47,193 nucleotides of DNA from contig JALXCB010000128.1 of the NCBI GenBank assembly GCA_026991225.1, positions 1-47,193 on the forward strand, written 5' to 3'. Both the position numbers and the translations under genes were made by a program. Position 1 is the stretch's first letter; every line of letters begins with the position of its first letter. The notes beneath the pieces are model-generated. The model made no database searches, was not told the origin of the DNA, and was given only the letters and a program-made list of their open reading frames with translations. This stretch comes from Anaerolineae bacterium. GTDB lineage: Bacteria; Chloroflexota; Anaerolineae; J102. Below, piece by piece: positions 1 through 47,193 of this stretch.

Positions 1-1
1 G

Positions 2-3000
2 CTTCCCCTGAACGCGGTGTTCGAGGCCCGCGCGCTGGCCGACCTGGCCGCGCTCATCGAAAAGCACGTCCTGGCCGAGGACATGGCCGCGCTGCCCCCC
101 ATCGAGCCCACGCCCCGGCCCGATGGCAAGGCCCCCCTCTCCCTGGCCCAACAGCGCCTCTGGTTCCTCGACCAGCTCGAACCGGGCAACCTCTTCTACA
201 ACATCCCCACCGTCATCCGTCTCACCGGCCAGCTCGATCAGGACGCGCTCCAGGCCGCGCTGGACGAGATCATCCGCCGTCACGAGTCCCTGCGCACCAC
301 CTTTGGGGACGAGGATGGCCAGCCCGTGCAGATCATCCACGAGCATCTGCCGGTCGAGCCCGACATCATCGACCTGCGCGGGCTCAGCGATGGCGAGCGG
401 GAGCAGGAAGCCGCCCGCCTCATCCGCGAGACCGTGCGCACGCCCTTCGACCTGGCGGCCGGGCCGCTGCTGCGGGCCCGCCTCATCCGCCTGGCCGATG
501 ACGAACACATCGCCGTCCTGGTCATGCACCACATCGTCTCCGACGGCTGGAGCATGGGCGTGTTCGTCAACGAGCTCACCACCCTGTACGAAGCCTTCGT
601 CCAGGGGCGGCCCTCGCCCCTGCCGCCCCTGCGCATCCAGTATGCGGACTATGCCATCTGGCAGCGCCAGCATTTCGAGGGCGAGGCCCTGGAAAAACAG
701 CTCGATTACTGGCGCAAGCAGTTGGAAGGGCTTCCGCCCCTGCTGGAACTGCCCACCGACCGCCCGCGGCCGCCCATCCAGACCAGCAACGGCGCCACCT
801 ACACATTCCGCCTCTCCCGCGAGCTCACCGACCGCCTGGAGCAGCTCAGCCGGGACCAGGGCGTCACCCTGTTCATGACCCTGCTGGCCGGGTATCAGAC
901 CCTGCTCAGCCGCTATTCGGGCATGGAGGATATCGCGGTGGGGTCGGCGGTGGCCAACCGCAGCCGGGCGGAGCTGGAGCCTCTCATCGGCTTCTTCGTC
1001 AACACCCTGGTCTTCCGCACCGACCTCTCGGGCGCGCCCAGCTTCAAGGAGCTGCTGAAGCGGGTGCGCGAGGTCACCCTGGGCGCGTTCGCCCACCAGG
1101 ACGTGCCCTTCGAGAAGCTGGTGGATGCCCTGCAGCCCGAGCGCAATCTCAGCCACACGCCCCTCTTCCAGGTGGCCTTCGCCCTGCAGAACCTGCCCAT
1201 GCAGGCCCGCGAGCTGCCCGGTCTCACCGTGGCGCCGGTGGAAGCGGACAGCGCCACGGCCCAGTACGACCTGCTGCTCATGGTCAGCGAGGATGACGCG
1301 GGCCTGGCCGCGGCCATGCAGTACAACACGGACCTGTTCGACGAGAGCACGGTCGCCCGCATGATGCGGCATTGGGAGATGCTGCTCACGGGCGCGGTGG
1401 AGGACCCCAACCGGCCCGTCACCCGCCTGCCCCTGCTCACGCCCGAAGAGCGGCAAACCATCCTGGTGGACTGGAACCGCACCGAGGTTCCCTATCCCGA
1501 GACCACCATCCACGCCCTGTTCGAGGAGCAGGCCCGCATCCGGCCCGACGCCGAGGCCGCGGTCTTCGTCCACCCCGACGGGCGGGAGGACGTTCTCACC
1601 TACGCCCAGCTCAACGCCCGCGCCAACCAGCTCGCCCATCACCTCATCGAGCTGGGCGTGCAGCCCAACGACATCGTGGGCCTTTCGGTGCAGCGCTCTC
1701 TGGAGATGGTCGTGGGCATCCTGGGCATCCTTAAGGCCGGCGGCGCCTACCTCCCCATCGACCCCACCTATCCGCCCGAGCGCATTCGGTACATGATCGA
1801 GGATTCGGGGATTGGGATTTTGCTCTCGCAATCCGCGTTGAGGAAGCAGTATTCAGTATTCAGTGTTCAGTATTCAGAAAGTGAACAGGCGTTACAACTG
1901 AACACTGAACACTCGTCCGGTGCTTCTCGAGCCGAGTTCGCATCAGCGCCCGCGCTCAGTCTCCAGGTCCTCTACCTCGACGAACTGAACACTGAACACT
2001 ACCCCGCCACCAACCCCAACCTCCTCCTCACCGCCGACAACCTGGCCTACGTCATCTACACCAGCGGTTCCACGGGCCGACCCAAGGGCACGTTGCTGCG
2101 CCATCGCGGGCTCTGCAACCTGGCCGACGTGCATCACCGCAATTTCGACATGCGCGAGGGCAAGCGGGTGCTACAATTCTCGCCCTTCAGCTTCGACGCC
2201 TCGGTGTGGGAGACGGTGATGGCCCTGCGCAATGGCGCGGCCCTGGTCCTGGCCCCGCAGGAGACCCTGGCCTCCGGGCCCGATCTGCTGCGCCTCATCC
2301 GGGAGCATCGCATCACCACCGCCACCCTGCCCCCCTCCCTGCTGGCGGTCCTGGACGAGACCGATCTGCCCACGCTGGACACCCTCATCGCCGCGGGCGA
2401 GGCCTGCTCCAACGAGCTGGTGAAGAAGTGGGCGCCGGGCCGCAATTTCTGGAACGCGTACGGGCCCACCGAGACCACCGTCTGCGCCTCCATGTATTTC
2501 ACCGATCCCGAACAGGATTATCCCCAGGGCCCGCCCATCGGCAAGCCCATCAGCAACTTCCAGCTCTACGTGCTGGATAAACATGGCGAGCCCCTGCCCG
2601 TGGGCGTGCCGGGTGAACTGGCCATCGGCGGTGTGGGCCTGGCCGTGGGCTATCACAACCGCCCCGACCTCACCGCCGCCAAATTCGTTCCTAACCCATT
2701 CATCGACTACCAAAACCACGAAGACACGAAGGCACGAAGACACGAAGAGGACAATGAACTCCCTCCCCTGCAAAGGAGCGAAGCGACTGGCGGGGGAGGG
2801 CCGGGGAGGGGGCCCCAACGCTTGTATTTGACCGGTGACCTGGTCAAATTCCTGCCCGACGGCAACATCCAGTTCCTGGGCCGCATCGACCACCAGGTCA
2901 AGGTGCGGGGTTTCCGCATCGAGCTGGGCGAGATCGAGGCTGTGCTCAACGCCCATCCGCAGGTGGTCGAGGGCGTGGTCATCGTGCGGGAGGAGCGGGG

Positions 3001-3559
3001 CGACAAGATGCTGGTGGCCTACTACACCGCCGGGGAGGAGGTTCCCAGCCCGGGCGAGCTGCGGGCCTTCATGCGCCAACGCCTGCCCGAGTACATGATC
3101 CCCAACATCTTCGTCCACCTGGAGGCCATGCCCCTCACCCCCAGCAACAAGATCGACCGCAAGGCTCTGCCCGCGCCCGACCAGACCCGCGCGGTCGAGG
3201 TCGAATACGTCCCGCCCTCCACCGAGACCGAGATCGCCCTGGCCGAGATCGTGGCCGAGCTCCTCAGCCTGGACCAGGTGGGCCTCAACGACAACTTCTT
3301 CGAGCTGGGCGGGCACTCCCTCATGGCCACGCAATTCGTCTCCCGCGTGCGCGAGACCTTCGGCGTCGAGTTGCCCCTGCGCACCATCTTCGAGCATCCC
3401 TCGGTGGGCGAGCTCGCGGGCGAGGTGGACAAACTGCGCGCGGAACAGACCGAAGACCTGGCCGACGTCGCCGACCTTCTCGACCAGCTCATGTCCCTCT
3501 CCGACGAAGAAGTCGAAGCGCTGTTGGAGCACACGGATGAACACGGAAAACACGGATAA
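2..3559 (+). CDS. NRPS1, partial: PCP tail, then C-A-PCP (Phe-type module)
   Basis: The frame is open to the left edge, and its first residues (LPLNAVFEARALADLAALIEK) are the last helix of a carrier domain, so the gene starts upstream; the GTG at 17 is internal. With the codon at base 2 as residue 1: C domain about 40-475 with HHIVSDG at 176; A domain about 500-1055 with YTSGSTG near 686, NAYGPTE near 818 and A10 NKIDRKAL; PCP with LGGHS, phosphopantetheine Ser1106. The specificity code read by eye is DAWTIAAVCK, the classical Phe code. The C-terminal helix with LDQLMSLSDEEVEALLEH looks like a docking segment. The last residues (HTDEHGKHG) are encoded by a dispersed repeat. The A domain contains two repeat-encoded insertions, listed separately. 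The C domain is LCL-like and there is no epimerase, so L-Phe is expected. Function class is certain; substrate is probable. Confidence 0.95.
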   Translation, partial: LPLNAVFEARALADLAALIEKHVLAEDMAALPPIEPTPRPDGKAPLSLAQQRLWFLDQLEPGNLFYNIPTVIRLTGQLDQDALQAALDEIIRRHESLRTTFGDEDGQPVQIIHEHLPVEPDIIDLRGLSDGEREQEAARLIRETVRTPFDLAAGPLLRARLIRLADDEHIAVLVMHHIVSDGWSMGVFVNELTTLYEAFVQGRPSPLPPLRIQYADYAIWQRQHFEGEALEKQLDYWRKQLEGLPPLLELPTDRPRPPIQTSNGATYTFRLSRELTDRLEQLSRDQGVTLFMTLLAGYQTLLSRYSGMEDIAVGSAVANRSRAELEPLIGFFVNTLVFRTDLSGAPSFKELLKRVREVTLGAFAHQDVPFEKLVDALQPERNLSHTPLFQVAFALQNLPMQARELPGLTVAPVEADSATAQYDLLLMVSEDDAGLAAAMQYNTDLFDESTVARMMRHWEMLLTGAVEDPNRPVTRLPLLTPEERQTILVDWNRTEVPYPETTIHALFEEQARIRPDAEAAVFVHPDGREDVLTYAQLNARANQLAHHLIELGVQPNDIVGLSVQRSLEMVVGILGILKAGGAYLPIDPTYPPERIRYMIEDSGIGILLSQSALRKQYSVFSVQYSESEQALQLNTEHSSGASRAEFASAPALSLQVLYLDELNTEHYPATNPNLLLTADNLAYVIYTSGSTGRPKGTLLRHRGLCNLADVHHRNFDMREGKRVLQFSPFSFDASVWETVMALRNGAALVLAPQETLASGPDLLRLIREHRITTATLPPSLLAVLDETDLPTLDTLIAAGEACSNELVKKWAPGRNFWNAYGPTETTVCASMYFTDPEQDYPQGPPIGKPISNFQLYVLDKHGEPLPVGVPGELAIGGVGLAVGYHNRPDLTAAKFVPNPFIDYQNHEDTKARRHEEDNELPPLQRSEATGGGGPGRGPQRLYLTGDLVKFLPDGNIQFLGRIDHQVKVRGFRIELGEIEAVLNAHPQVVEGVVIVREERGDKMLVAYYTAGEEVPSPGELRAFMRQRLPEYMIPNIFVHLEAMPLTPSNKIDRKALPAPDQTRAVEVEYVPPSTETEIALAEIVAELLSLDQVGLNDNFFELGGHSLMATQFVSRVRETFGVELPLRTIFEHPSVGELAGEVDKLRAEQTEDLADVADLLDQLMSLSDEEVEALLEHTDEHGKHG
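1847..1999 (+). repeat. Site-1 repeat in NRPS1 A domain (A2-A3 loop)
   Basis: Tandem 7-mers (CAGTATT/CAGTGTT, about 4.4 copies, 1847-1877) are followed by two copies of CTGAACACTGAACAC (1898-1912 and 1985-1999), the reverse complement of the same 7-mer series. The repeat is read in frame as QYSVFSVQYS and LNTEH and replaces the linker normally found before YVIYTSGSTG. Confidence 0.9.
2716..2813 (+). repeat. Site-2 repeat in NRPS1 A domain (A6-A7 loop), type B+C
   Basis: CCACGAAGACACGAAGGCAC-type tandem repeat (2716-2749) followed by a GGGGAGGG/CCCTCCCC palindromic repeat (about 2758-2813). It is translated as NHEDTKARRHEE then LPPLQRSEATGGGGPGRG, and inserted between the VPNPF segment and the A7 motif YLTGDL, where the family normally has a loop of only about 8-10 residues. 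Confidence 0.9.
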
Positions 3560-4049
3560 TTTTGTGTTCATCCGACTAAAAAGGGATGCTGAAGATGCGT
3601 TATTCTGATCTGACAGACCAGATAATCAAAGCGTTTTATCAGGTTTACAACACGCTTGGCTATGGTTTTCTTGAGAAAGTGTATGAAAATGCCCTGGTCA
3701 TGGAATTGCGTGAGTCTGGTTTGAAAGTAACTCAACAAGCGACGATTCAGGTTTTTTATCGCGGTCGAGAAATTGGCGTCTATCATGCCGATTTACTTGT
3801 TGAAGATTTGATCATTCTTGAATTGAAATCAGTTCGAGCATTGGCCAAAGAACATGAGGCGCAACTGCTCAATTACCTGAAATCAACACCTTACGAGGTT
3901 GGACTGCTCTTGAACTTTGGTCCGCGACCACAGGTCAAACGCAAAGTGTTTGATAATGACAGAAAAGGCGCAATGAGTTGGACAGAGCCGAATCAACGAA
4001 ACGAAAAAGTAAAAAATAATCCGTGAACGCAGTCCGTGTTCATCCGTGT
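3531..4049. mobile_element. Inverted-repeat-bounded insert carrying the GxxExxY gene
   Basis: ACACGGATGAACACGGA at 3531-3547 is matched by its exact reverse complement at 4033-4049, and the match continues imperfectly inward (CACGGATAATTTT-like). The enclosed DNA is visibly AT-richer than the synthetase genes on both sides. The left arm overlaps the last codons of NRPS1 and the right arm lies just before NRPS2. I did not find a clear target-site duplication. Confidence 0.65.
3586..4026 (+). CDS. GxxExxY family protein (PDDEXK-nuclease-like fold)
   Basis: A 146-residue protein with the defining signature GFLEKVY (GxxExxY) near residue 28, followed by HADLLVEDLIILELKSV, which matches the D...ExK core of PDDEXK-type nucleases. 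Length and order fit the GxxExxY family (TIGR04256 type), a small protein often present in many copies per genome and of unknown role. It sits between two synthetase genes, has lower GC and different codon use, and is enclosed by 17-bp inverted repeats, so I read it as an inserted passenger rather than a pathway gene. Start ATG 3586 is preceded by a weak AAAAAGGG; ATG 3595 is an alternative. Family assignment is strong; function is unknown. Confidence 0.85.
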   Translation: MLKMRYSDLTDQIIKAFYQVYNTLGYGFLEKVYENALVMELRESGLKVTQQATIQVFYRGREIGVYHADLLVEDLIILELKSVRALAKEHEAQLLNYLKSTPYEVGLLLNFGPRPQVKRKVFDNDRKGAMSWTEPNQRNEKVKNNP

Positions 4050-4066
4050 TCTCCCAAATAGCCACC

Positions 4067-13402
<9,336 letters not shown>

Positions 13403-13420
13403 TTTTGTCGATTCGCATTG

Positions 13421-14011
13421 TCGCCCCGGAGCTGAAGCTCCGGGCTAGGAACAACGCCCCGTGAACGGGGCTGTTCGGCTGGCGCGACACAATAGAGCCG
13501 GGTTGACCCGGCGTGGTTGCGTAGCCCGGCGACTTTAGCGCCGGGCGGGCGTGGCCGAGGAAGCATATTTGTTGTTTGCAATGGTTCGTTTTCATGCTCG
13601 TCGCCCCGGAGCTGAAGCTCCGGGCTAGGAACAACGCCCCGTGAACGGGGCTGTTCGGCTGGCGCGACATGACAGAGCCGGGTTGACCCGGCGTGGTTGC
13701 GTAGCCCGGCGTCTTCAGCGCCGGGCGGGCGTGGCCGAGGAAGCATATTTGCTGCTTGCAATGGTTCGTTTTCATGCCCGTCGCCCCGGAGCTGAAGCTC
13801 CGGGCCAGGAACGACGCCCCGTGAACGGGGCTGTTCGGCTGGCGCGACATGACAGAGCCGGGTTGACCCGGCGTGGTTGCGTAGCCCGGCGTCTTCAGCG
13901 CCGGGCGGGCGTGGCCGAGGAAGCATATTTGTTGTTTGCAATGGTTCGTTTTCATGCTCGTCGCCCCGGAGCTGAAGCTCCGGGCTAGGAACAACGCCCC
14001 GTGAACGGGGC
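13421..14011 (+). repeat. REP-type array, 180-bp unit, 3.3 copies
   Basis: Units begin with TCGCCCCGGAGCTGAAGCTC at 13421, 13601, 13781 and 13961, an exact 180-bp period; the last copy is partial. Each full unit holds four hairpins: CCCGGAGC/GCTCCGGG, CCCCGT/ACGGGG, GCCGGGT/ACCCGGC and GCCCGGC/GCCGGGC. The units differ by only a few bases. The array fills the gap between NRPS2 and the RAYT gene. Long antisense frames across it arise only because 180 is divisible by 3. Confidence 0.93.
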
Positions 14012-14035
14012 TCTCCCTAACCAGGAGTCTAAACC

Positions 14036-14536
14036 ATGTCCTACTGGCAGCTCTTCTACCATTTCGTTTGGACAACAAAACATCGTCAGCCTCACATTAC
14101 TCCCGAGATTGAGGACACGATCTACGAATTGGTGCGAACCAAAGCCATCGGCCTTGGCGGCGTCGTGTATGCAGTCGGAGGCCATCTTGACCATGTACAT
14201 TTGGTCACATCCGTTCCGCCTCGCCTTGCCCTCGCGACCTTTATCGGTAAGGTCAAAGGTAGCACGACGGCTCGATTCAACCAACTTAACCTGTTACCCA
14301 TGAAGCTCTACTGGCAAGAAGAATATGGTGTTTTTTCCTTCGACGCCAAGAAGCTGCCAAATTTCATCGCGTACGTGAAGAATCAAAAGCGCCATCACAC
14401 CCAAAACACCACGATCCCTGTGCTGGAACGGATCGCCCGAGGCGAACCTCGTCTGTTACGTGAATCCGGCCCTCTGTATCTTGCCGAAGACCCGCTCTGG
14501 CGAGAAGAGTTGCTTTCATTGGAAGAAGATTTCTAG
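14036..14536 (+). CDS. REP-associated tyrosine transposase (IS200-like, Y1)
   Basis: A 166-residue protein of the Y1_Tnp / IS200 family. It shows the N-terminal YHFVWTTKHRQP segment, the metal-binding HUH pair in HLDHVHL (near residue 58) and a candidate catalytic tyrosine in FIAYVKNQKRHH (near residue 115). These enzymes cut and join single-stranded DNA at hairpin ends. REP hairpins lie on both sides (array to 14011; GCCCGGC hairpin at 14555-14586), the typical arrangement for a RAYT, which is thought to mobilise REP sequences. It starts at ATG 14036, 25 bases after the array. It interrupts the space between two synthetase genes in the same orientation and so may be transcribed with them. 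No frame damage is visible. Confidence 0.9.
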   Translation: MSYWQLFYHFVWTTKHRQPHITPEIEDTIYELVRTKAIGLGGVVYAVGGHLDHVHLVTSVPPRLALATFIGKVKGSTTARFNQLNLLPMKLYWQEEYGVFSFDAKKLPNFIAYVKNQKRHHTQNTTIPVLERIARGEPRLLRESGPLYLAEDPLWREELLSLEEDF

Positions 14537-14586
14537 CCCCATTCATGGGGCGTGGTTGCGTAGCCCGGCGTCTTTAGCGCCGGGCA
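14537..14586 (+). repeat. REP hairpins downstream of RAYT
   Basis: AGCCCCATTCATGGGGC hairpin followed by GTAGCCCGGCGTCTTTAGCG and its closing arm. This is the same REP family as the upstream array and starts at the RAYT stop codon. Confidence 0.85.
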
Positions 14587-14619
14587 GCCAAAACGACAAA
14601 CCCCATCTACAATTCTCCA

Positions 14620-14772
14620 GTAACTACTAAGGTCTCGCCACCGCTTTTTGCCACGAAGATACGAAGAAAAACGAAGGCACGAAGTTTTTCCTTTATTTTT
14701 CCTTCGTGTCTTCGAAAAACTTCGAGCCTTCGTGGCTTTTCGAGGCCTGAAATCGAGTACGTTAGTAGTTAC
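14620..14772. mobile_element. MITE copy 1 with 8-bp target duplication
   Basis: A 153-bp non-coding element. Terminal inverted repeats are GTAACTACTAA (14620-14630) and TTAGTAGTTAC (14762-14772). It is flanked by perfect direct repeats ATTCTCCA (14612-14619 and 14773-14780), read as the target-site duplication. The interior is an imperfect palindrome of CCACGAAG/CTTCGTGG-type repeats, the same sequence family found in the A-domain site-2 insertions. It lies 17 bases before the NRPS3 start codon. Confidence 0.85.
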
Positions 14773-14789
14773 ATTCTCCAACAACACCC

Positions 14790-17700
14790 ATGGACATCAC
14801 ACGAAACATCGAAAACATTTACCCCCTTTCGCCCATGCAGCAGGGCATGTTGTTCCACAGCCTCATGGCGCCCGAGTCGGGCGTCTATGTGGAGCAGCTT
14901 ACCGCCCGCCTTACCGGCCCGCTGAACGTGGACGCGTTTCGCAAGGCGTGGCAAACCCTGGTGGACCGCCACAGCATCTTCCGCACCGCGTTCGTGTGGG
15001 AGGGCGTGGACGAGCCCCTGCAGGTGGTCTATCGCCAGATCGAGCTGCCCGTGAATGTGGAGGACTGGCGCGGCCTCGACGCGGGCGAGCAGGAAGCGCG
15101 CGTGGCCGCGTTCCTCGAGGAGGAGCGCCTGCGCGGCTTCGATCTGGGCCAAGCGCCCCTGCTGCGGGTGCATCTTCTGCGGTTGGGCGATGAGGACTAC
15201 CGTTTCGTGTGGACCTTCCATCACATCCTGCTGGACGGCTGGTCCTTCCCCATCGTCCTCAAGGAATTGTTCATGCTCTACGAGGGCTTCAGCCGCGGCA
15301 TGACCCCGCGTCTGCCCCCCGCCCGGCCCTACGCCGACTACATCGCCTGGATCAAAAAGCAGGACGTGACCCAGGCCGAGGCCTTCTGGCGCAACATGCT
15401 GCAGGGCTTCACCACGCCCACGCCCCTGGTCATGGCCCGCCGCACCGACGTCACCACCGAGGCGGCCACCTATGACCTCCAGGCCCTGAACCTCTCGCCC
15501 GAGACCAGCAACGCCCTGCGCGAGCTGGCCCGCAAATACCAGCTCACCCTCAACACCTTCATCCAGGGCGCATGGGCGCTCATCCTCAGCCGGTACAGCG
15601 GCGAAGAGGACGTGGTCTTCGGGGCCACCGTCTCGGGCCGCCCGCCCACCCTGCCCGGCTCCGAGCGGATGGTGGGCCTCTTCATCAACACCCTGCCCGT
15701 TCGCACCCAGATCTTCGACAACACCCGCGCGTTCATCTGGCTGCAGCAGCTTCAGGCCCTGCAGGCCGAGATGCGCCAGTTCGAGTACAGCTCTCTGGTG
15801 GACGTGCAGGGCTGGAGCGACGTGCCGCGAGATCAGCCCCTGTTCGAGAGCATCATCGTCTTCGAGAACTATCCCGTAGATCAGGCCATGGCCCAGCAGC
15901 GCAGCACGCTGCAGATCAGCGACGTGCGCAGCGCCGAGCAGACCAACTACCCCCTGACCGTGGTGGCGGCCCCCGGCCAGGTCATCGGCATCCGCATCGC
16001 CTATGACCAGCGCCAGTTTGCGCCCGAGACCATCCGCCGTCTGCTGGGCCACATGGAGACCATCCTCAACGCCATGGCCCGCGACCTGGAGCAACCCGTG
16101 GGCGCCCTGCCCCTGCTCTCGCGCGAGGAAGAACGCCAGATTTTGGTGGATTGGAACGCCACCGACGCGCCTCTGCCGCCCGAAGGCGATCTTATCGCCC
16201 TGTTCGAAAAGCAGGCCGCGGCCACGCCCGACGCGGTTGCCCTCTGGTTCCGCGGCGAGACCCTGAGCTACGCCGACCTGAACGCCCGCGCCAACCAGCT
16301 CGCCCACGCGCTCATCGCCCGCGGGGTCGGGCCGGGCGACGTCGTCGGCATCTACATGGAGAAATCCTTCGATCCCATCACCGCCCTGCTGGGCGTGCTC
16401 AAAGCCGGCGCCGCCTACCTCCCCCTCGACCCCGCCCTCCCCGCCGAACGGCTGCGGTTCATGGTGGAGGACTCTGGCGCGAGGATGGTGATCAGTCATC
16501 AGTATTCAGTATTCAGTGTTCAGTATTCAGAAGAGGGTCGTCCCGAACTGAAAACTGAACACTCCAGGGACGTATCGAAGTCGATTTTCTCCACCAAAGA
16601 TTCGGCTACAATCGAAACTATCCTTTTGGAAGAACTGAACACTTCCACTTCATCCAACCCGAATCTCACGATTGAACCCGAGAACGCAGCTTACATTATC
16701 TACACTTCTGGAACTACCGGCCAGCCCAAGGGCGTGGTCATCCCCCGCCGGGCCATCACGAACCATGCCGTGGCCATGGCCGGGGAGATGGGCCTCACGC
16801 CCGACGACCGCATCCTGCAATTCATCACCCTCAGCTTCGACGCCGCGGCCGAGGAGATCTACCCCGCCTTGATTCGGGGCGCGGGCGTGGTCATCCCCGA
16901 GAGCAATGTGGACATCGTGGGAGAGAAGCTGGTGCGTCTGGCCGAGGAAAGCGGCGTCACCGTGCTGCACATGCCCGCGGCCGTGTGGAATGCGCTGGTG
17001 GATGAGCTGGACGAGGCGGACGCGCCCATCTGGCCCAGCCTGCGCCTGCTGCTGCTGGGCGGCGACGCGCCCGACGTGGCTCGCCTGCAGGAATTCACCC
17101 GGCTGCTCGGGCGCAGCATCCCCTTCGTCAACCTCTACGGCCCCACCGAGACCACCATCACCGCCACCCGCTATCGCACCACCACCGACGTCGAAACCGA
17201 CGAACCCATCCCCATCGGCTCGCCCATCGCCAACGTCAAGGTGTACGTGCTCGACGCGAAGCGGCGGCCCCTGCCTCCCGACGCGCCCGGCGAGCTCTAC
17301 ATCGGCGGCATGGGCCTGGCCCTGGGCTACCACAATCGCCCCGACCTCACCGCCCAAGCCTTTGTCCCCAATCCGTTCGCTGCACCGCAAGACCACGAAG
17401 ACACGAAGGCGCGAAGGCACGAAGAGGAAAAATCAGAAAAAATCAGCGAAAATCTGTCGCATCCGCGTCATCTGCGTTCCCATTCCGAACGACTCTACAA
17501 AACCGGCGACCGCGTGCGCTGGACCGCCGACGGCCAGCTTGTGTTCATGGGCCGCGTCGACGATCAGGTCAAAATCCGCGGCTTCCGCGTCGAGCCGGGC
17601 GAGGTCGAGGCCGCGCTCAAGGCCCATCCCGCCATCAGCGACGCCGCGGTGGTGGCCGAGCAGGATGACCGGGGGATCAAATATCTGGCCGCGTACGTGG

Positions 17701-20700
17701 TCCTCAACCCCGGCGCCGCCCTCGACAGCGCCGAACTGCGTGATTTCCTGAGCCAGCGCCTGCCCTTCTACATGATGCCCGCGCACTTCACCGTGCTCGA
17801 TGCCTTGCCCCGCACGGCCACGGGCAAGCTCGACCGGCGGGGGCTCTCCCGCATGGAGGGCCAGCGCGTCTCCCTGGGCGCGCCCTACGTCGCCCCCCGC
17901 GGGCCCGAGGAAGAGATGCTGGCCAACATCTGGGCCCAGGTGCTGGACGTCTCCCGCGTGGGCATCCACGACAACTTCTTCGAGCTGGGCGGCCATTCCC
18001 TGCTGGCGACCCAGCTCGCCTCCCGCGTGCGCGAGGCCTTCGGCGTCGAGATCCCCCTCAGCGAGCTCTTTCAATGCCCGACCGTGGCCGAACTGGCCGA
18101 GCGCATCCAACAGGCCCGGGAGCAGCAGCTTGGCCTGGTGGCGCCGCCCATCGAACCCGTCCCGCGGGACAAACCCCTGCCCCTCTCCTTCGCCCAACTT
18201 CGCCTCTGGTTCCTGGACCAGCTTGAACCAGGCAACCTGTTCTACAACATGCCCATGGCCGTGCGTATGGTCGGCCAGCTCGACGTGGACGCATTGGAGC
18301 GGGCGCTGAACGAGATTATCCGCCGTCACGAGGTGCTGCGCACCACCTTTGCGGACGAAGGGGGCGAGCCCTACCAGGTCATCCATCCCGAGATGCGCCT
18401 GGAAGTCCCGGTCGAGGACTTGAGCGATCTGCCCCAAGCGGAGCGGGAAGCCCGGGCGCTGGAGCTGGCCCGGGCCGAGGTGCGCAAGCCCTTCAACCTG
18501 GCGGAAGGCCCTCTGCTGCGGGCCCGCCTGCTGAAAATGGATGAGGATGAGCACATCGCCGTGCTCGTGCTCCATCACATCGTGGCCGATGCCTGGTCCA
18601 TCGGCGTCTTCCTGGGCGAACTGGCCGCGCTCTACAACGCGTTCGTGGCCGGACAACCCTCGCCCCTGCCCGAACTGCCCATCCAGTACGCGGACTACGC
18701 GGTCTGGCAGCGGAACTGGCTCCAGGGCGAGGTGTTGGAGAAGCAGCTTGCCTACTGGCGGGAGAAGCTGGCGGGCGCGCCGCCTCTCCTCGAACTCCCC
18801 ACCGACCGCCCCCGGCCCGCCATCCAGACCGCCAACGGCGCCACCCACAATTTCGTCATTCCCAAAGACCTGGCCGACGAGCTCAACCGCCTCAGCAAGC
18901 AGGAGAACGTCACCCTGTTCATGACCCTGCTGGCCGGGTTCAAGCTGCTGCTGGCCCGCTACGCGGGCATGGAGGACATTAGCGTCGGCTCCGCCATCGC
19001 CAACCGCACCCGCGGCGAGACCGAACGCCTCATCGGCTTCTTCGTCAACACCCTCGTCCTCCGCACCGACCTCTCCGGCAACCCCGCCTTCGTCGATCTG
19101 CTGGCCCGGGTGCGGGAGACCGCGCTGGGCGCGTACGCCCACCAGGACATCCCCTTCGAGATGCTGGTGGACGAGCTCCAGCCCGAGCGCAATCTCAGCC
19201 ACACGCCCCTCTTCCAGGTGGGATTCGCCCTGCAGAACACGCCCCTGAACGCCCAGGAGCTTCCCGACCTGCGGCTGGAGCCCCTGGCCCTGGACGCGGG
19301 CTCCGCCAAATACGACATCACCCTGACCCTGACCGAGGGCGAATCGGGCATCGTGGGCAGCGCCGAGTACAACACCGACCTCTTCGACGCCAGCACCATC
19401 GAGCGCATGATGCGCCACTACGTACGCCTGCTGGAGGCCGCGGTCGCCGACCCCGAGCGCCCGGCCTTCTACCTGCCCATGCTCACCCCGGAGGAAGAAA
19501 CCCTCATCCTGCGCGACTGGAACCAGACCGCCACGCCCTATCCCGAGACGGTCATCCACGCCCTGTTCGAAGAGCAGGCCCGCCAGCGGCCCCACGCCCC
19601 CGCCGCCATCTTCGGCGACCGGCAGCTCACCTACGACGAACTCAATCGCAAGGCCAACCAGCTCGCCCACTACCTCATCGAGCGGGGCGTCGGGCCCGAG
19701 ACCATCGTCGGCATCTCCACCCTCCGCTCTTTGGAGATGGTCGTGGGCATCCTGGGCATCCTCAAGGCCGGCGGCGCCTATCTGCCCATCGATCCGACCT
19801 ATCCCCCCGAGCGCATTCGCTACATGATTGAGGATTCGGGGATTGGGATTTTGCTGACGCAGTCGGTGTTAAGGAAGCAGTATTCAGTGTTCAGTGTTCA
19901 GTATTCAGAAAGTGAACAGGCGTCGGAACTGAACACTGAACACTCGACCGACGCTCCCCAGGACGACGCAGCATCCGCGCCCGCGCTCAGTCTCCAGGTC
20001 ATCTACCTCGACGAACTGAACACTGAACACTACCCGACAACCAACCCCAACGTCCCCCTCACGCCCGATAACCTGGCCTACGTCATCTACACCAGCGGCT
20101 CCACGGGCCGCCCCAAGGGCACGCTGCTTCCCCATCGCGGCCTCGGCAACCTGGCCGACGTGCATCACCGCAATTTCGAGATGACCGAGGGCAAGCGGGT
20201 GCTGCAATTCTCCCCCTTCAGCTTCGACGCCTCGGTGTGGGAGACGGTCATGGCTCTGCGCAACGGCGCGGCCCTGGTCCTGGCCCCGCAGGAGACCCTG
20301 GCCTCCGGGCCCGACCTGCTGCGCCTGCTGAAAGAGCAGCGCATCACCACGGTCACCCTGCCGCCCTCCCTGCTCGCCGTCCTCGAACCGGACGATCTGC
20401 CCGACCTGCACACGGTCATTGCTGCGGGCGAGGCCTGCACCAATGAGATCGTGCGCAAGTGGGCGCCGGGCCGCAACTTCTGGAACGCGTACGGGCCCAC
20501 CGAGACCACCGTCTGCGCTTCCATGCACCGGGTGGACCCCGAGGCCCGTTACGAGGTCGGCCCGCCCATCGGCAAGCCCATCAGCAACTTCCAGCTTTAC
20601 GTGGTGGACAAATACCTCAATCCCCAGCCCGTGGGCGTGCCGGGCGAGCTGCTCATCGGCGGCGTGGGCCTGGCCCGCGGTTACCACAACCGCCCCGACC

Positions 20701-21587
20701 TCACCGCCGAGAAATTTATTCCGAATCCATTCGTCGGCTACCAAAACCACGAAGACACGAAGGCACGAAGGCACGAAGAAGGAAAATCAGAAAAAATCAG
20801 CGAAAATCAGTCTGATCTGCGTCATCTGCGTTCCCATTCCGGCGGTCAACGTCTGTATCGTACGGGCGATCTGGTCAAATACCTCCCCAACGGCGACATC
20901 GAATTCCTGGGCCGTATCGACCACCAGGTCAAGGTGCGGGGCTTCCGCATCGAGCTGGGGGAGATCGAGGCCCGTCTGCGCCAGTTCCCCGGCCTGCAGG
21001 ACAGCGTCGTCATCGTGCGCGAGGACGCGCCCGGCGACAAACGCATCGTCGCCTACTTCGTGCCCGAGCCGGGCGTCGAGGTGAACCAGACCGAGCTGCG
21101 GAACTTCATGCGCGAGGTCCTGCCCGAATACATGGTCCCCAGCTTCTTCGTGCAGCTCGAGGCCATGCCCCTGACGCCCAGCAACAAGATCGACCGCAAG
21201 GCCCTGCCCGCGCCCGACGCCACCGTCCTCGCGCCCACCCGCGAGTACATCCCGCCCACCACCGAGACCGAGATCAAACTGGCGGGCATCGTCGCCGAAT
21301 TGCTGCACATCGAGCGCGTCGGCCTGGCCGATAACTTCTTCGAGCTGGGCGGCCATTCCCTGCTCGCCACCCAGTTCATCTCCCGTGTGCGCGACGTCTT
21401 CGGCGTGGAAATGCCCCTGCGGGCCCTGTTCGAGCACCCCACCATCGGCGAATTCGCCATGCAGCTCGACATCGAACGGGCCAAAGGCGCCAAGACCGCG
21501 GCCCGGCCCGTTATCAAACGCCGCGACCGCGCCGCCCGCCGCGTCAAACGCTCCTCCCTCGACCTCAATCGCGATAACCACTCATAA
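14790..21587 (+). CDS. NRPS3: DCL-type C-A-PCP-C-A-PCP
   Basis: A 2265-residue dimodular synthetase starting at ATG 14790. C1 opens with YPLSPMQQGMLFHSLMAPES and HHILLDG at 144, the hallmark of a condensation domain that accepts a D-configured donor, fitting the epimerase that ends NRPS2. A1 about 470-1010: code DAEHLGLITK by eye, which I cannot assign; YTSGTTG near 637. PCP1 LGGHS, Ser1070. C2 is LCL-like with HHIVADA at 1262 (Ala where Gly is usual). A2 about 1590-2130: DAWTIAAVCK, Phe, very similar to the NRPS1 A domain. PCP2 Ser2190. The C-terminus is a strongly basic tail (KRRDRAARRVKRSSLDL), likely a docking element towards NRPS4, whose N-terminus is acidic. Both A domains carry the two repeat insertions. 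No strong ribosome binding site is visible before the start. Confidence 0.95.
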   Translation: MDITRNIENIYPLSPMQQGMLFHSLMAPESGVYVEQLTARLTGPLNVDAFRKAWQTLVDRHSIFRTAFVWEGVDEPLQVVYRQIELPVNVEDWRGLDAGEQEARVAAFLEEERLRGFDLGQAPLLRVHLLRLGDEDYRFVWTFHHILLDGWSFPIVLKELFMLYEGFSRGMTPRLPPARPYADYIAWIKKQDVTQAEAFWRNMLQGFTTPTPLVMARRTDVTTEAATYDLQALNLSPETSNALRELARKYQLTLNTFIQGAWALILSRYSGEEDVVFGATVSGRPPTLPGSERMVGLFINTLPVRTQIFDNTRAFIWLQQLQALQAEMRQFEYSSLVDVQGWSDVPRDQPLFESIIVFENYPVDQAMAQQRSTLQISDVRSAEQTNYPLTVVAAPGQVIGIRIAYDQRQFAPETIRRLLGHMETILNAMARDLEQPVGALPLLSREEERQILVDWNATDAPLPPEGDLIALFEKQAAATPDAVALWFRGETLSYADLNARANQLAHALIARGVGPGDVVGIYMEKSFDPITALLGVLKAGAAYLPLDPALPAERLRFMVEDSGARMVISHQYSVFSVQYSEEGRPELKTEHSRDVSKSIFSTKDSATIETILLEELNTSTSSNPNLTIEPENAAYIIYTSGTTGQPKGVVIPRRAITNHAVAMAGEMGLTPDDRILQFITLSFDAAAEEIYPALIRGAGVVIPESNVDIVGEKLVRLAEESGVTVLHMPAAVWNALVDELDEADAPIWPSLRLLLLGGDAPDVARLQEFTRLLGRSIPFVNLYGPTETTITATRYRTTTDVETDEPIPIGSPIANVKVYVLDAKRRPLPPDAPGELYIGGMGLALGYHNRPDLTAQAFVPNPFAAPQDHEDTKARRHEEEKSEKISENLSHPRHLRSHSERLYKTGDRVRWTADGQLVFMGRVDDQVKIRGFRVEPGEVEAALKAHPAISDAAVVAEQDDRGIKYLAAYVVLNPGAALDSAELRDFLSQRLPFYMMPAHFTVLDALPRTATGKLDRRGLSRMEGQRVSLGAPYVAPRGPEEEMLANIWAQVLDVSRVGIHDNFFELGGHSLLATQLASRVREAFGVEIPLSELFQCPTVAELAERIQQAREQQLGLVAPPIEPVPRDKPLPLSFAQLRLWFLDQLEPGNLFYNMPMAVRMVGQLDVDALERALNEIIRRHEVLRTTFADEGGEPYQVIHPEMRLEVPVEDLSDLPQAEREARALELARAEVRKPFNLAEGPLLRARLLKMDEDEHIAVLVLHHIVADAWSIGVFLGELAALYNAFVAGQPSPLPELPIQYADYAVWQRNWLQGEVLEKQLAYWREKLAGAPPLLELPTDRPRPAIQTANGATHNFVIPKDLADELNRLSKQENVTLFMTLLAGFKLLLARYAGMEDISVGSAIANRTRGETERLIGFFVNTLVLRTDLSGNPAFVDLLARVRETALGAYAHQDIPFEMLVDELQPERNLSHTPLFQVGFALQNTPLNAQELPDLRLEPLALDAGSAKYDITLTLTEGESGIVGSAEYNTDLFDASTIERMMRHYVRLLEAAVADPERPAFYLPMLTPEEETLILRDWNQTATPYPETVIHALFEEQARQRPHAPAAIFGDRQLTYDELNRKANQLAHYLIERGVGPETIVGISTLRSLEMVVGILGILKAGGAYLPIDPTYPPERIRYMIEDSGIGILLTQSVLRKQYSVFSVQYSESEQASELNTEHSTDAPQDDAASAPALSLQVIYLDELNTEHYPTTNPNVPLTPDNLAYVIYTSGSTGRPKGTLLPHRGLGNLADVHHRNFEMTEGKRVLQFSPFSFDASVWETVMALRNGAALVLAPQETLASGPDLLRLLKEQRITTVTLPPSLLAVLEPDDLPDLHTVIAAGEACTNEIVRKWAPGRNFWNAYGPTETTVCASMHRVDPEARYEVGPPIGKPISNFQLYVVDKYLNPQPVGVPGELLIGGVGLARGYHNRPDLTAEKFIPNPFVGYQNHEDTKARRHEEGKSEKISENQSDLRHLRSHSGGQRLYRTGDLVKYLPNGDIEFLGRIDHQVKVRGFRIELGEIEARLRQFPGLQDSVVIVREDAPGDKRIVAYFVPEPGVEVNQTELRNFMREVLPEYMVPSFFVQLEAMPLTPSNKIDRKALPAPDATVLAPTREYIPPTTETEIKLAGIVAELLHIERVGLADNFFELGGHSLLATQFISRVRDVFGVEMPLRALFEHPTIGEFAMQLDIERAKGAKTAARPVIKRRDRAARRVKRSSLDLNRDNHS
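16500..16643 (+). repeat. Site-1 repeat in NRPS3 A1
   Basis: 7-mer run CAGTATTCAGTATTCAGTGT from 16500, then a decayed inverse copy (CTGAAAACTGAACAC near 16548) and a final truncated CTGAACACTTCC near 16635. This is the most degenerate of the nine copies. Confidence 0.85.
17393..17485 (+). repeat. Site-2 repeat in NRPS3 A1, type B+D
   Basis: CCACGAAGACACGAAGGCGC tandem followed by a different repeat, AAAATCAGAAAAAATCAGCG through CATCTGCGTTCCCATTC. It is translated as DHEDTKARRHEEEKSEKISE then RHLRSHSE, just before RLYKTGDR. Confidence 0.88.
19878..20030 (+). repeat. Site-1 repeat in NRPS3 A2
   Basis: 7-mer run at 19878-19908 and inverse copies ending at 20030. Nearly the same as the NRPS1 copy (KQYSVFSVQYSESEQA), consistent with the two Phe-type A domains being close paralogues. 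Confidence 0.9.
20747..20840 (+). repeat. Site-2 repeat in NRPS3 A2, type B+D
   Basis: CCACGAAGACACGAAGGCAC tandem followed by the AAAATCAG/CATCTGCGTTCC repeat. The closely related Phe-type A domain of NRPS1 carries type B+C here instead, so the second half of the insertion differs between paralogues. Confidence 0.88.
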
Positions 21588-21689
21588 GCCCCGTTTACGG
21601 GGCGTCGTTCCTAGCCCGGAGGCTTTAGCTCCGGGCGTGAGCGGCCCGACCCCCTCACGCCTCACGCATCACGTTTCACGCATCACGCA
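21588..21689 (+). repeat. REP hairpins and CATCACG repeats between NRPS3 and NRPS4
   Basis: GCCCCGTTTACGGGGC hairpin, then GCCCGGAGGCTTTAGCTCCG and its end, beginning at the NRPS3 stop; then a run of CTCACGCATCACGTTTCACG-type repeats up to 3 bases before the NRPS4 start codon. The whole 105-bp gap is repeat sequence and no conventional ribosome binding site is visible. Confidence 0.85.
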
Positions 21690-21692
21690 CCC

Positions 21693-24600
21693 ATGCCCGA
21701 CGACATCTTCCAACAGACCGTCGATATCACCTCCGACGACGTCTATATCTTCCCCACCTCCTACGCCCAGCGCCGCCTCTGGTTCCTGGACCAGTTCGAC
21801 CGCGGCAGCCCCTACTACAACATCCCCACGGCCATCCGCATCACCGGCCCGCTGGACGTGCAGGTGCTGGAAGACGCGCTCAACGAGATCGTCGCCCGGC
21901 ACGAGGCCCTGCGCACCGTCTTCATCGCCAGGGATGGCGAGCCCTACCAGGTAGTCTATCCCGAGATGCGGGTGCACGTGCCCGTGGTGGATTTGCGAGA
22001 CCTGCCGTCCGAGCAGCGGGAGGACGAGGCCATGCGCCTGGCCCGGGAGGAGGCCCGCAAGCCCTTCGACCTGGCCACCGGGCCCCTTTTCCGCGTCCTC
22101 ATCATCCGTCTGGACGATGAGGATTTCATCGCGGTGCTCAACCTGCACCACATCATCGCCGACGGCTGGTCCATGGCCGTGCTGGTGCGGGAGATCGCGG
22201 TCCTCTACGACGCTTTCTCCAAAGGGCTGCCTTCGCCCCTGCCCGAGCTGGAAATCCAGTACGGCGATTTCGCCGAGTGGCAGCGGGAATACCTCCAGGG
22301 CGAGGTGCTGGAGGAACAGCTTTCCTACTGGAAACGGGTGCTGGACGACCTCCCGCCCGTCCTCGAACTCCCCACCGACCATCCCCGGCCCGCGGTCTTC
22401 AGCTCCCGCGGCGCCTCCTGGTCCTTCCGCATCCCCAAAGACCTGGTGGATGAGGTCAAGCGCCTGGCCCAGCGGGAGAGCGCAACGCCATTCATGGCGT
22501 TTCTGGCCGCGTTTGAAACGCTGCTGTACCGCTACTCGGGCCAGGAAACCATCGCCGTGGGCACGCCCGTGGCCAACCGCACCCAGGCCGAGATCGAGCC
22601 CCTCATCGGCGTCTTCATCAACACTCTGGTCATCCGCGCCGACTTCGATCCCGGCATGAGTTTCCTCGACCTGCTCCGCCAGACCCGCGAGCAGGCGCTG
22701 GGCGCGTACGCCCACCAGGACCTGCCCTTCGAGATGCTGGTGGATGAGCTCCAGCCCGAGCGGGATATGAGCCACACGCCCCTGTTCCAGGTCATGTTCA
22801 TCATGCAGAACATGCCCCTGCAGGGCTCGGGCCAGCAGGTCTCCGACATCCACATGCGCGTCCTCGAACTGGACGCGGGCACGGCCACCTTCGATATCAC
22901 CTACTCCCTGGCGGAGCAGGCCACAGGCATGCATGTCTCGGTGGAATACAGCACCGACCTGTTCGAGCTGCCCACCATCCAGCGCATGGCCCGCCACTAC
23001 ATCACCCTGCTGCGGTCCATCGTCGAACACCCCGAAGCGCCCGTGGCCGCGCTCAACATGCTCACCCCCGAGGAGCGGCACACCATCCTGGCCGAGTGGA
23101 ACGACACCGCCACCGCCGACCGCCGCGACCACACCGTCCACGAGCTGTTCATGCAGGTGGCGGCCCGCCAGCCCGATGCGGTGGCCGTGCGCTATGAGGG
23201 CCAGAGCCTCACCTACGGCGAACTCGACGCCCGCTCCAACCAGCTCGCCCACTTCCTGCGGGAGAAGGGCGTCGGGCCCGAGACCCTGGTCGGCGTGATG
23301 CTCCCCAAATCCCTCGACCTCATCGTCACCCTCCTGGGCATCCTCAAGGCCGGCGGCGCCTACCTGCCCATCAGCCCGGACTACCCCCCCGAGCGCATCC
23401 GGTACATGATCGAGGACAGCGGCGCGCGATTTGTGCTGGTGGATCGGGCGGATGAAGTGTTCAGTGTTCAGTTTTCAGTGTTCAGTGAGCAGCCGGAACT
23501 GAACACTGCAAACTCGACCGATGCGCCCGCGGCCGAGTTTGCATCAGCGCCAGCGCCCGCAGACCAAGGCGCCGATCCTTCAACACTGAACACTGAACAC
23601 TTGCCCGACGCATCCCGCGAGACGGCCGCCTACCCGCCAACGCCCACATTTCAAGTTATCCATCTCGATGAACTGAACACTGAACACTACCCCCCCACCC
23701 CTCCTGACGTCCGCGTCACGCCCGACAACCTGGTTTACGTCATCTACACCTCCGGCTCCACGGGCCGCCCCAAGGGCGTGATGCTTTCCCACCGCAGTCT
23801 GGTGAACTCGTACAAAGGCTGGGAGGAGGCCTACGGCCTGCTGGATGAGGCCCGCAGCCACCTGCAGATGGCCAATTTCTCCTTCGACGTCTTCTCGGGC
23901 GACCTGGTGCGGGCGCTGCTCTCGGGCGGGAAGCTCGTTCTCGTCCCTCGCGACTACCTCCTCTCCCCGCCCGACCTCTACCGCCTCATGGTGGAGGAGG
24001 AGATTACCATCGCCGAGTTCGTGCCCGCGGTGCTGCGCAATCTGGTGGGATGGTTGGAGAAAAACGGCGGGGATCTGGCCTTCATGCGGGTGCTGATCTG
24101 CGCTTCCGATAGCTGGTACGCGGGCGAATACCGGGATTTCCTGCGCTTCTGCGGCCCGCAAACCCGCCTCATCAACTCCTTCGGCCTCACCGAAGCCGCG
24201 GTGGACAGCACCTATTTCGAGAGCGAGAGCCTGGAACTGGCCAGCGATCAGGTCGTTCCCATCGGCAAGCCCTTCCCCAACAACCGCATTTACATCCTCG
24301 ACGACGCCCTCAACCTCGTGCCCGTGGGCGTCAAGGGCGAACTCTACGTGGCTGGGCTGGGCCTGGCCCGCGGCTACCTCAACCGCCCCGACCTCACCGC
24401 CGAACGCTTCCTCCCTGATCCTTACCTCCGGGAGGTGGACGAAGCGATTGGGGTTGAGGCGGATGCAACGAGTCCACCTCCCGGAGGTGATGGGGCGAAG
24501 GGGCCCCGCATGTACAAAACCGGCGACCTGGCCCGCTGGCTGCCCTCGGGCGATATCGAATTCATCGGCCGCAAGGACTACCAGGTCAAGGTGCGGGGCT

Positions 24601-27600
24601 TCCGCATCGAGCCCGGCGAGATCGAAGCCGTCCTCAGCCAGCATCCTTTGGTCAAAATCTGCGCAGTGGACGCCCGCCAGGCGCCCGGTCGGGGCAAGGA
24701 GCTGATCGCCTGGTTCGTGCCTGTCGAAGGGGCCGAGCCGCCCGCGGTCTCTGAACTCCGCCGCTTTATGCAGGAGCGCCTGCCCGACTACATGGTTCCC
24801 AGCCACTTCGTCGTGGTCGAGACCATGCCCCTCACCCCCAACGGCAAGATCAACCGCCGCGCCCTGCCCGATCCCGACTGGACCCAGCGCGTGGCCGAGG
24901 CCGAATTCATCGCCCCCCGCACGCCCGTGGAGGAGATCCTGGCGGGCATCTGGCGGGAGGTGCTGCGCATCGAGCAGATCAGCGTCCTCGACAACTTCTT
25001 CGAGCTGGGCGGCCATTCCCTCCTCGCCACCCAGCTTGTCTCCCGCATGGAAGAGGCCTTCGACATCGACGTGCCCCTGCGCGTCGTCTTCGAAAGCCCC
25101 ACCATCGCCACTCAGGCCGAGTTCGTCGAGATCGAGAAGCGGGCCGCGGCGGGACTGCGCCCGCCCCCCATCGAACCCCTGCCCCGCACGGGCGACGACC
25201 GCTTCCCCCTCTCCTTCGCCCAACAGCGACTCTGGTTCCTGGATCAGCTCCAGCCCAACAGCCCCTTCTACAACATCCCCGAATCGGTGCGCGTCACCGG
25301 CCCGCTGGACGTGGACGCGCTGATCCGCGCCTTCCGTCAGGTCGTGGCCCGCCACGAGAGCCTGCGTACGGTCTTCGAGCAGGTCGATGGCGAACCCGTC
25401 CAGCACATCCTGCCCGACCTGCCCATCGACATCCCCATCATCGATCTCGGCGGCCTGAGCGAGGAGGAACGCGAGGCCGAGGTGCGCCGCCTGGCCTACG
25501 AAGAGGCCCAGACCCCCTTCGACCTGGCCCGCGGACCCCTGCTGCGGGTCAAACTCCTGCGCCTGGCCCCGCGGGAACACGTCATCCTCTTCACCCTCCA
25601 CCACATCATCTCCGACAACTGGTCCTCCAACATCCTCATCACCGAGGTGGCGCTCCTCTACGACGCCATCCTCAAGGGCCAGCCCGCCCGCCTGCCCGAC
25701 CTGCCCATCCAGTACGCGGACTTCGCGGTCTGGCAGCGGAACTGGCTCCAGGGCGAGGTGTTGGAACGCCAGCTCGACTTCTGGCGGAAGCAGCTTCAGG
25801 GCGCGCCGCCCCTGCTGGAACTCCCCACCGACCGACCCCGGCCGCCCGTCCAGACCTTCCGCGGGGATTACCTCACCTTCCAGCTTCCCGACGACATCGG
25901 GCCCGCCATTGCCGACCTGGCCCGCCGCGAGGGCGCGACCCTGTTCATGGCCCTGCTGGCCGCGTTCGACGTCCTCCTCTACCGCTACGCCCATCAGGAT
26001 GACATCAGCGTGGGCACGCCCATCTCGGGCCGCACCCACCGGGCCACCGAGAACCTCATCGGCTTCTTCGTCAACACCCTGGTGCTGCGGGCCGACCTCT
26101 CCGGCGAACCCAGTTTCCGCCAGCTCCTGGCCCTCATCCGGGACGTGGCCCTGGACGCGTACGCCCATCAGGACGTGCCCTTCGAGATGGTCGTCGAGGC
26201 CGTCCAGCCCGAGCGCAGCCTCAGCCAGAGCCCCCTCTTCCAGGTCATGTTCACCCTGCAGAACGTGGCCTCCGAGGCCCAGGTGGTCTCCGACCTGCGT
26301 ATCAAGCCCGTGGACGCGCACAGCGGCACGGCCAAATTCGATCTCACCCTGTTCATGCAGGAGCAGGATGGGCGGCTCAGCGGCGCGCTGGAGTTCAACA
26401 CCGATTTGTTCGACCGGGAGACCATCGAGCGCATGGCCGGGCATTTCGGGGAACTGCTGAAAGCCATCGTCGCCGATCCCGACATGGCCATCGCCCGGCT
26501 GCCCATGCTCACCGAGGCGGAGCGCCAGCTCCTCCTCGTCGAATGGAACCGCACCGACGCGCCCTTCCCCGACCATCTCATCCTGCCCGACCTGTTCGAG
26601 GCCCAGGCCGCGGCCACGCCCGACGCGCCCGCGCTCCACTTCCGCCACGAGACCCTGTCCTTCGCCGAGCTCAACGCCCGCGCCAACCGGCTCGCTCATC
26701 TCCTGCAAGATAAGGGCGTCGGCCCCGACGACATCGTCGCGGTTCTCCTCCCCCGCACGCCCCAGGCCGTCATCGCCCTCCTGGGCATCCTCAAAGCCGG
26801 CGCGGCCTATCTCCCCATCGACCCGACCTATCCGCCCGAGCGCATCCTGTACATGATCGAGGATTCTGGGGCGCGACTTGTGTTGGTGGATCGGGCGGAT
26901 GAAGTGTTCAGTGTTCAGTATTCAGTGTTCAGTGAGCAGCCAGAACTGAACACTGAACACTCGACCGATGCATCTCGCGAGACGGCCGCCTCCCCTCCAA
27001 CGCCCACAGACCAAGGCGTCGATCCTTCAACACTGAACACTGAAAACTTGCCCGACGTATCCAGCGAGACGGTCGCCTCCCCGCCAACGCCCACACACCA
27101 GATCATCCAACTCTCAGAACTGAACACTTTTAGCCATTACCCTGAGACAAATCCCGAGCGCAAACTTACCCCCACCAACCTGGCCTACGTCATCTACACC
27201 AGCGGCTCCACCGGCCGTCCCAAGGGCGTCATGGTGCACCACCGCGGGGTGGTCAACTACCTGACCTGGGTGCAGCAGCGCTATCCCGTGGCCGAAGGCC
27301 AGGGCTCACCCGTCCACTCCTCCCTCTCCTTCGACCTCACCGTCACCAGCCTCTTCGGCCCCCTGGTCGCCGGACGCCCCGCCCGCCTCATCCCCGAGGA
27401 CGCGGGCATCGAGGGCCTGACCGAGGCCCTGCGCCGGGAAGGGGACTACGGTCTGGTCAAGATCACGCCCGCTCATCTCGAACTGGTCAGCCGCGAGCTG
27501 ACGCCCGAGGAAGCGGCTCGCGCCACTCACGCCTTCATCATCGGCGGCGAGGCCCTGCTGGGCGAGCACATCGCCTTCTGGCAACGCCACGCGCCCCACA

Positions 27601-30600
27601 CCGCGCTCATCAACGAATACGGCCCCACCGAGACCGTGGTGGGCTGCGCCGTCTATCAGGCTCCGCCCGACCGGGACTTCCCCGGCCCGGTGCCCATCGG
27701 CAAGCCCATCATCAACACCCGCCTCTACGTCCTCGACCAGCACCTCAATCCCGTGCCCATCGGTGTGCCGGGCGAGCTTTACATCGGCGGCGTGGGCGTG
27801 GCCCGCGGCTACCTCAACCGCCCCGACCTCACCGCCGAACGCTTCCTCCCTGATCCTTACCTCCGGGAGGTGGACGAAGCGATTGGGGTTGAGGCGGATG
27901 CAACGAGTCCACCTCCCGGAGGTGATGGGGCGAAGGGGCCCCGCATGTACAAAACCGGCGATCTCGTCCGCTGGCTGCCCGACGGCAATCTGGAATACCT
28001 GGGTCGCACCGACCACCAGGTCAAGATCCGCGGCTACCGGGTCGAACTGGGCGAGATCGAAGCCGTGCTCAGCCAGCATCCCCTGGTGAAAGAGGCCGCG
28101 GCCATCGCCCGGCCCGACGCGTCCGGTGCCAACCGCCTCATCGGCTACGTCGTGCCCGCGGGCGAGGGACTCAGCGTGAGCGATTTGCGGGCCTTCGTGA
28201 GCGATTTGCTTCCCGACTACATGGTCCCCTCCGCCTTCGTCATCCTGGACGAAATGCCCCTCACGCCCAACGGCAAGATCGACCGCCGCGCCCTGCCCGA
28301 GCCCGAACTCGCCCGCGAAGACCTGACCGCGGCCTTCGTCCCGCCCAGCACCGAGGCCGAGCGGGCCATCGCCGCCATCTTCGCCGACCTGCTGGGCGTG
28401 GATCGCGTCGGCGCGGAGGACGATTTCTTCGAGCTGGGCGGGCATTCCCTCCTGGCCACCCAGGTCATCTCCCGCATCCGCGACGACCTGGGCGCGGACC
28501 TGCCCCTGCGCCTCATCTTCGAGCAGCCCACCGTGGCCGGATTGGCCGCGGCGGTGGAGGAGGAGCTGGCCCGTCCCGACCGCCTGGACGTGCCCCCCAT
28601 CCTGCCCGCGCCCCGCGACGGACCCCTGCCCCTCTCCTTCGCCCAGCAGCGTCTCTGGTTCCTCGACCAGCTCGAACCGGGCCAGCCCTTCTACAACATG
28701 CCCCTGGCCGTGCGCCTGCGCGGGCCCCTGGACGCCCGCGGCCTGGCCTACGCCCTGCGCAGCATCCTCCAGCGGCATGAAGTCTTGCGCACCGTCTATC
28801 GTGAGGAAAACGGCCAGCCCTATCAGGTCATCCTCGACGAATTCGACTTTGACATGCCCGTTGAGGACCTCAGCGGCCTGGATGAGGCCGCCCGCGAGGC
28901 CGAAGCCCGCCGCCGCGCCGCGGCAGAGGCCCTGAAGCCCTTCGATCTGGCCCATGATCTCATGCTGCGGGCGAAGCTCCTGCGCCTGGACAAGAATGAC
29001 CACATCCTGCTGGTCACCATGCACCACATCGCCTCCGACGGCTGGTCCATGGGCATCCTGTTGCGGGAGCTGACGTTGCTCTACGACGCCTATCGCCGCC
29101 AGCAGCCCGCGCCTCTGCCCCCGCTGCCCATCCAGTATGCGGATTTCGCGGTCTGGCAGCGGAACTGGCTCCAGGGCGAGGTGTTGGAGCGGGAGATGGA
29201 TTACTGGCGGCAGAAGCTGGCGGGCGCGCCGCCCCTCCTCGAACTCCCCACCGACCGCCCCCGCCCGCCCGTCCAGACCTACCACGGCGCGGCCGTTTAC
29301 TTCAACCTGCCCGAGGACCTGATCCCCCGGCTGGAAACCCTGGCCCAGGCCGAGAACGCCACTCCCTTCATGGCCCTGCTGGCCGCGTTCAAGGCCCTGT
29401 TGGCCCGCTACGCCCGCACCGACGACATCAGCGTGGGCACGACCGTGGCCGGTCGCGACCGCCAGGAGATCGAGAACCTCATCGGCTTCTTCGTGAACAC
29501 CCTGGTCCTCCGCACCGACCTCTCGGGCGCGCCGACCTTCCGCCAACTCCTGGCCCGGGTGCGTGAGACCGCGCTGGAAGCCTACGACCATCAGCACATC
29601 CCCTTCGAGATGCTGGTGGACACGCTCCAGCCCGAGCGGGACATGAGCCACAGTCCCCTCTTCCAGGTCATGTTCACTTACAACACCAGCGAGCCCCTCT
29701 CCCCCGCGCAGACGGGCGAGCTGAGCCTGGAGCCGGTGAACACCGACGAGACCGCAGCCCGCTTCGACCTCACCCTGTCGTTGATCCACTCGCCCCAGGG
29801 CGTTAGCGCCGCGCTGGAATACAACACCGACCTGTTCGACCGGGAGACCATCGAGCGCATGGCCGGGCACTTCCGCACGCTGCTGGCCGCGGCGGTGGCG
29901 GACCCCGACGCGCCCGTGACCCGGCTGCCCATGCTGAGCCCGGCCGAGGCCGAAACCCTGGCCCGGTGGAGCTACGCGCCCCGCGACTGGCCCCTGGAGC
30001 AGACCGTGGTGGACCTGTTCGAGGCCCAGGCCGCAGCCCGGCCCGACGCCGTGGCCCTGCGCTTTGCGGGCGAGGAGCCAGTGGAGCTGACCTACGCCGA
30101 GCTCAACGCCCGCGCCAACCAGCTTGCCCATCGCCTCATCGAACTGGGCGTGGGCCCGGAAACGCCCGTAGCCATCATGGTGGAGCGCTCGCCCGAGCAG
30201 GTCATCGGGCTGCTGGGGATATTGAAGGCGGGCGGCGCGTATCTGCCCATCGACCCCAGCTATCCCGAAGCGCGGATTCGGTACATGCTGGAGGATGCGG
30301 GGGTGAGCGTGGTGCTGGTGGATAAGAAGTATTCAGTATTCAGTGTTCAGTATTCAGTTGAAGTTGAGCAGGCGGAACTGAACACTGAACACTCGACTGA
30401 CGCATCCCACGGGACGCCTGCATCCCCGCCAACGTCCGCTTACCAGGTCATCGATCTTTCCAAACTGAACACTGAACACTTCCCCTCAGCCAACTCAAAC
30501 ATCCCGCTATCCCCCGCCAACCTGGCCTACATCATCTACACCTCGGGCAGCACCGGTCGCCCTAAAGGTGTGATGCTGCAGCACCGGGGCCTGACGAACC

Positions 30601-33600
30601 TGGTGCACGCCCAGATCGAGGGGTTTGGGCTGGGGCCGGGCATGAGGGAGCTGCAATTTGCGTCCTTCAGCTTCGATGCCTCGGTGTCGGAGACGTTCAC
30701 GGCGTTGTGCAGCGGTGCGACGCTGGTGCTGGCGCCGCGCGAGCGGCTGCTGTCGGGGCAGGAGCTGGTGCGGCTGCTGCGCGAGGAGCGCATCAACGTG
30801 GTGACGCTGCCGCCGTCGCTGCTGGCCGTGCTGGAGGAGGCGGACCTGCCCGAGCTGCGGACGCTGGTGTCTGCGGGCGAAGCCTGCCCGTGGGAGGTGG
30901 TGGATGCGTGGAGCGAGGGACGCCGCTTCCTCAACGCCTACGGCCCGACCGAGGCGACGGTGGGTCCGACCTACGGCGTGGTGAACGAGTACGAGAGCCG
31001 CCGCGGCGCCACCGTGCCCATCGGGCGGCCCATTGGGAACGTGCAGGTGGCGATCGTGGATGAGGAATTGCAGCCTGTGCCCGTGGGCGTGCCTGGAGAG
31101 ATCGTCATCGGTGGGGTGGCCGTGGCCCGCGGCTACCTGGGTCGCCCCGACCTGACCGCGGAGAAATTCGTGCCGAATGACCTCCGGGAGGCGACCAGGA
31201 GCCTGTTGTCAGAACCGGATGGGGCTGGTCGCCTCCCGGAGGTGGGAGAGCGCCTCTACCGCACCGGCGACCTGGCCCGCTGGCTGCCGGACGGGACCAT
31301 CGAGTACCTGGGGCGCATCGACGCCATGGTGAAGGTGCGCGGGTTCCGGGTGGAGCTGGGAGAGGTGGAGGCGGTGCTGGCGTCGCATCCGGGCGTGAGT
31401 GCGGCCGCGGCGAAGGTGGTGGGCGAGCAGATTGCGGCCTACTACCTTCCCGAGGGGGAGGATCCGGGCCCGGAGGCGCTGCGGGAGTACGTGGCGGCGG
31501 AGCTGCCTGGGTACATGGTGCCCGGCTACTACGTGGCGCTGGAGGCGTTCCCCACGACGCCCAGCGGCAAGATCGACCGCAAGGCCCTGCCCGAGCCCGA
31601 TCTCAGCCAGCTCGTGACCGCGGCCGACTTCATCGCACCCCGCACGCCCACCGAGGAACTCCTGGCCGCCATTTGGTCCGATCTCCTCCACCTCGACCGC
31701 GTGGGCGCGCTGGACGATTTCTTCACCCTGGGCGGTCACTCCCTCCTGGCCACCCAGCTCATCTCCCGCATCCGGGACGCCTTCGGCGTCGAGCTGCCCC
31801 TGCGCGTCCTGTTCGAAAAGCCCGTCCTCGCCGACCTGGCCCTGGCCATCGACGAGGCCCGCGCCCGCGCCTCGGGCCTGGAGGCCCCGCCCATCCGGCC
31901 CGTGCCCCGCGATGGCGACCTGCCCCTCTCCTTCGCCCAGCAGCGGCTCTGGTTCCTCGACCAGCTCGAGCCGGGCACGCCCGCCTACAACCTCCCCACC
32001 GCGGTGCGGCTCACCGGCCATCTCGACATAAACGCACTACAGGCGGCTTTGGATGACCTGGTCGCCCGCCACGAAAGCCTGCGCACCAACTTCATCGCCC
32101 GCACCGGCGAACCCGCCCAGCGCATCCATCTGCAACGGGCCATCCCCATCCAGGTGGATGACCTGACCGGCGTGGAGGCGGACGCCCGCGAGGCCGAGGC
32201 CCAGCGCCGGGCCCAGGCCGAGGTCATGCGCCCCTTCGACCTGGCCGGGGACCCCCTGGTGCGGGTGAAACTCCTGCGCCTGGGCGAGGATGACCACATC
32301 CTGCTGGTCACCATGCACCACATCATCTCCGACGGCTGGTCCCTCGGCGTCTTCGTGCGGGAACTGACCGCGCTGTACCTGGCCCACGCCCGCGGCCTCC
32401 CCGCCAACCTGCCCGATCTGCCCATCCAGTATGCGGATTTCGCGGTCTGGCAGCGGAACTGGCTCCAGGGCGAGGTGTTGGAGCGCCAGCTCGACTACTG
32501 GCGCGGCCAACTGGACGGCCTGCCGCCCCTCCTCGAACTTCCCACCGACCGCCCCCGGCCCGCCATCCAGACCGCCAACGGCGACGCCCTGGCCTTCGCC
32601 CTGCCCAAAGAGCTCAGCGACCGCTTCATGCAACTGGCCCGGGAGGAAAGCGCAACGCCATTCATGGCGTTTTTGGCAGCGTTTGAAACGCTGCTGGCCC
32701 GCTATGCCCGCCAGACCGACTTCGCCGTGGGCGCGCCCATCGCCGGCCGCAACCGCGCCGAACTGGAGCCCCTCATCGGCTTCTTCGTCAACACCCTGGT
32801 CATGCGGGCCGACCTCTCGGGCGCACCGACCTTCCGCGAACTCCTGGCCCGGGTGCGTGAGACCGCGCTGGACGCCTACGCCCACCAGGACATCCCCTTC
32901 GAGATGCTGGTGGACGCGCTCCAGCCCGAGCGGGCCATGAGCCACGCTCCCCTCTTCCAGACCGTCTTCACCCTGCAAAACACCCCGCCCGTGGGCGACC
33001 TGGAACTCCCCGACCTGCGTATCCGCCCGGTCGAGGCCGACATCACCGTGGCCAAATTCGACCTCACCCTGGCCCTGATGGAGACCCCGGACGGCTTCCA
33101 GGGCTCCTTCGAATACAACACCGACCTGTTCGACCGGGAGACCATCGAGCGGATGGCGGGGCACTTCCGCACGCTGCTGGCCGCGGCGGTGGCGGACCCC
33201 GATGCGCCCGTGACCCGGCTGCCCATGCTCACCCCGGCCGAGGCCGAGACCCTGACCCGGTGGAGCTACGCGCCCCGCGACCGGCCTCTGGAGCAGACCG
33301 TGGTGGACCTGTTCGAGGCCCAGGCTGCGGCCCGGCCCGACGTGATGGCCTTGCGCTTTGCGGGGGAGGAGCCGGTGGAGCTGACCTATGCCGAGCTCAA
33401 CGCCCGCGCCAACCAGCTTGCGCATCGGCTCATGGAGCTGGGCGTGGGGCCCGAGACGCCCGTGGCCATCATGGTGGAGCGTTCGCCCAAGCAGGTCATC
33501 GGGCTGCTGGGCATTCTCAAGGCGGGCGGCGCGTATCTCCCCATCGACCCCAGCTATCCCGAAGCGCGAATCCGGTACATGCTGGAGGATGCGGGGGTCA

Positions 33601-35972
33601 GCGTGGTGCTGGTGGATAAGAAGTATTCAGTATTCAGTGTTCAGTATTCAGTTGAAGTTGAGCAGGCGGAACTGAACACTGAACACTCGACTGACGCATC
33701 CCACGGGACGCCTGCATCCCCGCCAACGTCCGCTTACCAGGTCATCGATCTTTCCAAACTGAACACTGAACACTTCCCCTCAGCCAACTCAAACATCCCG
33801 CTATCCCCCGCCAACCTGGCCTACATCATCTACACCTCGGGCAGCACCGGTCGCCCTAAAGGTGTGATGCTGCAGCACCGGGGCCTGACGAACCTGGTGC
33901 ACGCCCAGATCGAGGGGTTTGGGCTGGGGCCGGGCATGAGGGAGCTGCAATTTGCGTCCTTCAGCTTCGATGCCTCGGTGTCGGAGACGTTCACGGCGTT
34001 GTGCAGCGGTGCGACGCTGGTGCTGGCGCCGCGCGAGCGGCTGCTGTCGGGGCAGGAGCTGGTGCGGCTGCTGCGCGAGGAGCGCATCAACGTGGTGACG
34101 CTGCCGCCGTCGCTGCTGGCCGTGCTGGAGGAGGCGGACCTGCCCGAGCTGCGGACGCTGGTGTCTGCGGGCGAAGCCTGCCCGTGGGAGGTGGTGGATG
34201 CGTGGAGCGAGGGACGCCGCTTCCTCAACGCCTACGGCCCGACCGAGGCGACGGTGGGTCCGACCTACGGCGTGGTGAACGAGTACGAGAGCCGCCGCGG
34301 CGCCACCGTGCCCATCGGGCGGCCCATTGGGAACGTGCAGGTGGCGATCGTGGATGAGGAATTGCAGCCTGTGCCCGTGGGCGTGCCTGGAGAGATCGTC
34401 ATCGGTGGGGTGGCCGTGGCCCGCGGCTACCTGGGTCGCCCCGACCTGACCGCGGAGAAATTCGTGCCGAATGACCTCCGGGAGGCGACCAGGAGCCTGT
34501 TGTCAGAACCGGATGGGGCTGGTCGCCTCCCGGAGGTGGGAGAGCGCCTCTACCGCACCGGCGACCTGGCCCGCTGGCTGCCGGACGGGACCATCGAGTA
34601 CCTGGGGCGCATCGACGCCATGGTGAAGGTGCGCGGGTTCCGGGTGGAGCTGGGAGAGGTGGAGGCGGTGCTGGCGTCGCATCCGGGCGTGAGTGCGGCC
34701 GCGGCGAAGGTGGTGGGCGAGCAGATTGCGGCCTACTACCTTCCCGAGGGGGAGGATCCGGGCCCGGAGGCGCTGCGGGAGTACGTGGCGGCGGAGCTGC
34801 CCGGGTACATGGTGCCCGGCTACTACGTGGCGCTGGAGGCGTTCCCCACGACGCCCAGCGGCAAGATCGACCGCAAGGCCCTGCCCGAGCCCGACGCGGC
34901 CGCCCGGCCCCAGACCGACTACGTCGCACCGCGCGACCTGCTGGAAGCCCAGCTTGCGGGTATCTGGGAGGAACTGCTGGGCCTGGAGCAGGTGGGCGTG
35001 CGGGATGACTTCTTCGCCTTGGGCGGGCATTCCCTGCTGGCCGTGCGCCTGCTGGCCCGCATCCAGGAGGAGACGGGCGTCGAGCCCTCCCTGGTCGATT
35101 TCTTCCAGAACCCCACCATCGAGAACCTGGCCCGGCTGGTGCGTCGGACCCTGGCGGGCGAAAGCGCTTCCAGCCTCGTGCCCCTCCAGCCGTTGGGCGA
35201 CCGACCGCCGCTGTTCATGATCCATCCCTCGGGCGGCAGCGTCCACTGGTACGTGGACCTGGCCCAGGCCCTCGCCCCCGACCAGCCCCTCTACGGCATC
35301 CAGGCCCGCGGCCTCAACGGCGACGCGCCCATCCACACGACCATCGAGGAGATGGCCGCCCACTACGTCCAGACCCTGCGCGAAGCCCAGCCGCAAGGCC
35401 CCTACCGCCTGGGAAGCTGGTCCATGGGCGTGATCATCGCCTACGAAACCGCGCGGCAACTCGTGGCCGCGGGCGAAGAAGTCTCCCACCTGATCATGCT
35501 CGACCAGGGCCCCTACCAGCCCAACGATCCCCCCGAGGACGAGGCCGAATACCTGCTCACCTTCTTCGGCAAGCAGCTTCCCCTCACTCTGGACGACCTG
35601 CGCGCCCTGCCCGAGGAGGAGCAACTGCCCTATGTCTTCAATTTGGCCAAGGAGACGGGCCTGATGCTGGCCGACGTCACCCTGGACCAGTTCCGCCGCT
35701 TCTATGAGATCCTCAAGACCCATGAGATGGCCTGGCGGCGGTACGAGCACAAGCCCTATCCGGGTCAGATCATCCTCTTCAAGGCCGAAATCCGCCCGGC
35801 CGACGACCATCCCGCCGGGGACCTGGGCTGGAGCGACCTGGCCCAGGGCGGCGTGGAAGTCATCCACGTCCCCGGCGATCACAACACCATGCTGCATCCG
35901 CCCCATCTCGCCACCCTCGCGCGCAAATTGCGCGAGGTGCTGGATTCAGGAAACCAGGACACCCGCAGGTGA
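21693..35972 (+). CDS. NRPS4: four C-A-PCP modules plus thioesterase
   Basis: A 4759-residue terminal synthetase. Module 1: C HHIIADG at 152; A code DVGEIASVDK by eye (Orn-like); PCP Ser1109. Module 2: C with HHIISDN at 1303 (Asn instead of the usual Gly); A code DLTKIGEVGK, one residue from the Asn code DLTKLGEVGK; PCP Ser2252. Module 3: C HHIASDG at 2444; A code DASTVAAVGK, close to Tyr codes (DASTVAAVCK); PCP Ser3350. Module 4: C HHIISDG at 3542; A identical to module 3; PCP Ser4447. TE about 4493-4756: nucleophile Ser4577 in GSWSMG (the first Gly of GxSxG is Ser), Asp in MLDQGP, His4730 in GDHNTM. No epimerase; all C domains look LCL. TE placement makes this the last protein of the line. 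The C-terminus and stop lie inside a repeat hairpin. All four A domains carry both repeat insertions. Domain calls are strong; substrates are tentative. Confidence 0.96.
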   Translation: MPDDIFQQTVDITSDDVYIFPTSYAQRRLWFLDQFDRGSPYYNIPTAIRITGPLDVQVLEDALNEIVARHEALRTVFIARDGEPYQVVYPEMRVHVPVVDLRDLPSEQREDEAMRLAREEARKPFDLATGPLFRVLIIRLDDEDFIAVLNLHHIIADGWSMAVLVREIAVLYDAFSKGLPSPLPELEIQYGDFAEWQREYLQGEVLEEQLSYWKRVLDDLPPVLELPTDHPRPAVFSSRGASWSFRIPKDLVDEVKRLAQRESATPFMAFLAAFETLLYRYSGQETIAVGTPVANRTQAEIEPLIGVFINTLVIRADFDPGMSFLDLLRQTREQALGAYAHQDLPFEMLVDELQPERDMSHTPLFQVMFIMQNMPLQGSGQQVSDIHMRVLELDAGTATFDITYSLAEQATGMHVSVEYSTDLFELPTIQRMARHYITLLRSIVEHPEAPVAALNMLTPEERHTILAEWNDTATADRRDHTVHELFMQVAARQPDAVAVRYEGQSLTYGELDARSNQLAHFLREKGVGPETLVGVMLPKSLDLIVTLLGILKAGGAYLPISPDYPPERIRYMIEDSGARFVLVDRADEVFSVQFSVFSEQPELNTANSTDAPAAEFASAPAPADQGADPSTLNTEHLPDASRETAAYPPTPTFQVIHLDELNTEHYPPTPPDVRVTPDNLVYVIYTSGSTGRPKGVMLSHRSLVNSYKGWEEAYGLLDEARSHLQMANFSFDVFSGDLVRALLSGGKLVLVPRDYLLSPPDLYRLMVEEEITIAEFVPAVLRNLVGWLEKNGGDLAFMRVLICASDSWYAGEYRDFLRFCGPQTRLINSFGLTEAAVDSTYFESESLELASDQVVPIGKPFPNNRIYILDDALNLVPVGVKGELYVAGLGLARGYLNRPDLTAERFLPDPYLREVDEAIGVEADATSPPPGGDGAKGPRMYKTGDLARWLPSGDIEFIGRKDYQVKVRGFRIEPGEIEAVLSQHPLVKICAVDARQAPGRGKELIAWFVPVEGAEPPAVSELRRFMQERLPDYMVPSHFVVVETMPLTPNGKINRRALPDPDWTQRVAEAEFIAPRTPVEEILAGIWREVLRIEQISVLDNFFELGGHSLLATQLVSRMEEAFDIDVPLRVVFESPTIATQAEFVEIEKRAAAGLRPPPIEPLPRTGDDRFPLSFAQQRLWFLDQLQPNSPFYNIPESVRVTGPLDVDALIRAFRQVVARHESLRTVFEQVDGEPVQHILPDLPIDIPIIDLGGLSEEEREAEVRRLAYEEAQTPFDLARGPLLRVKLLRLAPREHVILFTLHHIISDNWSSNILITEVALLYDAILKGQPARLPDLPIQYADFAVWQRNWLQGEVLERQLDFWRKQLQGAPPLLELPTDRPRPPVQTFRGDYLTFQLPDDIGPAIADLARREGATLFMALLAAFDVLLYRYAHQDDISVGTPISGRTHRATENLIGFFVNTLVLRADLSGEPSFRQLLALIRDVALDAYAHQDVPFEMVVEAVQPERSLSQSPLFQVMFTLQNVASEAQVVSDLRIKPVDAHSGTAKFDLTLFMQEQDGRLSGALEFNTDLFDRETIERMAGHFGELLKAIVADPDMAIARLPMLTEAERQLLLVEWNRTDAPFPDHLILPDLFEAQAAATPDAPALHFRHETLSFAELNARANRLAHLLQDKGVGPDDIVAVLLPRTPQAVIALLGILKAGAAYLPIDPTYPPERILYMIEDSGARLVLVDRADEVFSVQYSVFSEQPELNTEHSTDASRETAASPPTPTDQGVDPSTLNTENLPDVSSETVASPPTPTHQIIQLSELNTFSHYPETNPERKLTPTNLAYVIYTSGSTGRPKGVMVHHRGVVNYLTWVQQRYPVAEGQGSPVHSSLSFDLTVTSLFGPLVAGRPARLIPEDAGIEGLTEALRREGDYGLVKITPAHLELVSRELTPEEAARATHAFIIGGEALLGEHIAFWQRHAPHTALINEYGPTETVVGCAVYQAPPDRDFPGPVPIGKPIINTRLYVLDQHLNPVPIGVPGELYIGGVGVARGYLNRPDLTAERFLPDPYLREVDEAIGVEADATSPPPGGDGAKGPRMYKTGDLVRWLPDGNLEYLGRTDHQVKIRGYRVELGEIEAVLSQHPLVKEAAAIARPDASGANRLIGYVVPAGEGLSVSDLRAFVSDLLPDYMVPSAFVILDEMPLTPNGKIDRRALPEPELAREDLTAAFVPPSTEAERAIAAIFADLLGVDRVGAEDDFFELGGHSLLATQVISRIRDDLGADLPLRLIFEQPTVAGLAAAVEEELARPDRLDVPPILPAPRDGPLPLSFAQQRLWFLDQLEPGQPFYNMPLAVRLRGPLDARGLAYALRSILQRHEVLRTVYREENGQPYQVILDEFDFDMPVEDLSGLDEAAREAEARRRAAAEALKPFDLAHDLMLRAKLLRLDKNDHILLVTMHHIASDGWSMGILLRELTLLYDAYRRQQPAPLPPLPIQYADFAVWQRNWLQGEVLEREMDYWRQKLAGAPPLLELPTDRPRPPVQTYHGAAVYFNLPEDLIPRLETLAQAENATPFMALLAAFKALLARYARTDDISVGTTVAGRDRQEIENLIGFFVNTLVLRTDLSGAPTFRQLLARVRETALEAYDHQHIPFEMLVDTLQPERDMSHSPLFQVMFTYNTSEPLSPAQTGELSLEPVNTDETAARFDLTLSLIHSPQGVSAALEYNTDLFDRETIERMAGHFRTLLAAAVADPDAPVTRLPMLSPAEAETLARWSYAPRDWPLEQTVVDLFEAQAAARPDAVALRFAGEEPVELTYAELNARANQLAHRLIELGVGPETPVAIMVERSPEQVIGLLGILKAGGAYLPIDPSYPEARIRYMLEDAGVSVVLVDKKYSVFSVQYSVEVEQAELNTEHSTDASHGTPASPPTSAYQVIDLSKLNTEHFPSANSNIPLSPANLAYIIYTSGSTGRPKGVMLQHRGLTNLVHAQIEGFGLGPGMRELQFASFSFDASVSETFTALCSGATLVLAPRERLLSGQELVRLLREERINVVTLPPSLLAVLEEADLPELRTLVSAGEACPWEVVDAWSEGRRFLNAYGPTEATVGPTYGVVNEYESRRGATVPIGRPIGNVQVAIVDEELQPVPVGVPGEIVIGGVAVARGYLGRPDLTAEKFVPNDLREATRSLLSEPDGAGRLPEVGERLYRTGDLARWLPDGTIEYLGRIDAMVKVRGFRVELGEVEAVLASHPGVSAAAAKVVGEQIAAYYLPEGEDPGPEALREYVAAELPGYMVPGYYVALEAFPTTPSGKIDRKALPEPDLSQLVTAADFIAPRTPTEELLAAIWSDLLHLDRVGALDDFFTLGGHSLLATQLISRIRDAFGVELPLRVLFEKPVLADLALAIDEARARASGLEAPPIRPVPRDGDLPLSFAQQRLWFLDQLEPGTPAYNLPTAVRLTGHLDINALQAALDDLVARHESLRTNFIARTGEPAQRIHLQRAIPIQVDDLTGVEADAREAEAQRRAQAEVMRPFDLAGDPLVRVKLLRLGEDDHILLVTMHHIISDGWSLGVFVRELTALYLAHARGLPANLPDLPIQYADFAVWQRNWLQGEVLERQLDYWRGQLDGLPPLLELPTDRPRPAIQTANGDALAFALPKELSDRFMQLAREESATPFMAFLAAFETLLARYARQTDFAVGAPIAGRNRAELEPLIGFFVNTLVMRADLSGAPTFRELLARVRETALDAYAHQDIPFEMLVDALQPERAMSHAPLFQTVFTLQNTPPVGDLELPDLRIRPVEADITVAKFDLTLALMETPDGFQGSFEYNTDLFDRETIERMAGHFRTLLAAAVADPDAPVTRLPMLTPAEAETLTRWSYAPRDRPLEQTVVDLFEAQAAARPDVMALRFAGEEPVELTYAELNARANQLAHRLMELGVGPETPVAIMVERSPKQVIGLLGILKAGGAYLPIDPSYPEARIRYMLEDAGVSVVLVDKKYSVFSVQYSVEVEQAELNTEHSTDASHGTPASPPTSAYQVIDLSKLNTEHFPSANSNIPLSPANLAYIIYTSGSTGRPKGVMLQHRGLTNLVHAQIEGFGLGPGMRELQFASFSFDASVSETFTALCSGATLVLAPRERLLSGQELVRLLREERINVVTLPPSLLAVLEEADLPELRTLVSAGEACPWEVVDAWSEGRRFLNAYGPTEATVGPTYGVVNEYESRRGATVPIGRPIGNVQVAIVDEELQPVPVGVPGEIVIGGVAVARGYLGRPDLTAEKFVPNDLREATRSLLSEPDGAGRLPEVGERLYRTGDLARWLPDGTIEYLGRIDAMVKVRGFRVELGEVEAVLASHPGVSAAAAKVVGEQIAAYYLPEGEDPGPEALREYVAAELPGYMVPGYYVALEAFPTTPSGKIDRKALPEPDAAARPQTDYVAPRDLLEAQLAGIWEELLGLEQVGVRDDFFALGGHSLLAVRLLARIQEETGVEPSLVDFFQNPTIENLARLVRRTLAGESASSLVPLQPLGDRPPLFMIHPSGGSVHWYVDLAQALAPDQPLYGIQARGLNGDAPIHTTIEEMAAHYVQTLREAQPQGPYRLGSWSMGVIIAYETARQLVAAGEEVSHLIMLDQGPYQPNDPPEDEAEYLLTFFGKQLPLTLDDLRALPEEEQLPYVFNLAKETGLMLADVTLDQFRRFYEILKTHEMAWRRYEHKPYPGQIILFKAEIRPADDHPAGDLGWSDLAQGGVEVIHVPGDHNTMLHPPHLATLARKLREVLDSGNQDTRR
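23457..23687 (+). repeat. Site-1 repeat in NRPS4 A1 (long form)
   Basis: 7-mer run (GTGTTCAGTGTTCAGTTTTC...) from 23457, followed by three inverse copies (CTGAACACTGCAAAC-like, 23586-23600, 23673-23687). It is longer than the other copies because of an extra inverse unit, with a linker rich in Ala, Pro and Thr. Confidence 0.9.
24424..24488 (+). repeat. Site-2 repeat in NRPS4 A1, type E hairpin
   Basis: Perfect 17-bp inverted repeat: ACCTCCGGGAGGTGGAC (24424-24440) and its complement (24472-24488), with a 31-base loop. It is translated as LREVDEAIGVEADATSPPPG in the A6-A7 loop. Confidence 0.92.
26904..27128 (+). repeat. Site-1 repeat in NRPS4 A2 (long form)
   Basis: 7-mer run from 26904, inverse copies near 26945 and 27031, and a truncated last copy (CTGAACACTTTT, ending about 27128). 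It resembles the long form in A1 of this protein. Confidence 0.88.
27859..27923 (+). repeat. Site-2 repeat in NRPS4 A2, type E hairpin
   Basis: Identical by eye to the 65-bp hairpin in A1 of the same protein (ACCTCCGGGAGGTGGAC arms), although the A-domain cassettes upstream (Orn-like and Asn-like) are clearly different. That fits local copying of the loop. Confidence 0.92.
30328..30479 (+). repeat. Site-1 repeat in NRPS4 A3
   Basis: AGTATTCAGTATTCAGTGTT run from 30328, inverse copies near 30376 and at 30465-30479. It is translated as KYSVFSVQYSVEVEQAELNT, then LNTEHFP directly before the A3 motif. Confidence 0.9.
31180..31243 (+). repeat. Site-2 repeat in NRPS4 A3, type E hairpin variant
   Basis: Perfect 17-bp inverted repeat ACCTCCGGGAGGCGACC (31180-31196) with its complement at 31227-31243. 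The 12-base core is shared with the A1/A2 hairpins, while the outer arm bases differ in both arms so that pairing is kept. The loop is unrelated. Confidence 0.92.
33622..33773 (+). repeat. Site-1 repeat in NRPS4 A4
   Basis: Same as the A3 copy at 30328-30479, inside the duplicated block. Confidence 0.9.
34474..34537 (+). repeat. Site-2 repeat in NRPS4 A4, type E hairpin variant
   Basis: Same as the A3 copy at 31180-31243, inside the duplicated block. Confidence 0.9.
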
Positions 35973-36086
35973 ACCTGCGGGCTAAAACGACGCCCCGTGA
36001 ATGGGGCTTTTTGGCTGGTCGCGTGAGCAAAAAAGCCGGGTTCACTCGGCGTCGTTTCGTAGCCCGGAGTCTTTAGCTCCGGGCGG
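35960..36086 (+). repeat. REP hairpins overlapping the NRPS4 stop
   Basis: The hairpin CCCGCAGGTGAACCTGCGGG (35962-35981) contains the NRPS4 stop codon TGA (35970-35972) in its centre. It is followed by GCCCCGTGAATGGGGC, GCCGGGTTCACTCGGC and a GCCCGGAGTCTTTAGCTCCG hairpin. This is the same REP family as the 180-bp array. Confidence 0.88.
35992..36012 (+). terminator. Possible terminator formed by a REP hairpin
   Basis: GCCCC-GTGAAT-GGGGC stem followed by TTTTT, 20 bases after the NRPS4 stop. It has the form of an intrinsic terminator but has only a 5-bp stem core and belongs to a repeat family, so partial read-through to the sulfotransferase gene is plausible. Confidence 0.4.
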
Positions 36087-36143
36087 ACCAGGCTATGGAA
36101 CATTGTCGAATCCCCCACCCAATTCTCCCCTGGAGCGCCCCAC

Positions 36144-37223
36144 ATGGACAACCTCTTTGGCATGACCTTCGAACGCTGGCGAAAAGCGCTGAAAGAAAAT
36201 CACTACCGCATCGATCCTCCCTACTGGGGACGGGCGTTCAAGCTGACCACCATCACCATGTACACTTCTCGCCAGCTCAAGACGCGCTTTTTTCCCTACC
36301 AGGATGCAGTCGCAGCAGCGGATCCGCCCACGCCCACCTTCGTGCTGGGCCACTGGCGTTCCGGCACCACCCTGTTGCACAATCTGCTGAGCATGGACGA
36401 ACGCTGGGGTAGCCCCACCGTGTTCGACACCATGAACCCCTTCGTGTTTCTCAGCATCAGCGGTGAGATGCTGCGAGCGCAACGGGACGCCTTGAAGCGC
36501 AAAAGGGCGATGGATAACGTCGAATTCGATCCCCTCAGTCCGGGCGAGGATGAGTTCGCCCTGGGCAAGATCAGCCTGCGTTCCCCCTATATCGGGTGGT
36601 CTTTTCCAAAAAACGAGGCCCACTGGGATCGTTTCATCACTTTCCGCGACGCCACGGAGCAGGAGATCAACGAATGGAAAGAGGGATTCCTTTGGTTTTT
36701 GAAGGCGCTGCATGTAAAATATGGCAAGCCGATGCTGCTGAAATCCCCTCCTCACACGGGACGCATCCGACTGATTCTGGAGCTGTTCCCCGACGCCAGA
36801 TTCATCGCCATTCATCGTCATCCTTATCAGGTTTATCGCTCCACCCGTCATTTTTACGAAACAGCGCTGCCGCAAGGGTATTTGCAGACACCAGAGGAAG
36901 GCGCGATCCATCAGGGTATTTTGCGGCGGTATGAGGAAATGCACCAGGTCTTTTTCGAAGATCGCGTTTTGATTCCGAAAGACAACCTGCATGAGCTTTC
37001 TTTTGAGGATTTGGTCGAGGATCCCATTCGGGAAGTGGAAAAAATCTATGAAGCCGTTGGTCTGGACGGTTTCGCAGCCATGCTTCCCAAACTGGAACAG
37101 TTCGTCGAAGAAAAACATCGCAACTACAAACGGAACCCCGACACGCCTCTACCGGATGCCGTGAAAGCGGAGATTGCAGAACGCTGGCATCGAAGTTTTG
37201 AGGAATGGGGATATGAGGTGTAA
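36144..37223 (+). CDS. Sulfotransferase family protein (free-standing)
   Basis: A 359-residue soluble protein of the PAPS-dependent sulfotransferase superfamily (Sulfotransfer_3 type). The 5'-phosphosulfate loop is LGHWRSGTTLLHN near residue 70, MLLKSPPHTGRI near 200 carries the usual KSP motif, and FIAIHRHPYQVYRSTRHFYE near 220 supplies the 3'-phosphate-binding Arg/Ser pair. Length is normal. The expected reaction moves a sulfo group from PAPS to a hydroxyl or amine; the acceptor is unknown but could be a Tyr-like hydroxyl of the peptide. The base composition is less GC-rich than the synthetases, suggesting separate acquisition. It starts a tight run of accessory genes: the next gene begins 3 bases after its stop. 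Confidence 0.9.
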   Translation: MDNLFGMTFERWRKALKENHYRIDPPYWGRAFKLTTITMYTSRQLKTRFFPYQDAVAAADPPTPTFVLGHWRSGTTLLHNLLSMDERWGSPTVFDTMNPFVFLSISGEMLRAQRDALKRKRAMDNVEFDPLSPGEDEFALGKISLRSPYIGWSFPKNEAHWDRFITFRDATEQEINEWKEGFLWFLKALHVKYGKPMLLKSPPHTGRIRLILELFPDARFIAIHRHPYQVYRSTRHFYETALPQGYLQTPEEGAIHQGILRRYEEMHQVFFEDRVLIPKDNLHELSFEDLVEDPIREVEKIYEAVGLDGFAAMLPKLEQFVEEKHRNYKRNPDTPLPDAVKAEIAERWHRSFEEWGYEV

Positions 37224-37226
37224 TCG

Positions 37227-38567
37227 ATGAATCAAGAGCCAACGAAGCTGTTCAATCGCAACTATGCACTGTTATTTCAAGGCCAATTGGTTAGCCGTCT
37301 GGGAACGCAAATCTACGCCATTGCCATGATTTTGTGGATCAAAGATGCGACTGATTCTGCAACTTTAGTGGGATTGCTGCTCATGGTGTCGGCAATTCCG
37401 GGCGTGTTTCTCAGCCCCATCGGCGGCGCTGTCGCCGACCGTTTTTCCCGCCGCAAGATTCTGGTTTTCAGCGACCTGATCCGGGGCCTGGCCATGCTGG
37501 TCGTCGCCGGGGTGATTTATACAATGGCTGACTCGGTGGATCTGTTGCTGGCCTTGCTTTTTCTCGTCGCCATCCTCAGTGGCACAGTGACCGCGTTCTT
37601 CCGTCCCGCTATCGCCGCGGCCATTCCCGATCTCGTTCCCAAAGACCGCGTCGTCACGGCCAACTCCCTGGGACAGCTTTCCCTTCAGCTCTCGGTGTTC
37701 TTTGGTCAGGGATTGGGTGGCACATTATTCCGTCTGCTCGGAGCCCCTTTTCTTTTCCTGTTCAACGGCGTGTCCTTTCTATATGCGGCTCTGAGTGAAT
37801 CTTTCATCAAGATGCCGGAAGTTGCGCCCCGAGAAAAGATGTCCGTCGGAGAATCGTGGCGTCGGTTCATGGCCGATCTGAAAGAGGGTTTTCGCTATAC
37901 CTGGAACCGTTCAGGTCTGCGAGAATTGGTGTTCATCTCGGCGATTTTCAACTTCTTCACCATGCCCGCGGTGGTGTTGCTGCCTTTCTTTGTGGAGGAC
38001 ACGCTCCACGCCTCCAAGGATTGGTATGGCGTCATCCTGGTGGCTTTTGGCATAGGCGCTTTTCTCGGCTATGTGGTGGCTGGCATTTTCCGCCTGCCCG
38101 GCCGCACCAGGATGATGGTGCTCTTGGCGTTTATGGTGGGGCAGTCGGCCATGTATGGCGTCATCGGTTTTGCCCCTACGCCGTTTTCAGTATTGCCTAT
38201 GGCCCTGGCGGGGGGCTTCATGGGCGGGTATATCGCCGTCAATATCACGACCGTGCTTCAGCTTTCCACGCCCAGTGAGGTGCGAGGGCGGGTGTTCGGC
38301 CTGTTGGGCATGGTGGCGGGCAGCCTCACCCCCATCGCCATGGGACTTTCGGGCGTCATTGCAGATGCAGTTGACCAGAATATCCCCTTGATTTACGCCG
38401 TGTCTGGCGGTATCATGGTCATACTCTCGGTCTCCGTGGCGCTTTTGCCCCAAACGCGCGCTTTGCTGGCGTACGAATACAAACCCAAAGACCGTCAGGG
38501 TCCGCCGCCGGACGCTGGTCCCACCGCCGATCGTCCTCCCGTTTCTCCCACAACCCTGCCCTTCTGA
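37227..38567 (+). CDS. MFS transporter, probable peptide exporter
   Basis: A 446-residue integral membrane protein of the major facilitator superfamily (MFS_3 / EntS-like group). It has about 12 hydrophobic segments and the loop-2/3 motif GGAVADRFSRRKIL near residue 70, the characteristic G-x-x-x-D-R-x-x-R-R/K signature. A Pro-rich cytoplasmic tail follows the last helix. Its position directly between the sulfotransferase and the type II thioesterase (gaps of 3 and 2 bases) makes it the best candidate for export of, or self-resistance to, the peptide product. MFS_3 members commonly export siderophores or drugs; the actual substrate cannot be read from sequence. Confidence 0.9.
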   Translation: MNQEPTKLFNRNYALLFQGQLVSRLGTQIYAIAMILWIKDATDSATLVGLLLMVSAIPGVFLSPIGGAVADRFSRRKILVFSDLIRGLAMLVVAGVIYTMADSVDLLLALLFLVAILSGTVTAFFRPAIAAAIPDLVPKDRVVTANSLGQLSLQLSVFFGQGLGGTLFRLLGAPFLFLFNGVSFLYAALSESFIKMPEVAPREKMSVGESWRRFMADLKEGFRYTWNRSGLRELVFISAIFNFFTMPAVVLLPFFVEDTLHASKDWYGVILVAFGIGAFLGYVVAGIFRLPGRTRMMVLLAFMVGQSAMYGVIGFAPTPFSVLPMALAGGFMGGYIAVNITTVLQLSTPSEVRGRVFGLLGMVAGSLTPIAMGLSGVIADAVDQNIPLIYAVSGGIMVILSVSVALLPQTRALLAYEYKPKDRQGPPPDAGPTADRPPVSPTTLPF

Positions 38568-38569
38568 TT

Positions 38570-39328
38570 ATGTCCCGGTGGTTTCTTACTCCCAAGCCGA
38601 ATCCCGCGGCCGCACTGCGACTCATCTGCTTTCCCTATTCCGGCGCGTCCGCGTCCATCTACTTCGATTGGGCCAATGTCCTGCCCCCCAGCATCGAAGT
38701 CGTGGCCGTGCAGTTGCCCGGTCGGGCCAACCGCCTGGTCGAGCCCCTGCTGACGGACATGGCCTCGGTCATCGAGGGCGTCATGTCGGAATTGCCCGAC
38801 TTGCTGGATCGACCCTTCGCCCTGTTCGGGCACAGCCTGGGCGCGCAGGAAGCCTTTGAGACGGCGCTGGCGCTGCGCCGGGCGGGATTGCCCCAGCCCG
38901 CGCGGCTGTTCGTCTCGGGCCATGGCGCCCCCCACGCCGAAGACCCCGACCGGCTGTTGCTCCATCGCCTGGATGACGAAGCGATGGTGGCGGAGTTGCG
39001 CAAGATGAACGGCATGGCGCCCGAGATCCTGGAGAACGAGGAGCTGATGCAGCTGCTCCTGCCCATCCTCCGGGCCGATTTCACCATCTCCGAGACCTAC
39101 GAATATCAGCCCGAGCCGCCGCTGGACTGCCCCATCTCTGCTTACGGCGGCCTGCAGGACGCCTACGTCACCCGGGCGCAGATGCTGGCCTGGAAGGACT
39201 TGACCACGGGCGATTTTCGACTGCGCATGTTCCCGGGCGATCACTTCTATCTGAATTCATCCAAGATGCTGTTGTTGCAGGCCCTGGCCCGAGATCTGGA
39301 TGAAGTGATGCGTAAAACATCGACATAA
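38570..39328 (+). CDS. Type II thioesterase
   Basis: A 252-residue alpha/beta-hydrolase of the GrsT/RifR type. FPYSGASASIY and LPGRANR near the N-terminus are typical of the family. The nucleophile Ser is in FGHSLGA near residue 86, and the catalytic His is in FPGDHFYL near 224. Stand-alone enzymes of this kind remove misprimed or stalled acyl groups from carrier-protein phosphopantetheine arms, keeping NRPS lines running. It starts 2 bases after the MFS stop, so the two are very probably co-translated. Full length with no missing motifs. Confidence 0.94.
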   Translation: MSRWFLTPKPNPAAALRLICFPYSGASASIYFDWANVLPPSIEVVAVQLPGRANRLVEPLLTDMASVIEGVMSELPDLLDRPFALFGHSLGAQEAFETALALRRAGLPQPARLFVSGHGAPHAEDPDRLLLHRLDDEAMVAELRKMNGMAPEILENEELMQLLLPILRADFTISETYEYQPEPPLDCPISAYGGLQDAYVTRAQMLAWKDLTTGDFRLRMFPGDHFYLNSSKMLLLQALARDLDEVMRKTST

Positions 39329-39353
39329 AGATCACTGACCGACTACTTTATTC

Positions 39354-39497
39354 GTGACTGCTAAGGTAGTTGGCCCCAATCACTCCTCTTTTGCCACGAA
39401 GACACGAAGGAAACGAAGGCGCGAAGTCATTCAAAAAAGATTTTATCCGTGTTTCCTCGTATCCGTGTCGAGTGAACAGGACTGCGTTAGCAGTTAT
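39354..39497. mobile_element. MITE copy 2 with 8-bp target duplication
   Basis: A 144-bp non-coding element with ends GTGACTGCTAA (39354-39364) and TTAGCAGTTAT (39487-39497), 9 of 11 terminal bases complementary. It is flanked by perfect direct repeats CTTTATTC (39346-39353 and 39498-39505). Interior CCACGAAGACACGAAGG links it to copy 1 at 14620. It separates the thioesterase gene from the MbtH gene. Confidence 0.83.
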
Positions 39498-39535
39498 CTT
39501 TATTCTGAACATACCATATACAAGGAGGTAGACTT

Positions 39536-39757
39536 ATGTCCTGGGATGATCGCGAAGACGCCACCATCTTTCGCGTCGTTGTGAATTACGAAGAACAGTA
39601 TTCTATCTGGCCCGTGGACCGAGAGATTCCCCTGGGCTGGCGAGACGCGGGCAAACAGGGCTCCAAGCAAGAATGTCTGGATTATATCAAAGAAGTCTGG
39701 ACCGACATGCGCCCGCTGAGTCTTCGTAAGAAGATGGAGGCGATGGCGAGTCAATGA
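39536..39757 (+). CDS. MbtH-like protein
   Basis: A 73-residue protein with the full family signature: [19 protein letters not shown], then [13 protein letters not shown], and [13 protein letters not shown] at the end. MbtH-like proteins bind adenylation domains and are often needed for their folding and activity. A strong ribosome binding site AAGGAGGT (39522-39529) sits 6 bases before the ATG, in contrast to the weak sites of the synthetase genes; this fits a stoichiometric helper needed in large amounts. It is followed after 10 bases by the PPTase gene. The MITE directly upstream may have altered its transcription. Identification is near certain. Confidence 0.97.
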
Positions 39758-39767
39758 TCCAGGCGTC

Positions 39768-40496
39768 ATGACTTTGTCCTGGCAGCCGCCGCCCGCGCGC
39801 CCGACCCTCGCACCCAACGAGGTGCACCTCTGGCGCGTCTCTCTCGTCCAACCGCCCTTCCCCCTCGATCTTCTCTGGCGGCAGTTGAATCCGGATGAGC
39901 TCGACCGGGCGCAGCGTTATCGTTTCGAGCGGGATCGACGGCGGTTTGTCGTCGCCCGCGGCATGTTGCGGGTCATTCTGGCTCGCTACACGGGCCTCGC
40001 TCCCAACGCCATCCAGTTCGAATACAGCGATCACGGCAAACCCGAGTTGCCGGATCGCCCCGACCTGGCCTTTAACGCCTCGGATAGCGGGGAATGGATG
40101 GCGCTGGGGGTGACCCGCGATCGCCTTATCGGCGTGGATATCGAGCAGGTGCGTGCGGATGTGGCGACGCTGGAGATCGCCGATCGTTTCTTTTCGGCGC
40201 GCGAAGTGGCGGCGTTGCGGGCGTTACCGCAGGATGATCGGACAGATGCTTTCTTTCGCTGCTGGACGCGCAAAGAGGCCTTCATCAAGGCGATTGGTGA
40301 AGGCCTCTCTTATCCTTTACATGAATTCGATGTCACGTTGGGCCCGAATGAACCCGCGCGGCTGCTTTTCGTCCGGAATGATCCCCAAGCCCCCTCGCGG
40401 TGGTGGATGATCGATTTCCCTGTGGCGGAGGGGTATGCGGGCGCCGTGATCGCGGAGCAACCGGTGGCGTCGGTGCGGTATTGGGCCTGGGGATGA
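39768..40496 (+). CDS. Sfp-type 4'-phosphopantetheinyl transferase
   Basis: A 242-residue enzyme that moves phosphopantetheine from CoA to the conserved Ser of carrier domains. Visible motifs: YSDHGKPEL near 85; FNASDSGEW near 102 (P1, where Asp stands in the position usually held by His in NxSHS); GVDIEQV near 124 with the Mg-binding Asp and Glu; FFSAREVAAL; and FFRCWTRKEAFIKAIGEGLSYPL (W-x-x-KEA-x-x-K-x-x-GxGL). Length is normal for the Sfp group. It closes the biosynthetic run; its stop codon TGA (40494-40496) directly abuts the stop of the convergent gene on the other strand, leaving no spacer for a terminator. Confidence 0.95.
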   Translation: MTLSWQPPPARPTLAPNEVHLWRVSLVQPPFPLDLLWRQLNPDELDRAQRYRFERDRRRFVVARGMLRVILARYTGLAPNAIQFEYSDHGKPELPDRPDLAFNASDSGEWMALGVTRDRLIGVDIEQVRADVATLEIADRFFSAREVAALRALPQDDRTDAFFRCWTRKEAFIKAIGEGLSYPLHEFDVTLGPNEPARLLFVRNDPQAPSRWWMIDFPVAEGYAGAVIAEQPVASVRYWAWG

Positions 40497-41264
40497 TCAG
40501 CGGCTGCGGGTGCGCCGGAAGGCGAAGGCGGAAGCGCCCATGAGGAGCATGCCCATCAGAGCCACGAAAAGGGTGGATGCGAGAGCGACATGACGTCGGG
40601 CCTGAAGCTCTTTGATATTCACGGTAGTGGGGATATTCCAGCCTCGCAGGGGCTGCGTCTCATCCAGAACTGTGGCGGGGAAGGTCGAGTTGTCGCCCGT
40701 GCCAAAGCGGATGCCCACTTGATTCCGACAATCGACGCCGGGCGTTTGGGAATCGGGAGGCAGTTGAGCCAGATCGACGCTCCATTCGATATACGCATTC
40801 ACCCGCTGGCCTTGAGAAGCGTTGCCGGGGGTGTAATAAGCCTGATCTCCTGTGACAATATACAACGTGTCGTTGCCAGGAAAGTAGGAGATCAATCGGT
40901 CTTCCGGTTCCTGGTCGACCCCATCATTGTCACAGTCAATGGAAGCGACCGCGGTGCGGTTGTTGTCTTGATTCAACCCTGGCGAGGCGTTTAGCTCCAT
41001 CAGGAAGTAGAGGGTGTTTCCTCCATTGCCTGTCGCTACCCATGCCTGAACGATGTCATCATTTGCTGTGCCGCCGTTGATGGTATCGCCTGTCGCATCG
41101 GTCTGAAAAACGGGAATGCCCTGCGCCGACCATTCTGCAATGGAATTGTCGTCGGTGTCGATATTGTAAATGGCGGCAAACGCGCGTCCACCGCCGATCA
41201 GAAGAATCAACCCGGCAATCAAAAGCAACGCGGGCAGGCGAAAGGTTTTTATTATCGTTATCAT
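40497..41264 (-). CDS. Predicted secreted, C-terminally anchored surface protein
   Basis: A 255-residue protein. The start at ATG 41264 (reverse strand) is preferred because AAGGTGA lies just upstream and the product then begins with a signal peptide (MITIIKTFRLPALLLIAGLI...GRAFA). The mature part is acidic and Asn/Asp-rich (IYNIDTDDNSIAEW, DCDNDGVDQEPED, reminiscent of Ca-binding loops), followed by one hydrophobic segment (TLFVALMGMLLMGASAFAF) and a basic end RRTRSR, so a membrane anchor or sorting tail is likely. I do not recognise the family with certainty. It is convergent with the PPTase gene and so not part of the synthetase operon. Confidence 0.75.
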   Translation of the reverse strand: MITIIKTFRLPALLLIAGLILLIGGGRAFAAIYNIDTDDNSIAEWSAQGIPVFQTDATGDTINGGTANDDIVQAWVATGNGGNTLYFLMELNASPGLNQDNNRTAVASIDCDNDGVDQEPEDRLISYFPGNDTLYIVTGDQAYYTPGNASQGQRVNAYIEWSVDLAQLPPDSQTPGVDCRNQVGIRFGTGDNSTFPATVLDETQPLRGWNIPTTVNIKELQARRHVALASTLFVALMGMLLMGASAFAFRRTRSR

Positions 41265-41378
41265 TTTCTCACCTTGGAAAGAGGAAATTGGAAATCCAAA
41301 GAAGCGCAACAACTTCGGCTCCAAACAGGAAGCTTATTTTCCATGCTTCATCGCATGAGCTTATGCACTTTCAATTCG

Positions 41379-41407
41379 ATTATAATACAATTCGATTTTT
41401 TTGTCGA
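41379..41407 (-). promoter_or_regulatory. Sigma70-type promoter for the surface-protein gene
   Basis: On the reverse strand: -35 TCGACA (41402-41407), 17-bp spacer, -10 TATAAT (41379-41384) in an AT-rich intergenic stretch, about 115 bases before the start codon at 41264. The motif match is good; there is no functional proof. The remainder of the gap 41265-41521 is AT-rich and holds no gene I can support. Confidence 0.6.
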
Positions 41408-41521
41408 ATGCTCACGAATACCGTTCTTTTTTAAAGATTTCTCTAAACTCAATGACGTTTGACAAAGCTGTTTCATGACTGGCAGTTTGGCGCAATTTAC
41501 CAGTTACGGTATGATCCGGAC

Positions 41522-43534
41522 ATGTCTGGTTCGAGAAAAGGCGATCGTTTGATGATTCCCTTTGCCCGACGAATGATTATCGTGGGGATTTTGCTCCTTG
41601 CGGCGTGGCTGCGATGGACTCAGCCGGGCTTGGTGGAGTTCAAGTATGATGAAGCGCATATCTTTGGCATGGCGCAAGGGATAGCTACGGGGCATTTCTG
41701 GCCCGTGCTCAGCGGAGGAACGAGCATCGGCCTGCCGCGCGCCGCCCTGGACGCCTACATCCTCGCGATTCCCCTGTCCCTGACGGGGGGATCGCCCCAG
41801 GCCGCGGTCATCTGGCTGGGCATGTGGGGCGTGACGGCCGTGGCGCTGACCTATCTGCTGGGGCGGTGGATGGCAGGCCCGCGGGCGGGTTTGCTGGCCG
41901 CGGCCTACATGGGTTTGAATCCCTGGCTGGTTTTCTACGACCGCAAGTTCTGGGCGCATATCCAGGTGGTCTTCAGTGTGTTGCTGTTGCTGTTGGCCTG
42001 GCGGGTGGTGGCGAGGAACAGCAGCCGGGCCCGGTTCTGGTTTCCGGTCGTAGCGGCTTTGCAATTGCTTACGCATGTGCTGGCGCTGGTGCAGGCGTTG
42101 AGCTGGCTGGGCGCGGGGTTGGCGGCTCCCAGACGGTGGCGGCGCAAAGAAACCTTGTGGGGAGCGCTGGTGGGCGTCGCTTTGTTGCTACCCTATCTGG
42201 CGGCGTTGGCCCGTCGTGCCTTGCAGGCGTCTACGCCGCAGGTTGTGGCCGTCACCACCTATGCCACTGCTGGCGGTCAAACGCTCAGCGACCGTTGGCG
42301 GCTGGCCTGGCGGCTCATCTCGGGCGACCGCATCTTCGAGCTGACGGGGTTGGGCGTCCGCGCCACGCCGTGGGATGAGATGCTGGCGTGGGGGAGCTGG
42401 GTGGTTGGGGTCGTGATGCTGTTTGGCGTGGGCGTCACCCTCGCCCGATGGCTGCGCCCGCGCGAGGAAGGGCTTTCCAGAACGTCGGCGATTTTGTTGC
42501 TGGCCTGGGGCGTGGGCCCCTGGCTGGCTCTCAGCTTCGGGCCCATGCGGGTCTACCTGCAATACTGGTCGGTGTTGCTGCCCCTACCCGCGCTCTTCTT
42601 CGCCATTGGTCTGGATTGGGCCTGGAGGTGGCTGGTGATATGGCGAGAAGGTTCGGCCATAAGTCCCGCTTATGTGATTCGCACGGGGGGCGCGGCGTTG
42701 ACCGTTGCTTTGTTGCTGGTCATCTGGGCGGGCGCCTGGCTGAGCGTGCTCGGCAGAATCGATGCTGGCGCGGGGCTGGCGACCTTTGGACGGCCTCTGC
42801 GGGACTGGCAGGAGGCGCTGGGCGAGGCGAATGGCTGGGCGCAAAAGCTGGAGTTGGATCAGGTCAAAGTCCTGGCTCAGGGGGTGGATCCGGGCCAGGA
42901 TGGGGAGCCCGCGGCCATCGCCAGCCTCATCGGCAATCCGCCTTATGCCCGGTTTTTGGATCTGAGCGGGCCTACGCCCGGGCTCCTGCTGCACACCACC
43001 CAGCCCAGCCTGTATCTCACGACTTCATCGGCCATGGACGTCTTGTTGACTACATTGGGAGAGGAGGTGTGGCGGGGGAGCGGCGCAGAGCCTATGCGGC
43101 TCTATCTGCTGCCATCCGCACCCGATTCGGGCATTCAGGCCCGTCTGTTGCCCGAACCCCAGAATTTTGACGTGGGAGCATCGCTCATCGGCTATGCCTT
43201 TCCTGACCCCTGGCTTGCAAATGAGCCCGTGCAGGTCATCCTGGTCTGGCGCATGGGGGCTGTTTCGCAACAGGCCCGGCAGGGCGATTATACGGCCTTC
43301 AATCACATCGTGCGGCAAGGCGACGAGGCTAAAGTGGCGCAAGTGGATGGCATGGCTATGCTCAGTCGCGATTGGTGGCCCGAAGATGTGATCTACCAAT
43401 TCTATACGGTGACGATTCCCGAAGCGGGGGAGTTCGAATGGCTAGCGGGATTGTATAGCCGGGTTGACGGAAGCAGATCGCATCTGCCTTCGGGCGGAGA
43501 CGCAGTCATCCTCCCGCTGAAGGTGACTAGATGA
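41522..43534 (+). CDS. GT39-like polytopic membrane glycosyltransferase
   Basis: About 670 residues from ATG 41522; TTG 41459 and ATG 41552 are alternatives and no start has a clear ribosome binding site. The N-terminus is a hydrophobic helix followed by FKYDEAHIFGMAQGI, matching the acidic first extracytoplasmic loop (DE motif) of the PMT/ArnT/GT39 superfamily. Then come about ten hydrophobic segments to near residue 430, and a soluble C-terminal part (about 230 residues). Such proteins transfer sugars from lipid-phosphate donors in the membrane; donor and acceptor are unknown. It lies outside the synthetase run and has its own upstream gap. Fold assignment is fairly good; exact activity is not determinable. 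Confidence 0.75.
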   Translation: MSGSRKGDRLMIPFARRMIIVGILLLAAWLRWTQPGLVEFKYDEAHIFGMAQGIATGHFWPVLSGGTSIGLPRAALDAYILAIPLSLTGGSPQAAVIWLGMWGVTAVALTYLLGRWMAGPRAGLLAAAYMGLNPWLVFYDRKFWAHIQVVFSVLLLLLAWRVVARNSSRARFWFPVVAALQLLTHVLALVQALSWLGAGLAAPRRWRRKETLWGALVGVALLLPYLAALARRALQASTPQVVAVTTYATAGGQTLSDRWRLAWRLISGDRIFELTGLGVRATPWDEMLAWGSWVVGVVMLFGVGVTLARWLRPREEGLSRTSAILLLAWGVGPWLALSFGPMRVYLQYWSVLLPLPALFFAIGLDWAWRWLVIWREGSAISPAYVIRTGGAALTVALLLVIWAGAWLSVLGRIDAGAGLATFGRPLRDWQEALGEANGWAQKLELDQVKVLAQGVDPGQDGEPAAIASLIGNPPYARFLDLSGPTPGLLLHTTQPSLYLTTSSAMDVLLTTLGEEVWRGSGAEPMRLYLLPSAPDSGIQARLLPEPQNFDVGASLIGYAFPDPWLANEPVQVILVWRMGAVSQQARQGDYTAFNHIVRQGDEAKVAQVDGMAMLSRDWWPEDVIYQFYTVTIPEAGEFEWLAGLYSRVDGSRSHLPSGGDAVILPLKVTR

Positions 43535-43569
43535 TTTTTCGTGACATAAAATTTTTCAAAGGCGGCGAG

Positions 43570-43750
43570 GGGTGCGTCCCAGATATTTGGCGTCATCTAG
43601 CCGACTGAAGTCGCGCCTCATCAGGCCTGCGGCCAGTGGACGGCCTCCGCCGTCCTGTCTTCCGGTCGACGAAGGTCGACCGTCGGCGCGAAGCGCCTAA
43701 AGACCCTGAGTTTACTCGGCGAGTGCCTGCCAAGAATTTAGGACACACCC
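43570..43750. mobile_element. MITE-like element with 9-bp duplication and a hairpin chain
   Basis: A 181-bp non-coding element. The ends GGGTGCGTCCCAGATATTTG and (reverse) GGGTGTGTCCTAAATTCTTG match at 17 of 23 terminal positions and are flanked by direct repeats GGCGGCGAG (43561-43569 and 43751-43759). Inside are consecutive tight hairpins: GGCC-TGC-GGCC (43624-43634), GGACGGC-CTCC-GCCGTCC (43638-43655), GGTCGAC-GAAG-GTCGACC (43664-43681) and GGCGC-GAA-GCGCC (43685-43697). Confidence 0.7.
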
Positions 43751-43765
43751 GGCGGCGAGAAGGAC

Positions 43766-43796
43766 TTGACAGCGTCCCGGTTTTGATCCATACTAT
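43766..43796 (+). promoter_or_regulatory. Candidate sigma70 promoter upstream of the small ORF
   Basis: -35 TTGACA (43766-43771) with a -10 of CATACT (17-bp spacer) or TACTAT (19-bp spacer, 43791-43796). It lies just outside the MITE-like element and about 60-90 bases before a start codon with a strong ribosome binding site. Confidence 0.5.
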
Positions 43797-43854
43797 AAGA
43801 AGTCCAAATGGGATCCTTTTCTGTGATCATTATCAACTCAGCAAGGAGGCTGCA

Positions 43855-43905
43855 ATGCACCAAGATGACGCATCGAGTGGCTTCTCGCAAGGCTGTTCGA
43901 TGTGA
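43855..43905 (+). CDS. Small ORF of 16 codons with strong ribosome binding site
   Basis: ATG 43855 follows AAGGAGG (43843-43849) at a 5-base spacing, with a candidate promoter upstream. The product MHQDDASSGFSQGCSM is too short for family recognition. It could be a leader peptide, a regulatory upstream ORF or a decayed gene. Downstream, a second tiny frame (ATG 43981, MKVCGGRLNKCEMKS) lacks a good ribosome binding site. In the rest of 43906-44190 I see only AT-rich sequence leading to the next gene. Confidence 0.4.
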   Translation: MHQDDASSGFSQGCSM

Positions 43906-44190
43906 GTCCTGCACATTTGGGCCCGCTACATTTGGTGCGTTTGTGCTGTTGTTGATGATCGGCGGTTAGGGATTGTAGAAATGAAGGTTTGTGGTGGCCG
44001 TCTGAATAAGTGTGAGATGAAAAGTTAGTAATGTGCGTTGCCAAAAAAGGACATCCCGTACTATTCCGCATGGATTGGCGTCTTATTTAGTAGAAGAACG
44101 TTCCACACATTCCCTTAAACGCCTGTCGTTAAGATTCAGAAAAATACATTCAAACATTCCCCATATCTTTCAAAAACGAGGTGAAAGCCT

Positions 44191-45786
44191 ATGAAGAAGC
44201 AAACATTCTGGTTCGGTCTTCTGGTTGTCGCGCTGGCAATCACGCTGCTGATTCCCGTCAGCGTCTTCGCCGCAGGCCGTCCAGACAAGGGAGCCCTTCC
44301 TGATCCAGGCGATCTGCTGAATGATATCGTCCAGTTTACCGGCCAGGTCGAGAGCAAGGCGGACGCCATTCCCGGTGACTGGGTTATCGATGGCAAGACG
44401 GTGCATGTTTCCTTCAACACCGCCTTCAACGTCAATCCCGTGACGATCCAGGTTGGCGATTGTGTCGAGGTCCGGGCTGAAGCGAATGTCGATGGCGCCT
44501 TCGATGCACTGATGATAAATAAGGTTCCTTGCGCCAACGATGTTCATTTCACCGGCGTCATCCAGGAGATCGCAGATGACTACTGGGTTGTGGATGACGC
44601 CAAAGTCTTGATCACGGCGCAGACCGTTATCCTCGGCGGCCATCCTGATGTGGGTGACATTGCCGATGTTCTCGCCCGCGAAACCGATGGCGGTCTGGCC
44701 GCCAGGCGCATCGTGGTTGTCGATGCGGATCAGACCGTGCAATTCCCCGGCGTGATCAAGGAGATGAACGATGACGCCTGGCTGATCGGCACGCCCGCGG
44801 GCGACCAGACGGTGGCCATTACGGAAGACACCGTCATCGTAGGCGATAACCCCGACGTGGATGACATGGTCAAGGTTTGGGCGAATGTCACGCCCGACGG
44901 CCTGGTCGCCACCCGCATCCAGGTGACGGACGTCCCGCCCGAAGCTCACTTCAAGGGTCGCATTCAGGAGCTCAACGATGACTATTGGGTGGTCGCCTAC
45001 CAGAAGGTGATGATTACCGAGGATACGGTCATCGAGGGTGATGAACCCCATGTGGGCGATATCGCCGAGGTCTGGGGCGAAGCGACGGCGGACGGCATTG
45101 TCGCCACCAAGATCATGGTGACCGCGACGAACCGCTTTGCCATCGTGCGCGGCATTGTGGAAGAGCAGACCGACACCTACTGGGTCATCAGCGGCCGCAC
45201 CGTTGGCGTCACCGAGGACACGAAGATCGTCGGCAATCCCCAGGTTGGCGATCAGGTCATTGCGGTCGTCCGGGTCGAGGATGACGGCAGCCTCACCGCC
45301 CGCAGCATCCACAAGGTGCCCGAGGCCCCGCCCGAAGACCGGGTTGTCTTCTCGGGATTCGTTACCGAGATCGAGGAAGGCAATCCCGCCAAATGGGTGG
45401 TGACCAGCAGCTACACCCACAACGGCGAGGCCAAGACCTGGGTCGTGTGGGTGAGCGATGAGACCGACATCGCGCCCGAGGGGGCGGAAGTGCAGGTCGG
45501 CTCCTGGGTCAAGGGCTACGGCGAACCCAATGAGGACGGCTCGGTGAATGCGCTGGGCGTTCAGGTTGTGGCCGCCCCTCGCGTCTCCTTCGCTGGCGAG
45601 ATTCAGCAGCAGCCCGAGTCGGGCGTTGTCGGCGAGTGGGTGATCCAGGGCGTGACGGTGCACGTCACGGACGCCACCCGGGTCATTGGCAATCCTGACA
45701 ATTGGGATGGTTACGCTCAGGGTTACGGCACTCTGAATCCTGACGGCTCCATCGACGCCACCGTCATCGGCCCCATGCCCCACTAA
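44191..45786 (+). CDS. Secreted protein with seven DUF5666-type repeats
   Basis: A 531-residue protein with a clear signal peptide (MKKQTFWFGLLVVALAITLL...SVFAA) and seven repeats of about 60-75 residues. Each runs F-x-G-x-I ... W-x-V ... V-x-V/I-T-x-x-T-x-I ... VGD-x-V-x-V ... DG-x-x-x-A-x-x-I, the DUF5666 pattern (small beta domains of unknown function in exported proteins). Repeats 2-5 are the most regular; repeat 6 is expanded. No anchor is visible at the C-terminus, which ends shortly after the last repeat. GAGGTGAAAGCCT precedes the ATG. It is a single gene followed by a strong terminator. An extracellular or envelope location is inferred; no enzymatic motif is seen. Confidence 0.8.
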   Translation: MKKQTFWFGLLVVALAITLLIPVSVFAAGRPDKGALPDPGDLLNDIVQFTGQVESKADAIPGDWVIDGKTVHVSFNTAFNVNPVTIQVGDCVEVRAEANVDGAFDALMINKVPCANDVHFTGVIQEIADDYWVVDDAKVLITAQTVILGGHPDVGDIADVLARETDGGLAARRIVVVDADQTVQFPGVIKEMNDDAWLIGTPAGDQTVAITEDTVIVGDNPDVDDMVKVWANVTPDGLVATRIQVTDVPPEAHFKGRIQELNDDYWVVAYQKVMITEDTVIEGDEPHVGDIAEVWGEATADGIVATKIMVTATNRFAIVRGIVEEQTDTYWVISGRTVGVTEDTKIVGNPQVGDQVIAVVRVEDDGSLTARSIHKVPEAPPEDRVVFSGFVTEIEEGNPAKWVVTSSYTHNGEAKTWVVWVSDETDIAPEGAEVQVGSWVKGYGEPNEDGSVNALGVQVVAAPRVSFAGEIQQQPESGVVGEWVIQGVTVHVTDATRVIGNPDNWDGYAQGYGTLNPDGSIDATVIGPMPH

Positions 45787-45815
45787 CCCCCTCATTTTAT
45801 CACGCAAAAAGAAAG

Positions 45816-45845
45816 GCCGCTCTCCGGGAGGAGGGCGGCTTTTTT
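45816..45845 (+). terminator. Intrinsic terminator after the DUF5666 gene
   Basis: Stem GCCGCTCTCC / GGAGGGCGGC (45816-45839, one G-T pair) with a GGGA loop and TTTTTT immediately after, 30 bases downstream of the stop codon. Confidence 0.88.
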
Positions 45846-45920
45846 GCTGTTTCGGAAATAGCGCCTTGGCGCTAGCTGCAAAGGGATTACCGGGCCAACG
45901 TCGGGCGAGGTTGCAACGGC

Positions 45921-45979
45921 CGTGATGCGTGAAAACGTGAAGCGTGAGCGCCTTACGCATCACGCATCACGTTTCACGG
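45921..45979. repeat. CGTGATGCGTGAAACG-type inverted repeat
   Basis: CGTGATGCGTGAAAACGTGA is followed after a short loop by ACGCATCACGCATCACGTTT CACG, forming a long imperfect hairpin. The same unit (CGCATCACGTTTCACGCATC) precedes NRPS4 at 21665-21689. The surrounding 45846-46038 gap otherwise holds nothing I can identify. Confidence 0.75.
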
Positions 45980-46038
45980 CCCGCCAGCCTGGCCGCGAGG
46001 TGTTTTCGCCCTTATTAACAGGCAACCGCCTGTGAGAC

Positions 46039-47193
46039 CTACTTGTTGGGATCGTATTTGCAGCGTTTGCCCTCGACGCCATTCATGTGGATGCAGAGTT
46101 TGATGATGGCGGGGCGCCAGTAGGTCTCTCCGGGGGGGCTGGGATCCATGATGGCCCAGTAGTATTGCTCGTCGTTTTTGGTCCAGTTGGGGTCGGGCAT
46201 GTAGATGAGGGACATGATCCCCACCCAGGGCCAGTGCTGTTCGGCCCACTGATACGCCCGCACCAGGTAATCGCCCTGGACGAAGGGGTCGATGCCCGCG
46301 CCCGCGCCGTGCCAGTAGTAGGGGCTGTCCGGACGGTCGTCCCAGGTCCAGCCAAATTCGAGGATGGCGATCTGCTTGTCCCCGTCGCCGTACTGCTCCA
46401 TGAGCCGCCGGATGTCCTCGGCATGGCGGAAGGAGTAGACGCGCAGGCGTTCGGGCGGGCTGGGGTCGTTGTTGTAGTATTTGGGGTTGGCGGCCACGTC
46501 AGCGGGATCGGTTTCGGGCGGCAGGGCGTAGCCCGCAGCGTGAATGCCCAGCATGTCGAAGTAGCCGTCGCTGTCGCCGCCCATGGCCTCGTACAGTTGG
46601 GTGTAGAATTTGACGTCGTACATGGCGTCGGCCTGATCCGCGGTGGTGGGGGCCATGCCCGCGGTGATGACGATGGCGTTGGGGTCCGCGGCCTTGATGG
46701 CGGCGTAGGTCTTTTTCAGGAGCATGGCGTAGCCCGCCGGGTCCACGGGCTTGCCGCCCCATTCGCGGGAGAGGTTGGGCTCGTTCCACACCTGATAGGC
46801 GTGGATGCGGCCGCGGTAGCGGGCGGCCAGGGCGCCGGCGAATTCGGCGAAGGCGTCCGCGTTTTCCGGGGGATCGCCCGCCCAAAAGGCCTTGTCGCTG
46901 GGCGAGATGCGCACCAGCAGCTTGAGTCCATGTTTCTCCACCTGATCCACAACCCGGTCGGCGATGCTCCAATCGAACTGGCCCGGGCCCGCGCCCTCGA
47001 TGTCCTGCCAGGCGAACCACTGTTTCACCCAGCGGAAGCCCGCGTCGGACATGATGCCCAGGTCGCGGTCCGCGGTCTCGGGACGCCACCACAGGAAGGC
47101 CTGGGCGCCGTAGTCGGGGGATTGGACTTTGACCGGGCCGGAGGGATGGGTTGGGGGCGTCGTGGGCGCGGCCGTGGGCGGGATGGCGACGGC
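46039..47193 (-). CDS. Clan-A glycoside hydrolase-like protein, partial
   Basis: Reverse-strand frame open to the right window edge (385 codons visible; ATG at 47052 is internal because conserved-looking sequence continues upstream as [20 protein letters not shown] after a Pro/Thr-rich linker). The fold is a TIM barrel of the cellulase/GH5-GH39 kind: [20 protein letters not shown], the acid/base Glu in [10 protein letters not shown], and a likely nucleophile Glu in [10 protein letters not shown]. The Pro/Thr linker suggests a secreted, multi-part protein whose signal peptide lies outside the window. The sugar substrate cannot be predicted. The stop lies at 46039-46041 after a C-terminal KRCKYDPNK. 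Unrelated to the synthetase locus. Confidence 0.8.

Follow-up and report, generated by a model that had tools for sequence, protein, structure and literature searches.

REP-like four-hairpin elements at an IS200-like Y1 transposase gene of an Anaerolineae NRPS operon, with most of the dispersed copies examined lying inside MITEs

Introduction

The spread of REP sequences is usually credited to the RAYT encoded next to the repeats. TnpAREP recognises footed hairpins on single-stranded DNA in vitro (PMC8266576), and the same source infers local multiplication beside the gene for Marinomonas REPs that lie close to it; tandem REP clusters are also already in print (PMC3733652). On the IS200 side of the Y1 transposases, Quentin et al. 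2018 (PMC6006769) describe TnpAY1 subclass 1.2 as IS200-related and low-copy, occurring in Cyanobacteria and Bacteroidetes and entered as 'REP: no'. Table 1 of that paper gives its motifs as Y---Q--HH, DH[IV]H and WQ; its members have a conserved, specific C-terminal domain, a median length of 148 aa and generally none of the typical IS200 end structures, the last being worded there as a description and not as a definition. Within the literature library searched, we found no published link between REPs and this subclass.

Here, we describe a Y1 transposase gene with REP-like elements in an NRPS operon. The window, that is, the whole stretch analysed (47,193 bp), is one entire contig of an Anaerolineae draft genome of 3.87 Mb in 201 contigs. 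By its anatomy the locus resembles a RAYT/REP pair; the protein is of the IS200 class, and the four-hairpin element also forms the core of several MITE families. Like the E. coli-type REPtron, including its BIMEs, the locus combines a low-copy Y1 gene between opposed GTAG-footed hairpins with many dispersed copies and local clusters (compare the accounts in PMC8266576 and PMC6006769); unlike it, the element has a conserved architecture of four hairpins and five stems and its dispersed copies are framed by MITEs, and unlike class 2 TnpAREP/RAYT proteins the transposase belongs to class 1 and has no NP motif. With IS608 and ISDra2 the locus shares the protein family, the fold and end hairpins with adjacent tetranucleotides that frame the gene, in contrast to IS200/IS605 elements there are no identical gene copies (in this draft) and the ends recur in many gene-less elements.

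Two REP families described in PMC3733652 are also close: the GTAG-15 dimers of Anabaena variabilis, nested in palindromes that were not seen alone, and GTAG-23 of Thermomicrobium roseum, which forms REP blocks in a Chloroflexota genome. In contrast to the framing reported in that source, the frames found here are MITEs with terminal inverted repeats (TIRs), from several unrelated families, two of them with measured target duplications. These frames resemble other bacterial TIR MITEs in being short and gene-less, with terminal inverted repeats and 9-bp or 5-bp target duplications, and differ from ordinary ones in carrying a Y1-associated REP core and in that no core-less family A copy was found.

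The array and its setting in the NRPS operon

The NRPS names used here are those of a preliminary description of the window; Pfam, run on the first 985 residues of NRPS2 only, places condensation and AMP-binding domains there. A sulfotransferase gene of the NRPS neighbourhood has matches of 70-71% in two other genomes (G007 and G001). The 3.3 near-identical 180-bp units first described 5' of the transposase gene are confirmed: Tandem Repeats Finder reports a period of 180, 3.3 copies, 96% matches, 0% indels and a score of 1116, and a second repeat search recovered the same array (Table 1). In pairwise comparison, the three full units are identical at 172, 173 and 175 of 180 bases, so that 'nearly identical' amounts to about 96%. 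The array begins 17 bases past the end of the NRPS2 frame (13402) and ends 23 bases 5' of the transposase ATG, and a 54-bp spacer is repeated together with the hairpin core. Beside a second copy of this spacer (locus L004 on contig C99), a search for a Y1 relic returned two trivial tblastn pieces only. Because the window is a whole contig of a 201-contig draft, the array copy number in the assembly is unreliable. The suggestion of recent amplification finds weak support, as the units diverge by 3-4%, gene conversion is possible and the sequences provide no date.

The intact Y1 transposase gene 3' of the array and the REP hairpins 3' of that gene were likewise described correctly. The partial unit 5' of the gene stops right after H2, and the sequence 3' of the gene resumes at the place of H3, with GCCCCATTCATGGGGC in that place, the 3' side of stem S, a GTAG foot at 14560-14563 and H4 (CCCGGCG..CGCCGGG). 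The transposase gene therefore lies inside one element, between a left half (H1, H2) and a right half (H3, H4), a layout that the preliminary description did not give and that is clear in the window only. The same REP family does occur after both NRPS3 and NRPS4, as a right half only in the former place and as a full element in the latter. None of the three window sites has a MITE arm of family A or B.

Table 1. Positions of the array, the transposase gene and the elements in the window, and end sequences of the MITE families
Feature	Position or genome	Strand	Remarks
Tandem array	13420-14012	+	period 180; three complete units plus 53 bp of a fourth
Full units	13420-13599, 13600-13779, 13780-13959	+	
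Partial unit	13960-14012	+	
Four-hairpin core, unit 1	13423-13545	+	
H1, unit 1	13423-13445		inverted foot, CTAG on the minus strand at 13448
H2, unit 1	13456-13471		
H3, unit 1	13497-13512		
H4, unit 1	13525-13545		foot GTAG (13521-13524) directly 5'
Stem S			AACAACG / CGTGGTT; encloses H2 and H3; based on covariation
Left half element	13960-14012	+	H1, 5' side of S, H2; 23 bases before ATG
Y1/HUH transposase gene	14036-14536	+	166 aa, IS200-like; DHVH, WQ and YVKNQKRHH motifs
Right half element	14536-14584	+	begins in the transposase stop codon
Right half element	21588-21635	+	immediately follows the NRPS3 stop codon; CTAG foot at 21611-21614
Full four-hairpin element	35960-36085	+	after NRPS4; NRPS4 stop codon (35970-35972) within H1
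MITE family A	this genome		ends GGGTGCGTCC..GGACGCACCC
MITE family B	this genome		ends TAAACTG..CAGTTTA
MITE family C	G049 (genome of L106)		ends GAGAGCGTTCGGAAAC
MITE family D	G049 (genome of L106)		ends GACAATGTCAC

A scan for terminator-like sites found none on the operon strand and eight on the minus strand, against 2.1 expected; an intrinsic terminator as explanation of the hairpins was rejected, since the operon strand is without any such site. Rfam at its gathering thresholds gave no match across the window.

The window holds several other repeats and genes. Within the NRPS ORFs, in-frame tandem repeats of seven bases (TCAGTAT / AGTGTTC) occur at 1847, 5909, 10335, 16499, 23456, 26903, 30328 and 33622, at a constant site after a YMxEDxG...V stretch, and encode loops such as QYSVFSVQYS. 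It seems that simple repeats of intergenic type either inserted into one and the same loop in many adenylation domains or were copied along with these domains. Eight-base repeats (CACGAAGR), also in frame in NRPS ORFs (2717, 6824, 11240 and 20748), follow a RPxLTAExFxPxPF stretch and encode NHEGTKARRHEE-like loops, and related CACGAAG repeats occur between genes (14650-14742 and near 39400). NRPS4 further contains an 87-bp unit repeated 2.2 times in frame (26941-27128), and the gap between the transposase gene and NRPS3 holds, at 14618-14774, a second repeat whose ends, GTAACTACTAAGGT and ACGTTAGTAGTTAC, lie around a CACGAAG inverted repeat. A gene of the PD-(D/E)XK nuclease superfamily (PF13366; 3586-4026) lies between NRPS1 and NRPS2, and a 691-aa ORF (41459-43534) has no Pfam match at E 0.001.

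Structure of the four-hairpin element

Each unit has the four hairpins that had been noted, namely GCCCCGGAGCTGAAGCTCCGGGC, GCCCCGTGAACGGGGC, GCCGGGTTGACCCGGC and then GTAG followed by CCCGGCG..CGCCGGG. When a single unit is folded, it reaches z = -5.15, and none of 200 shuffles folds equally well. The minimum-energy DNA fold of the window unit is a longer pairing that differs from the four-hairpin form, which is therefore backed by covariation and not by energy alone. In an alignment of 17 elements, drawn from this genome and from three relatives and scored for H1-H4 plus a further stem, S, 97.4% of cells are paired (88.6% when shuffled), 13 pairs have changed on both sides (5.9 when shuffled) and covariation is 0.237 (0.074 when shuffled), values that none of 500 shuffles reached; sliding the structure along the alignment lowers the paired cells to 38-49%. 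One pair of stem S is open in seven of the 17 elements. The element is composed of an inverted hairpin with CTAG as its foot (H1), two hairpins (H2 and H3) inside the common stem S, and a direct GTAG hairpin (H4), the stem around the two middle hairpins being an addition to what was described before.

From this structure we built a covariance model (referred to as R1), which rests on few sequences (effective number 1.27), is seeded in the element's own lineage and is permissive. It matches at least 86 places in this genome, and of 41 genomes of the class, 25 have matches.

The transposase and its relatives

The transposase ORF is open and scores 76.3 bits against Pfam Y1_Tnp (cut-off 23) and 65.2 bits against the NCBIfam IS200/IS605 transposase model NF033573 (cut-off 55); the RAYT model NF047646 gave no match to the 166-aa protein at E 0.001. 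Its tyrosine motif, YVKNQKRHH, reads Y---Q--HH and not Y---NP as in class 2 RAYTs. This pattern recurs in 77 of the best 80 of 485 relatives, and W93 and Q94 are invariant across two alignments. An AlphaFold model (mean pLDDT 84.5, with a weakly predicted tail) aligns best to the ISDra2 (Z 14.0) and IS608 (Z 13.8) transposases and less closely to TnpAREP (4er8; Z 11.5), further matches at Z 7-8.7 being unrelated folds, and the sole PHROGs match, phrog_2577, is a transposase.

Judged by sequence, the protein is IS200-like and not a canonical RAYT, and it fits TnpAY1 subclass 1.2. With the subclass as published in PMC6006769 it has in common DHVH, WQ and Y---Q--HH, a comparable size, a single, non-identical copy and cyanobacterial relatives. 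It has 166 aa, with a weakly predicted tail; the subclass median is 148 aa. In contrast to the 'REP: no', the lack of typical IS200 end structures and the host range given in that source, the gene and many of its relatives here have REP-like four-hairpin elements alongside, and the relatives we found are mostly Chloroflexota. One class 2 feature is present, as the gene is flanked by GT[AG]G-footed REPs that are also found dispersed; two tested class 2 features fail, and for this reason we do not file the protein under class 2 RAYTs. The original label of a RAYT with REPs thus holds for the GTAG-footed palindromes tied to a Y1 transposase and not for the protein, which is IS200-like, has the Y---Q--HH motif and is without a match to NF047646.

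The draft contains five Y1 genes, the next-best relative of the window gene being 47% identical; near-identical copies are absent from the draft, which may collapse repeats. The other four (L031, L032, L033 and L035) have, by eye, their own, differing palindromes alongside; three are IS200-like and one, on C112, resembles a RAYT (NF047646 68.9, cut-off 80). In a tree of the relatives found here and these four genes, the Chloroflexota form one long and one short set beside the cyanobacteria; 37 of its 82 branches are unresolved.

Association of the element with the gene

Scanning named genomes yielded 485 related places. The best 80, which we retained, are partly related to each other and comprise, by title, 57 Chloroflexota loci (including L108, titled Acidithiobacillus) and 23 cyanobacterial ones, the named relatives of the window gene being mostly Anaerolineae. 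Within these loci, we compared R1 matches at most 700 bp from the gene with those more than 1300 bp away, leaving out the sources of R1 (L096, L097 and L121). Among these best 80 of 485 relatives, a near match of at least 40 bits occurs at 27 of 54 Chloroflexota loci (51 matches in 68.6 kb near the gene versus none in 141 kb far from it) and at 7 of 23 cyanobacterial loci (10 in 32.2 kb versus none in 74.4 kb). At 30 bits the near counts rise to 38 of 54 and 9 of 23, with one and two far matches, respectively. Even at this threshold a near match is missing from 16 of the 54 Chloroflexota loci and from 14 of the 23 cyanobacterial ones.

GTAG/GTGG-footed hairpins follow the same distribution in Chloroflexota (0.86 per kb near, 0.11 far and 0.03 shuffled); in cyanobacteria they are not enriched (0.13 per kb near, three in 23 kb, and 0.17 far, 11 in 65 kb). 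The cyanobacterial feet are, by eye, TTAG, TGAG or TAAG, and H1, S, H2, H3 and H4 are recognisable by eye in the cyanobacterial elements, which may overlap the GTAG-12/15/16 families as described in PMC3733652. The element next to the L170 gene has 56 matches elsewhere in its genome, some being both strands of one place; in the genome of L166, the element is mainly a three-copy array adjoining the gene. A covariance search of five cyanobacterial genomes gave zero or one passing match each, which speaks against wide dispersal there, or else against the reach of the model.

Of the 80 genes, 21 have a tandem array (period 80-500) at a distance of at most 1 kb (147.7 kb in all), compared with two in 265 kb of distal sequence, and all three closest relatives have adjoining arrays. 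An exact-period array beside the gene is recurrent in this subfamily, and so typical instead of unusual; tandem REP clusters are also reported in PMC3733652. Taken across the relatives, four-hairpin elements, often in arrays, adjoin the gene in Chloroflexota and less often in Cyanobacteria.

Dispersed copies inside MITEs

Among the copies examined, MITEs enclose most dispersed elements of this genome and many of those in sister species and in a further Anaerolineales genome. These belong to several unrelated TIR families, two of them with target duplications: terminal inverted repeats are present for families A and B in the own genome, for A also in G006 and G008, and for C and D in G049. A fixed H3-H4 pattern, which diverged copies escape, defines 27 uncut copies in this genome (loci L004-L030, L067 and L091); at least one arm of family A or B is present in 25 of the 27 and both arms in 20, cut copies and eleven loci fetched by arm being left out of the count.

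Family A in G006 (25 loci) has at least eight of nine flanking bases duplicated in 9 of 11 candidates, against a shuffled mean of 1.2; in the own genome the duplication is seen in 3 of 29 candidates (0.31 when shuffled), many of which are spurious or internal to arrays. Family C in G049 has 5-bp duplications (a mean of 2.78 of 5 bases versus 1.50, reached by none of 1000 shuffles), and family D, in the same genome, shows a target duplication in none of five. As the duplication test was uninformative for family B, the evidence that it duplicates TA comes from visual reading of two insertions (L022 and L030), both of which interrupt the ends of another repeat; the uninterrupted form of these sites is seen in the ends of the repeat at 14618-14774 in the window. 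No core-less family A element was found, none of 82 matches spanning joined arms. Two copies (L010 and L015) combine, about a single core, a family A arm on the left with a family B arm on the right, which suggests that MITE arms are exchanged through the common core. MITE-framed copies also form arrays, on C70 and C164, away from any Y1 gene.

The view that RAYTs spread REPs, adopted in the preliminary description, does not fit most of the dispersed copies examined, which sit in TIR-bounded MITEs. That description also regarded REP units in genomes lacking this RAYT subfamily as evidence against its account, and such units are seen in part: G005, a draft that is 98% complete, has at least 86 R1 matches and yet no Y1 protein above 34% identity, and, by eye, the single G005 copy inspected in detail resembles the units of G006 and G008. 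MITE-borne spread would explain this pattern, as would, equally, gene loss or an assembly gap. The matches in G034 (49) and G038 (65), which have distant Y1 genes and no near relative of the window gene, may be other repeat families caught by the permissive model. A separate stretch of the sister species (L181, on C199 of G005) has two Y1 genes in the same orientation, 947 bp apart, and R1 has no match on it.

Origin of the arrays and of the dispersed copies

We consider it probable, though by no means certain, that an IS200-like (class 1) Y1 transposase is the basis of this REPtron-like locus and acts as a RAYT-like local amplifier, and that the element is mostly dispersed by other transposons. 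By analogy with E. coli TnpAREP on GTAG REPs, the enzyme would bind and nick the footed hairpins on single-stranded DNA; its action, or slippage at the hairpins, would multiply naked elements locally into arrays. Because most of the dispersed copies examined lie inside MITEs, genome-wide spread would be largely the work of other, DDE-type transposases that carry the core. As part of this same reading, the elements in the NRPS operon are probably intergenic passengers, their one visible coding effect being the NRPS4 stop codon inside one of them. A bolder model is a two-tier system, in which the Y1 enzyme makes, amplifies and exchanges the core on single-stranded DNA and also places it in the middle of unrelated MITEs, and DDE-type transposases carry it on as double-stranded DNA; we regard this as tentative, a possibility that we would not yet lean on.

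Slippage at hairpins is a fair rival for the growth of the arrays. In its strict form, namely that the array arose by slippage during replication or by unequal recombination in hairpin-rich DNA, with the transposase uninvolved, it accounts for the exact period, the lack of indels, the copying of the 54-bp spacer with the core and the MITE-framed arrays on C70 and C164 away from Y1 genes; in two phyla, however, arrays cluster at Y1 genes (21 of 80 near, two in 265 kb far), which makes it rather unlikely. That the transposase is a canonical, domesticated class 2 RAYT, itself the spreader of all REP copies in the genome, is decidedly unlikely: the GTAG foot, the REPs on both sides of the gene and the single gene copy agree with it, but the IS200 model scores above its cut-off and the RAYT model is without a match, Y---Q--HH stands in place of Y---NP, MITE ends frame the dispersed copies, and G005 combines its at least 86 matches with no Y1 above 34% identity.

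Two further explanations concern the hairpins themselves. The low effective number of R1 (1.27) and its 49 and 65 matches in G034 and G038 could mean that the association beyond the closest relatives is an artefact, a permissive model scoring any GC-rich run of hairpins; we hold this to be very unlikely in view of the near and far counts at 40 bits or more (51 versus 0 and 10 versus 0, with the model sources left out) and of H1, S, H2, H3 and H4 being seen by eye in cyanobacterial elements. The hairpins might instead be RNA elements of the NRPS operon, for 3'-end protection or attenuation between genes, as they come after NRPS2, NRPS3 and NRPS4, and E. coli REPs are described in PMC13289151 as stabilising RNA 3' ends without terminating transcription. 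This reading we find extremely improbable, because the same elements occur at the at least 86 places in the genome and beside transposase genes elsewhere, and all eight terminator-like sites lie off the operon strand.

Implications

If an IS200-side branch entered as 'REP-free' has REP-like elements of its own, the association of Y1 transposases with REPs is not confined to class 2. If other MITEs carry the majority of scattered copies, REP counts are no gauge of RAYT activity. Should the two-tier system prove true, foreign transposases would largely determine REP copy number, and a REP family could persist after the loss of its own transposase.
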